Positions 1 to 64,000 of a stretch of DNA of 64,000 nucleotides are shown here, piece by piece; within the stretch, counting starts at the first letter, position 1, and every line of letters starts with the position of its first letter. A program made the translations under genes and the position numbers. Source of the DNA: Psychrobacter fulvigenes (GTDB taxonomy: Bacteria > Pseudomonadota > Gammaproteobacteria > Pseudomonadales > Moraxellaceae); assembly GCF_904846155.1 (NCBI RefSeq), contig NZ_CAJGZP010000001.1:1798001-1862000 (forward strand). The letters run 5' to 3'. The notes beneath the pieces are model-generated. The model was given only the letters and a program-made list of their open reading frames with translations, was not told the origin of the DNA and ran no database searches.

Positions 1-1024
1 TCACAGCTCACGTTAGTGCCTTCTTTATTGATACAAAGCTTCCTGCCATTCTGTAGATTACCTACCCAAGCTTTGCCGTCTGTAAAGACAAATGAGGCTG
101 CTCCATTATAGTTATCTTCAGCTTGTACACCACTGTTTTCAAAGCGGAAGGGAACAACCAACTCACCGCCTAAATTAACAAATCCCCACTTACTATCAAC
201 ACGTACCCCAGCCATACCTTCAGAGAATGGCCGTACCTCATCGAATGAATAAGTAATCATGGTCACATTATTTTCATCAACAAAACCCCAACGTCCATCT
301 TGCTGATGCGGTTGTAGAGTTGTAAATAGCGCAGGTCTGGCCGGTATCATGGACTCATTGTTTGGAGCTTGTAAGATGCCATCGTGGTCGTTTTTGCTAT
401 TTGGATCAGTGGTCGGATTGCCACTTTTGTCCAGCCAGCTGACTGCTTTGTTTTTACGTACCCGCGCATACCGCCTTTATAGTCGTCAATGCCACTGATC
501 GTCGAGGAGAATGAGACGATGGTTTGATTGCCTGTGTTGATAACCCCATAATTACCATTTCTTTTGACCACGATGCGCCCCTCGGATACTGGACGCGCCC
601 AGCTCTGCCCTTCTTTGATCATATCGTACATTGTCGGCACGACTTCACGGCCTTGCATATTTAGGTAACCCACGCGCCCATTACGCAGTACAGGTAGCAA
701 ACCCTCTGAGATTTTATTGGGATCCACTTGCTGGTAGCGTGATAAATCCACCACTCTTTTGCCTTTACTATCAATAATAGCGACAGGCGCACCAAAGTCT
801 TTGATGGCCAAAAAGTGACCACGACTGGAGGTACAAGAGACGTTTTTATAATAGCTCTTTGGTATCTTACAACTGGCTGCCTGAGCGCTAGGCACTAAAA
901 ACATCGTGCTTAATAAGACACCAACGGCGAGGTATAAGCGTTGATTGGTCAGTCGCTGTGGCTTTATGAGCTGCGACGTTGATAATTGCGACGTTGATAG
1001 TTGCGGCATAGATCGTTGAGACAT
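1..1024 (-). pseudogene. WG-repeat (KWG) secreted protein, frameshifted, 3' end beyond window
   Basis: A leftward gene starts at 1024 with a run of short STSQL-type repeats, then a signal peptide (hydrophobic LAVGVLLSTMFLVPSAQA, cleavage after AQA at about residue 49). The mature part holds WG-type beta repeats such as NGRVGYLNMQGREVVP and NGNYGVINTGNQTIV. The first frame stops at 347, but the same repeat pattern continues in another frame: YARVRKNKAVSWLDKSGN, then DGRWGFVDENN and SKWGFVNLGGELVVP, to the window edge. The switch falls at about 470-476 in a GGCGG stretch and fits loss of one base. WG-repeat proteins are usually periplasmic or surface binding proteins of unknown ligand. It may be a true pseudogene or a sequencing error. 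Confidence 0.75.
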
Positions 1025-1091
1025 AATCAGACCTGAATTATGGATATGAGTGTGATACTAAGGCGTGTTATTAGCATACTGCTTTTATTTT

Positions 1092-1142
1092 GAGCTGGCT
1101 ATAACATTTAGCTTTCTAATAGCTAAATGTTATAGCCAGCTC
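1092..1142. repeat. Perfect 22-bp inverted repeat with 7-nt loop
   Basis: Arms 1092-1113 and 1121-1142 are exact reverse complements around the loop TTCTAAT. The element lies between two divergent genes, so it is not needed as a terminator for either. No T-run follows. It may be a repetitive extragenic palindrome or a small non-autonomous element. Confidence 0.7.
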
Positions 1143-1284
1143 CTAACGTTTACAATTGTACCTTTTTATTATTTGCTGAGCTTCAATGGCTAGTGATAGC
1201 ATACTCCATAGACTATTGGCAGTCTTCTAGCAACTACTTTCCCTTTCTCTGTCATTGTACGTTTTATCGCGGTAAGGACATCTT

Positions 1285-2217
1285 ATGGCTATCGCATCTT
1301 CCCGTTCTGCTTTGATCGGTTTGATTATTGGTTGTATTATTTTTGGTTTGGGCAGTCTAATAGTGGCTCATGTCGATATTGGCGGTTGGGCGATGTCTTT
1401 TTGGCGACTGGCGATCTCAGGGGTAATATTTACCTTTCTGGCCAAGATGACAGGACAACGGATGCCGCGTGCTCGTCGCGCTATTGTCTACGGATTGCTA
1501 TCAGGTGTGTTTTTAGGTTTGGATCTGGCATTATGGCATGAGAGTATTTATGCTGTTGGCCCTGGCATTTCCACCTTACTAAACAGCTTGCAGATCTTCT
1601 TTTTAGCGGCGATTGGCTTTTTGATCTTTAATGAACGCCAGTCAATCCTGCAACTGATTAGCTTGTTTTTAGCGATGTTTGGCGTGGCAATGATTGGTAG
1701 TCCTGAGTTTGCGCATAACTCGGACGCCACTTGGGGTTTTATCGCTGGTATTGTCTCTGGGGGTATGCTGGCGGCTTCTATGACTTTTATCCGCAAAACT
1801 CATGATACTGAGCCAACGCCTATATTTGTATTGATGCAGCTGGTCAGTATCGGCGGTGGGCTTGCTATGGTAGTGCCAATGTTTATTTTTGACATGGGTA
1901 ATATACTGCCAAATACTTGGTCCGAGCTTGGTTGGGTGCTGGTATATGGGGCAGTGATGCAATGTCTGGCGTGGGGGTTAATCGCCTACTCTATTCCAAA
2001 GTTGTCACTGGCGTTGTCAGGCTTATTGCTCTTGACTGAGCCGATTGCTGCTTTGATTATTGATTATAGCTGGCTAGATAAGCCCATTAACTCACTTCAA
2101 TGGGCAGGCGCGCTGCTGACTATGTTTGCCATTTATTTAGGCTCGCTAAAGCCAAAGCCGCGTGCGCTGCGTCGCTATCGGTTCTTTGCCCGCTTTTATC
2201 GACGTAAATACAAGTAA
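1285..2217 (+). CDS. DMT-superfamily EamA-type inner-membrane transporter
   Basis: The 310-residue protein is almost entirely hydrophobic, with about ten predicted membrane helices in two tandem EamA halves (roughly residues 8-140 and 150-290) and a basic C-terminal tail rich in Arg and Lys. This is the standard length and layout of the drug/metabolite transporter family (RhaT/YdcZ-like exporters of amino acids or metabolites). The start is supported by a TAAGGA ribosome site about 8 bases before the ATG. It is monocistronic and followed by a terminator. The substrate cannot be told from sequence. Confidence 0.85.
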   Translation: MAIASSRSALIGLIIGCIIFGLGSLIVAHVDIGGWAMSFWRLAISGVIFTFLAKMTGQRMPRARRAIVYGLLSGVFLGLDLALWHESIYAVGPGISTLLNSLQIFFLAAIGFLIFNERQSILQLISLFLAMFGVAMIGSPEFAHNSDATWGFIAGIVSGGMLAASMTFIRKTHDTEPTPIFVLMQLVSIGGGLAMVVPMFIFDMGNILPNTWSELGWVLVYGAVMQCLAWGLIAYSIPKLSLALSGLLLLTEPIAALIIDYSWLDKPINSLQWAGALLTMFAIYLGSLKPKPRALRRYRFFARFYRRKYK

Positions 2218-2230
2218 TACCCCTTTAATA

Positions 2231-2263
2231 AAAAAGCAGTTAGTCTACAACCAACTGCTTTAA
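2231..2263. terminator. Rho-independent terminator between convergent eamA-type gene and uraA
   Basis: The stem AAAGCAGTT / AACTGCTTT (2233-2241 with 2253-2261) is flanked by A-run and T-run, so it can act in both directions for the converging genes. Confidence 0.75.
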
Positions 2264-2298
2264 AAGAGACTGCTTTTATTTAGTCAAAAGCAAATAGC

Positions 2299-3714
2299 TC
2301 AGTCCTTTTGACGGTTAAACAGAGCATTCAGTACAATAGCCGTCAAAGTTGCCGTACCGATACCGCCCAAATCAAAACCGCCTAAATGCAAGCTGAAGTT
2401 GCCCGTACCCATGATAACAGTGACTGCAGCAATGATTAGATTGCTGTTTTTACTAAAATCAATGTGGTTGTCTATCCAGATTTTTGCACCAGCAATGGCA
2501 ATCAAACCAAAGACTACGATAGAAGCACCGCCCAATAATGCTGCTGGAATGGTTTGGATAATGGCGCCAAACTTTGGTGACAAACCAAGCAAGATAGCAA
2601 CCAGCCCTGCCACCACAAAAATAGTAGTGCTATAAACCTTGGTCACTGCCATGACGCCGATATTTTCGGCATAAGTGGTCACACCCGTCCCCCCAAAACC
2701 TGCTGAAAACGTCGTCGCCACACCATCAGCAAAGAACGCCCGTCCCATATAAGGGGTAACACGTGCTTTGGTCATTCCTTCTACCGCTTTAAAATGCCCG
2801 AGGTTTTCGGCAACGAGAATAAAGGCCACAGGTGCAATCAAGATAATCGCACTCATCTCAAAACGCGGCGAGTGAATACTTGGCAGGCCAAACCATGAGG
2901 CAGCAGCCACGCTACTAAAGTCGATGGCTGTCCCAAACCCTAATACATTGGTCATGACAAAATAGGCTATATAGGATAGTACCAAACCAACTAGGAGTAA
3001 CAAACGTCTGAGCATACCACGGGTAAATACCGCCACACCACTGATTAACAGTACAGTCAAGGCTGCCATCCATGCATCAAACTGATTGGCTGATACCCCT
3101 TGAATGGTAACAGGTGCCAAGTTCAGACCGATAATCATCACAATAGCGCCAGTCACAATCGGGGGCATCAGGCGCTCTATCCAACCTGTGCCTGTCTTCA
3201 TGACCAGCAGCCCTATCAGCGCATAGATGATGCCGCAGGCCATGATGCCGCCTAGCGCAACATCTAGATTACTATTAAAGCCTACCCCAGCATAAGCAGT
3301 CACGGCAATCACGGGACCAATAAACGCAAAGCTTGAGCCCAAATAGCTAGGCATGCGGCCACCTGTTATCAAAAAGAACATCAGCGTACAGATGCCAGAC
3401 ATCAAAATAGCCAAATTGGGGTCAAAACCCATCAATAAGGGTGCCAGTACTGTCGCACCAAACATCGCAAAGGTATGCTGAATACCAAGTAAGATACTTT
3501 TAGATGGCGGTAGATACTCATTAATACCGACTGGATTGTGATCAAGATCTCCTTGATACGGTCGCCAAGTTGGGAACCAACGTCCATTCTCAAAATCTGG
3601 GTTGTCTATGAGCTGCATCGAGGCTGGATCTATAGCAGCTGTTTGCGCAGTTGAAGAAAGTGGCTCTTTAGAGTTGTTTTCTGATTGAGAGGAGTGCTCT
3701 GAGGGAGATACCAT
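2299..3714 (-). CDS. uraA: Uracil/xanthine permease (NCS2 family, UraA-like)
   Basis: The protein is a nucleobase:proton symporter of the NCS2 family. About 14 membrane helices follow a hydrophilic N-terminal tail. Family features visible are LLGIQHTFAMFGATVLAPLL near the first helix, the GGTGVTTYAENIGVMAVTKVYS segment containing the substrate-binding Glu, and the AENLGH motif. The frame is open further upstream to a TTG at 3834, but that stretch is not protein-like. The ATG at 3714 (MVSPSEHSS) has a GGAAA site 8 bases before it, giving 471 residues. Uracil rather than xanthine as substrate is inferred from the overall UraA-like motifs. Confidence 0.88.
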   Translation of the reverse strand: MVSPSEHSSQSENNSKEPLSSTAQTAAIDPASMQLIDNPDFENGRWFPTWRPYQGDLDHNPVGINEYLPPSKSILLGIQHTFAMFGATVLAPLLMGFDPNLAILMSGICTLMFFLITGGRMPSYLGSSFAFIGPVIAVTAYAGVGFNSNLDVALGGIMACGIIYALIGLLVMKTGTGWIERLMPPIVTGAIVMIIGLNLAPVTIQGVSANQFDAWMAALTVLLISGVAVFTRGMLRRLLLLVGLVLSYIAYFVMTNVLGFGTAIDFSSVAAASWFGLPSIHSPRFEMSAIILIAPVAFILVAENLGHFKAVEGMTKARVTPYMGRAFFADGVATTFSAGFGGTGVTTYAENIGVMAVTKVYSTTIFVVAGLVAILLGLSPKFGAIIQTIPAALLGGASIVVFGLIAIAGAKIWIDNHIDFSKNSNLIIAAVTVIMGTGNFSLHLGGFDLGGIGTATLTAIVLNALFNRQKD

Positions 3715-4273
3715 GCGCGCGTTTCCTATGTGACTGTTTGTAACTGAGACTTTGAATTGAAGCTTAAATATAGAGTTTTTATCAACGATGGCAAACATTG
3801 TTTTATGCAGTCTGTCATCTATTAGGTCTAGCAAGTATCAGGCATAAAGAGTTTTAGTTGTACTAGAACATACTTATTTTTATGAATGCGCTAGATTCTA
3901 CTAGATGTCTTAGCCCAGATATGTTCTACTAAACTCAGCGCTTAGGTTGATTACGTCATGATATATTCTATAGTGACAAACAGCTTACAGGATGTTACAT
4001 AAGCGTCGATGCTGAGCATCATAACGGAATTCAATAATAAACAAAAGATATTATTCTCCCATCATCCTTACTACTACGTTTACATACTTTCATAGACAAC
4101 TCGCCGAATCCATCTTTGATGATGATATTGATTATTGATATAAGCCATATCTGTGATGCTTGTATCAGAGGTCAGTATCTGGGTGTTATGGTAGCCGCGA
4201 AACGCTCAAAGTTGTAAAGCTATTTAGGATGAAAAACCATGCTCATTCCATTTCACTTTTTTGGTAACTTATT
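3715..4273. other. Divergent intergenic region uraA/sdaA
   Basis: 559 bases without a convincing gene. It must carry the promoters of the two divergent genes. A short inverted repeat GATGCT...AGCATC sits near 4008-4022. No riboswitch or terminator was recognised. Confidence 0.6.
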
Positions 4274-5707
4274 ATGATCAGTGTATTTGATTTATTCAAA
4301 ATCGGGATTGGCCCTTCAAGCTCACATACCGTAGGCCCTATGGTGGCGGCCAACTTATTTTTGGCTTCATTAGCAAAGCAAACAGAGCTGACAGATGTTA
4401 AAGCCATAGAAATCGAGCTGTATGGTTCTCTCGCTGCGACAGGTAAAGGGCATGCGACCGATACAGCCGTGTTGTTAGGACTGTTGGGTCATACTCCCAG
4501 TACCATAGACACCCGCTTAACCAGTGAGTATCTAACCCCTATATTTTCTGCTAAACAACTCAATCTTGCTGGCAAGCATACTATTGCCTTCAATAGCGAA
4601 CGCGATATCCACTGGTACGGCGACACTGTCCTCTCCTATCATCCGAATGCCTTAACCATTCGGGCAGTATTGGCAGATGATACCAGCTATCAGCAAACCT
4701 ATTATTCCATCGGTGGTGGGTTTGTTATCAATGAAGAAGATGCCAATAACCCAGACGAAGATCAAGCCAGACCCAATATTGACATCGCCCCCTACCCGTT
4801 TAGTACGGGTGCAGAGCTTCTCGAGCAGTGCCGCAAACATCAGTTGAGTATCAGCGAGATAGTGCTTGCCAACGAATGTCATTATCGCGACCAAGAAGAA
4901 GTCTTTGCCTATTTAGATACCATCTGGGATGTGATGCAAGATTGTGTCAAACAGGGCTGCGAAAATTCTGGTATCTTGCCTGGCGGGCTTGATGTCAAAC
5001 GCCGTGCCCAAGATCTGCATCTACAACTGATCGCTGAGAAGGATCAACCTATCTCAAAGACCGATAAGTTGGCGGCGATGGATTGGGTAGATCTCTATGC
5101 ACTGGCCGTCAATGAAGAAAACGCCAATGGCGGCAAAGTAGTCACCGCACCGACCAATGGTGCGGCTGGCATCATTCCAGCAGTGCTGCATTATTATCGT
5201 GACTTTCTACCAAGCTATAACCAACAGGGTGTCCGCAACTTTTTATTAAATGCGACTGCTATTGGCGGCTTAATCAAGCAAAACGCTTCTATCTCTGGGG
5301 CTGAAGTAGGCTGTCAAGGTGAAGTGGGCTCAGCCTGCTCAATGGCAGCCTCTGGACTAGCAGAGCTGATGGGCGGTGATCCTGCCAAGTGTCTTAACGC
5401 TGCCGAAATCGGTATTGAACATAACTTAGGTCTCACTTGCGACCCTATTGGCGGTCTCGTACAAGTGCCTTGTATCGAACGCAACGCTATGGGCGCGGTA
5501 AAAGCAGTCAATGCGGCGCGCCTTGCCTGCCGCGGTAATGGACAGCACTTCGTCTCTTTTGACAAGGCCATCCAAACGATGAAACAAACCGGTGCTGACA
5601 TGTCAGATAAGTATAAAGAGACTGCACGTGGTGGCCTAGCGGTTTATGCTGATAACCGAATTCCTACCGCGACCCATGGTGTCAGTGTCAACTACAGCCA
5701 ATGTTAA
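4274..5707 (+). CDS. sdaA: L-serine ammonia-lyase (iron-sulfur dependent, single chain)
   Basis: The enzyme deaminates L-serine to pyruvate and ammonia in the cytoplasm using a 4Fe-4S cluster. The N-terminal beta domain starts with the hallmark [14 protein letters not shown] (residues 11-24). The alpha domain holds the cysteine segments [16 protein letters not shown] (about 346-361), GLTCDPIGG (about 388) and [11 protein letters not shown] (about 400), which supply cluster ligands. The length of 477 is close to E. coli SdaA/SdaB (about 455). It is monocistronic, with a weak ribosome site and a terminator behind it. Confidence 0.93.
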
Positions 5708-5756
5708 TTGTTAGGGTCTATTCAAACCACCATAATCATTAAAAATAGCCATAAAA

Positions 5757-5783
5757 AAAGCCTCTAACGAATTAGAGGCTTTC
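5757..5783. terminator. Bidirectional rho-independent terminator
   Basis: The perfect 10-bp stem AAGCCTCTAA / TTAGAGGCTT with loop CGAA lies between converging sdaA and the lipoprotein gene. It has an A-run on one side and pyrimidine-rich sequence on the other. Confidence 0.85.
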
Positions 5784-5838
5784 CTTTAATCTAAGATATA
5801 GCTATAGATTAAACTATTAAGTTGCTCAATAAACCCTA

Positions 5839-6237
5839 TTACTCAGCGGTTTTTGAGATAACTTCATTCAAATACCATACTGGCTTCACAACGCCTGCAG
5901 CTTCGTCAGCCACTGCTTCTTGACGTACGTCTAGCACATAGCGATAACCTGGCTCATAAGTGAAGCCTTGGATATCACCATTAAATGTGGTGTAGTTTCT
6001 TTGGAAGGTTTGACGGAACTGCAAGCACTCAGCTTTAATCATCTCGCCAGTAGCAGTCTGTACATCACATACTGCTTTGTGCGGTGCAAGCTCTACTTTT
6101 AGACTTGGAATATTAACGACTTTAACATCCATCGCCTGACCTTCTACTACCATGGTGCGCTTATCATCTAAGTTCATAGTAGAACAACCCGCTAGGGCAA
6201 ATGTTGTCATCAATGCTGCGATTGCTAATTTTTTCAT
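5839..6237 (-). CDS. Small lipoprotein with DUF4377-like domain
   Basis: 132 residues. Residues 1-18 form a lipoprotein signal with lipobox LAGC, so Cys18 should be lipidated and the mature protein membrane-anchored in the envelope. The C-terminal part (FNGDIQGFTYEPGYRYVLDVRQE...WYLNEVIS) matches the pattern I know from DUF4377 proteins. Two cysteines in the mature part (VCDVQ and AECLQF) could form a disulfide. The start is supported by GAGGAAG upstream. Function is unknown. Confidence 0.8.
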   Translation of the reverse strand: MKKLAIAALMTTFALAGCSTMNLDDKRTMVVEGQAMDVKVVNIPSLKVELAPHKAVCDVQTATGEMIKAECLQFRQTFQRNYTTFNGDIQGFTYEPGYRYVLDVRQEAVADEAAGVVKPVWYLNEVISKTAE

Positions 6238-6660
6238 TATTCTTCCTCAGTTAATTATTTATGCTCATTAATTATGTTGGTTACTTCTGAAGTATTAATG
6301 CTTAAGTATTAATGTCTAATTTGGCTTATTTACTACTTTACAGTTAACGATCCGTAAAGCGTAATCTTTCAAAACCTATCTAAATATTAAGCATTAATAA
6401 TAGTGCTGTTAGCACTGCCCGAATTGATAGACAGCCATGTTTCAACAGCACCGTTTATTGTTGTACTTCACTAAGTATAGAGTGCCTAAGGCCTTATCCT
6501 CTATAACTACTTTGTAACATAACGTCAGTATTTGCAACCCATGTTAAACAAACGTATAAAATAATAGTTTAAAGGGTATCTGTAGCAGATTTACTTTTAT
6601 TATATAGAGGGTAATTCAAGCGAATCTATTATATAGCCAGTCCAATATGAAAAAGATACA
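6238..6660. other. Non-coding stretch between lipoprotein gene and argJ
   Basis: No gene is recognised. The sequence is AT-rich and contains the short repeated phrase AAGTATTAATG twice near 6280-6310 and a hairpin-like AGTGCTGTTAGCACT near 6402-6416. It leads into the dispersed repeat at 6661. Confidence 0.5.
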
Positions 6661-6736
6661 GCGGAACTGGGATAATTTTTTGCAGCCTCTGTCGGCGTAG
6701 GCACAGCAAGCTAGAAAAATTTATACCAGTTTCGCG
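6661..6736. repeat. Dispersed repeat family A, copy 1 (about 76 bp)
   Basis: The ends GCGGAACTGG and CCAGTTTCGC form a near-perfect 10-bp terminal inverted repeat. The core contains GCAGCCTCTG and AAAATTTATACCAGT, which recur in inverse orientation at 40886-40971. It may be a non-autonomous miniature element or a repetitive extragenic palindrome of this genus. Confidence 0.6.
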
Positions 6737-6810
6737 TTATTAAATAACGTATCCATTTTATTTAGTATCGACTATACATAGGCTAAGCGAAAGTCGTACC
6801 TACAAATTTT

Positions 6811-8034
6811 TTAGCTACGATAGTCAGCATTAATCTTGACATAATCATAAGACAGATCACAAGTGTATACGGTGTCAGTGGCATCACCGCGAGCAAGATC
6901 GATATGAATGGTAATCTCCGGACGACTCATAACCGTATTGCCCGCCTCTTCCGTGTAGTCAGGCGCCACACCGCCACCTTGCACGATCTTCACCTCATCG
7001 AGTGACACATCGACTTGCTCGGTATCAAGATCCTCAATACCTGCATAACCAACAGCCGCCAAGATACGTCCCCAATTAGCATCACTGGCAAAGAATGCTG
7101 TTTTTACCAGTGGCGAATGTGCAACGGCATAAGCGACATCACAGCACTCTTGACTGGTTTTGCCGCCCGTTACTTTGACGGCCATAAACTTAGTTGCGCC
7201 TTCCCCATCACGCACGATTAATTGTGCCAAACGTACAAACACGTCGGTCAAGGCTGCATATAGTGGCTGATAATGCGGATGCTCTGGACTATCAATCACA
7301 TCTGAGCTAGCAGCGCCCGTGGCTATCAATACACAGCAATCATTGGTTGAAGTATCACCATCGACAGTGATTCGGTTAAATGACTGCTCATTGATGGCAC
7401 TGAGCATCTCTTGTAAGACATCAGCGGCAATGTTGGCATCAGTCGTTACATAGCCGAGCATGGTCGCCATATTCGGGCGTATCATCCCAGAGCCTTTAGA
7501 GATACCTGTGACATGGTAGCTAGCACCAGCAACATCGACCTTTTGACTGGCAAGCTTAGGGATAGTGTCAGTGGTACGAATACCATTGGCGGCTGCCAGC
7601 CAGTTATCGGCAGCTAGGTTGGCTAGCGCCTTATCCAACCCCGCGATTACCGCTTCACTATTGAGCGGCTCACCAATGACACCAGTAGAGAATGGTAATA
7701 CGCTATTGGTATCGACGCCTGCTTTACTGGCTAATGCCGCACAAATATCCTCTGCACGGCGCATGCCGTCAGCACCCGTACCTGCGTTGGCATTACCCGT
7801 ATTGGTTACTAAATAGCGCGGGCTTGCTTTGGCGAAGTGCTCACGCAGTACACGGACAGGAGCGGCACAAAAGGTATTTTTAGTCGTGACAACCGCACTG
7901 GTCGCGGTCTCAGAAATCTCGATAATCACTAAATCGTCACGATCTTTGTAGCGCACCCCTGCGGCGGTAGCGCTTAGCTTGATACCATCAATGGCATAAA
8001 TAGTCTCAGGTATTGCAACATTTCCGACAGCCAT
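6811..8034 (-). CDS. argJ: Bifunctional ornithine acetyltransferase / N-acetylglutamate synthase
   Basis: ArgJ transfers acetyl from N-acetylornithine to glutamate in the cyclic arginine pathway and can also acetylate glutamate with acetyl-CoA. The 407-residue precursor carries the self-cleavage motif KGSGMIRPNMATMLGY (about residues 178-195), where cleavage before the Thr of ATML makes the alpha and beta chains and exposes the nucleophile. TVDGDTSTNDC and FFASDANWGRILAAVGY are further family blocks. AAGGA precedes the start. It lies 43 bases downstream of the exonuclease gene on the same strand, possibly co-transcribed. Confidence 0.95.
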   Translation of the reverse strand: MAVGNVAIPETIYAIDGIKLSATAAGVRYKDRDDLVIIEISETATSAVVTTKNTFCAAPVRVLREHFAKASPRYLVTNTGNANAGTGADGMRRAEDICAALASKAGVDTNSVLPFSTGVIGEPLNSEAVIAGLDKALANLAADNWLAAANGIRTTDTIPKLASQKVDVAGASYHVTGISKGSGMIRPNMATMLGYVTTDANIAADVLQEMLSAINEQSFNRITVDGDTSTNDCCVLIATGAASSDVIDSPEHPHYQPLYAALTDVFVRLAQLIVRDGEGATKFMAVKVTGGKTSQECCDVAYAVAHSPLVKTAFFASDANWGRILAAVGYAGIEDLDTEQVDVSLDEVKIVQGGGVAPDYTEEAGNTVMSRPEITIHIDLARGDATDTVYTCDLSYDYVKINADYRS

Positions 8035-8077
8035 AGCTCAATCCTTATTTATTGATATTTATCATGGTTTATTTAGA

Positions 8078-8902
8078 TTAGGGTTTACTAAAATCAAACG
8101 ACGACCAAATCGGCGCATGGTCAGAAGGTTTTTCCATTCCGCGCAGCTCATAACTGATACCAGCGTCTACCGAGTGCGCCTGAAGATCTGCTGTGCATAA
8201 AATATGATCGATGCGTAACCCACGCTTTGGATCATCATTGAAGCCGCGACTGCGATAGTCAAACCAGCTATACAGCTCTGTGCTATCTGGATAATGCAGG
8301 CGATAGGTATCAAAAAGCTCACGTGACATCAGTGTCTCATACCAGTCACGCTCCTCTGGCAAAAACGAGGTTTTACCCGTTCTAAGCCAGCGCTTAGCAT
8401 TGGCCTCACCAATACCAACATCGATATCTTCTGGTGCAATATTCATATCACCCATGATGATAAGCGAGCGACCTTCCGCCTTTAGAGTGTCAATATAAGC
8501 GGTTAAATCCGCATAATAGGCACGTTTCATAGGAAATTTGGTCGGATGGTCTTGACTCTCACCTTGCGGAAAATAACCATTAAGCACATCAATCTCGCGA
8601 CCTTGTAGCAGATAACGTGCATGGATGAAACGCTTTTGCGCTTCCTCATCTTCCCCAGGAAAGCCTTTTTGGACAAAAATAGGGGCAACCTTTGATAACA
8701 GTGCTACCCCATAGTGTGCCTTTTGCCCGAAGTATTCAACATGATAGCCAAGACCTTCTACATTTTTGAGAGGGAATTGCTCGTCATGTACTTTGGTTTC
8801 TTGCAGACCCATTACATCGGGATCAATCACTTCTCGTATTGCTTCGAGCTGATGTTGACGGGCGCGGATACCATTGATATTAAAACAAACAAAACGAGTC
8901 AT
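8078..8902 (-). CDS. xthA: Exodeoxyribonuclease III (AP endonuclease)
   Basis: The 274-residue protein belongs to the ExoIII branch of the endonuclease/exonuclease/phosphatase fold, which cuts DNA at abasic sites and degrades 3' ends. Motifs visible are FNINGIRAR at residues 7-15, [11 protein letters not shown] (metal-binding Glu near 35), [13 protein letters not shown] (near 150), and the C-terminal LRIDHILCT and SDHAPIW with catalytic Asp and His. GGATAAGG precedes the ATG. The gene symbol rests on family match only; Psychrobacter may have a second xth paralogue. Confidence 0.93.
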
Positions 8903-9152
8903 GCCTTATCCTATATTAATTTATTCAAATTTGATTATTTTTGGGCGTCACTATGATAACAGACCTCAGCCAACCTAGCTGTTGCGTGTCCTCAAATCTT
9001 AAGCTACAGTAGAAAAAATTGATACATTAAGATCCTGTGTTAATAATCCTATAAAGTACTGTGCTAATAAACGCTGTATTTTGATTCACTCTTACATGGC
9101 ATTTTTCAATAATCTCTCAAGAAAACGATGAAATCCCTATCAACAAAACTAC

Positions 9153-9731
9153 ATGAGCCAAACTATGACGACAACCGCTACATACCACACAGCCACACCG
9201 CTGTTTTCTACTGACTATCATATCTACATTAATCATACCGATGCAGGTGGCATAGTCTACCACGCTAATCACTTAGTGTTTTTTGAAAACTGTCGCCGTG
9301 ACTGGTTTACCAAGCTTAACTTAAACGGTTATTTTATGCATTCTGATGAGGGTCAAGTTCAGCATTTTGTCGTCAGTCAGGCACAGCTACAGTACAAAAA
9401 AGCCATCCTGTTAGATGAGGTCATTAATGTGCGTATCGATCGTGTTGAGCTAAAACCTGCCAGCATCGTATTTTATCAGAGCATTCATCGCCGTCTGCCA
9501 GCAGATGCGGACGAAAAACAGCGCTCATCTACAAATACCTTGTTGAGCAGTAGCAAAATCGTCATCGCCTGTGTACAAAACCAAATCAAGCCTGAGCCAC
9601 CACAGTCAACCAATGCATCAAGCACCACGACTGCAGTAGATAATGCCACGCCTATGCGGCCCATACGCGTGCCAGAAAAGCTCTATAATACCATCCAGCA
9701 AGCTATTGCGCACCATGCCGATGAGCAGTGA
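9153..9731 (+). CDS. YbgC/4-hydroxybenzoyl-CoA thioesterase-like acyl-CoA thioesterase
   Basis: The hotdog-fold block HIYINHTDAGGIVYHANHLVFFENCRRDWF (about residues 24-53) contains the catalytic Asp of the DxGGxVYHxN signature of 4HBT/YbgC thioesterases. The protein (192 residues) is longer than typical YbgC (about 135), with an insertion rich in Ser, Thr and Pro (about 130-170). It is followed after 9 bases by the ABC ATPase gene, so the three genes to 11531 may form one transcription unit. The physiological acyl-CoA substrate is unknown. Confidence 0.8.
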   Translation: MSQTMTTTATYHTATPLFSTDYHIYINHTDAGGIVYHANHLVFFENCRRDWFTKLNLNGYFMHSDEGQVQHFVVSQAQLQYKKAILLDEVINVRIDRVELKPASIVFYQSIHRRLPADADEKQRSSTNTLLSSSKIVIACVQNQIKPEPPQSTNASSTTTAVDNATPMRPIRVPEKLYNTIQQAIAHHADEQ

Positions 9732-9740
9732 TATCAATCG

Positions 9741-10610
9741 ATGAACGATCATTGCGATACTAGCGCAGCGATGCTTACCTTCGAGGATATTTGGGTTTAT
9801 AGCAAGCGCACTACTCTAGCAGCCTCTGAGGAAGACCGCACTGCTGTGGCCACTAGTATGCTCGCACCGCATAAGAAATGGCTGACTCGAATAAAGGGTG
9901 AAGCCACAGCTGATAAGACTTTGTCTGCGCATCAGCGTACTCTGATCGCTGGCGCTCATGGCAAACTAATAGCTGGTCAAGTGACTGTATTAACTGGTCA
10001 CTCTGGCAGTGGGAAGTCAGTATTATTGCGAGTGTTATCAGGACTTTCTCCTATAAGCGCAGGTAATGTCTGGCTACAGCATGGTAATGAGAAAGTGAAT
10101 AGTGAACAAAATAGTAGCAAGAAAACTAGCTACGACCGTCTCAGCATTCACAACACCTCACCCACACAATGGCGCGCGCAAGTCGCTCTATTAGCGCAAC
10201 ACCCGCAACTGCTAGAAGGCAGTGTCCTTGATAATCTGACAATGCCTTATCGCCTACAAGCCTATCAACACAGTCATTTTGATATGGAGTGGCATATCAA
10301 ACAGCTTGCGCAGTTAAAGCGGACAGCTGACTTCTTACAGCAAGATGCCAACCATCTCTCTGGCGGCGAGCGACAACTGGTCAATACGCTGCGTCTATTG
10401 CAGTTAGAGCCGCAAGTACTACTGTTAGATGAACCGACAGCGGCATTAGATGCCGATACCTCAGCCAAGCTTGTTCACCTACTGATCAACTGGTTACGTG
10501 CAAAACCAGCGCGCACATTGTTATGGATAACTCATGATACGCAAGACATCATGCCTTTGGCAGATAAGCATTGGCACATGCAAGCAGGTGTGTTAACCGA
10601 AGTATTCTAA
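9741..10610 (+). CDS. fetA: ABC transporter ATP-binding protein, FetA (YbbL)-like
   Basis: 289 residues with the full nucleotide-binding set: Walker A GHSGSGKS (about 85-92), signature LSGGERQ (about 204-210), Walker B LLLDEP (about 228) and the switch His in WITHD near 258. In E. coli FetA pairs with FetB to export iron and improve oxidative-stress resistance. The identity here rests on the neighbouring FetB-type permease. The first 60 residues are unusually long and partly hydrophilic compared with E. coli FetA (225 residues), as is a Ser/Lys-rich insert near 115-130. Confidence 0.82.
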   Translation: MNDHCDTSAAMLTFEDIWVYSKRTTLAASEEDRTAVATSMLAPHKKWLTRIKGEATADKTLSAHQRTLIAGAHGKLIAGQVTVLTGHSGSGKSVLLRVLSGLSPISAGNVWLQHGNEKVNSEQNSSKKTSYDRLSIHNTSPTQWRAQVALLAQHPQLLEGSVLDNLTMPYRLQAYQHSHFDMEWHIKQLAQLKRTADFLQQDANHLSGGERQLVNTLRLLQLEPQVLLLDEPTAALDADTSAKLVHLLINWLRAKPARTLLWITHDTQDIMPLADKHWHMQAGVLTEVF

Positions 10611-10739
10611 TAGTATTTTGAACCTCACACTTAATAGCAACTTTTAGTAGCAACTTTCAAACTCTAGCTCGATAATTAATCGTTATTTGTCTATTTTATA
10701 TTAGCTTTTTTCACCGCCATTTTTTTCAAACGAGCACCT

Positions 10740-11531
10740 ATGACTGCTAAAGACGACCTGCAAATCTTACTGACTTATAGTGATATTGTGCTTGCCAGCA
10801 GCTTGATTGCCATTGTGCTTATTGTGTCGTGGCGACTACGCTTACGGCTAACATCGACACTATTGATGGCTGCTGTACGTACCGTGGTACAGCTGAGTTT
10901 TATTGGTCTGATATTGGCATGGATTTTTGCACGCGAACAGTGGTATGAAGTATTGCTCATATTGACCATCATGACTCTGATTGCGGGTAGCGCTGCTAGG
11001 AATCGTGTCAAACGCAGCTACAAAGGCTTGTTTGTCGATACTCTCATGGCTGTCAGCATCTCAGCCGTATTGGTCACTATCATTGCTATCAGTCTTATCT
11101 TACGGGTGCAGCCTTGGTATACACCGCAGTTTATCATCCCGATATTGGGCTTGATACTAGGGAATTCTTTGACTGCCATTTCTTTGACCAGTAACCAACT
11201 TATCGAGGCCTTTCATGAGCAGCAGGCGCGTATTGAGATGATGTTAAGTCTATCTGCCCGTCCATTTGAAGCCGTACACGAGCAAATACGTGCTGCAATC
11301 GTCAATGGTATGACACCCACGCTGAACTCTATGTTAGTCGTTGGTATTGTCAGCTTACCCGGCATGATGACTGGTCAAATACTCGCCGGCGCAGACCCTA
11401 CTCAAGCTGTACGCTATCAGATTGTCACCATGTTTTTGATATGTGTTAGCAGTACACTTGGCTGCACAATAAGCTCACTCCTGATTTATAGACGCTTTTT
11501 TAACAAAAAAAAGCAGTTCATCCTACCTTAA
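10740..11531 (+). CDS. fetB: FetB (YbbM/UPF0014)-type ABC permease
   Basis: 263 residues with about seven membrane helices. Features of the UPF0014 family are the early GLILAW segment, then GNSLTAISLTSNQLIEAF, the cytoplasmic helix SLSARPFEAVHEQIRAAIVNGMTPTLNSM (likely coupling helix) and VVGIVSLPGMMTGQILAGADPTQAVRYQIV, the most conserved family block. It is the partner of the upstream ATPase and is predicted to export iron. A 129-base gap separates it from the ATPase gene, unusually long for this pair, so it may also have its own promoter. Confidence 0.87.
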   Translation: MTAKDDLQILLTYSDIVLASSLIAIVLIVSWRLRLRLTSTLLMAAVRTVVQLSFIGLILAWIFAREQWYEVLLILTIMTLIAGSAARNRVKRSYKGLFVDTLMAVSISAVLVTIIAISLILRVQPWYTPQFIIPILGLILGNSLTAISLTSNQLIEAFHEQQARIEMMLSLSARPFEAVHEQIRAAIVNGMTPTLNSMLVVGIVSLPGMMTGQILAGADPTQAVRYQIVTMFLICVSSTLGCTISSLLIYRRFFNKKKQFILP

Positions 11532-11766
11532 ATACCGCCAGTCGAATATAGTTTGACTTATCCGTCAGCCTATTTGTCTATTTTCTCTATCTTAGCCAGT
11601 TTTGTCATGCTAGTATGAGCTGAAATTACGTTGTTGTTACTCTTCTGTAGGACTTAATTACAATTAATCATATATCAGTCGTATCCGTGCTGATCCGCTC
11701 TACAGATAGCAACAGAGTTATTTTCTCGTAAACATTCCCTATGACTACAACTTGAGGACGCTGGCA

Positions 11767-13458
11767 ATGACAGTGAACAAACCCTGGCTAGATCACTATC
11801 CTTCAAATGTGCCAAAAACGATAGATCCAGATCAATATGGCAATCTGATAGAGCTATATGAGGAATGCTTTGAGCGCTTTCGTTTCCATCCTATGAGTAT
11901 CTGCATGGGGGTTACTCATACTTATGATGATGTTGACAAAGCATCACTCGCAGTTGCTGCGTGGTTACAAGGACAAGGATTGGCTAAAGGCAGTATCGTG
12001 GCACTAATGATGCCAAACGTACCGCAGTATTTACCGATTATGATCGGTATCTTGCGTGCAGGTTTTGTCTGTACTCCTATCAACCCTTTGTATACTGGTC
12101 GTGAGCTACGCCATCAGCTCAATGACTCTGGTGCTGAGGTTATATTTATCGTCGATAACTTCGCTCAAGCTCTCGAACAAGTCGTAGGTGAGACCTCTAT
12201 TAATCGTATCATCCTCTCAAAAATGGGTGACATGATGGGTCTAAAAGGCATCTTAGTAAATACTGTTATTCGTCAAGTAAAACGCTTAGTGCCCAAATAT
12301 GCTCTGAACGACCCTAAATATAAAGTGACCAAGTTTCCTGATGTGCTCAAAGCGGGAAAAAACCTGCCCCATCAAGCACCGGAGATGGAATTAGAACAAA
12401 AAGCCATTTTACAATATACAGGCGGCACTACAGGGTTATCAAAAGGCGCTGTATTGACTCAGCGCAATATCGTTGCCGCAGCCATGCAGTCAGAAGCATG
12501 GTATCGTCCAGTCACCTCAGAGATTGACGAGGTGTATATCAATATGGTTATGGCATTGCCGCTATACCATATTTTTGCTTTTATGCTGAGTTTGCTCGGT
12601 ATGCGCTCAGGCTATACCTTTATTTTAGTACCAAACCCACGCGACATACCAGGATTTATCAAAACTCTCTCAAAGCAGCCTTTTCATATATTTCCCGCTG
12701 TCAATACGCTGTTTAAAGGACTACTTGATCATCCAAAATTTGGACAGTTGAACTTCAGCTCTTTACGTATCTCACAAGCAGGTGGCATGGCAGCGACTGA
12801 GCAAACTGCAGCGCGCTGGTTAGAGGTAACAGGCTGTGCGATGATTGAAGGTTGGGGTATGACTGAAGGCGTCGCTGTAGGCACAGCAAACGTGGTCACA
12901 GATCGTCAGTTTAATGGCACAATTGGCGTGCCAGGCCCTGGGGTTGATGTTATCGTCGTTAATGAAGACAATGAGCGTGTCGGTGTAGGCCAAGCAGGTG
13001 AGATGTGTATTAAAGGCCCTAATGTCACCTCTGGCTATTTTAATCATGATAATAGTGACAGCTTCACTGAAGATGGTTACTTTCGTACTGGTGACATCGT
13101 CAGTATGGACGAAAAAGGCTACTTTACCTTGCTAGATCGAAAAAAAGATATGATCTTAGTCTCAGGATTTAACGTATTTCCCAACGAAGTTGAGTCCGTG
13201 ATGCTCGACTGTGACGCTATCGTTGACTGCGCCGTCATTGGTATTCCAGATGAACGCCAAGGCGAAGCAGTGAAGATTTATATCGTACCTGCAGACAGCA
13301 ACGTCACCGAAGGTGTGATTAGATATTTTGCTCTAGACAACCTAACTGGCTATAAGTGCCCGCGCTATATTGAGTTTGTCAGTGAACTTCCAAAGAGCAA
13401 TATTGGCAAAGTACTACGTCAAAAACTACGTGAAAAGCACATGGCTGAGCATGGTTAG
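11767..13458 (+). CDS. fadD: Long-chain fatty acid-CoA ligase
   Basis: An AMP-forming acyl-CoA synthetase that activates fatty acids for beta-oxidation. Visible motifs are the P-loop YTGGTTGLSKGA (about residue 216), LPLYHIFAF, GWGMTEG (about 362), RTGD (about 440) and DRKKDMILVSGFNVFPNEVE (about 456 on), the fatty-acid signature region of FadD. The frame is open from a TTG at 11752, but the ATG at 11767 (MTVNKPW) has GAGG about 9 bases upstream and is preferred. The protein is 563 residues, against 561 in E. coli FadD. The IS200/IS605-type element begins only a few bases after its stop. Confidence 0.92.
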   Translation: MTVNKPWLDHYPSNVPKTIDPDQYGNLIELYEECFERFRFHPMSICMGVTHTYDDVDKASLAVAAWLQGQGLAKGSIVALMMPNVPQYLPIMIGILRAGFVCTPINPLYTGRELRHQLNDSGAEVIFIVDNFAQALEQVVGETSINRIILSKMGDMMGLKGILVNTVIRQVKRLVPKYALNDPKYKVTKFPDVLKAGKNLPHQAPEMELEQKAILQYTGGTTGLSKGAVLTQRNIVAAAMQSEAWYRPVTSEIDEVYINMVMALPLYHIFAFMLSLLGMRSGYTFILVPNPRDIPGFIKTLSKQPFHIFPAVNTLFKGLLDHPKFGQLNFSSLRISQAGGMAATEQTAARWLEVTGCAMIEGWGMTEGVAVGTANVVTDRQFNGTIGVPGPGVDVIVVNEDNERVGVGQAGEMCIKGPNVTSGYFNHDNSDSFTEDGYFRTGDIVSMDEKGYFTLLDRKKDMILVSGFNVFPNEVESVMLDCDAIVDCAVIGIPDERQGEAVKIYIVPADSNVTEGVIRYFALDNLTGYKCPRYIEFVSELPKSNIGKVLRQKLREKHMAEHG

Positions 13459-13463
13459 ACTAC

Positions 13464-13505
13464 TTGACATACTCCCGCCACTTTCGACAAGCTCAAGCGG
13501 GGGAT
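13464..13505 (-). other. Right-end (RE) hairpin of the IS200/IS605-type element
   Basis: Read leftward after the tnpB stop, the end reads GAATCCCCCGCTT...GCGGGAGTATGTCAA, with stem CCCGC/GCGGG (13474-13478 with 13497-13501). IS605-type right ends have this shape. In that family the end of tnpB plus RE also forms the omega-RNA (guide RNA) of TnpB. Confidence 0.7.
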
Positions 13506-14625
13506 TCTAAAAGCAAAAGCTCTTAGGCGACTTTCTCACGACCGTCGCAAGTTTTCTGCTTCAACGGGCGACCTTTACTGCATCTTCCCTCGACAGACAA
13601 AACGGCATGTCCTGCCGCAAGAATATTACGAGCTGCATTAACATCTGCATTCGCAATATAACCACATTCAACGCACTCAAATTTTGCTTGGGTACGTCTA
13701 TTTTCTTTTGCAACATGCTTGCATTTAAAGCAAGTTTGGCTTGTATAACGCGGGTTTACTTTAATCAGTAACCCGCCGTGCCATTGCTGCTTATAATCCA
13801 TCATATCAATCATCATGCCCCAACCTTGATCTAAAATGGATTTGTTCAATCCTGACTTGGCTTTGACGTTTTTTCCTTTTTTCTCCATCGAACCACTGGC
13901 AGATCTCGACATATTAACTACTTTTAAATCCTCACAGACAATCATGGCGTGGTTTTTGCTGATTGTGGTGGTGATTTTGTGCAAGTAATCATGGCGAATA
14001 TTGGCGATGTGATGATGGAGTTTTTGAATCTTGCGATTGTGCTTTTTCCAATTTTGACTGAATAAGACTTTCCTACTGAGTTGGCGCTGTAATGCAGCCA
14101 GTTTAATTTGATTGGCTTTAAAACTGTTTTTGGGTTTGATAACTTGGCCATCTGAGGTAGCAATCAGTTTAGCGACCCCTAAATCAATCCCTACGGCGGT
14201 TTTAGAGGGATGAATTGGGTTTTGGGCCAACTCCCGCTCTGTGCCAAACGACACGTACCAATGACCGGATTTCTTGCTGATGGTGACGTTTTTAATTATC
14301 CCAAGAATGTCTTGCGATTTTCTAAACTTCACAAACCCTACACTATTCGGTAGTTTGACACGATTGCCTTCAACACGGCAATATTTATCAAACTGCACTA
14401 AGCGTATTGAATCACACCCATCTGATTTGCGTTTAAATCTTGGCATTAGTGGGCGTAATTGGATTTCTGTGCCATCAGTAAGCTTGAAAAACTTAGGCTT
14501 TTTAGGTTTTTTCTTATTCTCTTTCAATCGTGCGTGAGCTTTAGGGTCAAAAAAGCGTGACCAAGCAGAAGCGAGATCACGAATTTTTTGTTGTAAAGAC
14601 ACCGCGTTAGAGTAATGCCAGTCAG

Positions 14626-15942
14626 TTAAGGCTGACTGGTATTTTTTTTGGGATATTTTTGTGGTTTACCCTTAACCACCCTCGGGCAAGATCGCTTTCT
14701 GCGTTCAGGAATGACAAACAATTTTCCTTCCTCTAAAACTGCATCTAACAACTTAGGGAAGAGTCCTGCAGCCTGTAAAGGCGCAAACCGTAAAAGATCA
14801 ACAATCGTAATAGACACCATATGAAAGCTAATTCGTAGAGGGCTAACCTTAGCTCTAACTGCCATATATCGCATCAAACGTCTTATCAGATTATAAGCAA
14901 TCATAAGCCCCCAGAACTCTTGTAACACAAGCTGTGGCAGCTTACTTCTTAACAACAGCCCCTGCTGTAGATCAGACTTAATTTCCCTAAAAGCCATCTC
15001 GATCTCCCAGCGCTGCAAGTACAGCTGTGCCACTTTATCCTTAGTAAAGCGTTTATCATCTATTAAAGAGGTGATGTATCGTCTTATCTTACCCTCATAA
15101 CGACACTCAATTAATCGAGCTTGCCAAGTATCGGGTAGGTTTGGATTTTTCTTTTGAGCTTGGGGAGAAACCGGCATTTGTATCAAGTAGTCCCCTTCAC
15201 TAAAGGTTTCAATCACACTGTAACGCAGATTATCTTTAGCCCGCATGAGCCAGTGACTGTTTGGATGGGTTTGTTGCCAACTAATCAGTAGGTCTGCTGA
15301 GAAATAGGCTCTATCAAAGAGCGTAATGCTGTTGTCTTGAATATTTAGCTGACGGGCTAATGTGATCTCTCCTTGACCCATATCTCCAAGGGTTGTGTCA
15401 ATGATCTCATGCGTGTCAGTATTGATCAGGCATACCGAACGCATTTGGGGATAGGGCGCCTCTTTAGTTCTGCCTTTGCTTGAACTAAAGTACTGAAGGT
15501 TCTCATCAGTATAGGGTAGTGAGTATACGACACCGTCTACAGCTTGGACGCTAAGTCCCATAAAGTCTTGCTGCTGGGCTCGTGATTCTGTTTGGTAGTG
15601 AGCACTTAGTTGATGAAATAGCTGCTTTAGAGGCTCATGCCCGAGGCGTTGTCTTGCTTGTACCACTGCACTGGGTACGCAGGCCTGTGAGTCTATATTA
15701 AGCCGCATCTGCTCTGTGATATACCAAATTGAACGGTTTCGATATAAAGCTGTGCCGATGACTATCCAAACAACGTGTTCGGCAGGTAGCTTACGCCTTC
15801 TAATGCTCGCTTTGCCGGTATACTCTAAAGCTTGCTGTATCCACTCAGGGTCTATTAATTCACTAAATTGTTCTAGGGTGTCTGGAATCCTTTTATGCGT
15901 CTCATTAATAGCGTCTTGTAGTCTCATAGTAAAATAGCCCAT
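14626..15942 (-). CDS. IS4-family DDE transposase, copy 1
   Basis: 438 residues. The N-terminal part (MRLQDAINETHKRIPDTLEQFSELID) resembles the IS4 N-terminal domain. The DDE core has QAVDGVVYSLP (first Asp, about 135), TLFDRAYFSADLL (second Asp, about 211) and YLQRWEIEMAFREIKSDL (about 305-322), which fits the Y-(2)-R-(3)-E-(6)-K signature of the IS4 family. The start is ambiguous: the ATG at 15942 lies inside a hairpin arm and the next ATG at 15927 (MRLQDA) lies just past it. The frame is intact and probably functional. It differs from copy 2 by E/D, N/K and S/T changes. Confidence 0.95.
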   Translation of the reverse strand: MGYFTMRLQDAINETHKRIPDTLEQFSELIDPEWIQQALEYTGKASIRRRKLPAEHVVWIVIGTALYRNRSIWYITEQMRLNIDSQACVPSAVVQARQRLGHEPLKQLFHQLSAHYQTESRAQQQDFMGLSVQAVDGVVYSLPYTDENLQYFSSSKGRTKEAPYPQMRSVCLINTDTHEIIDTTLGDMGQGEITLARQLNIQDNSITLFDRAYFSADLLISWQQTHPNSHWLMRAKDNLRYSVIETFSEGDYLIQMPVSPQAQKKNPNLPDTWQARLIECRYEGKIRRYITSLIDDKRFTKDKVAQLYLQRWEIEMAFREIKSDLQQGLLLRSKLPQLVLQEFWGLMIAYNLIRRLMRYMAVRAKVSPLRISFHMVSITIVDLLRFAPLQAAGLFPKLLDAVLEEGKLFVIPERRKRSCPRVVKGKPQKYPKKNTSQP

Positions 15943-15966
15943 CTACTTATTAGATGGGCTATTTTA
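15930..15966. promoter_or_regulatory. 15-bp inverted repeat covering the transposase start (copy 1)
   Basis: Arms 15930-15944 and 15952-15966 (TAAAATAGCCCATCT and its complement) enclose 7 bases and include the ATG at 15942. A transcript reading in from outside the element would fold this region and hide the start, the known protection used by IS10 and IS50. A shorter internal transcript might escape. Confidence 0.65.
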
Positions 15967-16561
15967 TTACTTTTATTGAGTTTTTGCCTTAACTGACTGG
16001 CATTACCGCGTTAGAGCTTGTTTTTAAGAACGCAAACTCAGGATTTGCTTTAATATCCATGATTTTATTAACCAAATTGGTTGCATTAATAAACTCATTT
16101 TTAGCAAACATCTCAAACGATACCGCAAGCATTTGATTCCAAACAAAACGTGCAGAACCAACAAGGTTATTTAAGATAACCTCTTGCTCTGCATTAGGCT
16201 CAAGCCTAAATTTGTACGCTTTATTAATTTTCATAATGGATGCTTTATTAGTCAGTGTGTTTGTTATTTATACCATGTTATACTATATAACATAAACAAT
16301 AAAGGGTATTTATTATAATGAGTGAGATATATAAAAACCGTCATTCTGCTTATAATCTGCATGTGCATTTGGTATTCATCACCAAGTACCGCAAAAAGGT
16401 TTTAGCTGATAATCATCGTCAATACTTTAAAGAAGTTGTTGCTGAGATATGCAAGGATTTTGGTGCAGAACTCAAGGAATGTAACGGTGAAGGCGATCAT
16501 GTTCACATGCTGATTCAATACCCGCCAACGGTACAACTAAGTAAGATGGTTAATAATTTAA

Positions 16562-17269
16562 GGGGCTGTCCTAGATAAGTAAAATTATTTAGGATAGCAC
16601 TATGAGAAAAAGCAAACTAAGTTGGTATAAACAAAGCAGACTAATCGAGTTATTTGTTGCCGGTTCTACCGCCAGAACAGCAGCAAGCCTAGTTGGTGTT
16701 AATAAAACTACAGCCAGTTATTACTTTCATAGGCTACGACTACTTATTTACGAGAATAGCCAAGACCCTGGTCTATTTGAAGGCGAAACCGAAGTAGACG
16801 AATCATACTTTGGTGGAACTCGTAAAGGCAAGCGAGGGCGAGGTGCTGGTAGCAAAGTGCCCGTGTTTGGCCTACTAAAGCGTAATGGCAAGGTCTACGC
16901 TTGTATTATACCCAATGCTAAAGCAGATACTTTGATCCCCATCATAAGAGAAAAAGTGAAGCCTGATAGCATTGTTTATACTGACTCATTTAAAAGCTAT
17001 AACGCATTAGATGTCAGTGAGTTTACTCATTATCGTATCAACCACTCTAAAACCTTTGTTAATGACAAGAATCATATTAACGGTATAGAGAACTTCTGGA
17101 ACCAAGCTAAACGGCATCTACGTAAGTTTAACGGGGTCCCAAAAGAGCATTTTCACCTCTATTTAAAGGAATGTGAGTGGCGTTTTAATCACAGTGACCC
17201 AAAGTCGCAATTACTACAATTAAAACAATGGGTTAAACAGGGTTTGAGCTAATTATCTAGGACAGCCCC
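16562..17269. mobile_element. IS1595-family insertion sequence (708 bp)
   Basis: The perfect terminal inverted repeats start GGGGCTGTCCTAGATAA. The 8-bp target duplication TAATTTAA lies at 16554-16561 and 17270-17277. Size and single ISXO2-like transposase gene fit the IS1016 branch of the IS1595 family. It interrupts tnpA. Confidence 0.93.
16602..17252 (+). CDS. IS1595-family (ISXO2-like) transposase
   Basis: 216 residues with an N-terminal helix-turn-helix (TARTAASLVGVNKTTASYYFHRLR, about 23-46) followed by the ISXO2-like DDE domain: GETEVDESYFGG (first Asp, about 66), IVYTDSFKSYNAL (second Asp, about 128), and the NGIENFWNQAKRHLRKFNG block (about 163-181) near the third acidic residue. 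The HTH and full DDE domain are intact, so the element may be active. The start is the ATG 40 bases inside the left end. Confidence 0.93.
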   Translation: MRKSKLSWYKQSRLIELFVAGSTARTAASLVGVNKTTASYYFHRLRLLIYENSQDPGLFEGETEVDESYFGGTRKGKRGRGAGSKVPVFGLLKRNGKVYACIIPNAKADTLIPIIREKVKPDSIVYTDSFKSYNALDVSEFTHYRINHSKTFVNDKNHINGIENFWNQAKRHLRKFNGVPKEHFHLYLKECEWRFNHSDPKSQLLQLKQWVKQGLS

Positions 17270-17307
17270 TAATTTAAAGTCGGTCACAAGTCGGCGCATG
17301 AGAGCTA

Positions 17308-18391
17308 ATACCAAACCCAACAATTAAAGTTGCGCCCAGGTACGAGCAGTTAAAGACCGAATCCTTTGTGGCTGTTTAAGTAGATTATTCCAAGCCAAGC
17401 ATGCGGCATCGACAATAGCCTCATAACTGTCATAACAACGATTAGATAGCTCATTTTGCATAAGGTACTGCCATACCCTCTCAGAGCGATTAAGCTCAGG
17501 TGAATAAGGCGGTAGTTTAAGCATAGTGACATTAGCCTGATTCAAGCTTGGTTGATGCCATAATGCGCCGTCCCTCCCACCACCGCATGACGTCCTTTTG
17601 GAACGGCTCTACTAATCTCTTGCACATGCAATAACATGGTGTGTTTATTAACGAAAGGCAGTACTAAGCCGACAGCCTTCTTTGTCGCTGGACAAAAGGC
17701 ACCAAACAGATAAGCGGAATGAAACTGTTGCTGCTTGATCAGTCGAGGTCGCCCACCGCGGTAATGCCAAACTCTGGTCAATGAGCCTTGTTGTCCTATT
17801 CGAGTTTCATCTTGAAACCAGATGTCCACTTGATCTAAGCTCACATCAGTAGGCAGTGACGCCTTAACCTGTGCTATAAAGTTTTTTAAAAGCGTCTTGA
17901 GCTTGTGGGTCGGCTTTTGGATGCTGACTACGAGCACTTATCCAACTCATATCAATACGCTTGAGTAGCTCGTAGATACCGTTAACGGTGTAGTGAGCGT
18001 TGTAGTGTTCTTTAGCCAATTGCTGAATGTCTTTGCCGGTTAGACGACCGCCAGCGCGCTTTTCTTGTTCAGAGACTATCATGGCTTTAAAAGCGGCTGT
18101 GTCTGCTTCTGCCAATTTGCTGCGACGACCTCGACGATGACGATCGTAGAGACTCTCAAGTCCTCGTTCATAATATCGCTTCAATGTCCGTCTGGCAGTT
18201 TCAGGATGTATGCAGAGGTCTTTGGCAATATCGTTGGTGGCTTTGCCTATACTATATTGGTATAAGATGAGCAGGCGTAGTCGGGCTCTGGGATTGCGCT
18301 CAGTCTTTGAGTGTTTGCCAAAATCATGGTCTTCTAGGTTATGTATTGGTATAGTCATAAGTGGATTATACTATATATTTTGGGTTTGGTA
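17308..18391. mobile_element. IS630-family insertion sequence (about 1084 bp)
   Basis: The ends ATACCAAACCCAA and TTGGGTTTGGTA form inverted repeats. The target dinucleotide TA is duplicated (17306-17307 and 18392-18393), as expected for the IS630/Tc1 group. It interrupts the third part of tnpA. Its transposase frame is broken, so it is probably unable to move by itself. Confidence 0.9.
17324..18358 (-). pseudogene. IS630-family transposase, two frame changes
   Basis: Three consecutive leftward frames together form a 345-codon IS630 transposase. The first (18358 to 17864) holds HTH domains (NDIAKDLCIHPETARRTLKRYYERGL). The second (from the A-run CTTTTAAAAAAC near 17885 down to about 17570) carries the first catalytic Asp in IWFQDETRIGQQG. 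The third (to 17324) carries MLKLPPYSPELNRSERVWQYL with the catalytic Glu. The first shift sits in a homopolymer and might be programmed; the second, near 17570-17580, disrupts the region of the second Asp (DGALWH in the shifted frame) and is probably a one-base loss. The net shift is zero. Confidence 0.85.
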
Positions 18392-18524
18392 TAACTTCAT
18401 TGACTTAAGGGCGGCTTATAATAAGCCTGTGTTGTGGTCGCGTTCTTACTTTGCAGGCTCTTGTAGCGGCGCACCGTTGGAGATTATTAAGCAATACATT
18501 CAAAATCAGCAGAGTTAGGCTATA

Positions 18525-18567
18525 CGAAATTTACCTCCACCCTAGCGTCGGGTGGAGGTAAATTTCG
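18525..18567. repeat. Perfect 18-bp hairpin after tnpA (candidate left end of the IS200/IS605 element)
   Basis: Arms 18525-18542 and 18550-18567 are exact complements with loop TAGCGTC, starting seven bases after the tnpA stop. IS200/IS605 ends are subterminal hairpins recognised by TnpA, so this is the likely left end. No T-run follows, which argues against a plain terminator. Confidence 0.6.
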
Positions 18568-18594
18568 TTAGATTGATAGCATATCAATGGTCAT

Positions 18595-18631
18595 AAAAAA
18601 CCCCTCTACACAATAATGTAGAGGGGTTTTT
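18595..18631. terminator. Rho-independent terminator downstream of the SDR gene
   Basis: The perfect stem AAAACCCCTCTACA / TGTAGAGGGGTTTT with a 6-base loop is flanked by A- and T-runs, so it is active in both directions. It ends the leftward cluster whose last gene stops at 18660. Confidence 0.88.
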
Positions 18632-18659
18632 GCTGTTTAAATAAGCATTGACGAACTGA

Positions 18660-19529
18660 TTAGCTAATTTTGTTAACAATACCAAGTGGTAAGTGCTTCA
18701 TTGCTTGACCCACAATTGACCAAGGCAAGCTTGGTACACAGGCTTCTGCCACCCCAGACTCAATGGCAGCCACGATGGCTTTGGTGCCTGTATCAGCATC
18801 GACTTCAAATGGCAACGGTTTGGCATTGGTATTGATTTCGGTACGAATATAACCTGGATAAATAGTAGAAACCTTAATTGGCAGTTTCTCGAGTAGCATA
18901 TCCGCACGAATACCTTCTGCCAAATATGCCAAACCAGCCTTGCTAGCGCCATAAGTGGTCATATGCTTAGGCAAGCCGCGCATCGCTGACATGCTAGATA
19001 TCACCACCAAATGACCACTGTTTTGGGCACGAAATATTTTCATTGCCGCTTCGCACTGTGCCAACGCTGAGATGAAATTAATCTCAGCCGTACGGCGATT
19101 GGTCTCAAAACGGCCTTTACCAATGCGGCGACTCTCTCCCACTCCTGCGTTGACTACTACGCGGTCGATGTGACCGAAATCAGCAGCAAAAGCATCAAAC
19201 ACTTCAAATATCGCATCATAATCAGTGACGTCAAGCACGCGATACTCAATACGAATATCAGCATAGCGATCCATGAGCTCAGCTTTTAGCTGCTCCAGAC
19301 GTTCGGCACGGCGGGCGCATATGGCTAAATTGTAGCCTAGACTTGCAAAGATGCGCGCCATTGCCTCACCAAGGCCTGAGCTGGCACCGGTGATCAATAC
19401 CGTTTTGTCGAGGCCAACTTGCGATTTCGTCAAGCCTTTTAAATAGCGTGCTGGCTGAATAGCGCTGAATGTCTGATCTTTGCCTTGTTTGGCAGTCTGC
19501 GTTACCAAATTCATTAATTTATTTTGCAT
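18660..19529 (-). CDS. Short-chain dehydrogenase/reductase (SDR family)
   Basis: A classical SDR: the NAD(P)-binding TGASSGLGEAMA lies about residues 44-55, NAG in VVNAGVGESRR, the catalytic Ser in VVISSMSAM, and YGASKAG with the Tyr/Lys pair about 191-197. The frame is open much further upstream (to 19721), but the ATG at 19529 (MQNKLMNLV) has AAGGGA upstream and gives 289 residues; the longer form would overlap the neighbouring gene and a terminator. It is last in a leftward group with a histidine phosphatase, an APH-type kinase and an acyl-CoA dehydrogenase. It likely oxidises or reduces a hydroxyacyl intermediate (inference). Confidence 0.85.
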   Translation of the reverse strand: MQNKLMNLVTQTAKQGKDQTFSAIQPARYLKGLTKSQVGLDKTVLITGASSGLGEAMARIFASLGYNLAICARRAERLEQLKAELMDRYADIRIEYRVLDVTDYDAIFEVFDAFAADFGHIDRVVVNAGVGESRRIGKGRFETNRRTAEINFISALAQCEAAMKIFRAQNSGHLVVISSMSAMRGLPKHMTTYGASKAGLAYLAEGIRADMLLEKLPIKVSTIYPGYIRTEINTNAKPLPFEVDADTGTKAIVAAIESGVAEACVPSLPWSIVGQAMKHLPLGIVNKIS

Positions 19530-19566
19530 AAGCAGTCCCTTATATAATAATGCGTTCATAAGAATA

Positions 19567-19592
19567 AAAAAAGAGGGTTGGCACCCTCTATT
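19567..19592 (-). terminator. Rho-independent terminator after the histidine phosphatase gene
   Basis: On the minus strand, stem AGAGGGT/ACCCTCT is followed by seven T residues. It separates the phosphatase gene from the SDR gene, so the SDR gene probably has its own promoter or depends on read-through. Confidence 0.75.
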
Positions 19593-19668
19593 ATAATGGC
19601 AATACCCTAATAAATAAGTACGGATATGTATCAAAGAATCTAAAAAATAAGCGCTATTAACTTTGATT

Positions 19669-20421
19669 CTAGCGCCAAGTGACAAAGCGCTCTCCATCAG
19701 AAAATAAGTGACTGTATTCATTTAACGACAACAGTTGCGGTACTTGATCTCTGACAGTGATGGCCGTCACACCAGTATTTACAAGGCTTCTATTTATTTG
19801 ATAAGCGGTTTGACTGCCTTGTCGTAATAATTGAGCGGTAATTGCAGCAATCACACCCCCTGAGGTAAAGACCAGCACCGTACTGTCACGTTCCAAATGA
19901 TTAAGTTGTGATGCTTGCTTACGTACCTGCTCGAGCGCTTGCTGAGCACGCACATTAAACTGTGGCCAACTCTCTAGATAATCCTCATCATTGTCTCCTG
20001 CATGCCAGCGCTGCATGGCCAAATCAAACAACTCAGCCAAGCGTTGTTTTGGTACCTCTGCTTTGGCAATCTCTGAGGCGATTGCTTCTTGACTGGTAAA
20101 TGCAGGATTGGATTTTATAAACACATCCTTATGATTAAACTCATTAAAGCTCTCAATCAAATAGCTATCAGGAACCGTCAAGTCTAATGCTGGTAGCGAA
20201 AGACTGGCCGCTGATGCAGGCTGATAAGCCTCCCAAAAGTAGCGCGCTGAGTCCTGTTGTCTTGACAAGCTGCCTGTAAATATCGCATCGATACGGCGCT
20301 GAGTGGTTGCATAATGCTGACCAAGTAAACGCGCCTGCAAGCCCCCTAACTCTGAGAGCTGATCGTAGTTTTGTTGTCCAAACGATGCTTGACCGTGGCG
20401 TGCCAAGAGAATAGTTGTCAT
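19669..20421 (-). CDS. Histidine phosphatase family protein (phosphoglycerate mutase-like)
   Basis: The 250-residue protein begins MTTILLARHGQASFG, where RHG carries the phosphorylated catalytic His. A second conserved region near FTSGGVIAAI holds the usual position of the second catalytic His, but here it reads TSGGV rather than the common SHGG, which is odd. The frame is open to 20478, but the ATG at 20421 gives the family-typical N-terminus. The substrate is unknown. The neighbouring kinase and acyl-CoA dehydrogenase suggest a phosphorylated intermediate or its by-product (inference). Confidence 0.82.
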   Translation of the reverse strand: MTTILLARHGQASFGQQNYDQLSELGGLQARLLGQHYATTQRRIDAIFTGSLSRQQDSARYFWEAYQPASAASLSLPALDLTVPDSYLIESFNEFNHKDVFIKSNPAFTSQEAIASEIAKAEVPKQRLAELFDLAMQRWHAGDNDEDYLESWPQFNVRAQQALEQVRKQASQLNHLERDSTVLVFTSGGVIAAITAQLLRQGSQTAYQINRSLVNTGVTAITVRDQVPQLLSLNEYSHLFSDGERFVTWR

Positions 20422-20506
20422 AAAAATACTGCCTATGTCTATAAATACTGTAATATTTTTAATAAAGCTTAATATCAATACATCAAGCTCTCAACTTAGT
20501 TAAGCT

Positions 20507-20575
20507 GTAGGCTGTGGCTTTAGCCCAGCTTGAACCTTTGCAAAAGCAAAATGCTGGGCTAAAGCCACAGCCTAC
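20507..20575. repeat. Perfect 23-bp inverted repeat with 23-nt spacer
   Basis: Arms 20507-20529 and 20553-20575 (GTAGGCTGTGGCTTTAGCCCAGC and complement) are identical without mismatch. The arm also contains the smaller complementary phrase TGGCTTTAGCC. It lies between the phosphatase and kinase genes, where transcripts of the cluster would fold it. No T-run follows. Confidence 0.7.
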
Positions 20576-20622
20576 GCCAACATATTAAAATAGTTGGGAC
20601 TAAGGCATGAATACCCTATAAG

Positions 20623-21873
20623 CTACTCAGATGGTTGCTCAAAATAGCTTCTGGGTAATATGCCTTTAATGACGGCCTGTACAGGGCTTGGTAGCTTCTC
20701 AATAGTAGCCATATCGACACCCATATCTTGCAAATGCGGCTGTACATGACTGTTAAATAGCGCCTCACCTTCGTATTGCGCAATCAGCTTTAAACACTTA
20801 GCATGCAGCACATGGTTGATAATCCAAAAGTTTTTGAAGGCAGGATTCTTAGTTTGCTTATGATAGTAGCGATAATAAATCTGCTGTACGATACCTGCTA
20901 AGCGAAACAGACCAAACACTTCATAAAACGTCCAGTTGTCTACTTTTAGGCCAGTACGCTCAAGGTAATAATCCACCACTTCACTACGTGTCATCATACC
21001 TTCTAAGTGAGTCGGCTGACGGCGCGACTGCTGCATGATGATATTATCATCTTCCTCAATCCAGTAAGCGAGCGCGCTACCTAAGTCCATTAAGGGATCG
21101 CCTAAGGTCGCCATCTCCCAGTCGAGTACACCGATCACTTTGGTAGGATCAGCAGCGTCTAAGACAATATTATCAAAACGCCAATCATTATGAATGACGC
21201 AGGTTTTAATATCGACGGGTGTATGCTTATTCAGCCACTGACGTACTAGCGCAAAACTTGGTACATTGGGGGTTTTTGCCTTGACGTAACGCTTATCCCA
21301 ACCATTGACTTGACGCTCGCAGTAACCATCACCGCGGCCTAAGGCTTTTAGGTCAGGATTGTCTTGATAATCTACTTGGTGCAACTCAATCAAGGCATCT
21401 ATCACATTAGTGCATAGCTCACGCGTTTGAGTAGGCGTTAACACCACTTCTTTTGGCAAGTTGGCACGTGGAATGATACCTTCCATCCGCTCCATCACAT
21501 AAAAGTCAGCACCAATGACATCCTCATCCGTGCACAAAGCCACCATGTTTGGTACATACGGATAATCTTCTTTTAGCGCTTTTTGTACCGTATATTCACG
21601 CACCATGTCATGTGCAGACTTCGCTTTGGTGCCTTTAGGCGGACGACGTAAGATAAGATCTTGGTTTTCGTACTGTAGACGATAGGTCCAGTTTGACGCA
21701 CCTCCTGAAAACTGAGTCACGCTCGGCTCACCTTTTACTTCTATACCTTGATCTTGCAACCAACTGCTTACTGCCTGTGCATCAAGAGCTTCCCCTTCTC
21801 TTACTGGCCCACCTTCATCTACTACTTTATGGTCGTTTTTCTCATTATTCTTTGCGTTACTAGTTGTTGCCAT
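20623..21873 (-). CDS. APH-family phosphotransferase (ACAD10/11-type or LvaA-like kinase)
   Basis: 416 residues of the aminoglycoside-phosphotransferase/choline-kinase fold. FSGGASNWTYRL (about 58-69) resembles the glycine-rich loop, LILRRPP carries the nucleotide-binding Lys/Arg region, VIHNDWRFDNIV (about 227-238) is the Brenner motif with catalytic Asp, and VLDWEMATLGDPLMDLG (about 247-263) holds the metal-binding Asp. Such kinases next to an acyl-CoA dehydrogenase phosphorylate 4-hydroxyacyl-CoAs in levulinate catabolism and in human ACAD10/11. AAGGAA precedes the ATG. It is 208 bases downstream of the dehydrogenase gene. Confidence 0.85.
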   Translation of the reverse strand: MATTSNAKNNEKNDHKVVDEGGPVREGEALDAQAVSSWLQDQGIEVKGEPSVTQFSGGASNWTYRLQYENQDLILRRPPKGTKAKSAHDMVREYTVQKALKEDYPYVPNMVALCTDEDVIGADFYVMERMEGIIPRANLPKEVVLTPTQTRELCTNVIDALIELHQVDYQDNPDLKALGRGDGYCERQVNGWDKRYVKAKTPNVPSFALVRQWLNKHTPVDIKTCVIHNDWRFDNIVLDAADPTKVIGVLDWEMATLGDPLMDLGSALAYWIEEDDNIIMQQSRRQPTHLEGMMTRSEVVDYYLERTGLKVDNWTFYEVFGLFRLAGIVQQIYYRYYHKQTKNPAFKNFWIINHVLHAKCLKLIAQYEGEALFNSHVQPHLQDMGVDMATIEKLPSPVQAVIKGILPRSYFEQPSE

Positions 21874-22081
21874 GTGATGTTCCTTATCATCTGCTTATTT
21901 TAGAGGCTGTATAGAATTCATAGTAAACTGTTAGAAGTCGTAGGGTGCTCTACACATCTAAAAACTATATATCTAAAAGATATTATAGTAATGGATAGAA
22001 TTACTCTACGACTCTTCAAAGTCAGTTTTCGTTAACTAACATTTATTGCTTAGGCTATTTTAATAGCTGACTTATTACAAC

Positions 22082-23341
22082 TTAACGTTTAAGACGATAT
22101 CCTTCACGCTTTAGCTCTAATTTGGCAATCATGGTTTTGTGCACTTCATCGGGGCCATCGGCTAAGCGCAGTGCCCGTGCTTGTGCAAAAAAGCTTGGTA
22201 GTAATGTATCTTGACACACACCCATGCCACCATAAATCTGAATCGCCATATCGACCACTTCTTGTAGCACAGTAGGAGCGACTACTTTAATGGCTGATAT
22301 CTCGGTTAGAGCCGCTTTAGTACCTTGACTGTCCATTTTTTGTGCAGCATATAGCGTCAATAAGCGTGCTTGGTCAATTTTGATACGAGCATCGCTAATA
22401 CGCTCGAGGTTACCGCCCAACTGCAATAACGGCTTACCAAAAGCCGTACGCTGCATACCGCGGTGAATAGCAAGCTCCAAAGACTTCTCTGCGGCACCAA
22501 TACAACGCATACAGTGATGAATACGGCCTGGTCCCAAGCGCCCTTGCGCAATCTCAAAGCCCATCCCTGGCCCACCAATGAAGTTAGCGGCTGGCACACG
22601 CACGTCAGTAAAGCTCACCTCGCCATGACCATGCGGCGCATCGTAATCACCAAATACCTTTAGCATACGCTCGATTTTGACACCGGCGGTCTTAGCAGGC
22701 ACCAGCACCATAGAGTGTTGATGATGACGATCTTTACTCTCATCAGGGGTATACGCCATGACTATCAACACATCAACAGCAGGATCACCAAGACCAGATG
22801 ACCACCACTTGCTACCATTAATGATGATCTCATCACCATCGACCACAGCAGTGGCCTGCATGTTGGTCGCATCACTAGAGGCAACATCAGGCTCCGTCAT
22901 ACAGAATACCGAGCGGGTCTTACCTTCCAATAATGGCGTCAGCCACCTATCTTGCTGTTCAGTACTGCCATAACGCCACAACAGCTCCATATTGCCGCTG
23001 TCAGGCGCATTACAGTTAAAGACGTAAGGCGCCAACAAGCTGCGTCCGCTCAACTCTGCAATCGGTGCATAATCAGTGACGGATAGCCCAGCACCTAGAT
23101 TTTCATCAGGTAAAAACAGATTCCACAAGCCTGCAGCGCGTGCTTTTGCTCTCAGGGTCTCGTACGCTTCTGGCCACTGCCAGTTTTCCCAATTGCCATC
23201 AGGATTTTGCTCATGACAGTCTTGCCAGAACTGGGTTTCTATCGGCTCGATATGCGTTTCTATGAATTCTTTGACTTGCTGATGCATGGACTGACCATGC
23301 GCCGTTGCGCTAAACATAGTTTGTGATGTATTGGTTGTCAT
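22082..23341 (-). CDS. Acyl-CoA dehydrogenase family protein
   Basis: 419 residues of FAD-dependent acyl-CoA dehydrogenase type. FCMTEPDVASSDATN (about 140-155) is the flavin/substrate signature, GSKWWSSG follows, and AFGKPLLQLGG and IYGGMGVCQDTLLPSFFAQARALRLADGPDEVHK near the C-terminus are the second signature region. The C-terminal DGPDEVH form is typical of the ACAD10/11 and LvaC-like branch. A strong AGGAAGAGGAA site precedes the ATG. It is probably the first gene of the leftward cluster with the APH-type kinase. Confidence 0.9.
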   Translation of the reverse strand: MTTNTSQTMFSATAHGQSMHQQVKEFIETHIEPIETQFWQDCHEQNPDGNWENWQWPEAYETLRAKARAAGLWNLFLPDENLGAGLSVTDYAPIAELSGRSLLAPYVFNCNAPDSGNMELLWRYGSTEQQDRWLTPLLEGKTRSVFCMTEPDVASSDATNMQATAVVDGDEIIINGSKWWSSGLGDPAVDVLIVMAYTPDESKDRHHQHSMVLVPAKTAGVKIERMLKVFGDYDAPHGHGEVSFTDVRVPAANFIGGPGMGFEIAQGRLGPGRIHHCMRCIGAAEKSLELAIHRGMQRTAFGKPLLQLGGNLERISDARIKIDQARLLTLYAAQKMDSQGTKAALTEISAIKVVAPTVLQEVVDMAIQIYGGMGVCQDTLLPSFFAQARALRLADGPDEVHKTMIAKLELKREGYRLKR

Positions 23342-23569
23342 TATTATATTCCTCTTCCTTGTTAAATATTCTAGATTTTACCGTAAGCTATTAGCCATCT
23401 GTCTTTAGTGCAGATAGTCAATTCAATTTGCAAGTAGTACAAGGCAACCAAGTGTAGATGTATATTGAATACTTCAAGCGAGGTTAACGCTGTAATACTT
23501 TTATAGTGGATTGACTATATTAGGTAGAACGCTTTCTACATTTATAGCATAACCCTTGTTCTGAAACAG

Positions 23570-23600
23570 AAAAAGGCGCGACCGGCTAGGCCACACCTTT
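23570..23600 (-). terminator. Terminator of sohB
   Basis: Just past the sohB stop on the minus strand, AAAGGTGTGGCC pairs with GGTCGCGCCTTT (three G-U pairs), followed by TT. Confidence 0.7.
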
Positions 23601-23631
23601 AGGTTGTCAACACACTTTAATGACTCAGTTT

Positions 23632-24600
23632 TTATTTTAGAATATTTAAGCGACTATTAAAGTCAAAGCGCATCAAGGCTTCTGGTAGCTTGTCAGCGGC
23701 GATATTAAGCGTCGCTTCTGCAGCCTGTGCCAGACCCAGCTTTTCGGCCAAAGTTGGCTTTTGGCGTGAGTGCAATGCATACACTTGACTACTATCCATC
23801 AACTGCAAAATATAACTGTCCGAAGTCTGTAAGCTATCCACCAGGTTTAGCGCTAAAGCGTCCTCACCATACCAATGCTCGCCAGTTGCAACCTTGTCCA
23901 AGTCCAAAGACGGACGATAGGTATTGACGAAATGCTTAAATAGCTGATGTGTTTGCTCAAGCTCTTCTTGATACTTCGCACGATCTTCTTCGTCGTTTTC
24001 ACCAAATATAGTAACTGTGCGCTTATAATCACCTGCGGTGAACATCTCATAATCAACGTCGTGATTTTTGAGCCATTTATGGAAGTTTGGCAATTGTGAT
24101 ACCACTCCGATTGATCCAATAACCGCAAACGGTGCAGCAATGACCTTATCCGCGACGCAGGCCATCATATAACCACCACTGGCAGCGACTTTATCAACAC
24201 AGACAGTAAGTTTAAGACCCGCCTCTTTTAGGCGTGCCAACTGCGCTGCAGCCAGACCATAGCCATGCACCAAGCCACCCGATGATTCAAGACGAACCAC
24301 TACTTCATCACCTTTGTTAGCCGTGCTAATCAGAGTGCTGATCTCTTCACGCAGATGCTTCACCGCTGTGGCTTTCAGATCACCATCAAAATCAAGCACA
24401 AATACTTGCTGCGACTTGTCTTTACTTTTGGCTTTAACTTTTAAGGCCTTTTTCGCTTTTTTTGCCATGCTCTTTTTGAGTTGCTTAAGTGCGGCCTTAC
24501 CTTGAGTCGCTTCCATAAGCTCCTCACGGCGCTTTTCTTGATTTTTATTGAGATGTAGTACTTTTAACTCAACAGGGTTTTTGGGCGGATGAAATAGCAT
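23632..24600 (-). CDS. sohB: SohB-type S49 family serine peptidase
   Basis: S49 peptidases use a Ser/Lys dyad: VDKVAASGGYMMACVADKV (about 145-163) supplies the Ser and TAGDYKRTVTIFGEN (about 196-210) the Lys. Other blocks match E. coli SohB closely (RLESSGGLVHGYGLAAAQL; ATGEHWYGEDA). Unlike E. coli SohB, the N-terminus (MLFHPPKNPVELKVLHLNK) shows no membrane helix, only a Lys-rich linker. AAGGAAA upstream of the ATG and no better upstream start support this. It may be peripheral or cytoplasmic, or the helix may be lost. Length 322 against 349 in E. coli. Confidence 0.88.
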   Translation of the reverse strand: MLFHPPKNPVELKVLHLNKNQEKRREELMEATQGKAALKQLKKSMAKKAKKALKVKAKSKDKSQQVFVLDFDGDLKATAVKHLREEISTLISTANKGDEVVVRLESSGGLVHGYGLAAAQLARLKEAGLKLTVCVDKVAASGGYMMACVADKVIAAPFAVIGSIGVVSQLPNFHKWLKNHDVDYEMFTAGDYKRTVTIFGENDEEDRAKYQEELEQTHQLFKHFVNTYRPSLDLDKVATGEHWYGEDALALNLVDSLQTSDSYILQLMDSSQVYALHSRQKPTLAEKLGLAQAAEATLNIAADKLPEALMRFDFNSRLNILK

Positions 24601-25198
24601 AAAGTTTCCTTAAATAAAATAATCGATATCAATATTGTTATCAGTACAACCCACAACCGCTTAGTATGACAACTTATTAAATTGGGTTGTATGTGAAAGT
24701 AATATAGTTAATATCAAACTGATATGCACGCACAGTCGACAGTTTTCAAGCCTACATACGATATTTAACTATTATATGGCAGCTACAGACATCTGTTAAA
24801 TGAACGTCGAACCATGACGCTATCAGCTTGTCACACGTAACCGAATCTAAAGGTATTGTGCAAGCAGAGTTGTATAAAAATGGCAGATTAGGCATAATAT
24901 GCGTTTACATCTATTTCTATGCAGCCAGCGCGACGAGGTTTTGTCTTGATCGCGTTTTATTTGCTATTTTTTCATAACATCTTAAATCACATCGACATAA
25001 GATACGCTATATTAAAATAGCAGCGCCACTTAAGCCTATACTTAGCAACTGATAAACGCTCATTTCTTGCCTACTGGTTCTCATGCCATGATGGCTTGTC
25101 GTGAGCCAATGACAAAAAAGATAGCATTGGTTGAAATCAAATAGCATTGGCTGCATGATTGTACATCGAACTGGGCTGACAACTGGATAACTAATATT
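24601..25198. other. Divergent intergenic region sohB/aspS
   Basis: About 600 bases without a recognisable gene. The 10-bp phrase ATAGCATTGG occurs twice exactly 20 bases apart (25121-25130 and 25141-25150), 50-80 bases before aspS, and could be a protein-binding site. Short leftward frames here are not protein-like. Confidence 0.5.
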
Positions 25199-27040
25199 AT
25201 GACGCAAAGTACTATGACGCATGGCAAATACCGAGACGAATATTGCGGAGCCGTAACCGAAAGCTTTATAGAACAAACCATCACTATCGTAGGCTGGGTA
25301 CATCGCCGCCGCGATCATGGTGGCGTAATTTTCTTAGACATGCGTGATCGTGCAGGCATCCTGCAAGTCGTCATCGATCCTGATACTCCAGAAGCATTTG
25401 CGACTGCCGATGCGGCACGTCCTGAATACGTACTTAAAATTACTGGTCGCGTTCGTCGTCGTTATGAAGGCACCGAAAACCCAAATATGACCAGTGGTCA
25501 AATCGAGCTATTGGGCAAAGAAATCGAAGTGTTGGCTAAGTCTGATACGCCGCCATTCCCGCTTAACGATGAAAACACCACCGTATCAGAAGACTTGCGC
25601 CTGAAGTATCGTTACCTCGATATGCGTCGTCCGCAGATGCAAGAGCGTATGGTATTCCGTGCCAAGGCCACATCAGCCATTCGTCGTTACTTAGATGACC
25701 ATGGTTTCTTAGATGTTGAAACTCCTATCTTGACACGTGCGACTCCTGAAGGTGCTCGTGACTATCTGGTGCCATCACGTACACGCCCAGGTAACTTCTT
25801 TGCGCTGCCGCAGTCGCCACAGTTATTTAAACAGCTATTGATGGTATCTGGTTTTGATCGCTACTATCAGATCGCTAAGTGCTTCCGTGATGAAGATTTA
25901 CGAGCTGATCGTCAGCCAGAGTTTACCCAAGTGGATATTGAGACTTCTTTCTTAGATGAAGAAGAAATCATGAACATCAACGAAGGTCTCATCAAGCACT
26001 TATTCAAAACCATGATGGATGTGGAGCTTTCCGACTTCCCACGTATGACCTATGCGGATGCGATGCGTGACTACGCTTCAGACAAACCTGACCTACGTAT
26101 TCCACTGAAACTGGTCGACGTTGCAGATCTCATGCAGAGTGTTGATTTCAAAGTCTTCTCCGGCCCAGCCAATGATCCAAAAGGTCGCGTCGCGGCACTG
26201 CGTATCCCTAATGGTGCGGCTCTCACCCGTAGACAAATCGATGACTATACCAAATATGTTGGTATCTATGGTGCGCGTGGCTTAGCTTATATCAAAGTCA
26301 ACGATGTAAGCTTGATCAACAATGGCGTCGATAAAGAGTCTGGATTACAATCGCCAATCATCAAAAACATGACCGATGAGGTGTTAGCCAGCCTAGTCGA
26401 GCGCACTGGTGCCGAGGATGGCGACATTATCTTCTTTGGTGCAGATAAAGCCAGTGTTGTTAATGATGCCATGGGAGCACTGCGTCAAAAAATTGGTCTA
26501 GATCTTGAGATGCAAACTTGCACGTGGGCGCCACTATGGGTCACCGACTTCCCTATGTTTGAAGAAACGGATGATGGAAAGTGGACATCGGTACACCATC
26601 CATTTACCAAGCCAAAGGGCTCAGTAGATGAATTAAAGAACAGCCCAGAGACTGCTCTTTCTGTCGCCTATGACATGGTACTGAACGGTACTGAAGTCGG
26701 TGGTGGTAGCTTGCGTATCAATACGCTTGAGATGCAAAAAGCCGTATTTGAAGCACTTGGTATCGATGAGGCCGAAGCAGAAGCTAAATTCAGCTTCTTA
26801 CTTGACGCCCTTAAGTTCGGTGCGCCGCCGCACGGTGGCCTGGCCTTTGGTTTGGATCGTCTGATTATGCTAATGGTTGGTGCGGACTCCATTCGTGATG
26901 TCATCGCCTTTCCGAAAACCAAAACTGCTGAGTGCCCATTGACTCAAGCACCTGCTGAAGTTGACAGCAAACAACTGCGTGAACTGGGCATTCGTGTGCG
27001 CGAAAAAGCACAGGCTGACACCAATAAACCTGCCCAATAA
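25199..27040 (+). CDS. aspS: Aspartyl-tRNA synthetase
   Basis: A class II synthetase of the bacterial AspRS type, 613 residues. The OB-fold anticodon domain comes first ([20 protein letters not shown], about 30-49). Motif 2 is [21 protein letters not shown], the bacterial GAD insertion domain lies in the middle, and motif 3 [15 protein letters not shown] (about 547-561) and [14 protein letters not shown] complete it. It charges tRNA-Asp in the cytoplasm. In Acinetobacter aspS marks one border of the LOS outer-core locus, and here too glycosyltransferase genes follow it. Confidence 0.97.
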
Positions 27041-27144
27041 AGGGGCTTGATGATGCATACATTTTTTTTACAGCGTGATTGTGTGTTCAGTAGCATCTCG
27101 AGTTATGAGAGACTACACAGTCATCTATTACAATGTGAAAAATT

Positions 27145-28125
27145 ATGAATCCTTATCAGGTTTTCAAATACGTGCCACTATCTGTCTTACAGGTATTGGC
27201 GCGTTTTGTTGCCTACATCATAATGCGCATGCCTAATGCCAGTCTGACTCGTGCGATTAACATCAACTTATCGCTGGTGGCTCCTGCATTATCTGCTGCT
27301 AAAAAACAAGCATTAATTAAAGACATCGTGCTGCATCAATATCTTAGCAGTGTCGAGTCTGTCAAAAGCTGGGCAATGTCTCCTGAATGGAGCATTAAGC
27401 AAGTCCGTGACGTCCATAATAAAGACATTTTGCTTGAGGGTCTTAATAACCCAAATGGCATGCTCGCTATCGTACCGCACTTGGGTACGTGGGAGATGAT
27501 GAACGCTTGGCTCAACCAGTTTGGTGCGCCAACCATCATGTACAAGCCAATGAAAGGCAATATTACTAATGACTTTGTCCTGCAAGGCCGCTCACGGCTC
27601 AATGCCACTTTAGTACCTACCGATGCCAGTGGCGTCAAGGCGATATTTAAAACCCTAAAACAAGGCGGTTTTAGCATTATTCTGCCTGATCATGTTCCTG
27701 AGCCTTCAGGTGGTGTGGTTGTACCTTTTTTTGGTATTGAGACCTTGTCCAGCACACTGTCCTCAAAACTCGCTAGCAAAACCAAATGCGCCTTAGTAGG
27801 GCTATCCTGTATTCGTCGTGACGATGGTCGCGGGTTTGATATCTATTGTTATAAGCTTGACGATCCAGCATTGTATGACCGTAATGTATCTACTGCTGCT
27901 CATGCACTCAATCAAGCGATGGAAGGTATGATCTATGACAACTTTAGCCATTACATGTGGGGCTATAGGCGTTTTAAACAAATACCCATCATAGGAAACC
28001 CTTACCGTGCAGATAAGGCTGCCCTAGCCGACTTTATTCACGCTCATCACAATAATGACAATCGTAATGAGAAAGCTAACAATGGCAACTCAACGAATCT
28101 AAGCGAAAATACTAAAGACAGCTGA
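27145..28125 (+). CDS. Lipid A biosynthesis late acyltransferase (LpxL/HtrB family)
   Basis: 326 residues. The N-terminal hydrophobic segment (about 10-30) anchors it to the inner membrane; the acyltransferase motif HLGTWE (H-X4-E, about 111-116) is catalytic, followed by LPDHVPEPSGGVVVPFFG, another family block. Members transfer lauroyl or similar chains to lipid A precursors. The C-terminal tail is Asn-rich and hydrophilic, unlike E. coli LpxL. It is the first gene after aspS. Whether it is LpxL or LpxM by specificity cannot be decided. Confidence 0.87.
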   Translation: MNPYQVFKYVPLSVLQVLARFVAYIIMRMPNASLTRAININLSLVAPALSAAKKQALIKDIVLHQYLSSVESVKSWAMSPEWSIKQVRDVHNKDILLEGLNNPNGMLAIVPHLGTWEMMNAWLNQFGAPTIMYKPMKGNITNDFVLQGRSRLNATLVPTDASGVKAIFKTLKQGGFSIILPDHVPEPSGGVVVPFFGIETLSSTLSSKLASKTKCALVGLSCIRRDDGRGFDIYCYKLDDPALYDRNVSTAAHALNQAMEGMIYDNFSHYMWGYRRFKQIPIIGNPYRADKAALADFIHAHHNNDNRNEKANNGNSTNLSENTKDS

Positions 28126-28212
28126 CACGAAGACTTAGACGTACAGTAAATAAGGTTTATGCTAAAATCAGTACCATTCTTTGCCCTTCTTTGATATCAA
28201 TAAGAGTCTATT

Positions 28213-29016
28213 ATGACAAGCAATCAAACTGAATCTCTAATGACAGAGCAAGAAGTCTCTACAAGTGATAGCACGCCTGAGCAGCGTTATATCATCTGTA
28301 TGAAATGGGGTGATAAATACGGTCCTGAATACGTCAATCGTTTATATAATATGGTCAGCAGGCATCTAACTTTAGATTTTCAGATGGTCTGTCTGACCGA
28401 TGATAGCACTGGCATTGACTCTGCCGTTCGATGCTATCCCATTCCCGAGATGGATCTGCCAGCTGGCCCTGAGCGTGGTTGGAAAAAACTCACTACTTTC
28501 AAACCTGAGCTATATGACCTTAAAGGGGTGGCGCTGTTTTTGGATATCGATATCGTTATCGTCGATAATATCGATGCTTTTTTTAATTACGAAGCCAAGC
28601 ATGATGATAGCGTGGTCATCATTCGTGACTGGAAAAAACCTTGGCGTATGATCGGTAACAGCTCGGTCTATCGCTTCAAAATTGGGCAAAACACCTACCC
28701 TGACTTGCTTGCAAACTTTGAACGTAATTTTGACAGCATTCGTAAGCAAGTTCGTCATGAGCAAGCCTATCTCTCTAACTACTTACGTGAGCATCATCAT
28801 TTAGAGTATTGGGATAAAACATGGTGCGTCAGCTTCAAATACCAGTGTATTGCCCCTATTCCATTTAACCTTGTGCGAGCGCCAAAACTCCCTGATGGTG
28901 CAAAGATTGTTATCTTTCATGGTGAGATTAATCCGCCCGATGCGATTAAAGGTGGCGGCGGTAAATGGTATCGTCATGTGAAGCCAAGTCCTTGGCTTGA
29001 GAAACATTGGGTATAA
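28213..29016 (+). CDS. Glycosyltransferase, LOS core type
   Basis: The 267-residue protein has the nucleotide-sugar fold start YIICMKWGDKYGPEYVNRLYNMVSRHL (about 30-56) and the metal-binding DxD in GVALFLDIDIVIVDN (about 110-124). A further block, GNSSVYRFKIG, follows. The C-terminus HVKPSPWLEKHW resembles LOS-core transferases of Acinetobacter and Moraxella. It lies directly downstream of the late acyltransferase gene. A 17-bp tandem duplication overlaps its stop codon (about 29001-29036). Confidence 0.75.
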   Translation: MTSNQTESLMTEQEVSTSDSTPEQRYIICMKWGDKYGPEYVNRLYNMVSRHLTLDFQMVCLTDDSTGIDSAVRCYPIPEMDLPAGPERGWKKLTTFKPELYDLKGVALFLDIDIVIVDNIDAFFNYEAKHDDSVVIIRDWKKPWRMIGNSSVYRFKIGQNTYPDLLANFERNFDSIRKQVRHEQAYLSNYLREHHHLEYWDKTWCVSFKYQCIAPIPFNLVRAPKLPDGAKIVIFHGEINPPDAIKGGGGKWYRHVKPSPWLEKHWV

Positions 29017-29203
29017 TTAGACATTGGGTATAATTAAATTAGCAGACTCAGCTAAAGCATTGGCTTGCATTGTTATGAATTTGCGCATTTTCTAGAGCTA
29101 TGGTTCGTTCGAAATAAAACCGATACGCTAATATGGGCGTGCTGCTGTGATAAATAAATATTGTTTAAAAGCTAAATGATAAAACTCTGTAGGAAATACT
29201 ATA

Positions 29204-30103
29204 TTGGATAATAATATAAAAAAAGCTATAAACTTTCCTGATGCCATAGCTATAAGTGTCCATGGAAAAAAGGTGAGTATCAAAGCTTTTGACGCCAGTG
29301 AAGACAGTCAAAACCTGAACAAGCAAGTGGTCAATATATTTGCATCCGGGCCTTCTATTGCGGATTTGGTTTTTGATAAACATTTGACATCCACACCAAG
29401 TATATTTGTCAATGGCAGTTTAAGCTTAACGAAAGAGCATGCTTTTTCTAATATTGTAGGCTATGTGATCAGCGATGCCAGATTCATCAAAAACAATCCA
29501 GAGGTTCTAACTCAATATTATAAAGGGCAGCCTCTATACGCTACCCTTGCTGTCTATGAAGCGATAAGCTCAAATTTACCCGATTTAATCTCTCAATATC
29601 ACCATAAGATGAGGGTAATATTCCCCGTTGATAGACCGTTAGATAACAAGGTTGATGAGCGTTGGGTTAACAAGCGCTGGCTTACTTCATTACCTGTCAT
29701 TAAGAAGTTTGTAAATAAAAAGATAGCGCTCAGTGAACTTGCCAATCACTCTAACTTTGTGATTGATGACTCTCACAAGCCAGAGGCTATTGGGGTCTCG
29801 CTAGATGTCACTGACGGCTTTGTTGAAGCGGGAACTGTTGCCTATATTGCAGCTCAATTAGCGTTTTCGCGGCAAGCAGGCGCTATTCACTTGTATGGTA
29901 TAGACTTATTAAACAGTCATAAACCACGATTTTATGAAGATGAGGACAACAATGCTCCCTCTAAGCTTGATAAAGCCATCACTGATCGTATCGTGCCTTC
30001 TTTTAATTTATTAGGTAGGGTTTATAAAGAGCAAGGTACTAGTGTTTATAACCATTCTCCTATTTCAAAAAAGCTATTCACAGACCTCAATATCAGCTTT
30101 TAA
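29204..30103 (+). CDS. Putative glycosyltransferase with Rossmann-like GPS motif (GT42/DUF115-like)
   Basis: I do not recognise a named family with certainty. After about 38 residues, VVNIFASGPSIADLVF gives a nucleotide-binding-type loop, then IFVNGSLSL. Near the C-terminus AGTVAYIAAQLAFSRQAGAIHLYGIDLLNS is the best conserved-looking block. This order (xGPS loop, xNGS, long helix then LxGID) is what I know from GT42 sialyltransferases and DUF115-type proteins. No DxD is obvious. The start is a TTG with AGGAAA seven bases before it and no usable ATG. Context suggests an LOS sugar-adding role. Confidence 0.55.
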   Translation: MDNNIKKAINFPDAIAISVHGKKVSIKAFDASEDSQNLNKQVVNIFASGPSIADLVFDKHLTSTPSIFVNGSLSLTKEHAFSNIVGYVISDARFIKNNPEVLTQYYKGQPLYATLAVYEAISSNLPDLISQYHHKMRVIFPVDRPLDNKVDERWVNKRWLTSLPVIKKFVNKKIALSELANHSNFVIDDSHKPEAIGVSLDVTDGFVEAGTVAYIAAQLAFSRQAGAIHLYGIDLLNSHKPRFYEDEDNNAPSKLDKAITDRIVPSFNLLGRVYKEQGTSVYNHSPISKKLFTDLNISF

Positions 30104-30303
30104 TGTCTGAACAAATTGTGGGCGTTGATAAATGCCGCAGCTAGGCATAGGTAGCAGCTGATAACTTAATAACACCTTATAGTCTGATCATAAAGACTGA
30201 TTACTGCCTAATTCATCAGCTTTGCTAATTAGTTAACATCTCCGACGGCTGCTGAGTTTACTTGAATGGTAATCCTCTTGCAACAATGGCTGTTCTCAAT
30301 AGC

Positions 30304-31386
30304 TCATTTGACAGTATCCGTAAACTCAATATATTTTTTGGCTATTTTGGAAGGAAGAAGGCTTTCATCAAATGCAGATTGAAATTGTTGTGGGTTTTCC
30401 ATCGCTTGATTCATTTTTTCAGCTATAGCTTCAACATCTCTCATTGGCATCAAGTTATTTTTTGGCAACAATTCACTGGGTCCAGATGGACAGTCTGTAC
30501 TAATAACTGGCGTACCTAGTGCTAAGGACTCTGCAATAACCAAGGCAAAACCTTCCCAATCGGAGGTTAGTATCTTAAATTTTGCATGCTTAATGTAAGG
30601 AAAAGGATTCTCATAAAAGCCTAAAAAAACAACTTTATCCTGTATATTTAGCGCTACAGCTAATTTTCTTATATCATCTTTACGTTTACCCTCCCCTAAA
30701 AGCAATAAAGGCAGAGATTGATTTGTTTGAGCATAAGCTTTCAATAAAATATCATGACGTTTTGCTTCTTTAAAACTGCCAACATGAATAATATAGTCTT
30801 GGTATTGTGGAACAAAGACTTCAGCCAGTTTTTGAATATTATCTCTATCAATTGGATTATGAATAGCAGTGGTCGGGGTAATATTACCAAAGCTTTCAAT
30901 AAAGTCTGTTTCAGCGCCTGAACTTACACATATACAAGGATGCTTAGAATACATATTAATTAGTCTTGACTTTAGTTTATTGGCATGACTGGCTTTATGA
31001 AACTTATATAATAATGATAAAGTATTATGAATGACATAAGTAATGTTTTGTAACTTACTATGACTAAGTATACTATCTGAATGCACAAGATTAGATAAAA
31101 TAATATCAGGTTGACCAATATTATCTAAAACATAGTTATCAACAGCACGCGCAAAGATTTTATGGCGACGTTCTATTCCAGGAATTAGCTTATAAGGTTT
31201 AAACTTAAATAAATGATAGTTCAAATTATCATTCAGAGTATACTCTACGAGCGGCTTAAACCTTAATATATGCACTTCATAACCTAACTCATAAAACCCC
31301 TGTCCTAACGTAAGAACCACACGCTCTGCACCACCACCTTGTAGACAGTTAATAACGAATAACACTACCTTGGTATGTTGTTTCAT
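30304..31386 (-). CDS. Glycosyltransferase family 4 protein
   Basis: 360 residues, GT-B fold. The N-terminus VVLFVINCLQGGGAERVVLTL (about 7-27) is the glycine-rich acceptor loop of GT4 enzymes. The donor-binding part has VGSFKEAKRHDILLKAYAQ (about 202) and the E-x7-E motif EGFALVIAESLALGTPVISTDCPSGPSELL (about 281-310). It lies opposite to the preceding genes and is co-directional with the next one. It likely adds a hexose-type sugar to the LOS outer core. Confidence 0.85.
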   Translation of the reverse strand: MKQHTKVVLFVINCLQGGGAERVVLTLGQGFYELGYEVHILRFKPLVEYTLNDNLNYHLFKFKPYKLIPGIERRHKIFARAVDNYVLDNIGQPDIILSNLVHSDSILSHSKLQNITYVIHNTLSLLYKFHKASHANKLKSRLINMYSKHPCICVSSGAETDFIESFGNITPTTAIHNPIDRDNIQKLAEVFVPQYQDYIIHVGSFKEAKRHDILLKAYAQTNQSLPLLLLGEGKRKDDIRKLAVALNIQDKVVFLGFYENPFPYIKHAKFKILTSDWEGFALVIAESLALGTPVISTDCPSGPSELLPKNNLMPMRDVEAIAEKMNQAMENPQQFQSAFDESLLPSKIAKKYIEFTDTVK

Positions 31387-31441
31387 AAAATATAACCTAT
31401 ACTTAAATGATTACTCGTTGAATATTGCTTTATCAAAAAGA

Positions 31442-32305
31442 TTAACGCTTAAAAACTCTTGAAAATAACGATCTGGATGCGTTTGGACGAGTCACCTTAT
31501 TGCCCGTATAGCGTTGCTGAGTCTTTTTTGGAAAAGCACCAAACGGCTCTACCCGATAGTTATCTAACTGGTAACCATTATCGAGGGCTTCGTAATAGTA
31601 TTTATCGAATAACTCGACTAGATCTTGTCTTGGATGTGGCATTATTTCTCCATCAAACCAATGCTCGCGTCCTTCTGCGCTCAATCTTTTTAATGAGTGC
31701 TTATGGCTGAACTGAGTACCCATATCTGAATAATGCAATATCCTGATATCTTCAATCGCTAAATCTTCTCCATCCACACAGTTATAGCTGTCTTGATACG
31801 GCTCGACAAGCTCAGGGTCTTTTTTAATGAGCTTCATCATTTTACGATGGCTTTTAGGGTCTTTTTTGAGCTTTGTAACTGCTAGAATAGTATTTCTTGC
31901 CTTACTGCAATCCCATACACAAGTACAAAGACGTGTCATATCCGCTTTTGTCTTAGCTGCTACAATGGATTTACCATTTATAGGATGTGTCCATAATTCG
32001 GCCAGATCAGACAGCACAATCATATCTGCATCCATGTAGATTGCCCGCCCTGAATAATTACAATATTCTGGTATCGCCCAGCGAAACCCTGAAAAAGGGG
32101 TTGGCCATTTAGTGGTGTTCCACCCTTCACCTGTCTCAGGGTTAGAATACCAGAAGCTTTGTGGATCACGTGACAATTGCATCCATACAATCTCAACGGG
32201 CAAGCTGGTATACTTATGAATACTATAGTCTAATACCATCATTTGTTCTAAGTCACAGTTGTTTGGATCACAGCCTACAAACACTTTTATAGTCTCATTA
32301 GTCAT
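31442..32305 (-). CDS. Glycosyltransferase (GT8-like, DxD-type)
   Basis: 287 residues with the start IKVFVGCDPNNCDLEQMMVLDYSIHKYTS and the DxD metal site in RAIYMDADMIVLSDLAELW (about 88-106), the lipopolysaccharide glycosyltransferase layout of GT-A type. It contains several Cys and Trp (RLCTCVWDC) near the middle. It is 56 bases upstream of the GT4 gene on the same strand; the two probably form a leftward operon. GC is higher than in the flanking 33-35 kb genes. Confidence 0.78.
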   Translation of the reverse strand: MTNETIKVFVGCDPNNCDLEQMMVLDYSIHKYTSLPVEIVWMQLSRDPQSFWYSNPETGEGWNTTKWPTPFSGFRWAIPEYCNYSGRAIYMDADMIVLSDLAELWTHPINGKSIVAAKTKADMTRLCTCVWDCSKARNTILAVTKLKKDPKSHRKMMKLIKKDPELVEPYQDSYNCVDGEDLAIEDIRILHYSDMGTQFSHKHSLKRLSAEGREHWFDGEIMPHPRQDLVELFDKYYYEALDNGYQLDNYRVEPFGAFPKKTQQRYTGNKVTRPNASRSLFSRVFKR

Positions 32306-32784
32306 ACATTACTATCCTAGATTAGAAATTTCGTAAATAAATTGTGATTGAATTATACCTTAATCTAGTTATCTAGCTAACTAAGATTATGGCTAACACA
32401 TAGTAGCTTAAAAAATTTTTGTTACTTTAGATATGATCAGAGTCACGATTAAATATTTCTATTGACCTGTATAGGACAGGGACAGCAGAACAAGCTACAA
32501 TTCAACACCAGCCTAAGCGTAGAAAATTACACAATGAAATCGACTTCTAATATTTTTAGGTCCAATTATGACAGATTTTATACTAGATTATATTTGGCAT
32601 TCGCTCATAGTATTGACGGAGACTATTTTTAAGTAATACAAAGTTAAACTACTATCAATCTCACTTAGGCAAAATTGCTATAACTTACTCTATATCTGCC
32701 TACTATCCAACTATTTTTTAGTTATATTATGGTTATAATGTGTAATAACAATGTATATACTATCAACAGATGAGCTTTTGTACT
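32306..32784. other. AT-rich divergent intergenic region in the LOS locus
   Basis: About 480 bases, strongly AT-rich, between the leftward GT pair and the rightward GT8 gene. No gene or clear repeat was recognised. It should hold two divergent promoters. Confidence 0.45.
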
Positions 32785-33868
32785 ATGAATATTTCTGCAA
32801 CGATTTCTCGACAAAGCTGGTAAAGCTGAACATGATAATACTTTAGCTTTTTGCGTTGATGAAAACTACTTACCTTATGCTTTATTCGTAGCTGAACAAT
32901 TCATCACGCTACATCCAGAGTTGCCCTGCGATATATGTATATGCCTACCTAATATCAGCAAAGTACCAGAAAAATTTCTTAATACAAAAATTCGTTTTAT
33001 CGAGCTTCATATTGAGGGTATAGAATCTTTGCCTGTAGGAAAGCTTAGTCTTGCAGCTTATCATCGTTTGTTTTTACCTCAAATTTTTGAAGATATCTAT
33101 CAATACATTATATATCTGGACGCTGATACTTATATCAATAAACCTTTTTATAATGATTTGATAACATACGTTAATAGTCTAGAATCAAGCTTTAGTGTTG
33201 CAGCTGCTGCTGATATTGTGGAGTTGAAATTTCGTTCGACCTTTAAACAAAAACCAAAAACTGTTGATAACTATGTGAAATCTTACCATGCACATGGTCA
33301 TATCTATCGTAATTCAGGTGTCTTAGTATTTAATACTAAAAAATATGTTGAAGAAGACATATTATCTAAAGTTTTTAACTATGCTATTGAAAATGCTGAT
33401 AGTTTACAATGTCATGATCAGTCTGCACTAAATAGAGCATTATTGAAAGATATAGCACTTTTACCATTTGATTATAATTGGCAAATTAACAAGCTCACAT
33501 ATAAGCTTACTGACACTATAGAGCCTTACATCATACATTTTATTAGCAACAATAAGCCTTGGCGAACAGATAATAAATATACCTATAAATACCAAGTATT
33601 CTACAAAGATTTTTTATTAGCCAACTTTCCTGATATTACTATAAACATATTAAACACATTTGATCAAAGACGCCAATCACCCAAATATGACAATCCTACT
33701 AAAGAGTTTATTTCTAGAGAATGGCAGCATATAAAAATAAATTTATCTGAAAAGATATTCAAAATATCAGGATCCGAAAAAGTAACAGATAAATACAATG
33801 TTAGGCCATTATTATCAGAGGCGCCTTTCTTAGTATCTACTGGTCATGATTTAAATAAAGAACACTAA
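32785..33868 (+). pseudogene. GT8-family glycosyltransferase with frameshift near its start
   Basis: The good frame (DNTLAFCVDENYLPYALF, then CDICICLPNISKVPEKF, DxD in YIIYLDADTYINKP, SAAxH-type FISNNKPW near the end) is a GT8 galactosyl/glucosyltransferase. That frame is open back to 32789 but has no ATG or GTG in its first 40 codons. The ATG at 32785 (MNISATIS) is one frame off and stops after 12 codons. A one-base change near 32806-32812 would join them and give the normal GT8 N-terminus. As it stands, only a TTG at 32921 could start translation, which would delete the first strand of the fold. Confidence 0.72.
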
Positions 33869-34371
33869 ATTATGATTATAAAAATATAACTCAAAAGCTA
33901 TATGATTGTATAGAAAAACTACATTTATCATTCATGCGATTACTTTATTACATTCATAAGCAAATAAAGTAATCTTGCTATATGGTGGTTATCCAGCCCA
34001 CATAGCTACCTTGAAATACTTTTCTGTAATACTTACTTAAGGTCTCTTTTTTTATCTGAGTTTAAATATACTCTTTTCGTTTTGGATTCAAATAAGTGTC
34101 TATAATTTTATTTTTCTGAATAACTATTCATCATCGTCTTGACAGCATTGATGCTATTGAAACTCGCTGGATAGATGAATTTCAATATTTAAACAAACAA
34201 CTCCCAAAATAAATACTTTCTCATCCATTCAAAGTTTTTGATATATGAAAATTTTGAATCTATTTAATATCAGGAACTATCTGCTATCGTAATTTTTAAT
34301 AACTAAGATAAGATTATTGATCTGTTGATCAAATTTTTATTTGAAATATTTTGCATATCAGGGCTACATAT
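33869..34371. other. AT-rich stretch between GT8 and GT4 genes
   Basis: About 500 bases of very AT-rich sequence. Apart from the coding-like 28 codons at 34129-34212 (listed separately) nothing recognisable was seen. Such spacing is unusual inside a glycan cluster and suggests gene loss. Confidence 0.5.
34129..34212 (+). pseudogene. Possible 3' remnant of a lost gene
   Basis: The frame reads HHRLDSIDAIETRWIDEFQY then LNKQLPK and a stop. It looks protein-like (amphipathic, with codon use like the neighbours), yet it lacks any start and is preceded by stops. It may be the tail of a deleted LOS gene. The family is not recognised. Confidence 0.35.
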
Positions 34372-35484
34372 ATGAAAAGCAAGAAAATTTTATTTATACT
34401 AGATCATCTTAAAGGTGGCGGTGCTGAGCGCATAGCACTAGAAGTGGCTGAAAAATTCTATAATATTGGACACCATGTTAGTGTTGCACTATTAGATGAC
34501 AAAGATACAAAAATGCTTGTTCCACAAAAAATACATAAAATCAATATCAATTTAGATCCTATTTTTTATACAGGAAGATTTTGGCGAAACCGAAAAAATA
34601 AGTTTCTACCCGAAGATAAGAAAAAAGTTCGAGGTTTAATAGATGATATCAAGCCAGATCTTATTATTTTAAGTCATAGCTATGCTCACTTTATGCTACC
34701 TATTTTCAAAAATAATGAAAACGTCTGGGCGTGGGTACATGGTGATATAATGCCAAGACCAGAAATAGAAACCTCTAGTTTTTTTTACTGGTATAAAGAG
34801 AAACGTCGTTGTTATTTAGAAAATAGATATTTTTTTAAGTTATTCGATAAGAAGAATGTTATCGTAGTAAACGAAGAGCTTAAAAATATTTATCGAAAGA
34901 GTATTCCTAATACAAATGTAGTAATAGTTCCTAATGGAATAAATACTGAAAGGGTTTTAAAAAATATACCTGAAAATACAGAGAAACTTTGGGACTGTAT
35001 CTTTGTAGGACGATTAAGTGCAGAAAAACAGCCAGAACACGCTATACAGGCGTTTGCTAGAAGTAAACTAAATGGCCGAATGGCAGTTGTAGGTGATGGT
35101 TTAATGAGAACAGACTTAGAAAAATTGTGTGTAGAATTACAAATTCAAGATAGAGTGGATTCTTTGGGTTGGAAAGAAAATCCGAGTTTATTTATTAAAA
35201 AATCTCATTGCCTTGTATTAAGTTCAAAAACAGAAGGTTCTCCTTTAATTGTTGCAGAAGCTTTAACTCTTGGTACTCCTGTAGTCGCATATAGATTAAA
35301 CTCAGGTATTGAACAACAGCTAAACCACAATCAACTGAAACATGGCCTAGTAGAAAGCCAGAATATAGATGATTTAAGCGATAAACTCCAAGCGGTTGTC
35401 AATGAACCTTATGCTATCTCTCAAGAGGATAAAAATAGACTTTCACTTAATTATATGATGGATTCATTTTTAAAGCTACTATAG
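34372..35484 (+). CDS. Glycosyltransferase family 4 protein
   Basis: 370 residues, GT-B fold. KILFILDHLKGGGAERIALEVAEKF at the N-terminus is the glycine-rich acceptor loop; IFVGRLSAEKQPEHAIQAFA and EGSPLIVAEALTLGTPVVAYRLNSGIEQQL give the donor-binding E-x7-E region. It shares the GGGAER start with the GT4 gene at 30304, so the two are distant paralogues. The frame is open from a TTG at 34351, but the ATG at 34372 (MKSKKILF) has AGGG about 8 bases before it. The gene is very AT-rich, suggesting transfer. Confidence 0.85.
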   Translation: MKSKKILFILDHLKGGGAERIALEVAEKFYNIGHHVSVALLDDKDTKMLVPQKIHKININLDPIFYTGRFWRNRKNKFLPEDKKKVRGLIDDIKPDLIILSHSYAHFMLPIFKNNENVWAWVHGDIMPRPEIETSSFFYWYKEKRRCYLENRYFFKLFDKKNVIVVNEELKNIYRKSIPNTNVVIVPNGINTERVLKNIPENTEKLWDCIFVGRLSAEKQPEHAIQAFARSKLNGRMAVVGDGLMRTDLEKLCVELQIQDRVDSLGWKENPSLFIKKSHCLVLSSKTEGSPLIVAEALTLGTPVVAYRLNSGIEQQLNHNQLKHGLVESQNIDDLSDKLQAVVNEPYAISQEDKNRLSLNYMMDSFLKLL

Positions 35485-35504
35485 ATATTTATTTATGTAC
35501 AAAT

Positions 35505-35545
35505 AAGAAGCCATAACTTCTAAGGAGTCTTGGCTTCTTACTTTT
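35505..35545. terminator. Terminator between converging GT4 and ilvE genes
   Basis: Stem AAGAAGCCA (35505-35513) pairs with TGGCTTCTT (35531-35539), followed by a T-rich stretch. It ends the LOS locus. Confidence 0.78.
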
Positions 35546-35561
35546 ATTTTATAAATAAGTT

Positions 35562-36491
35562 TCAATCAATAAAACTTAACCAATCCATATACTGCTCATT
35601 GCGACCATGTACTACATCGGAGTACAAGCTTTGTAGCTTCTCAGTCAACGGGCCACGACCACCATTGCCGATAGTACGGTCATCGTATTCACGAATCGGG
35701 GTCACTTCAGCAGCAGTACCTGTCATAAAGATCTCGTCCGCTAAATAAAACTCGTCACGAGTGATACGGCGCTCAACGACTTTGATACCTAAATCGTCAG
35801 CAAACTGAATAATCGTACGACGGGTAATACCATCTAGCGCACCACCGCCTAAATCTGGTGTATGTAGTACGCCGTCTTTCACTAAGAATAAGTTCTCGCC
35901 AGCGCCTTGACAAACATACCCTTGTGGATCCATCAAAATGGCTTCATCGTAACCATTACGGGTGACTTCTTGGTTTGCCATGATAGAGACTGGATAGTTG
36001 CTCGAGGCTTTGGCCTTACACATGGTCACATTGGTCATGTGATGGGTGAATGATGAGGTCTTTACACGGATACCGTTTTTGATACCGTCTTCACCAAGGT
36101 AGGCACCCCAGTGCCACGCAGCAACCATCGCATTGATACTGTTATCACGTGAAGACAAGCCCAGCTTCTCTGCACCGACCCAAATCAGGGGACGAATGTA
36201 AGCTTCAGCCAAGTTGTTTTGCTTAACCACATCTTTGTGTGCTTGCTCAAGAGTGGCAGCATCGAAAGGCACGTCCATTTGGAAAATTTTGGCAGAGCCT
36301 AATAGGCGCTCAGTATGCTCTTTGAGACGAAAGATTGCAGTACGATTATCAGCAGTTTGATACGCACGTACCCCTTCGAACACTGCCATACCATAATGCA
36401 GGCTATGTGTGAGCACGTGAACCTTGGCATCAGGCTGTTCAATTATCGTGCCATTCATCCAAAGCTTGCCTTCCTGTGTTGCCATATTCAT
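35562..36491 (-). CDS. ilvE: Branched-chain amino acid aminotransferase
   Basis: PLP-dependent class IV aminotransferase, 309 residues, performing the last step of valine, leucine and isoleucine synthesis. Motifs seen are HSLHYGMAVFEGVRAY (about 30-45), the PLP lysine in MCKAKASSNYP (about 158-168), DEAILMDPQGYVCQGAGENLF (about 185-205) and FMTGTAAEVTPI (about 262-273). AAGGAT precedes the ATG. It forms the other border of the LOS locus, as ilvE does in Acinetobacter. Confidence 0.96.
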   Translation of the reverse strand: MNMATQEGKLWMNGTIIEQPDAKVHVLTHSLHYGMAVFEGVRAYQTADNRTAIFRLKEHTERLLGSAKIFQMDVPFDAATLEQAHKDVVKQNNLAEAYIRPLIWVGAEKLGLSSRDNSINAMVAAWHWGAYLGEDGIKNGIRVKTSSFTHHMTNVTMCKAKASSNYPVSIMANQEVTRNGYDEAILMDPQGYVCQGAGENLFLVKDGVLHTPDLGGGALDGITRRTIIQFADDLGIKVVERRITRDEFYLADEIFMTGTAAEVTPIREYDDRTIGNGGRGPLTEKLQSLYSDVVHGRNEQYMDWLSFID

Positions 36492-36671
36492 TTAGTAATC
36501 CTTATGTTAGTGCTAGCGACTAACTTTTTTTGTTGAGTAAGTGTTGCAATTTAAACTATAAGCTGACACTGTTTTTATAGTGAAACCGATTATATCACTG
36601 GCAGAGCAAACAAATGAAACATTTTAGTTGGTCGCTGTATTTTAGTTAGTTGGCCAATCTAAGTTTTTTAT

Positions 36672-39542
36672 TTATTCTTGCTCTTGCTCTCTTGAGGGCA
36701 CACCCATCAGACGCTGCCACTGTGCTTGTACCAGTGCGCGAGTTTCTTGCCACAATGTTTCATCTACCAGTAGTGACTGCTCGGCCAACGCTAATTGATG
36801 AGTAGCAGCACGAATGCGCAGATAAGCATCAGTGAGATCTTGACAGACCTGCGCTTCCCAAATACCAAGCAGCGCGACTTCTTCAAAGATACGTACGTTA
36901 TCACTCCATTTGGTCAAGCTTGGATGTTCATGCGAGTAAGCCAATACCGCAAACTGTGCCAAAAACTCAATATCAATGATACCGCCAGCATCTTGTTTCA
37001 GCTGAAACTTGCCTGCTTGTTGTTGCCATTGACTGGTACCCAGATGCTTTTGCATCTTGATACGCATGCTGGTCACTTCGGTGCGCACTTGATCGAGGGT
37101 ACGTGGTAAGGCCAACACCTTGCGGCGAATGTCACAAAAGCGTGCCGTGACGCGTTTGTCACCACATATCGCCCGCGCCCGCACCAAGGCTTGATGCTCC
37201 CAAGACCAGGCCTTTTCGCGTTGATAAGTCTCAAATGCGTGACAAGAAACCACCATCATGCCAGCATTGCCTGAGGGTCGCAGGCGCATGTCAATCTCAT
37301 ATGCTCGCCCATCACGGGTTTGGGTATTCAGATAAGTCATCAGCTTTTGTGCCAGACGCGCGGCAAACTTCATCCCACTAACAGACTTTTCTCCAGTCGT
37401 CATACCCTGCTCTTTTATCTTGTGCAAAAACACCAAGTCTAGATCAGAGGAATAAGACAGCTCAAGACCGCCAAGCTTACCATAACCAATAATCGCAAAG
37501 CCACAGTCCGCTTCAGTCACTGGATCGCCATTTTGGGCAATGGGATAGCCGTGGCGTTTGACCAATTCTGCAAAAGCGCGTTCAAGCGCCGCCTCTAACA
37601 CCACTGCCGCAATATAGGTCAGTGAGTCAGACACCTTCATAATTGGTCGCTCAGCCAGTACATCACTCGCAGCAACTGCCAATACTTGGTTCTTTTTAAA
37701 CAGTCTCAGTACGCTTAGTAACTCTTCTTCGTCGTTTGGCTCTACTCGCAGTAGCTGCTGGCGCAAAATATCACGCAGCTCTGGTTTGTCCGGCAGATGA
37801 CGATAACGCTGTTGCAAAAAAGTATCTAGCAGCACAGGATAACGCGCCAGCTCATTGGCAATCCATGGACTCGCAGACAACATCGGGATCAGCTCAACGG
37901 TTGCATTAGGGTTTTCGGCAATCATCACTAGGTAGATAGAGCGCCGACAAATCGCTTCAAGCAAGGCAATCAGTCTTGGTAAGGCGGTATTGGCCAGCTG
38001 CTGCTGTTCTTGATGGGCAAGCAAAGCATGAACGATCACTGGGTAAGCGGCATTTAAGCGGCTTCTGGCTTCATCACTGAGGTTTGCAACCATCTTTGAT
38101 TGCCAAAACGTCTGTAATAGCTCTCGGTTAGACTCAGTTAGCACCTTATCGAGCTGCACAACTTGTTCGTCTAAGTCAGCAGGTTCAAGTGCAGTGTCTT
38201 CCTGCGCTGGCACTTGACGCTCGGTCACCATGCGCTCAAATGGCACGTTGACATTATCTCGATGGTGATTCAGCGTTGTCAGTAAGCCTTTCCAGTCCTC
38301 AAAACCTAAGGTAACGGCTAGGTTGTGCTGCCACTGAGCATCCTGTGGTAGGCGCTGAGTTTGCTGATCATTAATCGCTTGAATACCATGCTCAAGCCGA
38401 CGTAAAAAGCGGTAGGCTGCTTGTAGCTCCTCGTAAGTTGATAACTCCAGATATTCAAGCTTACACAATACCTGCATCGCTTGTAAGCACGCCTTCACCT
38501 GTAGTTGTGGATGGCGACCCCCATAGATCAACTGAAAGGCTTGCACGATAAACTCAATATCACGGATTCCACCTGCACCCAGCTTAATATTGTCCAAATC
38601 TTCTCGCTGCGCTACTTGGTTCTGAATGAGCGATTTCATCTCTCTGAGCGCTGAAAAGGCACTGTAATCGACATAATATCGAAACACAAAAGGCTTAATC
38701 AGTGCTTGTAGCTCATCATAAAACGGCGGTGAAATCTGACCGACCACTCGCGCTTTGAGCCAAGCAAAGCGCTCCCATGCACGGCCATGATTGGCGAAGT
38801 ACTTTTGTAATGCTGACAAGTGAATCGCCAAATCACTACCATCACCCCACGGACGCAAGCGCATATCCACTCGGAATACAAAACCATCTGCCGTGCAGTT
38901 ATCGAGCAGTTTGATAATACCTTGACCTAGACGAGTCATAAAACGCTTGTTGTCGATACTGCGCTTGCCCTGCGCTTTATCGCCGTCTGTCTCACCGCGC
39001 GCTTGATGGACGAAGATCAAATCAATATCACTGGATAAATTCAGCTCATGTGCTCCAAGCTTGCCCATAGCCATAATGGCCATATCATCGATGTGTCGTA
39101 CGCCTTTACTATCAATGAAGGTTGGATGACCATATTTAGCAACCAAGTGCTGATAGGTATATTCTTTGGCAAACAGAATACAGCCATCCGCCAGCTCCGA
39201 TAGCTCATCGGTCAGCTGCTCAAGCTCGATTAGTCCTAGTGCATCTTGCCAAATCCAGCGCATCATTAGTAGCATACGCAAATTTCGCAAGCCTTTCATG
39301 ACAGTGGCTTCGTCACCCAACTGATAATTCTCATCTAAGGTATAGTCTTGAATGAGGTCATCTATCTGCTGGCGCGTCAAGGTCTGATCTAAAGGATAGC
39401 TGCGTAAAAACATCTGGCAAGAAGCCGTTCGACTCTCCCATATTTGCGCTGCAAACTCACTGGCAGTAAATAAGACTTGAATTTGTTCGAGCGTAACAGA
39501 AGACATAGCTGGTAACATAATAATAAAAGCTCCGTGCAGCAT
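36672..39542 (-). CDS. glnE: Glutamine synthetase adenylyltransferase / adenylyl-removing enzyme
   Basis: 956 residues, the full two-domain GlnE that adenylylates and de-adenylylates glutamine synthetase in response to PII. Each half has its nucleotidyltransferase site: LNLSSDIDLIFVHQ (about 165-178, adenylyl removal) and LELSYSSDLDLVFLHK (about 690-705, adenylylation), each followed by R-M-R-L-R-P (VDMRLRPWG and IDMRLRPSG). The start may be the ATG at 39518 (MLPAMSSV) instead; a GGAG lies 13 bases before it. The gene order glnE-ilvE also occurs in Acinetobacter. Confidence 0.95.
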   Translation of the reverse strand: MLHGAFIIMLPAMSSVTLEQIQVLFTASEFAAQIWESRTASCQMFLRSYPLDQTLTRQQIDDLIQDYTLDENYQLGDEATVMKGLRNLRMLLMMRWIWQDALGLIELEQLTDELSELADGCILFAKEYTYQHLVAKYGHPTFIDSKGVRHIDDMAIMAMGKLGAHELNLSSDIDLIFVHQARGETDGDKAQGKRSIDNKRFMTRLGQGIIKLLDNCTADGFVFRVDMRLRPWGDGSDLAIHLSALQKYFANHGRAWERFAWLKARVVGQISPPFYDELQALIKPFVFRYYVDYSAFSALREMKSLIQNQVAQREDLDNIKLGAGGIRDIEFIVQAFQLIYGGRHPQLQVKACLQAMQVLCKLEYLELSTYEELQAAYRFLRRLEHGIQAINDQQTQRLPQDAQWQHNLAVTLGFEDWKGLLTTLNHHRDNVNVPFERMVTERQVPAQEDTALEPADLDEQVVQLDKVLTESNRELLQTFWQSKMVANLSDEARSRLNAAYPVIVHALLAHQEQQQLANTALPRLIALLEAICRRSIYLVMIAENPNATVELIPMLSASPWIANELARYPVLLDTFLQQRYRHLPDKPELRDILRQQLLRVEPNDEEELLSVLRLFKKNQVLAVAASDVLAERPIMKVSDSLTYIAAVVLEAALERAFAELVKRHGYPIAQNGDPVTEADCGFAIIGYGKLGGLELSYSSDLDLVFLHKIKEQGMTTGEKSVSGMKFAARLAQKLMTYLNTQTRDGRAYEIDMRLRPSGNAGMMVVSCHAFETYQREKAWSWEHQALVRARAICGDKRVTARFCDIRRKVLALPRTLDQVRTEVTSMRIKMQKHLGTSQWQQQAGKFQLKQDAGGIIDIEFLAQFAVLAYSHEHPSLTKWSDNVRIFEEVALLGIWEAQVCQDLTDAYLRIRAATHQLALAEQSLLVDETLWQETRALVQAQWQRLMGVPSREQEQE

Positions 39543-39967
39543 AGGACTATAAGACTACCTGAACCCAGCCGTATTGTTGATAATTTTTTCTTACGAGGTG
39601 GTCATGCGTATGCGTAGTGATATGAAATAGACACATCATGTTTGCTTGACTGACTGTCATTACAAAACAAATGGTATTGTATTTGATTCAGCTGTACTTA
39701 TGGTAGCATGACATCCATAGCACATCCTTAAGAGACAAAGTATTCTTTTACCAGTAAGATGTTGAAGAGTACTAAATAGGCAATTACAATGCCTAGGGCA
39801 AGCTTCCATTTTGAGAATATAGATACTAAAGCCCCTAATTTTAAAATGGGTTACTCTCGAACAAGCTTTTTCTCAATCACTTAGTCTCTTAAAACAAAAT
39901 AGCCCCTTAAAATAAACCAGTCCCCTAAAAAGCGACCACTATTAAAACATGACTGATGACATAACCT
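39543..39967. other. Divergent intergenic region glnE/tusD
   Basis: 425 bases without a gene. It contains C-rich phrases AGCCCCTAA, AGCCCCTTAAAATA and AGTCCCCTAAAA spaced between 39830 and 39930, a loose repeated motif. No terminator or riboswitch was recognised. Confidence 0.45.
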
Positions 39968-40477
39968 ATGACTGACAAGCCTACGCCACTACTGTTGATT
40001 ACCGCTGATCCTAGTCAGCCGCTCGCTCATTTAGCATTACGTTATGCACGTGCCTATTTAAAACAGAAAAAGTTAGAAAAAGAGACGTTAGAACAAACAA
40101 AGCTAGAAGAGGCCACGTCGCAACAAACAGCAGCCCATAATAACATCGATCCTGAAATTTCTGACGACATGGCTAAAAACGATACGCCGCCATTAAACCT
40201 GTTTTTTTATGCGGACGCCGCACATACTGCCAATCGCTTACGCTGGCAGTCAGCCGACCAAAGCGATTTAACCAAAGAATGGCAAGCGCTTGCCAAGCAA
40301 CATAACCTCTCGCTACCTGTTTGTGTCAGCACCGCGCTAAGTCGCGGTATCAGTGATACCGACAACAGCGCACGCCATCAATTAGATAGTGAAAATCTTG
40401 CAGAAGGGTTTCATCTGGTTGGACTCAGCGAGCTTGCCATGATGATGCAAGACAATTGCCGCCTGATTCAGTTTTAA
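39968..40477 (+). CDS. tusD: Sulfur relay protein TusD/DsrE-like
   Basis: TusD accepts sulfur in the TusBCD complex and passes it towards MnmA for 2-thiouridine at tRNA wobble position 34. The DsrE fold is visible in LLLITADPSQPLAHLALRYARAYL at the start, NLFFYADAAHTANRL (about 78-92), the active-site cysteine in LPVCVSTALSRGI (about 117-129), and the terminal HLVGLSELAMMMQDNCRLIQF. A hydrophilic insert (about 36-75, rich in Glu and Gln) makes it longer (169) than E. coli TusD (128). It is first in the tusDCBE set. Confidence 0.87.
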   Translation: MTDKPTPLLLITADPSQPLAHLALRYARAYLKQKKLEKETLEQTKLEEATSQQTAAHNNIDPEISDDMAKNDTPPLNLFFYADAAHTANRLRWQSADQSDLTKEWQALAKQHNLSLPVCVSTALSRGISDTDNSARHQLDSENLAEGFHLVGLSELAMMMQDNCRLIQF

Positions 40478-40512
40478 GTGCTAAAAAAACGCCAATAGTA
40501 AAGGTTAAACTC

Positions 40513-40836
40513 ATGAAATTACTCATTCAGCTACGCACTCCGACTGAAATGGCAAGCTATGAAGGCTGCGCCCTAGCCTTAACGCTTGCGACTTTCGGTC
40601 ATGAAGTGCAGCTTTATTTAGACGCGCCTGTCTTTGGATTGTTAATGCAGCCTAATTCGCGTTTGCATGGCATGATTCAATCTCTTGAACTATACGATAT
40701 GCCGCAAGCTTGGCTCCCTGACGATGTATTTAGCGGTTGGATGACTGGCATGGTGCCAGACGACCTAGCCTCACAGCTCACCTTGATACCAGAAGTGGTG
40801 AACTCACAAGACTTTGAGCAAATCTTAACCTTTTAG
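40513..40836 (+). CDS. tusC: Sulfur relay protein TusC/DsrF-like
   Basis: 107 residues with MKLLIQLRTPTEMASYEGCALALTLATFGHEVQLYL at the start, the DsrE-superfamily layout, and the tail VVNSQDFEQILTF. The ATG at 40513 has AAAGGT upstream; a longer frame to 40456 overlaps tusD and is not protein-like. It is 35 bases after tusD, so it is co-transcribed. The Cys in EGCALAL corresponds to the start of a helix rather than a known catalytic residue. Confidence 0.82.
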   Translation: MKLLIQLRTPTEMASYEGCALALTLATFGHEVQLYLDAPVFGLLMQPNSRLHGMIQSLELYDMPQAWLPDDVFSGWMTGMVPDDLASQLTLIPEVVNSQDFEQILTF

Positions 40837-40885
40837 CTCTCTATACTATATAGTCAGCTGAATGTAAAACTGTTATGGATTTAAA

Positions 40886-40971
40886 CGCGCTACTGGTATA
40901 AATTTTACTTGCGTGCTGCGTACCCAGAGGCTGCGCAACTGTACTTTAAAAGATAGCATCCCAGTAGCGCT
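40886..40971. repeat. Dispersed repeat family A, copy 2 (about 86 bp)
   Basis: The 10-bp terminal inverted repeats GCGCTACTGG and CCAGTAGCGC are perfect (40888-40897 and 40961-40970). Read in reverse, the core shares GCAGCCTCTG and AAAATTTATACCAGT with 6661-6736. It lies between tusC and tusB and could affect read-through within the sulfur-relay operon. Confidence 0.6.
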
Positions 40972-41059
40972 ATGACATTTTTAGAGTGTATCGACTATAG
41001 CATCAGATTCTTTAGCATTAAACATTCGCTCAACGCTTTGCAATCAATCGGAACCTCAT

Positions 41060-41389
41060 ATGGCAACTCTATACCAATTACACAGCTCAATGGATAAGCT
41101 CAGACGCAGTACAGAACAGATGGCGCAAACTTGGCGCGCTGGTGACAGTATTATTTTATTAGGAGCGACCGCTGCTTTTATTGACTGGCTCAATGCCTAT
41201 TTAGAGGATAATGATATAGACGGCATCGCCAGCATCTACGCCCTAGCTGATGATGTAGCGCAGCTCGGTGACCATACCAAGGCAAAGCTAAACCTAAATA
41301 CAAAGCTAACAGCAGTTTTGTCAGATACTGAGTGGGTAACCCTGACCCAAGACCCACAGTTCGATAAAGTGGTGACAATCGCGCTATGA
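41060..41389 (+). CDS. tusB: Sulfur relay protein TusB/DsrH-like
   Basis: 109 residues. MATLYQLHSSMDKLRRSTEQMA resembles the start of TusB; GDSIILLGATAAFIDW follows. It completes the TusBCD hexamer by position rather than by strong sequence match. Its stop overlaps the tusE start (ATGA at 41386-41389), indicating translational coupling. A 223-base gap with a dispersed repeat separates it from tusC. Confidence 0.75.
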   Translation: MATLYQLHSSMDKLRRSTEQMAQTWRAGDSIILLGATAAFIDWLNAYLEDNDIDGIASIYALADDVAQLGDHTKAKLNLNTKLTAVLSDTEWVTLTQDPQFDKVVTIAL

Positions 41390-41715
41390 CTACTTCTACC
41401 TCCAACATTGCTTTAGATCAAGACGGTCATCTTTGTGATCATACTATTTGGACACCTGCTATCGCCCAACAATTGGCCGATACGCTAGAGATAAAGCTAA
41501 CGGATGAGCATCTGGCTATTCTGCAGCAAGTACGGGCATTTTTTGTCAAATTCAATCACGCGCCAGCGACGCGCCCCCTGATTAAATGGCTACAAAAAAC
41601 CTTACCTGAGCACGACATGAGCAATCAAAAACTACAGCAGTTATTCAATACTGGCTTGGTAGCAAGACATGTCAATCGCCTCTCTGGATTACCCAAGCCG
41701 CCTAACTGTTTATAG
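41386..41715 (+). CDS. tusE: Sulfur relay protein TusE/DsrC-like
   Basis: 109 residues ending GLPKPPNCL, where the penultimate Cys is the sulfur-accepting residue of TusE. Inside are LDQDGHLCDHTIWTPAIAQQLAD and TDEHLAILQQVRAFFVKFNHAPATRPLIKWL, the DsrC-family blocks. TusE takes sulfur from TusD and delivers it to MnmA. It overlaps tusB by four bases. Two direct repeats of about 14-15 bases (TATAGTTACTTTTTT) follow the stop. Confidence 0.9.
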   Translation: MTTSTSNIALDQDGHLCDHTIWTPAIAQQLADTLEIKLTDEHLAILQQVRAFFVKFNHAPATRPLIKWLQKTLPEHDMSNQKLQQLFNTGLVARHVNRLSGLPKPPNCL

Positions 41716-41770
41716 TTACTTTTTTTATAGTTACTTTTTTATAGATATTCGTGACAGTTATTCCTTATCG

Positions 41771-42334
41771 CTATTTGGGATCATATACCGCAAGCGTCTC
41801 ATAACCAGTACTGCGACCGGTATCACCGTAAAACCCTTGCTGGCGCCACACTTCATAGAGGCATATCGCCACACTATTAGCTAGGTTCAAGCTACGTGAA
41901 TCAGGCAACATAGGCAGTCTTAGCCAGTTATCCTCACCAATATCATCCCGTATATCGTCGCTCAAGCCTGCTGTCTCGGAGCCAAACACCAATGCCACAC
42001 TCGCTGCTGCTCCTAATGTATCGGCTGTACTGGTATTTGCTTGCATCCTGAAGTCGTAGTCATAAAACGGTTGACTAAGCTTGGTGGTTAACGCTGTGAT
42101 TGCCTGGCATCCTGCCGTAAGCAATGCCTGCTTTGCCGCTGCCCAATCTGTGTGTACCTGCAAGTTTGCATATTCATGATAATCCAAGCCAGCACGGCGT
42201 AGTTTTTTATCATCAAGCTCAAATCCCAGCGGCTGTACTAAATGCAGCTGCGCGCCGCTATTGGCACACAAACGAATAATATTACCCGTATTACTGGGCA
42301 TTTTTGGTGCGACTAGCACGATATGAATGGTCAT
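41771..42334 (-). CDS. trmL: tRNA (cytidine/uridine-34 2'-O)-methyltransferase
   Basis: SPOUT-fold methyltransferase of the TrmL/CspR group, 187 residues (E. coli 157). Motifs are LVAPKMPSNTGNIIRLCANSGAQLHLVQPLGF at the start, VFGSETAGLSDDI (about 115-127) and LRLPMLPDSRSLNLANSVAICLYEVWRQQ (about 137-165) forming the knotted SAM site. It methylates the ribose of wobble nucleotide 34 in tRNA-Leu isoacceptors. It converges with tusE, another wobble-34 pathway gene. Confidence 0.9.
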   Translation of the reverse strand: MTIHIVLVAPKMPSNTGNIIRLCANSGAQLHLVQPLGFELDDKKLRRAGLDYHEYANLQVHTDWAAAKQALLTAGCQAITALTTKLSQPFYDYDFRMQANTSTADTLGAAASVALVFGSETAGLSDDIRDDIGEDNWLRLPMLPDSRSLNLANSVAICLYEVWRQQGFYGDTGRSTGYETLAVYDPK

Positions 42335-42710
42335 AAGACGATTCCGTAAAGTTAATTGGACAGGGTTCTAAAGGATTGGGAGGATTGTCATCAAAAACTA
42401 GCTGACTTTTACTTGTCAATGACTCTTACCACATAACAGCGATGTAAAATAATAGGATAACAAGCGTAATCAAAAGTTACAGTTTACTGTCAATACTTAC
42501 ATTTTGATACTGTGCACAGATTTCAACTTTCACTATGATGTCTGTAATGGATATCCAGACAATGCCGTGATATCAGAAACATATTTTTTTAATATGACTC
42601 TGATGCCACTATTTTGCAGTGTGTCCTGTATAGCGTTTATGATATTTGAGCATAGCGCTTAATGTCATTCTCGTGACTTGTAATAACCCACCCATTTTGA
42701 GGACTTTATT
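42335..42710. other. Intergenic region upstream of the entericidin-like gene
   Basis: 376 bases with no recognised gene. It should contain the trmL promoter (leftward) and that of the small lipoprotein (rightward). No clear repeats were seen. Confidence 0.45.
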
Positions 42711-42854
42711 ATGAAAAAAGTAATTATCGCATCTTTAGCTGCTATGTTTGTACTAACTGGTTGCAACACTTTCAAAGGTTTTGGCCAAGACGTCTCAAGC
42801 GCTGGTGAAGCTGTTACTGGCGGTGCAGAAAGCGCTCAGCAGAAAATCCAATAG
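42711..42854 (+). CDS. Entericidin-like small lipoprotein (47 aa)
   Basis: The frame reads MKKVIIASLAAMFVLTGCNT, then a short Gly/Ala/Ser-rich tail with GEAVTGGAESAQQKIQ. The lipobox LTGC at Cys18 predicts a lipoprotein signal peptide, leaving a mature peptide of about 30 residues, as in entericidin A/B. TGAGG lies 8 bases before the ATG. In E. coli the EcnA/EcnB pair acts as an antidote/toxin; only one is seen here, so the role is open. Its terminator has been split by the IS4-family copy immediately downstream. Confidence 0.8.
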   Translation: MKKVIIASLAAMFVLTGCNTFKGFGQDVSSAGEAVTGGAESAQQKIQ

Positions 42855-42911
42855 TTAGTAGCTAACCGTTAGGTTTTTTAAAAGACTCACCATTGGTGTA
42901 ATGCCAGTCAG

Positions 42912-44228
42912 TTAAGGCTGACTGGTATTTTTTTTGGGATATTTTTGTGGTTTACCCTTAACCACCCTCGGGCAAGATCGCTTTCTGCGTTCAGGAATGA
43001 CAAACAATTTTCCTTCCTCTAAAACTGCATCTAACAACTTAGGGAAGAGTCCTGCAGCCTGTAAAGGCGCAAACCGTAAAAGATCAACAATCGTAATAGA
43101 CACCATATGAAAGCTAATTCGTAGAGGGCTAACCTTAGCTCTAACTGCCATATATCGCATCAAACGTCTTATCAGATTATAAGCAATCATAAGCCCCCAG
43201 AACTCTTGTAACACAAGCTGTGGCAGCTTACTTCTTAACAACAGCCCCTGCTGTAGATCAGACTTAATTTCCCTAAAAGCCATCTCGATCTCCCAGCGCT
43301 GCAAGTACAGCTGTGCCACTTTATCCTTAGTAAAGCGTTTATCATCTATTAAAGAGGTGATGTATCGTCTTATCTTACCCTCATAACGACACTCAATTAA
43401 TCGAGCTTGCCAAGTATCGGGTAGGTTTGGATTTTTCTTTTGAGCTTGGGGAGAAACCGGCATTTGTATCAAGTAGTCCCCTTCACTAAAGGTTTCAATC
43501 ACAGTGTAACGCAGATTATCTTTAGCCCGCATGAGCCAGTGACTGTTTGGATGGGTTTGTTGCCAACTAATCAGTAGGTCTGCTGAGAAATAGGCTCTAT
43601 CAAAGAGCGTAATGCTGTTGTCTTGAATATTTAGCTGACGGGCTAATGTGATCTCTCCTTGACCCATATCTCCAAGGGTTGTGTCAATGATCTCATGCGT
43701 GTCAGTTTTGATCAGGCATACCGAACGCATTTGGGGATAGGGCGCCTCTTTAGTTCTGCCTTTGCTTGAACTAAAGTACTGAAGGTTCTCATCAGTATAG
43801 GGTAGTGAGTATACGACACCGTCTACAGCTTGGACGCTAAGTCCCATAAAGTCTTGCTGCTGGGCTCGTGATTCTGTTTGGTAGTGAGCACTTAGTTGAT
43901 GAAATAGCTGCTTTAGAGGCTCATGCCCGAGGCGTTGTCTTGCTTGTACCACTGCACTGGGTACGCAGGCCTGTGAGTCTATATTAAGCCGCATCTGATC
44001 TGTGATATACCAAATTGAACGGTTTCGATATAAAGCTGTGCCGATGACTATCCAAACAACGTGTTCGGCAGGTAGCTTACGCCTTCTAATGCTCGCCTTG
44101 CCGGTATACTCTAAAGCTTGCTGTATCCACTCAGGATCTATTAATTCACTAAATTGTTCTAGGGTGTCTGGAATCCTTTTATGCGTCTCATTAATAGCGT
44201 CTTGTAGTCTCATAGTAAAATAGCCCAT
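42912..44228 (-). CDS. IS4-family DDE transposase, copy 2
   Basis: 438 residues, essentially the same protein as at 14626-15942, with D for E, K for N and T for S at three places (YITDQMRLN, CLIKTDTHE, LRYTVIE). The DDE core and the Y-(2)-R-(3)-E-(6)-K signature are complete, so the copy is likely active. Transcription of this leftward gene runs toward the entericidin-like gene. Confidence 0.95.
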   Translation of the reverse strand: MGYFTMRLQDAINETHKRIPDTLEQFSELIDPEWIQQALEYTGKASIRRRKLPAEHVVWIVIGTALYRNRSIWYITDQMRLNIDSQACVPSAVVQARQRLGHEPLKQLFHQLSAHYQTESRAQQQDFMGLSVQAVDGVVYSLPYTDENLQYFSSSKGRTKEAPYPQMRSVCLIKTDTHEIIDTTLGDMGQGEITLARQLNIQDNSITLFDRAYFSADLLISWQQTHPNSHWLMRAKDNLRYTVIETFSEGDYLIQMPVSPQAQKKNPNLPDTWQARLIECRYEGKIRRYITSLIDDKRFTKDKVAQLYLQRWEIEMAFREIKSDLQQGLLLRSKLPQLVLQEFWGLMIAYNLIRRLMRYMAVRAKVSPLRISFHMVSITIVDLLRFAPLQAAGLFPKLLDAVLEEGKLFVIPERRKRSCPRVVKGKPQKYPKKNTSQP

Positions 44229-44252
44229 CTACTTATTAGATGGGCTATTTTA
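44216..44252. promoter_or_regulatory. 15-bp inverted repeat over the transposase start (copy 2)
   Basis: Same sequence as at 15930-15966 (arms 44216-44230 and 44238-44252), including the ATG at 44228. It is conserved between the two copies, in keeping with a role in limiting transposase translation from outside transcripts. Confidence 0.65.
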
Positions 44253-44291
44253 TTACTTTTATTGAGTTTTTGCCTTAACTGACTGGCATTA

Positions 44292-44311
44292 CACCATTGG
44301 TGGGTCTTTTT
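44292..44311 (+). terminator. Displaced right half of the entericidin-like gene's terminator
   Basis: Before insertion the sequence read AAAGACTCACC-ATT-GGTGGGTCTTT followed by T residues, a clean rho-independent terminator. The IS4-family copy now separates the left arm (42881-42898) from this half, which keeps GGTGGGTC and the T-run. Confidence 0.7.
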
Positions 44312-44363
44312 TTATTTAGGCCAAAGCCTTAACTAGGGTCTGTTGAACATTCACAAATGAGCA

Positions 44364-45659
44364 TTATAAAAATGGTTGTAATATTTGATTCATATAGCGA
44401 CGACCCAGTGCGGTTGGTTGTAATTGCTCAGCGCTATCAATTAATAAACCTTGCTTGATAAGGCCTTGCACTTGCCGTGCAATATTCTCATAGCTCAGTC
44501 CTGTGCGCGTCTCAAATAGCGACCACGTCACGCCATCATATAAGCGCAGTGCATTGAGCATAAATTCGCTAACAAGCTCATCATCTGCAATCTGTTGCCA
44601 GCCAACCATTTTTGGAGCGTTCTGATAACTCATATAATCTTTTGGTAAGCGAGATTTACTAAAACGATAGATACCTGTGCTGGGTAGCTGCTCATTGTCT
44701 GTTAATTCCTCAGCTAATAATAAACCAGAGGCACCTTTATTTAGCGTGCCATTATCTAGCGTTACTTTACCGTGAGCGCCTGCGCCAATTGCCAGATAGT
44801 CGCCAAACTGCCAATAGTTTACATTATGTCGACAAGGGGCGTCTGCGGCTCCTGCCCATGCTGATACTTCATAGTTGTCATAGCCTAGACGCTGTAATAA
44901 TGCCTGACCCTCTGATTCAATATCGGCTAAATTATCTTCGTCTGGTAGCACAGGCTGATTACGATAAAACACGGTATTTGGCTCAATAGTTAGCTGATAC
45001 CAAGAAATATGCGTCGCGCCAGCCTCATGGGCGGTTTGAATGTCATACAAAGCTTCGCTCAGGGTTTGCTGCGGGAGACCGTGCATCAAATCGACATTTA
45101 CCCGCTCAAAACCCGCGGCTCTTGCTGATTTGATGGCAGACATCGCCTGCTTGCGATCATGAATACGTCCAAGCGTCTGCAGCTTATCGGCAGCGAAGCT
45201 CTGTACCCCTATAGATAAGCGGTTGATTCCCACCTCTAAATACTCAGCAAAGGGCGCATGCTCTAAAGTGCCTGGATTGGCCTCCATCGTCACTTCCACA
45301 TCGTCCGTAACGTCAAAACAGTCACGTAAGCCAGTAAACAGGCGCTGATACTGGGCAATGGGTAATAATGAAGGCGTACCACCGCCAATAAATATCGAGC
45401 TAATCGGGCGTCCTTGCATCAGTGGCTGCTGCATCTGTGCATCTAACAACAGGGCATCTACATATTCGTCATACATGGATAGCGGTGCGTCAGCGCGCAA
45501 CTCATGCCCCAACTCATGTGAGTTAAAATCGCAATACGGGCATTTTTTGACGCACCATGGAATATGTATGTATAGTGCCAACGGGACACTTTTAACATCT
45601 ATAAGAGAGGCACTTGTCGTGCTTGCAAGATGGTCGGGCTTAGAATGAGAGATAGGCAT
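44364..45659 (-). CDS. hemW: Radical SAM heme chaperone HemW
   Basis: Radical SAM protein of the CPDH/HemW group, 431 residues. CVKKCPYCDF (about 36-45) supplies the 4Fe-4S cluster as C-x3-C-x2-C, with the F typical of this group; IFIGGGTPSLL (about 90-100) is the SAM-binding GGG block; HGLPQQTLSEAL follows. It is now thought to insert heme into respiratory proteins rather than act as coproporphyrinogen oxidase. It sits just past the IS4-family copy and may have lost its original downstream neighbour arrangement. Confidence 0.92.
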   Translation of the reverse strand: MPISHSKPDHLASTTSASLIDVKSVPLALYIHIPWCVKKCPYCDFNSHELGHELRADAPLSMYDEYVDALLLDAQMQQPLMQGRPISSIFIGGGTPSLLPIAQYQRLFTGLRDCFDVTDDVEVTMEANPGTLEHAPFAEYLEVGINRLSIGVQSFAADKLQTLGRIHDRKQAMSAIKSARAAGFERVNVDLMHGLPQQTLSEALYDIQTAHEAGATHISWYQLTIEPNTVFYRNQPVLPDEDNLADIESEGQALLQRLGYDNYEVSAWAGAADAPCRHNVNYWQFGDYLAIGAGAHGKVTLDNGTLNKGASGLLLAEELTDNEQLPSTGIYRFSKSRLPKDYMSYQNAPKMVGWQQIADDELVSEFMLNALRLYDGVTWSLFETRTGLSYENIARQVQGLIKQGLLIDSAEQLQPTALGRRYMNQILQPFL

Positions 45660-45911
45660 GGCATAAACTTATTGGGTAAAGGACTGTGGTAAACAGAAAA
45701 AACACGACTAGGATAACGGCTTGACACCATAATGGAAAGCACTGATATTTGCTATTTAATTAGAATACAAATCAAGACTTGCTGCTAATCTAGTGAAATA
45801 ACGCTTGTTGCTAAACTTATAACAAAATTATTAATGAATGCTCATATTAATCAAAGGTTATTAGCGTTAACTTAGACTGAATTTTACAACTAAAATATTA
45901 GGATGCATGAC

Positions 45912-46399
45912 ATGGCTTATTGGCTGATGAAGTCCAATCCAAAATTTTTGGCATTGACGATCTACAACGCTTGGGCACAGACAGTTGGGATGGCGTACGT
46001 AACTACCGCGCTCGTAATTTTATGCGCGATTATATGAAAGTCGGTGACAAGGTATTTTTTTACCATTCAAGTGCCAAGCCATCTGGCGTGGCTGGCATCA
46101 TGAGCATCAGCCAAGCAGGCTACCCTGACCCCACTCAATTCCATCCCGAGCATCGACATTACGATCCAATAGCAACGGAAGAGGAACCACGTTGGTATAT
46201 GGTGGATGTTACCTTTGAGCAGGCGTTTTTGGATGTTTTGCCATTATCAGAGTTAAAGTTTATCCCTACGCTTGAGGATTCATTGCTACTCAGAAAAGGC
46301 TGCGAACAATTAACCGTGATTCCGCTTGAACCCAAACACTGGCAGGCTATCATGGCTATGGCAGAGACGCTTGAGATACTGCCTGAGAGTTTTGAATAG
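45912..46399 (+). pseudogene. EVE-domain protein with frameshift after residue 10
   Basis: The ATG at 45912 with AGGA upstream starts MAYWLMKSNPK, exactly the usual EVE-domain N-terminus, then runs out of frame in the A4T5 stretch near 45940. The main frame resumes IFGIDDLQRLGTDSWDGVRNYRARNFM, VGDKVFFYHSSAKPSGVAGIM, ... RWYMVDVTFEQAF. EVE domains bind modified bases in DNA or RNA. One extra base (A or T) would restore about 162 residues. Read literally, only a TTG at 45920 opens the frame, which lacks the first strand. Confidence 0.8.
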
Positions 46400-46473
46400 C
46401 ATTACTATGAATATTCGAGTCCTGAGAAGCGTTGACATCACATAACGGCTTCTTTACCATTCTCTCTACTTTT

Positions 46474-46510
46474 AACCTGTCAGTTCATAACTTGAATTGA
46501 CGGGTTATTT
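46474..46510 (+). terminator. Terminator after the EVE-domain gene
   Basis: The stem AACCTGTCA (46474-46482) pairs with TGACGGGTT (46498-46506), including one G-U pair, and is followed by a T-rich stretch. Confidence 0.7.
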
Positions 46511-46624
46511 TTATTTTAGTGTCTTTTATTTTCAATCAGAGTATTATCGTCCGCACTGTTTTTCTCTACACCATCTTACTATGAAAGTGTTGATGGCAGT
46601 ATTTACTTATCAATAATAACCACC

Positions 46625-48016
46625 GTGAATAATGAAAAGTTGCTAACTATGGTTTTTCCATTATCCTTTCCAGATTTTAAAAGCTACAGCTTACGCTTGG
46701 GCGTGCTTGCATTGCCTATCTTGATTACCCAGTTTTGCCAAGCAGCACTTGGCGTCGTTGATGCCATCATGGCAGGACAAGTCTCAGCACTCGATCTGGC
46801 TGCTGTCGCGGTTGGCTCTGGTATTTGGCTGCCGCTATTTTTATTAGCCACAGGCATCTTAATCGCGACCACACCTTTGATTGGTGAGGCGATAGGTCAA
46901 AACAAACACAGTCAAGTACCACATATTACCCAACAATCAATCTGGGCGGCTGGAGTCATTGGTATCGCTGGGTTTATCATCGTCAACCTTATGCCAAATG
47001 TACTTGGGATTATGGGTGTACCTGACAATATTCGACCCATAGCCTCACAATATTTACATGGGGTATCCTTTGGCTTCCCTGCTATGGCAGTGTATGCAGT
47101 GTTACGCAGCTACTGTGAGGCGCTCGGACGACCAGAGCCAGTGACCGTTATCAGTATCATTGGTCTGTTGGCTGACATTCCGCTCAACTATATTTTTATC
47201 CATGGCTTATTTGGCATGCCAGAGATGGGCGGCGCTGGTTGCGGCGTAGCAACCGCCATCGTTCTATGGATAAACGTATTGCTTTTGGGCACTTATACTA
47301 CTTTTACCAAACGTCAGCAGTTTGCCAGTACCCGCTTTTTTTATAGCTTTACCAAACCCAATCGCGAGCAAATCACCAAATTACTGAAGCTAGGCATACC
47401 CATTGGCATTTCCATCTTTTTTGAAGCCAGTTTATTTAGCTTAGGGGCGTTGGTTATTAGCCCGTTAGGTGAGCTGGCGACGGCGTCACACCAAGTGGCC
47501 TTGTCAGTGACGTCACAGCTGTTTATGATTCCCATATCGGTCGCCATGGCACTGACCATCATGGTCTCTAACCGCTTTGGTGAAAAAAACCTCATGGCCC
47601 TGCGCCAAGTACAAGCGACTGGGCTAATATGGACAGTGATTATTGCTGTTGTCTGTATGCTTGGAATTTGGCTATTTAGACCTCAGTTAGCCGCCGCTTT
47701 TACTGATAACTTAGAAGTACGATCACAAGCCATGCATTTGCTCATCTTTGCACTTGGTTATCAGCTGTTTGATGGTTGGCAGGTCAACGTCGCGGGTATA
47801 TTGCGCGGTATGCAGGACACCACTGTGCCTATGTGGGTGACGCTGTTTTGTTATTGGCTCGTCGCTCTGCCACTTGGTATCTATTTAGTGCGCTTTACGG
47901 ATGTTGGGGCGCAGGGTTTTTGGATGGCATTGATTACGGGTTTGTTCTTATCCTCTATACTCCTGACACTGCGATTACGCTATCAGCAAAAGCGCCTACT
48001 AGAGCTATGGGGATAA
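46625..48016 (+). CDS. MATE-family multidrug/metabolite efflux transporter (NorM-like)
   Basis: 463 residues with twelve hydrophobic helices in two similar halves. The N-terminal block LGVLALPILITQFCQAALGVVDAIMAGQVSALDLAAVAVGSGIW (about 25-68) and the later LGIPIGISIFFEASLFSLGALVISPLGELATASHQVAL (about 256-293) are the paired MATE signatures. It exports cationic compounds in exchange for Na or H ions. The track start is a GTG at 46625; an ATG at 46649 (MVFPLSF) is an alternative. No operon partner was seen. Confidence 0.9.
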   Translation: MNNEKLLTMVFPLSFPDFKSYSLRLGVLALPILITQFCQAALGVVDAIMAGQVSALDLAAVAVGSGIWLPLFLLATGILIATTPLIGEAIGQNKHSQVPHITQQSIWAAGVIGIAGFIIVNLMPNVLGIMGVPDNIRPIASQYLHGVSFGFPAMAVYAVLRSYCEALGRPEPVTVISIIGLLADIPLNYIFIHGLFGMPEMGGAGCGVATAIVLWINVLLLGTYTTFTKRQQFASTRFFYSFTKPNREQITKLLKLGIPIGISIFFEASLFSLGALVISPLGELATASHQVALSVTSQLFMIPISVAMALTIMVSNRFGEKNLMALRQVQATGLIWTVIIAVVCMLGIWLFRPQLAAAFTDNLEVRSQAMHLLIFALGYQLFDGWQVNVAGILRGMQDTTVPMWVTLFCYWLVALPLGIYLVRFTDVGAQGFWMALITGLFLSSILLTLRLRYQQKRLLELWG

Positions 48017-48352
48017 CCTTAGTCAACAAATGCTAGCACTTACTGGCCACATAGACTATGATAAATAATGGCTCTTTTAATGTATGCCTATAATAAATAC
48101 AATCACCTTTACCCGCTACAGAAATGCAAGGACGCTTTCTTTTTTAAATATAGCTGGCACAGCATCGAAGCTTTAGAAAACATATGAGGTCTTACCAATA
48201 TGTATGTTTGCGTCAAAAAAATGTAAAATATTCCAGTTAACAACTGTACATTGATTGCTCATTGCAGCAATTATAGGTATCATTAGCAACTAACTAAACA
48301 ATATTTTGTTACACTATTTCTTTTTAAATTCAGCAGAGGTATAAAAAAAACT

Positions 48353-48781
48353 ATGGATATTGAAAAAATACGCACCCTAATCGCCCTCATGGAAGAAAAC
48401 GAGCTGGTCAATTTAGAAGTCAGTTCAGACGATGAGCATATTAGTTTAACCCGTCACTATGACGCCCCTGCTCCTACGATGATGGCTGCGCCTGCTGCTG
48501 CCGCTCCTATTGCTGCGACCCCTGCCAAAGCAGCTGGCAAAGCTGGTAGTGTAGAGACAGCTCCGATGGTTGGTGTCTTTTATTCTGCTGCTAGTCCTAA
48601 TGATCCACCGTATGTTAAGGTCGGTCAAAAAGTACAGGCTGGTGATACCTTAGGTATCATTGAAGCAATGAAAATCATGAACCCGCTTGAAGCGACTCAA
48701 AGTGGTGTTATTGACGAGATCTTAGTGGACAACTCTGAGGTTGTACAGTTTGGCCAGCCAGTTATACGCTATAAAGCCTAA
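48353..48781 (+). CDS. accB: Biotin carboxyl carrier protein of acetyl-CoA carboxylase
   Basis: 142 residues. The N-terminal helix MDIEKIRTLIALMEENELVNLEVS is typical of AccB; an Ala/Pro-rich linker (about 42-68) follows; the C-terminal biotinyl domain has EAMKIMNPLEA with the biotinylated Lys (about 108). The thumb of the domain is present (SAASPNDPPYVKVGQ). An operon with accC follows after 115 bases. The AccBC holoenzyme makes malonyl-CoA for fatty acids. Confidence 0.96.
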   Translation: MDIEKIRTLIALMEENELVNLEVSSDDEHISLTRHYDAPAPTMMAAPAAAAPIAATPAKAAGKAGSVETAPMVGVFYSAASPNDPPYVKVGQKVQAGDTLGIIEAMKIMNPLEATQSGVIDEILVDNSEVVQFGQPVIRYKA

Positions 48782-48896
48782 TTGTACTTGCTGTACCTTA
48801 TTTTGTTATGCTCAATTTATCGCTCATATTCATAGTCAATTATGAGTAAATTGCAGCGATTGAGTTGATCAACACCGCTTTGACAAGGATGACCCC

Positions 48897-50258
48897 ATGA
48901 TAAAAAAACTGCTCATCGCCAACCGAGGTGAGATTGCCTTACGTATCGTACGTGCGTGTAAAGCGCTAGGTATTGAGACTGTCGGTGTCTATTCCACCGC
49001 AGACGCCAACCTCATGCATCTACGCTTCGTTGATGAAGCGATCTGTATCGGCAACCCAAGTGCCAGCGAAAGCTATTTGAATATCAATACCATCTTAACG
49101 GCAGCTGAAATCTCTGGTGCTGACGCTATTCATCCTGGTTATGGTTTTTTGGCTGAAAATGCTGAATTTGCTGAACGCATCGAAGAAGCCGGCTTAACCT
49201 TCGTGGGACCCACTGCTGATCATATCCGTCTAATGGGCAACAAAGTCTCTGCCATTAATGCCATGAAAAAAGCAGGTGTACCAACTGTGCCTGGATCCGT
49301 TGGCGCTGTAACTCTGCACAATGCTGAAGAGCAAGCGCGTAATATCGGCTTTCCGCTTATCATCAAAGCAGCCTCTGGTGGCGGTGGTCGTGGTATGCGC
49401 GTCGTAGAACGCTTCGACGAGCTTATCGGTCAAGTACAAGCAGCTAGGCAAGAAGCTGAGCTGTGGTTTGGTGACGATACCGTCTATATGGAGCGCTACT
49501 TACAAAACCCGCGCCATGTCGAGATTCAAGTATTGGGTGACGGGAATGGTAATGCCATTCATCTATACGATCGTGACTGCTCCCTGCAGCGTCGCCATCA
49601 AAAAGTACTAGAAGAAGCCCCTGCTCCTGATATCCCTGATGATGTTCGTGAGCCGATATTGCAAGCGTGTGTGAAAGCTTGTGAGTTGGTTCAGTATCGC
49701 GGTGCTGGGACATTTGAGTTTTTATTTGAAAACAATGAGTTCTTCTTTATTGAAATGAACACAAGGGTGCAAGTCGAGCACACCATCACTGAGATGATCA
49801 CTGGTATTGATGTGGTCGTTGAGCAGCTCAAGATTGCAGCAGGCTACGGTCTCTCTTATCGTCAAAGTGAAATTGAAGTTCAAGGCCATGCCATCGAGTG
49901 TCGTATCAATGCTGAAGATCCAGTGACTTTTGTGCCGTCACCTGGTACGGTCACCCAACTGTTCACGCCTAGTGGTGCGGGAATACGTTTTGACTCACAT
50001 CTGTATCCCGGTTATGAGATACCATCTTATTATGACTCGTTAATAGGCAAGCTTATTTGTCATGGGCAGACACGCCAGCAAGCAATATCAAAGACACTGC
50101 ATGCCCTTGATGAGCTGATTATTGAAGGTATTAAGACCAATATACCTATGCATCGTGATGTCATTTTAGCGGATGAAGGTTTTGTTAATGAAGCACAAAA
50201 CATTCACTATCTAGAAGAAGAGCTGCTCAAGTCTCAAGAGACTAAAACAGCAAAATAG
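48897..50258 (+). CDS. accC: Biotin carboxylase subunit of acetyl-CoA carboxylase
   Basis: 453 residues, ATP-grasp biotin carboxylase. [22 protein letters not shown] at the start; the glycine-rich lid [14 protein letters not shown] (about 158-171), [10 protein letters not shown], the catalytic [22 protein letters not shown] (about 286-307) and [13 protein letters not shown] follow. The length matches E. coli AccC (449). It carboxylates biotin on AccB with bicarbonate and ATP. It is second in the accBC operon and ends with a terminator. Confidence 0.97.
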
Positions 50259-50302
50259 CTAAAACCTTATCCTAGGACATACGCTAATACTTCTCATAAC
50301 TG

Positions 50303-50336
50303 AAAAAACCGCTCTCTTAAAGAAAGCGGTTTTTTT
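50303..50336 (+). terminator. Terminator of accBC
   Basis: AAAAAACCGCT (50303-50313) pairs with AGCGGTTTTTT (50324-50334), directly followed by more T residues. Confidence 0.85.
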
Positions 50337-50446
50337 GTGCTTGATGGACGATGCAAGACAAATATACAAACATAATAGCGATGTTCACTATCTACTATAT
50401 TTAGTAGTTTTATTTGCTAGATTTATTTACTAATTTCATTCATTAG

Positions 50447-51064
50447 CTATGGCAATACTCTATGGAAATTCATATAGCATTCTGCGCCATCAGGATCAGC
50501 ACACCACTGCATTGTATTGCCTTCATGGTTTAAAAAAGCAATCACTGCTTCACCCGTTTGATCAACTTGGTTGCCTGAGCAGTCGACTTCATTATTATCA
50601 TAAAGGGTCTTGATGGCTATGATAGGTAAGCCTTCTTCACGGTGCGTCACCAAATAACGTCCATATGTCCATTCTTTTCCACTAACCGACCACATTTCAT
50701 TATCTGCGCCAAAGTTATATAACTCACGGCATTGATTGGTTGTGGTTGCTGCTTTTATGGGGCTAGTACTCGTAGGTTTAATATTCAAAATGCGTTGTTC
50801 ATTTTGAGTCAGTACCCCACCTTCTGTACTAGCAGTTATCTTAGGCTCATTGGTTTCGATATTTTGAGTAAGTTCCTGCGCTGCTTGTCTGGCTGCAGCC
50901 TCTTTAGTCATGGTCACTTCGCTGTCTAAATCTATCTCCCATTGTCCAGCGATGGCAGGGCTAATATGCGTTTTGATGACCGATTGACTGACTGGCTCGC
51001 CATTGGCAGGTAATGATGCCAAAATAGATGCTAAGGTGAATGACGCAAATGAGATAGGTTCCAT
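50447..51064 (-). CDS. Secreted protein of unknown function
   Basis: The frame is 221 codons if read from 51112, but the ATG at 51064 (MEPISFASFTLASILASLPANG) has AAGGT upstream and begins a weak signal peptide; the rest of the longer frame runs into a 105-bp repeat. The C-terminal 90 residues are the conserved-looking part: QCRELYNFGADNEMWSVSGKEWTYGRY, NNEVDCSGNQVD, MQWCADPDGAECYMNF, with four cysteines that could form disulfides. I recognise no family. A hydrophilic Ala/Thr/Gln-rich linker lies before it. Confidence 0.7.
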   Translation of the reverse strand: MEPISFASFTLASILASLPANGEPVSQSVIKTHISPAIAGQWEIDLDSEVTMTKEAAARQAAQELTQNIETNEPKITASTEGGVLTQNEQRILNIKPTSTSPIKAATTTNQCRELYNFGADNEMWSVSGKEWTYGRYLVTHREEGLPIIAIKTLYDNNEVDCSGNQVDQTGEAVIAFLNHEGNTMQWCADPDGAECYMNFHRVLP

Positions 51065-51099
51065 AATTAACCTTGTATTTTTATTTATAATAATAAGCA

Positions 51100-51204
51100 A
51101 TACCATTTTCAAAAATTAGAGTAACGCGGAAAACTTGCGCAAGTACTACATCTAGTAAGCTTAGCGAGTTTGACAACGTTAATCGCACTTTTTGGGTTTG
51201 GTAT
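51100..51204. repeat. 105-bp repeat family B, copy 1, with IS630-like ends
   Basis: The ends ATACCATTTTCAAAAA and TTTTTGGGTTTGGTAT form an imperfect inverted repeat; the right end is the same as the end of the IS630-family element at 17308-18391. Copy 2 at 63516-63620 has exactly the same length and about 80-85 percent identity by eye, with a core CGCAAGTACTACATCT. This is the pattern of a miniature non-autonomous (MITE-type) element. Confidence 0.75.
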
Positions 51205-51363
51205 AATGTGCACACATTAGTGTAAGTCTTAGACACCGAACACACAAGTAACATTATGCTATTAGTGCTTGGCTTAAAACAGACATTTATATGTCTAAGA
51301 AGCCTTAAAGCATCATAGTCAAGCAATTTTAAAAGTACTCCGACTATACTCCCCCTGCAAACG

Positions 51364-51402
51364 CAAAATAACGCTATGCATCATAAAGAAACATAGCGTT
51401 AT
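51364..51402 (-). terminator. Terminator of leuA
   Basis: On the minus strand ATAACGCTATG pairs with CATAGCGTTAT (plus positions 51392-51402 and 51368-51378) and is followed by TTTTG. It lies 27 bases past the leuA stop. Confidence 0.75.
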
Positions 51403-51428
51403 CGACATTCAGACTAATCTAATTTAGC

Positions 51429-53213
51429 TTATGCTGCTACTGTCGTTGGCGCTTGAGCAAAAGCAGACAGTGCACCTTTGAGCATTGCAGATACCGTGCT
51501 GCTACAAGTACCGATGCCAGAATACACCTCACCATCGACATTTAACTGAATATAAGCGGCCGCATTGGCGTCGGTCTTATTATCATTATTGTTGCCATCA
51601 TCGATACCATCGCCGCTATTGTGCTGCGGGTTGATGGCATGTTCAGCATAGTTAATGACATGTATCGACTTACCAGTATACTGTGCAAGCCCATCGATAA
51701 ATGAAGATAAGGGACCGTTACCTGTGCCATCAAGAGTAATGGCATCGCCATTCATCTGTACTTGGCCATTAAAGAACACTTCACCGCCTTTGTTATTGAC
51801 ACTATAATCAAGAAGCTCAAAGCTACCTTGCTTCAAGTAAGTGTCTTCAAAGGTCTGCAAAATCTCATCGTTTTGTAGTTCTCGTGCAGCCGCTTCAGCT
51901 TGTTGCTGAATGACACCACTAAAGTCAATTTGCATCCAGCGTGGTAAGTTGAAGCCGTAATTACGTTGTAAGATATACGCCACACCCCCTTTACCAGACT
52001 GGCTATTGATACGTACCACATCTTGGTAACTGCGACCAATGTGCGCAGGATCAATCGGTAGGTAAGCCACGTCCCAGACGTTATTTGTTTCGTCTTGATG
52101 CTTCTCATTATAATCAAGAGATTTTTTAATCGCATCTTGATGCGAGCCACTAAAGGCGGTAAATACCAATTCGCCAACATACGGATGACGCGGATGTAAT
52201 GGCAAGTTATTACACTCGCTAACCACCTGCACAATCTCACTCATGTTGCTAAAATCAAGCTCAGGGTCGATACCTTGACTGAACATATTCATCGCCATGA
52301 CCATGATATCCATATTACCCGTACGCTCACCGTTACCAAGCAAGGTACCTTCGATACGATCCGCGCCAGCAAGCACACCAAGCTCAGCGGCAGCCACAGC
52401 ACAGCCACGGTCGTTATGAGTATGTAGGCTGATAGTGACATGTTCACGCTGTGCTAAGTGACGGCAAAAGTATTCTACCTGATCAGCAAAGACATTAGGC
52501 ATAGAGGCTTCAACAGTGGCTGGTAAGTTAATGATAACCCCCTGCCCTTGCTGTGGCTGCCACACTTCACAGACAGCATCACAAACTTCTACTGCATACT
52601 CAGTCTCTGTTTGACTAAAGCTCTCTGGTGAATACTGAAACACCCACTCTGTTTCTGGATACTTGGCGGCATACTGCTGCAACAGCTTGGCACCAGTGAT
52701 AGCAATCTCTTTGATCTCAGCTTTATCTTTGCCATACACCTTTTCGCGCTGTATCTTACAGGTAGAGTTATAGACGTGCACAATGGCACGTTTGGCACCT
52801 TTTAACGACTCAAACGTACGCGCAATGAGATGCTCACGCGCTTGTACCAATACCTGTAATGTGACATCTTCAGGGACATGGTTTTCTTCGATAAGCTGGC
52901 GGGCAAAGTCGAATTCAACTTGCGCAGCAGAGGGGAAGCCAATCTCTATCTCTTTAAAACCAACACCAACTAGCGTCTTAAAGAAGCGCATTTTTTGTTC
53001 AATGGTCATAGGATCAATGAGCGCCTGATTACCATCTCGCAGATCTACGCTTGCCCATATTGGTGCTTTTTCTAGCGTTTTGCTTGGCCAAGTGCGATCT
53101 AGCAGCGACGGTGCAAAAGCAAATGGACGATATTTGCGATAATCAAAAGCGGCATGCTTTGGGGTAATTTTTGCAGGGCGTTTGGCCGCATTTTGTGTGG
53201 TATTGTCAGACAT
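51429..53213 (-). CDS. leuA: 2-isopropylmalate synthase
   Basis: A 594-residue LeuA of the long type, condensing acetyl-CoA with 2-oxoisovalerate to begin leucine synthesis. WASVDLRDGNQALIDPMT (about 56-73) carries the HMGL-like active site; ITISLHTHNDRGCAVAAAELGVLAGADRIEGTLLGNGERTGN (about 262-303) the metal-binding His pair. The C-terminal regulatory domain (from about 450) senses leucine, but contains an Asn/Asp-rich insertion (GDGIDDGNNNDNKTDAN) that looks unusual. The ATG at 53213 with AGAGGA upstream is preferred over the TTG at 53219. It is divergent from an Lrp/AsnC regulator. Confidence 0.95.
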   Translation of the reverse strand: MSDNTTQNAAKRPAKITPKHAAFDYRKYRPFAFAPSLLDRTWPSKTLEKAPIWASVDLRDGNQALIDPMTIEQKMRFFKTLVGVGFKEIEIGFPSAAQVEFDFARQLIEENHVPEDVTLQVLVQAREHLIARTFESLKGAKRAIVHVYNSTCKIQREKVYGKDKAEIKEIAITGAKLLQQYAAKYPETEWVFQYSPESFSQTETEYAVEVCDAVCEVWQPQQGQGVIINLPATVEASMPNVFADQVEYFCRHLAQREHVTISLHTHNDRGCAVAAAELGVLAGADRIEGTLLGNGERTGNMDIMVMAMNMFSQGIDPELDFSNMSEIVQVVSECNNLPLHPRHPYVGELVFTAFSGSHQDAIKKSLDYNEKHQDETNNVWDVAYLPIDPAHIGRSYQDVVRINSQSGKGGVAYILQRNYGFNLPRWMQIDFSGVIQQQAEAAARELQNDEILQTFEDTYLKQGSFELLDYSVNNKGGEVFFNGQVQMNGDAITLDGTGNGPLSSFIDGLAQYTGKSIHVINYAEHAINPQHNSGDGIDDGNNNDNKTDANAAAYIQLNVDGEVYSGIGTCSSTVSAMLKGALSAFAQAPTTVAA

Positions 53214-53266
53214 AATCAATCCTCTTCGATGATGTGATAGGCTAGGATGTATTTACGAAATATACT

Positions 53267-53282
53267 TCATCTCATGAGATGA
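53267..53282. promoter_or_regulatory. Perfect 16-bp palindrome upstream of leuA
   Basis: TCATCTCATGAGATGA is a perfect palindrome about 54-69 bases before the leuA start, in the region shared with the divergent Lrp-type gene. Candidate operator; the binding protein is unknown. Confidence 0.5.
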
Positions 53283-53354
53283 TAATTTGTATTATAATAA
53301 TAGCAAAGTTTATGCGCTAAAAAGCAGCTTTATCAATTAAATTAATGACTAGTT

Positions 53355-53371
53355 TTAGTGATTAACACTAA
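53355..53371. promoter_or_regulatory. Candidate operator TTAGTG-N5-CACTAA near the lrp-type gene
   Basis: An inverted repeat of 6+6 bases with a 5-base AT spacer lies about 47-63 bases before the regulator's ATG. The spacing and AT content fit an Lrp/AsnC-type site, perhaps for autoregulation. Confidence 0.45.
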
Positions 53372-53417
53372 TATTCAATATATAATTGATATAAACCACT
53401 AAAAATCAATAAATTTT

Positions 53418-53906
53418 ATGACTGACAGAGATTTGACTACCCAAAGCGCTCATGTAGTTGATGATATCGATAGACGCCTTTTGCGTCTATTACGGACTGA
53501 AGCACGCATGAGTATTACTGAGCTGGCCGAGCACGTTAATCTGTCAGCGACTCCCTGTGCACGCCGTATCAAACGTCTAGAAGATGCAGGTATTATCACA
53601 GGTTACCATACCCAAACCGATGCAGAAAAGCTTGGCTATCCTCTGGCAGTGTTCATCGCTGTCAGTATGGATCGCCATACTGCTGAGCGCTTTGAGATGT
53701 TTGAACAAAAGGTTCAAAGCTTCGATGAAGTCATTAGCTGTAGCATCGTCACAGGCCGATCTGAAGATTACCTCATTAAGGTGCGAGTACGCGATATGGC
53801 GCACTATGAAGAGTTCTTGTTACATAGACTAAATCGCATTGAGGGAGTCGCACAAGTGCATACCAGCTTTGAGCTACGAGAGGTATTTAGCCGTAGTATT
53901 GTTTAA
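53418..53906 (+). CDS. Lrp/AsnC-family transcriptional regulator
   Basis: 162 residues. The N-terminal winged helix-turn-helix (DDIDRRLLRLLRTEARMSITELAEHVNLSATPCARRIKRLEDAGIITGYHTQTD, about 15-68) is typical of Lrp/AsnC; the C-terminal RAM domain has EVISCSIVTGRSEDYLIKVRV (about 113-133), where the G-x-x-D effector-binding loop is seen. The family senses amino acids, often leucine. Being divergent from leuA, it is a natural candidate to control leuA and itself (inference). Confidence 0.9.
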   Translation: MTDRDLTTQSAHVVDDIDRRLLRLLRTEARMSITELAEHVNLSATPCARRIKRLEDAGIITGYHTQTDAEKLGYPLAVFIAVSMDRHTAERFEMFEQKVQSFDEVISCSIVTGRSEDYLIKVRVRDMAHYEEFLLHRLNRIEGVAQVHTSFELREVFSRSIV

Positions 53907-53963
53907 CAGATGACAACTTCCCTATTTTGCATATCTCAGCCCTTCTTATGAAAGCTCATGTTA

Positions 53964-55238
53964 TCAAAGCTGATGATTTCGTTGCTGACGAAACAATATG
54001 ATCAGTCCAAGCCCAATCATTAACCCGATAGCAGCGACCAACAGTCCTGCATTAAAGTTGTCGTCCTGCCCTGCCAGCGCCACCGTCACTAATGGCCCGA
54101 TAAACTGCCCAAGTGCATAAGCCAGTGTGGCAAGCCCTATCAATAAGTTTGAATAAGCAGGATTGATGTTTTTGATGATGGTCAAGGTCATTGAGACCAT
54201 ACCAACAAAGGTTAACCCCAAAATAACCGCATTTGCATATAAGCCAAGCGCACCTTCGAACCATAAAGGCAAAAACATACCAAATGCCTGCAATAAGGTC
54301 AAACCCATCAAGGTTTTTATCTCGCCTATGCGTTTGGCAAGTGCGCCCCATAGAGGGTTGGATAGCATCGCAAAAATACCGACCAGCAACCAGATCAGCA
54401 ATCCAGCATAATTCTGTGTCGTCAGCCTTTGTGCAGCCATCACTGGCAAAAATGTGGCTGAGGTAATATAACCGAACCCTGCTAGCACATAGCTTGCTGA
54501 CAAGAGCAGAATGGCTTTGGTATGACCAACGATTGCTTCATACAGCGCGCGTTTAAAATTAGTATAAGCTTGAGATATAGATAGTTGCGCAGAATTATGC
54601 TTTGAATGTTCCTGTCCTACTTCGCCAGAAGTATCTGCGGCTATGCCTACAGGCCGTAAACCATATAGCAGCCACAGTAGTGGCAAACTACTCACGCCCG
54701 CAACCAGCCAAATGATATCAAAGTGGTAGCCAAGCACTAATAACCACCAAGTCAGCACTGCCGAGAGACTGATACCAACACCGATCCCCGCATAATGCAA
54801 CGCTGAAAGCACAGAGCGGCGCTCGTTACTAAAGCTTTGTATCACCAGTGACGAGCTCAAAATCATCGCGACACCGCTAGCGATACCTGATAGCAGGCGA
54901 ATGACATACCATAGATTTAATGACATCTCTGGCACGACGAGTAGCATGGTAGTGATCACACTGACAATCGTCCAAAACATCAGCATTTGCCACGTCAATC
55001 GCTGCGGCACAAACATAGCAATGAGCGCCCCAATAAAATAACCAATATAATTAACCGACGCCATCCAACCAGCGATGGCAGTCGATAACGATAGTTGAGC
55101 CATAATATCGGGTAAGGTGGCGGTAAATAAAAAGCGCCCATAGCCCATTACCACCGCTAGACAGTAGAGTCCTATCCAAGCGATGGCTGCTTCATTAGTA
55201 ATAATAGGGAATAGGCGGCTTTTGGGAACAGTCGTCAT
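53964..55238 (-). CDS. YbfB/YjiJ-type MFS transporter
   Basis: 424 residues with twelve helices. The N-terminal YCLAVVMGYGRFLFTATLPDIM (about 24-45) with the GYGRF signature fits the YbfB family of the major facilitator superfamily. ASVNYIGYFIGALIAMF follows. A hydrophilic loop between the two halves (about 205-230) is normal for MFS. The ATG at 55238 (MTTVPKSR) is preferred to the TTG at 55259. The substrate is unknown; it is last in the leftward run from ampG. Confidence 0.85.
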   Translation of the reverse strand: MTTVPKSRLFPIITNEAAIAWIGLYCLAVVMGYGRFLFTATLPDIMAQLSLSTAIAGWMASVNYIGYFIGALIAMFVPQRLTWQMLMFWTIVSVITTMLLVVPEMSLNLWYVIRLLSGIASGVAMILSSSLVIQSFSNERRSVLSALHYAGIGVGISLSAVLTWWLLVLGYHFDIIWLVAGVSSLPLLWLLYGLRPVGIAADTSGEVGQEHSKHNSAQLSISQAYTNFKRALYEAIVGHTKAILLLSASYVLAGFGYITSATFLPVMAAQRLTTQNYAGLLIWLLVGIFAMLSNPLWGALAKRIGEIKTLMGLTLLQAFGMFLPLWFEGALGLYANAVILGLTFVGMVSMTLTIIKNINPAYSNLLIGLATLAYALGQFIGPLVTVALAGQDDNFNAGLLVAAIGLMIGLGLIILFRQQRNHQL

Positions 55239-55328
55239 GACAGAGCCAATTTGTGGCAATTAGCACACAATCCTTTGTGTTAGAAAATCTATAAGCAATA
55301 CTCAAAAGCCGCCATAAATTATTAAAGG

Positions 55329-56681
55329 CTACGAAACGTCAAGCGCTGGCGTTGCAGATTGCTCTATATCTGGCTGCCCTAATATCTGTACCCGCTGATC
55401 ACTAAACATATCCATATCAGGGGCGAGCGTGCGCATAAAACGATCGAAATATAATAACTGCTTGGTCAATAAGGCAAAATCACGTGGGAAATGAATACCG
55501 TGACGCTTACCGACATCAACGATTTCTAACATCATTTTGTTTAGCTCGTCTGCCTGCTCTTTTGAATTAAAAGGCACGCCGCTGGTAAATGCCATGTCTT
55601 CTGCCATGATAGACTTCATCATACGCTGTAAGTCAATTGCTAGTGCAGCTTCGTCTACTTCATGGCGGCCATGTGTCATTTCCATATCTATCATGTGTTT
55701 TGCCATTGCTTGATAGTCATTGTCTTGCAAGGCTTGCATCATGCCCATGCACGCACGCCAGCTCTCGGCTTTTAGCTTACCCACGATGCCAAAATCAAGA
55801 AACCCAATGCGACCATCGGTCAATAGCATTAAATTACCAGCATGCAAGTCAGCGTGGAAACTATTACACATGATTAAACTTGCAAACCAAGTATTCAGTG
55901 TATCTGCTATCACTTGGGCAGGATCGGCACAATACTGTCGCATCGCTGTCTCGTCGATCATAGAGACGCCATACAGCCGGCTCATGGTCAGTACGCGCTT
56001 AGTGGTCAGCTCATCGTACACCTGCGGCGCAACCACTCGAGTATTACCCGCTACCAGCAAGAACTGCTGAAAATCACGTATATTTTGCGCTTCAGCAACA
56101 AAGTCCGTCTCAGCCAGCATGCGCAAACGAATCTCATCGATGATCGGGGCAATGCTGGCAAACTTCATCGAAGGCATCAGCAGCTCGATCAGTTTGGTGA
56201 CACCATGCAACACACCCAAATCGGTCTGCATGATGGTCTCGACTTCAGGCTTTTGTACTTTTAATACCACCTCATCGCCATTATGCAAACGCGCCGCATG
56301 TACCTGAGCAATAGAAGCTGACGCTAAAGGCTGCTGTTCAATGTGAGCAAACTTGTCGTCTAGCGTTTGCCCATCAACCGCCAGCTCAGCCTTCAGTACC
56401 TGTTCTATATAGTCATACGATAGCGGTGTTGTTTGATCCAAACAGTCTTGAAAAGCTTCTACATATTCACGTGGAAACAACGATGGCGTACTGGCGATAA
56501 ACTGCCCGATTTTTATATAAGTCGTGCCCAACTGCTCAAAAGTTTCTTTTAACAATCTGGCATCAGGCTTTTCGCCTTTTGCCACTCGCAGCGCAGACAA
56601 ACCGGCAACACTCGCCGTTTGGCGCACACGGTTCACCACATTAAAGGTATGCTTTAATAAATGAGGACGATGAATTTTCAT
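55329..56681 (-). CDS. ABC1/UbiB-family atypical kinase
   Basis: 450 residues of the ADCK/UbiB-type fold. TYIKIGQFIASTPSLFPREYVEAFQDCLDQTTP (about 48-80) holds the KxGQ motif that replaces the glycine loop. VVLKVQKPEVE carries the nucleotide Lys, NSFHADLHAGNLMLL (about 268-282) the catalytic loop, and IGFLDFGIVGKL the metal-binding Asp. UbiB itself has a C-terminal membrane segment, which I do not see, so it may be another ABC1 member supporting quinone or lipid metabolism. ATG 56681 is preferred over TTG 56690. Confidence 0.85.
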   Translation of the reverse strand: MKIHRPHLLKHTFNVVNRVRQTASVAGLSALRVAKGEKPDARLLKETFEQLGTTYIKIGQFIASTPSLFPREYVEAFQDCLDQTTPLSYDYIEQVLKAELAVDGQTLDDKFAHIEQQPLASASIAQVHAARLHNGDEVVLKVQKPEVETIMQTDLGVLHGVTKLIELLMPSMKFASIAPIIDEIRLRMLAETDFVAEAQNIRDFQQFLLVAGNTRVVAPQVYDELTTKRVLTMSRLYGVSMIDETAMRQYCADPAQVIADTLNTWFASLIMCNSFHADLHAGNLMLLTDGRIGFLDFGIVGKLKAESWRACMGMMQALQDNDYQAMAKHMIDMEMTHGRHEVDEAALAIDLQRMMKSIMAEDMAFTSGVPFNSKEQADELNKMMLEIVDVGKRHGIHFPRDFALLTKQLLYFDRFMRTLAPDMDMFSDQRVQILGQPDIEQSATPALDVS

Positions 56682-56730
56682 AAACGACAACTATAATTAG
56701 TAAAAAGAATAGAGATAAGCAAAAAAATAG

Positions 56731-57564
56731 CTAAACGGCGCATACAGGGCAATTCTTATCCTGCCGATAACCCATGAGCCGCTGCTGCATCCGACTACCA
56801 TCCCACAAAAGCAGCTTGGTTGTCAGTGGATTTTTGGTTAGCCCTAAATATTGCAACGCAGCATTGGCCTGCAAGTTACCCATAATACCAGTCGTACTGG
56901 CCAGCACCCCTGAGTTGGCACAAGTGCGTTCATCAGCCTCAGTATTAATATCAGTATCAGACCCATTATTAGCACTAGGATCACCGAATACACAGTGGTA
57001 ACAGCCAGTATGCAACTGCGGCTCGAACAAGGCCAGTTGCCCCTGCATTCCGATCGCTGACGCTGTCAAAAGCGGGATTTGGAAACGCACACTAATGCGA
57101 TTAATGATGTCACGAGTGGCAAAGTTATCGGTACAATCTAACAGCAGACTCGGCTTGCCTGTCGCCATATCAAGCAGCTCGTAAGCGTTATCTATACTCA
57201 GCCGTGCAACTGTACCGCGCGCTGTGATTAATGGGTTGATTTTCTCTAACATCTCGGCAGCAGTCAGCGCCTTGGACTGTCCAATATCTTCAGGTAAAAA
57301 TAGCGTTTGACGCTGTAAGTTGCTTGCCTCAATCTCATCGTCATCAATAAGATGAACCTGTCCAAGCCCTGCACGCACTAAGGTCTCAGAGGCAGGACAG
57401 CCAAGGCCGCCCGCCCCTATCATGACGACACGCGATGATTTTAGCCGTAGCTGAGCATCAATATCCCAGCCCTCAAGCAACACTTGGCGAGAATAGCGAA
57501 GTAGCTCAGCGTCTGTTAGTGTCTGATGGTCAATTGAAGCATCAGTGTCTATTAACTGCGTCAT
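56731..57564 (-). CDS. HesA/MoeB/ThiF-family adenylyltransferase
   Basis: 277 residues, E1-like enzyme that adenylates the C-terminus of a sulfur-carrier protein (MoaD or ThiS) for molybdopterin or thiamine synthesis. VVMIGAGGLGCPASETLVRAGLGQVHLIDDDEIEASNLQRQTLF (about 45-88) is the nucleotide-binding loop and acidic pocket; LLLDCTDNFATRDIIN follows, and CYHCVFGD plus the terminal CPVC form the zinc site. ATG 57564 has GGTGA upstream. It follows prmC by 21 bases. MoeB versus ThiF cannot be decided from sequence alone. Confidence 0.87.
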   Translation of the reverse strand: MTQLIDTDASIDHQTLTDAELLRYSRQVLLEGWDIDAQLRLKSSRVVMIGAGGLGCPASETLVRAGLGQVHLIDDDEIEASNLQRQTLFLPEDIGQSKALTAAEMLEKINPLITARGTVARLSIDNAYELLDMATGKPSLLLDCTDNFATRDIINRISVRFQIPLLTASAIGMQGQLALFEPQLHTGCYHCVFGDPSANNGSDTDINTEADERTCANSGVLASTTGIMGNLQANAALQYLGLTKNPLTTKLLLWDGSRMQQRLMGYRQDKNCPVCAV

Positions 57565-57585
57565 ATTTATCACCAAATTTAGAAA

Positions 57586-58485
57586 TTAAAGCTGCCCAAG
57601 GGTCACTCTATCATTACCCCCAAAGTCTTGCACAGTGTCAACGGACTCAAAGCCATTAGCCAAAAACAGCTGACGAACGGCTGCCCCTTGATCAAAACCA
57701 TGCTCTATTGCTAAAAGCCCGCCAGCACGCAAGTACTTCGGCGCATATACAACAATATGCTCTATGTCTGCCAAGCCTTGATTGGGCGCACTTAACGCAC
57801 TGATGGGTTCGGCTTGCAGGCACGCTAAATGCCCATCGGCCTCATCAATATAAGGCGGGTTCGAGACAATCACATCGAGTAACGCTTCAGCATGAGTAGG
57901 CAAATTTAGATACCAACTGCTCTGCACAAACTCCATATTGCCAACATTATTCATGGTGGCATTGTGCTGAGCAACCTTCAGTGCTTCTAGCGATAAATCA
58001 ACTGCCACCACCTGCCATCTCTCTGATGTGCTGCCAATGCTGCTATTATTCAACTCATGCGCCACGCTAATGGCGATACAGCCTGAACCAGTACCCAGAT
58101 CCAGTAAGCGCTTTGGTTTATCATCATCTGTGCTCTTTGGCTGTGCTTTTATCCAATTTAATACTTGCTCGACCAATACCTCAGTGTCTGGTCTAGGTAT
58201 TAAAGTATGTGCGTTCACTTTAAAATCAAGTGACCAAAACGCTTGCTGTCCCGTTAGATAGGCGAGCGGCGTGCCAGCCTGCATCTGCTGCACACCAGCA
58301 TTGAACTGCTCAAGCTCACGATCCGTTAGCTGATAATCGTCATCTGTAATTAGAAATATCGCAGGCTTATCGATAACATACAGCAGCCAGTCACTTAACC
58401 AAAATGACGGTAACTTGCTTCCTGAAGCCTCATTTGTCAGTTGCTGGATCTGCTGTTTTATTTGACCGACGGTAGACGCTGCCAT
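57586..58485 (-). CDS. prmC: Peptide chain release factor N5-glutamine methyltransferase
   Basis: PrmC methylates the Gln of the GGQ loop in release factors RF1 and RF2. The 299-residue protein has the N-terminal helical domain, then the SAM site LLDLGTGSGCIAISVAHE (about 105-122), VDLSLEALKVAQHNA and the catalytic NPPYID (about 200-205). It lies in a leftward run with the ampG gene upstream and the MoeB/ThiF-like gene downstream. Elsewhere prmC is usually beside prfA; here it is separated. Confidence 0.94.
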   Translation of the reverse strand: MAASTVGQIKQQIQQLTNEASGSKLPSFWLSDWLLYVIDKPAIFLITDDDYQLTDRELEQFNAGVQQMQAGTPLAYLTGQQAFWSLDFKVNAHTLIPRPDTEVLVEQVLNWIKAQPKSTDDDKPKRLLDLGTGSGCIAISVAHELNNSSIGSTSERWQVVAVDLSLEALKVAQHNATMNNVGNMEFVQSSWYLNLPTHAEALLDVIVSNPPYIDEADGHLACLQAEPISALSAPNQGLADIEHIVVYAPKYLRAGGLLAIEHGFDQGAAVRQLFLANGFESVDTVQDFGGNDRVTLGQL

Positions 58486-58559
58486 AGATAACTCGTAAAA
58501 ATACTGGATAATGGTTTAAGTAATAACTTTAAGTAACAGCGCGGCTGATATAGTTTTAG

Positions 58560-59144
58560 CTACTCTGTTGACCGTGGTGGCTCTTTGGTATCGGTCAAAC
58601 TAGGGTTTACCTTTGTTAATGACGGCTTACCATCACTACTGCTATCATCGTCACCATAAATATCGTCGTTATCGCCAATGACAATGTGTTTATCGACCAG
58701 ATAAATAAGCAGTAATACCGGAATACCAATAGCGAAAGTGAATAAGAAAAAGAACGGATAACCCATATTATCGACGATACCGCCAGAGTATCCGCCTAAC
58801 ACCTTGGGTGCCAGTGTCATCAATGACGAAAATATTGAATACTGTACCGCTGTAAACCTAATAGAAGTCAAAGCTGATAAAAAGGCAATAAATACCGCAC
58901 TAGCAAAACCTGCCGCCAAATTGTCTAAAATAACCGCCAGATACATGTGCGGTAAGCTACCTGGATTATAAGTCAATAATACAAATAATAAATTGGTCAC
59001 ACAGGCTAATAATGCGCCCAGCATCATAGCATGCATCAGCCGCATCTTTTGCGCCAATACCCCGCCCAAAAACCCGCCAGCAAGCGCCATTAATACGCCT
59101 ACTAACTTGACCGCATTGGCAATCTCAACTTTGGTAAAGCTCAT
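58560..59144 (-). pseudogene. ampG: AmpG permease, C-terminal part (separated by a frameshift)
   Basis: 194 codons, beginning MSFTKVEIANAVKLVGVLMALAGGFLGG, exactly the block that follows the YQDMGF region in AmpG. Four or five membrane helices and a hydrophilic Asp/Ser-rich tail follow. It overlaps the upstream part by the 4 bases ATGA, which looks like coupling, but the join of VISNVFTKI and MSFTKV needs only one more T in the T5 run at about 59151 to read VISNVFYQDMSFTKV. So it is more likely one broken gene. Confidence 0.82.
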
Positions 59145-60463
59145 ATCTTGGTAAAAACGTTGGAGATTACCCCCGCCACGATATCAGAGACTCGGTACAA
59201 ACCAATAAGTAGCAATAATAATAATGCCTTTTTGCCATAGCGTTTGAAGAAGTCAGCAATAGGATCTATCCACATGGTTTTGGCGACTTCTTTTTTGGCC
59301 AGTCCCACATGAGTCAATCCATATCCTACCGCTACGGCTACCACTAAGCTGCCTAGTAACCGTACGGTTTCAGCCACAAAGCTCAATAATACGCTTTCAC
59401 TATCGTCAAAAAAGCTACCAATAATAATAAAAGCGGCGATAAAGCTGATGACCGTAAAAGCAAACAGCAAGACGATTCTGACGTAATCCTCACTGGTCTC
59501 AACCACCAAAGAGACTTTATTGATAATCTTAGGCTGGTTTATGATAAAGAATAAAAGTAGCAGCGGCGCACAAGCAACCAAAGCTAGGAAGTAGAAGTTG
59601 ACGGCTGGCATGATAGCGAGTGGTATGACATTGATAGTCGTATCTAAAAAATTATTATAGATAATCTCAATCAAACTCAACACACCATAAATCGAGCCAG
59701 GTATCACCAATAACCCAGCATAGATAAAAAACAATTTAAGATTGAGTTTTTGCTTTTTAACTTGCAAAATCTCAGCAATAGGCTCGTAACCTGCAAAGGT
59801 AGTCAGGATACCAATCGACATCACTGCGGCCATAATATAATAGGTATTACGCCAAGCCTCATAGCTATAAAAGGCTTCGGTAGAACCAAAATAGTCTGCT
59901 AAATATAACGCCCCTGCCCCCGCAACAATCATACCTATGCGGTAGCCTGCCACATACATAGCCGCTAAAGTCGGTTGCAAGGTCGGCGGTGCAATCTCAA
60001 TTCGATAAGCATCGATGACGATATCCTGCGTCGCTGAGGAGAAGCCTAACAGAACTGCCGATGCCGCCATGAACCACAGCACACTTTCACTGACCGGATT
60101 GAAGCTTGCCATCAATAAGATAGCGATGACTATGAGCAGCTGTGAAGTGACAATCCACGCACGTCGTCGTCCCAGCCATTTGGTCAAAAAAGGTACCGGA
60201 AGAGCGTCAATCAGTGGTGCCCAGATAAACTTAAAAGAATAACCAAGCGCCGCCCAGCTAAACATAGTCACCACACTGCGCTCAATGCCTGCTTCTCGCA
60301 GCCACAGTGATAAGCTTGAGAAAATCAGCAAAATGGGAATGCCCGCTGAAAACCCCAGAAATAGCATAATAACAGCACGCGGCTCGAGATAGGCTTTTAC
60401 CGCCTCGCCCCATGATTTTTTGGGAACAGCAGAATTAGGTGGCACAGATTTGACAGCAGACAT
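59141..60463 (-). pseudogene. ampG: AmpG permease, N-terminal part (muropeptide transporter)
   Basis: 440 codons. AmpG imports anhydromuropeptides from the periplasm for cell-wall recycling and beta-lactamase signalling. The N-terminal block YLEPRAVIMLFLGFSAGIPILLIFSSLSLWLREAGIERSVVTMFSWAALGYSFKFIWAPLIDALPVPFL (about 26-92) is highly characteristic; GRRRAW and FSSATQDIVIDAYRIE follow. A large central hydrophobic and linker region makes it longer than E. coli AmpG (491 residues in all). It stops just before its natural continuation. Whole gene about 632 codons when repaired. Confidence 0.88.
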
Positions 60464-60927
60464 AACAACTCACCAACACTTGAGACAAAGAAAACAACTG
60501 CGCATAGTTTTTATCGATTATTCGATTTGTATTATTTTGCTTTAGACAAATTTGCTTTAGACAAAATCGATAAAAACTGCTCAACATTGTACAAATACGA
60601 CCATGACAACAAAATTCAATTATGTTACTTGAGAACGCCTACCTTGACTAGATATTTTTGTATTAACTGATGCATACAGACTCTCACAACTGCTTATGTT
60701 TCATTCTAGTAACGTGCTGTGTCAATACCCTGCTTTACTGTGAAAGAAATGGCCTCTTTGTCTCATATTAATTATTTTATATTCCTATTATTCATAAGCT
60801 GATAGCTATTTGCTATATTCAAGAATAATAGACTTGATTTACACTGGTCGCTTATTAGTCGGTATTTATACGTTTTTATTTTTTATATACAGACGCGATC
60901 TGTATATTTATACAATAGGGTTAAGTT
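60464..60927. other. Divergent intergenic region ampG/cysB
   Basis: 464 bases. Two tandem copies of TTTGCTTTAGACAAA occur at about 60536-60565. No gene was recognised. The AT-rich last 130 bases should contain the cysB promoter. Confidence 0.5.
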
Positions 60928-61857
60928 ATGGCAATCGATATGGTCGTCAATCAGCGGCATCTACAGATTCAGCTCAAACAGTTGGAGACGGTGTGGCATA
61001 CGGTAATTAATGGCTATAACTTAAGTCAAGCAGCGACGGTATTACATACCAGTCAGTCAAGCTTGTCAAAACACATCGCGGCACTTGAGAACCAACTCAA
61101 AACTGAAGTATTCGTGCGTCAAGGCAAACGCCTGACAGGCCTTACCACCATGGGCACAGCGCTGATGCCGCATATTGAGACTATTTTCGCTGAGATCCGA
61201 ACGATTGAGAACCTTAGCCTTGATTTTAATGACCCCAACATTGGTACATTAACCATTGCTACTACTCATACACAGGCGCGTTATGTCTTGCCACAAGTGG
61301 TTAAAGAGTTCAAAGAGCGCTTTCCTAAAGTTAATTTAATCTTGCAGCAGGCTGACCCCGAGACCATCGCCCAGATGGTCATCCGCGGTCAAGCCGACAT
61401 CGGTGTGGCAACCGAATCCCTACTTCATAACAACTATCTAAGATGCTACCGTTATTATGACTGGACTCACCGTATTATTGTACCCAGTGATCATGAGCTT
61501 GCCGATCAAGAGTCTATAGATCTACCGACGCTTGCCAGCTATCCAATCGTGACCTATCACGGTGGTTTCACTGGTCGCGGAGCCATTGATAAGACCTTTG
61601 CTGATGCAGGGCTTGAGCCTGACATTGTCCTAGCAGCACTTGATGCGGATGTGATCAGTACTTATGTCGGCTTGGGTTTAGGTATTGGTATCATCGCGGA
61701 GATGGCGTTTGAGCCCAGTCATTATCAAAACCTAGTTGCCATTCCTGTTGATCATTTTGGGCGTTTCACCAGTTGGATGGCGGTACGGGATGACGCAGAA
61801 ATTCGTCAATATGGCCGTGCTTTTATGGAGCTCTGTCAGCAGCAATTTAGCCAATAA
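60928..61857 (+). CDS. cysB: CysB-type LysR-family regulator
   Basis: 309 residues. The LysR helix-turn-helix lies at about 27-60 (NLSQAATVLHTSQSSLSKHIAALENQL). The CysB branch is shown by TIATTHTQARYVLPQVVKEFKERFPKVNLILQQADPETIAQMVIRGQADIGVATE (about 109-165), which binds the effector N-acetylserine or sulfate. GLGIGIIAEMAF completes the co-inducer domain. CysB activates cysteine synthesis and sulfate-assimilation genes. It is monocistronic and ends with a terminator. Confidence 0.9.
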   Translation: MAIDMVVNQRHLQIQLKQLETVWHTVINGYNLSQAATVLHTSQSSLSKHIAALENQLKTEVFVRQGKRLTGLTTMGTALMPHIETIFAEIRTIENLSLDFNDPNIGTLTIATTHTQARYVLPQVVKEFKERFPKVNLILQQADPETIAQMVIRGQADIGVATESLLHNNYLRCYRYYDWTHRIIVPSDHELADQESIDLPTLASYPIVTYHGGFTGRGAIDKTFADAGLEPDIVLAALDADVISTYVGLGLGIGIIAEMAFEPSHYQNLVAIPVDHFGRFTSWMAVRDDAEIRQYGRAFMELCQQQFSQ

Positions 61858-61900
61858 GCCCTCATATGAGTCATTAGAACTTTCTTTATTAGACATAAGC

Positions 61901-61934
61901 GGCATTGTTATCGATAGATAATAATGCCTTTTTT
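61901..61934 (+). terminator. Terminator of cysB
   Basis: GGCATTGTTATC pairs with GATAATAATGCC (one G-U pair), loop GATA, followed by six T residues. From here to 62196 nothing else is recognised. Confidence 0.82.
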
Positions 61935-62196
61935 ATTTCCATATTGCTGAAATCCGCCTGCCCATCTCACCTTACATGCGCTCATCACATTATTAAGATT
62001 TGTTATCAGCTATAGCCTTGACCTTTATATTCAATATAACTGCCCCATCATATGAGCTATTGAACCATCAAAAAGAACTAAATAAGTGCCATTAAATCAG
62101 TCTTTAAAACCGATGGCTTATATCAGCTTATTTTAAAAAACCAAACACAACTATAATAATGTCGTTAAGAGGCGACATCATAAAAACAGGTGACTT

Positions 62197-63216
62197 ATGA
62201 GTAATAACATTCCTTTATCTTTCTTAGACCTAGCGCCCGTTCCTGAGGGTAGAAGCATTGCTGAGGGTATCGCCCAGACAGTTGAAACAGCACAGCAAGC
62301 AGAAAAAGTCGGTTTAAATCGTTATTGGATGGCTGAGCATCACAATATGCCCGGCATTGCCAGTGCAGCAACCTCAGTGCTGCTATCGCATATCGGCAGT
62401 CAAACCGAACGCATACGTATCGGTGCAGGCGGCGTTATGCTACCCAATCATGCCCCGCTCGTCATCGCTGAGCAATTCGGCACCTTGCAGGCGCTATATG
62501 GCGACCGTGTAGACTTAGGGTTGGGTCGTGCTCCTGGTACTGATGGCGCCACCTTTCAGGCACTACGTCGGCAGATGAAAGATGCTGAGCGCTTTCCACA
62601 AGATGTACAAGAGTTAATGTACTTTTTGGGTGATAGTACAGACGGTAGTCCTGTACAAGCATTCCCTGGTGCCAAATCAAATGTCCCTATTTGGATCTTA
62701 GGTTCCTCACTATTTGGTGCAACATTAGCTGCGCACTTAGGACTACCGTATGTGTTCGCTTCTCACTTTGCACCGCAAATGCTGACTCAGGCTATCGCTG
62801 CTTATCGAGAGCAGTTCAAGCCCTCCAAGTATTTAGATAAGCCTTATGTAATGTTGGCAGCCAACTTGCTACTTGCTGATGATGATGAGACCGCACAGTA
62901 TCACTTTACTTCAGCGCAGCAAAGCTTTGTACGTTTGCGCCGTGGTGAAACAGGTCAAATGCCAAAGCCAACTCATGATATGAATAGCCTCTGGAGCCCA
63001 ACAGAAAAAATGATGGTGGACAGTGCACTATCGGTATCTTTTATTGGCTCTGTAGAAACTGTGCAGCCCAAACTTGCTGAGTTCTTGGCAAAGTATCAAC
63101 CAGACGAGCTGATTGTCACCGCCAACGTCTATGATCAGGCAGCACGTTTGCGTTCACTTGAACTTACACCCGAGCTAAATTTGTTTACTTTACAATCGGC
63201 AGCAGCGCTTGCATAA
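62197..63216 (+). CDS. Luciferase-like (LLM class) flavin-dependent oxidoreductase
   Basis: 339 residues of the bacterial-luciferase-like monooxygenase fold, YhbW-like. [13 protein letters not shown] at the start, [26 protein letters not shown] (about 45-70), [45 protein letters not shown] (about 74-118) bind FMN, and [29 protein letters not shown] (about 164-192) is the second block. The substrate is unknown; paralogues of this kind are usually short-chain alkanal-type or stress enzymes. It is co-directional with cysB and the small membrane protein gene. Confidence 0.9.
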
Positions 63217-63246
63217 TTATTACTGAACTCTAAAGAGATAACAGTC

Positions 63247-63402
63247 ATGGAAAACTCTACCACTTTTATCGGTTCAGCAATATTTTTATACATTGTCGCA
63301 TTTATTGCAGTGATGGCAGTTGGTGGGTATCTGACGTATCGTACTAGCCCAAAACGCAAGAAGCGCCGAGAAGACAAGCGTAAAAAAGACAACTTGAATT
63401 AA
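63247..63402 (+). CDS. Small single-pass membrane protein (51 aa)
   Basis: The frame MENSTTFIGSAIFLYIVAFI continues AVMAVGGYLTY and ends with a strongly basic tail (RTSPKRKKRREDKRKKDNLN). One membrane helix (about 8-31) with positive charges after it places the C-terminus in the cytoplasm. A GAG lies about 9 bases before the ATG, and it starts 30 bases after the oxidoreductase gene, so it is probably co-transcribed. It ends before a strong terminator, which supports its being a real gene. The function is unknown. Confidence 0.72.
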   Translation: MENSTTFIGSAIFLYIVAFIAVMAVGGYLTYRTSPKRKKRREDKRKKDNLN

Positions 63403-63446
63403 GGTCTATTGAATATACTCTAAACTCAGACAAGCAAATTAATATC

Positions 63447-63484
63447 AAAGCCCCCTTCTCTTATTCGAAAAGGGGGCTTTTTTG
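63447..63484 (+). terminator. Terminator after the small membrane protein gene
   Basis: The stem AAAGCCCCCTT / AAGGGGGCTTT (63447-63457 with 63470-63480) is followed by T residues. It closes the oxidoreductase/small protein transcript. Confidence 0.88.
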
Positions 63485-63515
63485 ACTGTATTCATAACAA
63501 AAAGAGAGAGTACTT

Positions 63516-63620
63516 ATACGATTCCCAAAAATTAGAGTAGCATGGAAGACGAACGCAAGTACTACATCTCGTAAGTTTAGCGAGTTTGACATCGCTAATC
63601 GTATTTTTTAGGATTGGTAT
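63516..63620. repeat. 105-bp repeat family B, copy 2
   Basis: The ends ATACGATTCCCAAAAA and TTTTTTAGGATTGGTAT are imperfect inverted repeats. The length equals copy 1 at 51100-51204 and the core CGCAAGTACTACATCT is identical. It lies between the small membrane protein's terminator and the ornithine-cyclodeaminase-like gene. Confidence 0.75.
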
Positions 63621-63644
63621 TACAATTATCCCTGTTATTCAGAG

Positions 63645-64000
63645 CTACCAATCAACTGATGTTCCAAGGCTCTTTTGCGCTGCTTGCTGCGCGACATATA
63701 ACGCTACTGCCGCATCAAATCTAGCAGCACCAACGGACTTAAACAGAGTAACACCATCACTGGACTTTGTAATTTTCTCTGTCACTAGCGCTTGCAGATC
63801 ACCACTAATATCATCCCAAGTCCATGAGCAGTCAGAATTATCGTGGGCTTGTATCAAATCCCCCGCTTCATGACGACCACCAGCCAAGTCATCTATTACC
63901 ACGATACTACTGCTTTCAATAACATCATCGCTGATCTCTTTCATCGATGGCTGATAGGCACCTACGGCATTAATATGGGCATCAGACTTAATTTTATCGA
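63645..64000 (-). CDS. Ornithine cyclodeaminase / mu-crystallin family protein, partial (C-terminal end)
   Basis: About 118 codons of a leftward gene that continues beyond the window. The visible block SDAHINAVGAYQPSMKEI, DDVIESSSIVVIDDLAGGRHEAGDLIQAH and TLFKSVGAARFDAAVALYVAQQA is the C-terminal Rossmann part of the ornithine cyclodeaminase family (NAVG, then KSVG near the end). The family includes ornithine cyclodeaminase, alanine dehydrogenase and imine reductases; the N-terminal half with catalytic residues is not in this window, so the reaction is not assigned. Confidence 0.8.
   Translation of the reverse strand, partial: DKIKSDAHINAVGAYQPSMKEISDDVIESSSIVVIDDLAGGRHEAGDLIQAHDNSDCSWTWDDISGDLQALVTEKITKSSDGVTLFKSVGAARFDAAVALYVAQQAAQKSLGTSVDW

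What the first reader, a model, noticed from the sequence alone, without database searches (positions are those of the whole stretch)
13464..18570. One IS200/IS605 element hit three times by ISs of three families, each excisable in silico to restore frames exactly
Seen directly: an IS4-family element with 11-bp duplication in tnpB, an IS1595-family element with 8-bp duplication and an IS630-family element with TA duplication in tnpA. Removing insertions plus one duplication leaves 399 bases (132 aa) for tnpA and 1308 bases (435 aa) for tnpB, both multiples of three with family motifs continuous across joins. This is a rare, clean palimpsest giving a relative order of events. It may be a safe landing site just after fadD.
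Basis: partly seen in the sequence, partly recalled or inferred. Interest (0 to 1): 0.72.

Follow-up and report, generated by a model that had tools for sequence, protein, structure and literature searches.

The report
Jumping gene broken by three others
A small bacterial jumping gene has been hit by three other jumping genes and also carries a changed end hairpin; an unbroken twin elsewhere in the same genome shows what was there before, so this is a clean but mostly ordinary genomic fossil.

Summary
An IS605-type element (divergent tnpA and tnpB) between fadD and an SDR gene is split by an IS4, an IS1595 and an IS630 element. An uninterrupted copy in the same genome (L011) settles it: it encodes a 132-aa TnpA and a 435-aa TnpB, and the five window pieces tile these genes end to end. 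The IS630 duplication is better read as TAA (rule TNA) than TA.

The claimed order is only partly right: the IS605 element came first, but the three insertions lie side by side and have no readable order. The gap after fadD is not a common landing site: 64 of 67 other genomes have no room for an element there, though one has a decayed tnpB-like remnant.

The IS605 copy is a mosaic of at least three lineages. Its only private changes, in about 1,930 bp, are five adjacent bases that make the left-end hairpin a perfect 19-bp palindrome; 21 of 22 pattern matches in the genus keep an imperfect one. A template switch explains this best and probably disables that end. Overall: a new example of known processes.

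The parts
13464..18575 (-). Whole interrupted IS605-type element (right end at 13464, left-end tip about 18575)
   Evidence: Right-end conservation starts at 13464 in sister copies; left tip inferred from the CTAT context shared by left ends at different sites
13464..13522 (-). Right end, 3' of tnpB; tip reads GTATGTCAA in element orientation
   Evidence: The 97 bases 13464-13560 are identical in sister copy L011 and in G066
13523..14601 (-). tnpB, 3' piece (positions 229-1308 of 1308); OrfB_IS605 and Cas12f1-like TNB domains kept
14602..14612 (.). 11-bp target duplication CCGCGTTAGAG, left copy
14613..16005 (-). IS4-family element, transposase 14626-15942 (438 aa, open)
   Evidence: 11 full-length copies in the genome, this one included
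16006..16016 (.). 11-bp target duplication, right copy
16006..16234 (-). tnpB, 5' piece (positions 0-229 of 1308), ATG at 16234
16318..16561 (+). tnpA, piece 1 (0-244 of 399); ends with the left TAATTTAA copy 16554-16561
16562..17269 (+). IS1595-family element, transposase 16602-17252 (216 aa, open)
   Evidence: 4 copies in the genome, this one included
17270..17277 (.). 8-bp target duplication TAATTTAA, right copy
17278..17308 (+). tnpA, piece 2 (244-275 of 399); ends with the left TAA copy 17306-17308
17309..18391 (-). IS630-family element; transposase frames 17864-18358, 17542-17937 and 17324-17545; lacks one base near 17576 that the 16 other own-genome copies compared have
18392..18394 (.). 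3-bp target duplication TAA, right copy
18395..18518 (+). tnpA, piece 3 (275-399 of 399); 15 differences from L011, 14 of them synonymous
18524..18568 (-). Left-end hairpin, perfect 19-bp stem with 7-nt loop; imperfect stem in relatives
18558..18562 (.). Five adjacent private changes (TCCTC in the five compared copies, GTAAA here)

Best explanation
An IS605-type element, itself a recombinant of several lineages of its own family, sat in the fadD-SDR gap. Three resident IS families then inserted at three separate places in it, each leaving its usual target duplication; together they cut tnpB in two and tnpA in three. Separately, one replication error copied one arm of the left-end hairpin onto the other (template switch at a quasipalindrome), so that the 5x5 internal loop that relatives keep became a perfect stem. 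Shown: the insertions, the duplications, the exact tiling on a natural intact copy, the mosaic, the five private bases. Inferred: that the five bases changed in one templated event, that the perfect stem is not recognised by TnpA, and so that the remnant cannot be moved in trans by the intact TnpA genes of the same genome.
For: Tiling on L011; L011 ORFs of 132 and 435 aa. Resident copies of each inserted family, this locus included: 11 full-length IS4, 4 IS1595, 17 near-full-length IS630 plus two partial matches. Same kind of duplication at other copies: IS4 11 bp in 6 of 10; IS1595 8 bp in 2 of 3, read by eye from the flanks printed; IS630 TNA in 22 of 24. Among the matches listed (105 genomes, list cut short) only the window's joins fadD to the IS605 right end. 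Mosaic: 13464-16127 like L011; 16132-18395 like L012 except at two columns; 18398-18473 like P. maritimus (L119) at 15 of 15 variable columns; 18488-18515 like L011. Piece 3 differs from L011 by 14 synonymous and 1 non-synonymous changes, so that tract diverged in a working gene. Hairpin: five private bases, exactly in the five positions unpaired in relatives; 21 of 22 genus matches keep the GAGGA block; 17 of 21 named loci examined keep the AGAGGA motif; predicted DNA stem energy -21.3 against -11.7 kcal/mol for L011.
Against: No reads or second assembly were available, so the hairpin change and the duplications rest on one assembly. The insertions could have come with a recombined segment rather than by local transposition. 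One group of TnpA_REP proteins acts on perfectly palindromic REPs (PMC8266576, passages), so loss of function of the perfect stem is not certain. Four of the 21 named loci (L229, L231, L232, L235) do not show the motif in the 110 bases examined.
Confidence: 0.8

Rival explanations
1. The perfect hairpin is an assembly or sequencing artefact at an inverted repeat, not a real mutation.
For: Inverted repeats can mislead sequencing and assembly (recalled); no reads were available.
Against: Exactly five bases differ, with unchanged length, inside a 3.4-Mb contig of a 5-contig assembly. The two sister copies in the same assembly are not affected.
Confidence: 0.1
2. The perfect hairpin came in by recombination from an IS605 lineage that has it, not by template switch in place.
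For: The element is a mosaic, so recombination with relatives has happened; the base at 18532 in the other arm is shared with L012 alone of the five copies.
Against: None of the 21 other left ends found by pattern in 105 genus genomes, and none of 21 named loci (partly the same copies), has a perfect stem here. The pattern needs exact stems, so diverged ends were not sampled.
Confidence: 0.1
3. The three insertions can be ordered by their own divergence, with the IS630 oldest.
For: The IS630 copy has the most private changes: four substitutions absent from the 24 full copies compared, plus a missing base present in 16 of 16 own-genome copies. IS4 has 1 in 1393 against 10 copies, IS1595 1 in 710 against 3. 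Share test p about 0.05, with 5 of 7 changes in IS630.
Against: The IS605 sequence around it, which must be older at this site, shows no private change outside the hairpin in about 1,930 bp. At the IS630 rate this has probability 0.00016. So the IS630 changes more likely predate its arrival or reflect an unsampled donor.
Confidence: 0.15

Closest known systems
IS200/IS605 family, IS605-type divergent tnpA/tnpB (IS608, ISDra2 as models)
   Same: Y1 transposase gene and TnpB gene in divergent order; subterminal hairpin; right-end tip ending in TCAA, which PMC5934647 (passages) gives as the IS608 right cleavage site
   Different: Both genes broken by insertions; left-end hairpin perfect instead of imperfect; left context CTAT in 17 of 18 copies printed rather than TTAC of IS608
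Halanaerobium hydrogeniformans IS605 locus 18, tnpB disrupted by a putative IS21 element (PMC7290912, passages)
   Same: An IS605 element with tnpB interrupted by a larger IS; rest of the element still identifiable
   Different: One insertion there; three of three families here, with a natural intact twin in the same genome
Quasipalindrome-associated template-switch mutation in E. coli (PMC7202029, passages)
   Same: An imperfect inverted repeat becomes perfect or more perfect by copying of one arm
   Different: Here inferred from comparison of natural copies, in a transposon end, not seen in an assay
IS630/Tc1-mariner elements inserting at TA (ISY100; PMC2170065 and PMC6400869, search listing only)
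   Same: Transposase pieces match the IS630 profile and DDE_3
   Different: This group duplicates TNA (22 of 24 other copies), not a bare TA

Membership tests
IS200/IS605 (IS605 type) | Y1 (HUH) transposase TnpA | tested here: met
   Y1_Tnp found in two window pieces; L011 TnpA 154.9 bits, cut-off 55, to NF033573
IS200/IS605 (IS605 type) | TnpB gene, divergent from tnpA | tested here: met
   NF040570 263.6 bits on the large piece, cut-off 100; opposite strands
IS200/IS605 (IS605 type) | Imperfect subterminal hairpin at the left end | tested here: not met
   Perfect in the window copy; imperfect in 21 of 22 genus matches. Read as a derived loss in a dead copy; the sister copies L011 and L012 meet it
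IS200/IS605 (IS605 type) | No target duplication, insertion 3' of a short fixed sequence | tested here: inconclusive
   CTAT precedes the left end in 17 of 18 copies printed; empty sites in ten relatives are too diverged to fix the exact target
IS4 family | IS4-type DDE transposase, inverted repeats, about 11-bp duplication | tested here: met
   NF033592 248.7 bits, cut-off 115; 11 bp. The typical length is recalled
IS1595 family | IS1595-type transposase, inverted repeats, 8-bp duplication | tested here: met
   NF033547 182.6 bits, cut-off 75; ends GGGGCTGTCC/GGACAGCCCC and 8 bp. That these are typical is recalled
IS630 family | IS630-type transposase | tested here: met
   Two pieces match NF033545 at 97.1 and 58.1 bits (each below the whole-protein cut-off of 100); DDE_3 above its cut-off in two pieces
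IS630 family | TA target duplication | tested here: not met
   TNA duplicated in 22 of 24 other copies; TAA in the window. Member by transposase, variant by target
Quasipalindrome template-switch mutation | Imperfect repeat becomes perfect by clustered changes copied from the other arm | tested here: met
   Five of five adjacent private bases complete the pairing
Quasipalindrome template-switch mutation | Single replication event | not testable with these tools
   Inferred from clustering only

The most novel reading that the evidence does not exclude
A natural quasipalindrome correction has locked a transposon end. By making the left-end hairpin perfect it removed the internal loop by which the single-strand transposase recognises its end, so the remnant is immobile even though intact tnpA genes exist elsewhere in the same genome. 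Such self-inflicted end loss could be a general way in which single-strand transposons die, since their ends are imperfect palindromes and therefore targets of template switching.
Probability: 0.5. Interest if true: 0.5.

Novelty: new member of a known kind. Interest (0 to 1): 0.32.

Why it matters
It gives a clean worked case: a triple-hit element and its unbroken twin lie in one genome, so each insertion and duplication can be checked against nature. The hairpin change makes a testable point: single-strand transposons depend on imperfect hairpins, which replication tends to make perfect. The truncated tnpB piece still passes the general TnpB profile (263.6 bits against 100), a warning for surveys that count TnpB nucleases by profile alone.

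Tried and rejected
Rfam search of 13300-18700 gave three matches, each well below its gathering score and judged chance; no guide-RNA family was found, so nothing is claimed about a TnpB guide RNA. Plasmid search gave matches in 9 records, none covering 80% of the query. Exact IS605 target from empty sites in relatives: the gap sequences are too diverged. Ordering the three insertions by divergence: rejected as unsafe. Paper searches: 'IS630'+'TNA'+'target site duplication' gave one paper, not read; 'IS605'+'hairpin'+'template switch' gave none; 'quasipalindrome'+'template switch'+'insertion sequence' gave one paper, on mitochondrial genes by its title, not read; the phrase 'nested insertion sequence' did not occur in the 15 papers listed of 129; two searches were used only to pick papers. 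The landing expectation (33 copies, assumed 0.5 Mb of tolerant DNA, P of three or more hits in one given 1.9-kb element about 0.0003) rests on assumed figures and ignores the many elements that could have been noticed, so it is not used as evidence. The confidence of the best explanation was lowered from 0.9 to 0.8 so that it agrees with the odds given to the two rivals about the hairpin.
Full report
OBSERVATION. The stretch 13464-18575 is one IS605-type element with three insertions. Profiles find tnpB in two pieces, tnpA in two pieces (a third, of 31 bases, is too short), and transposases of IS4, IS1595 and IS630. Edges and duplications: IS4 14613-16005 with an 11-bp repeat, IS1595 16562-17269 with an 8-bp repeat, IS630 17309-18391 with TAA.

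DECISIVE CONTROL. The same genome holds an uninterrupted copy, L011, with tnpA of 132 aa and tnpB of 435 aa. The window pieces fall on L011 tnpA at 0-244, 244-275 and 275-399 with 1, 1 and 15 mismatches, and on tnpB at 0-229 and 229-1308 with 4 and 1 mismatches. A third copy, L012, has an open tnpA and a tnpB open in two overlapping parts of 294 and 175 aa.

IS630 DUPLICATION. Among 24 other full copies (16 in this genome, 8 in other species), 24 have TNA at the right flank and 22 have the same TNA at both flanks, N being A, T or G. Two copies (L142, L204) have unequal flanks. With TNA as the repeat, both inverted repeats of the window copy begin TACCAAACCC. TN with an element-borne A fits as well; bare TA does not explain why N agrees on both sides.

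SURROUNDINGS. The genus search covered 105 genomes, the window's own included; 94 had some match, and at most six candidates per genome were scored. Among the listed matches only the window's joins fadD to the IS605 right end; the list is cut short, but a joined match would score high. For 67 other genomes the fadD end and the SDR side could be paired on one contig and strand from the listings (copied by hand): in 64 the match edges are 23-334 bp apart, median 152. Of the other three, G003 and G082 hold a further full-length fadD. G100 holds a fadD copy with an internal deletion and an IS1595 transposase gene (167.8 bits, cut-off 75), then about 2.2 kb before the SDR gene with short frames, two of which read like tnpB; tblastx to the window's tnpB gives E 4e-7. 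So a tnpB-bearing element seems to have landed in this gap in one other species and decayed. Ten relatives read at sequence level have no room for an IS605 element there.

MOSAIC. Five relatives were compared column by column: L011 and L012 (own genome), L119, L120 and L121. The window matches L011 from 13464 to 16127 (1148 of 1149 in the large tnpB piece); L012 from 16132 to 18395 except at 16239 and 16242; P. maritimus at 15 of 15 variable columns from 18398 to 18473; L011 again at 18488-18515; at 18532 only L012 agrees. The first switch lies inside the 5' tnpB piece, not at an insertion edge; the switch near 18395 lies at the IS630 edge. Piece 3 of tnpA differs from L011 by 14 synonymous and 1 non-synonymous changes.

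HAIRPIN. In about 1,930 compared bases the window has no private substitution except five adjacent ones, 18558-18562. They fill exactly the five unpaired positions of one arm, each with the base that pairs to the other arm. The genus pattern search found 22 left ends in 11 of 105 genomes; 21 keep the GAGGA block and only the window copy is perfect. The pattern demands exact stems, so diverged ends are missed. Of 28 named loci found with TnpA, 21 were examined, some of them the same copies as: 17 keep the AGAGGA motif after tnpA, in Psychrobacter, Acinetobacter and an Alcaligenaceae MAG; four (L229, L231, L232, L235) do not show it there; none is perfect at this place. Predicted single-strand DNA energy is -21.3 kcal/mol for the window and -10.6 for each sister stretch (those two stretches were cut one base off and lack one pair; one search gives -11.7 for the full L011 hairpin).

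MECHANISM. A quasipalindrome template switch makes an imperfect inverted repeat perfect or more perfect (PMC7202029, passages). TnpA of IS608 binds subterminal imperfect palindromes (PMC5934647, passages). In E. coli TnpA_REP, changes that restored a regular stem eliminated activity, but another group of REPs is generally perfectly palindromic (PMC8266576, passages). From this I infer, and have not shown, that the window's left end is no longer recognised.

ORDER OF EVENTS. IS605 first. The three insertions do not cut one another. Private changes: IS4 one in 1393 against 10 copies, IS1595 one in 710 against 3 copies. In IS630, 17460, 17487, 17609 and 17625 are private against the 24 full copies, and the base missing near 17576 is present in 16 of 16 own copies; 17838 and, by alignment, 17574 are shared with some other-species copies. 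Since the older IS605 sequence shows none outside the hairpin (P 0.00016 at the IS630 rate), the IS630 changes more likely came with it. When the hairpin changed relative to the insertions is unknown.

VERDICT. Known families, known processes, unusually well documented. The hairpin is the part worth following.

Noticed in passing
window 17309-18391; loci L142, L149-L163, L182-L187, L203, L204: The IS630-type element duplicates TNA rather than TA: 22 of 24 other copies have the same TNA on both sides and 24 of 24 have TNA on the right.
   Followed up: partly
window near 17881; L162, L163: A homopolymer run at the overlap of the two IS630 transposase frames varies by one base between copies, which may be a slippage site.
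   Followed up: no
L213 (G100:C2:530200-534400), about 1549-4057: In another species the same fadD-SDR stretch holds a broken fadD copy with an IS1595 gene and then decayed pieces that resemble tnpB (tblastx E 4e-7).
   Followed up: partly
window 42899-44291: Second copy of the same IS4 element in the window, with 11-bp duplication CACCATTGGTG.
   Followed up: yes
window 11752-13458 and relatives: Many relatives give two or three fadD matches in a row about 2.3 kb apart, while the window genome gave one among its scored candidates and the window itself holds one.
   Followed up: no
window 13523-14602: The cut-off tnpB piece (359 aa, GTG start at the IS4 edge) still scores 263.6 against a cut-off of 100 for the general TnpB model, so it could be annotated as a TnpB nuclease although its N-terminal part is missing.
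   Followed up: partly
G000:C1:499945-502681 (L142) and 3222997-3224732 (L164): Other IS clusters in the same genome: an IS4 about 50 bp from an IS630, and two partial IS630 matches abutting each other.
   Followed up: no
L136 and L138: Two IS4 copies with unequal flanks share left-flank sequence, as if recombination between copies had exchanged their surroundings.
   Followed up: no
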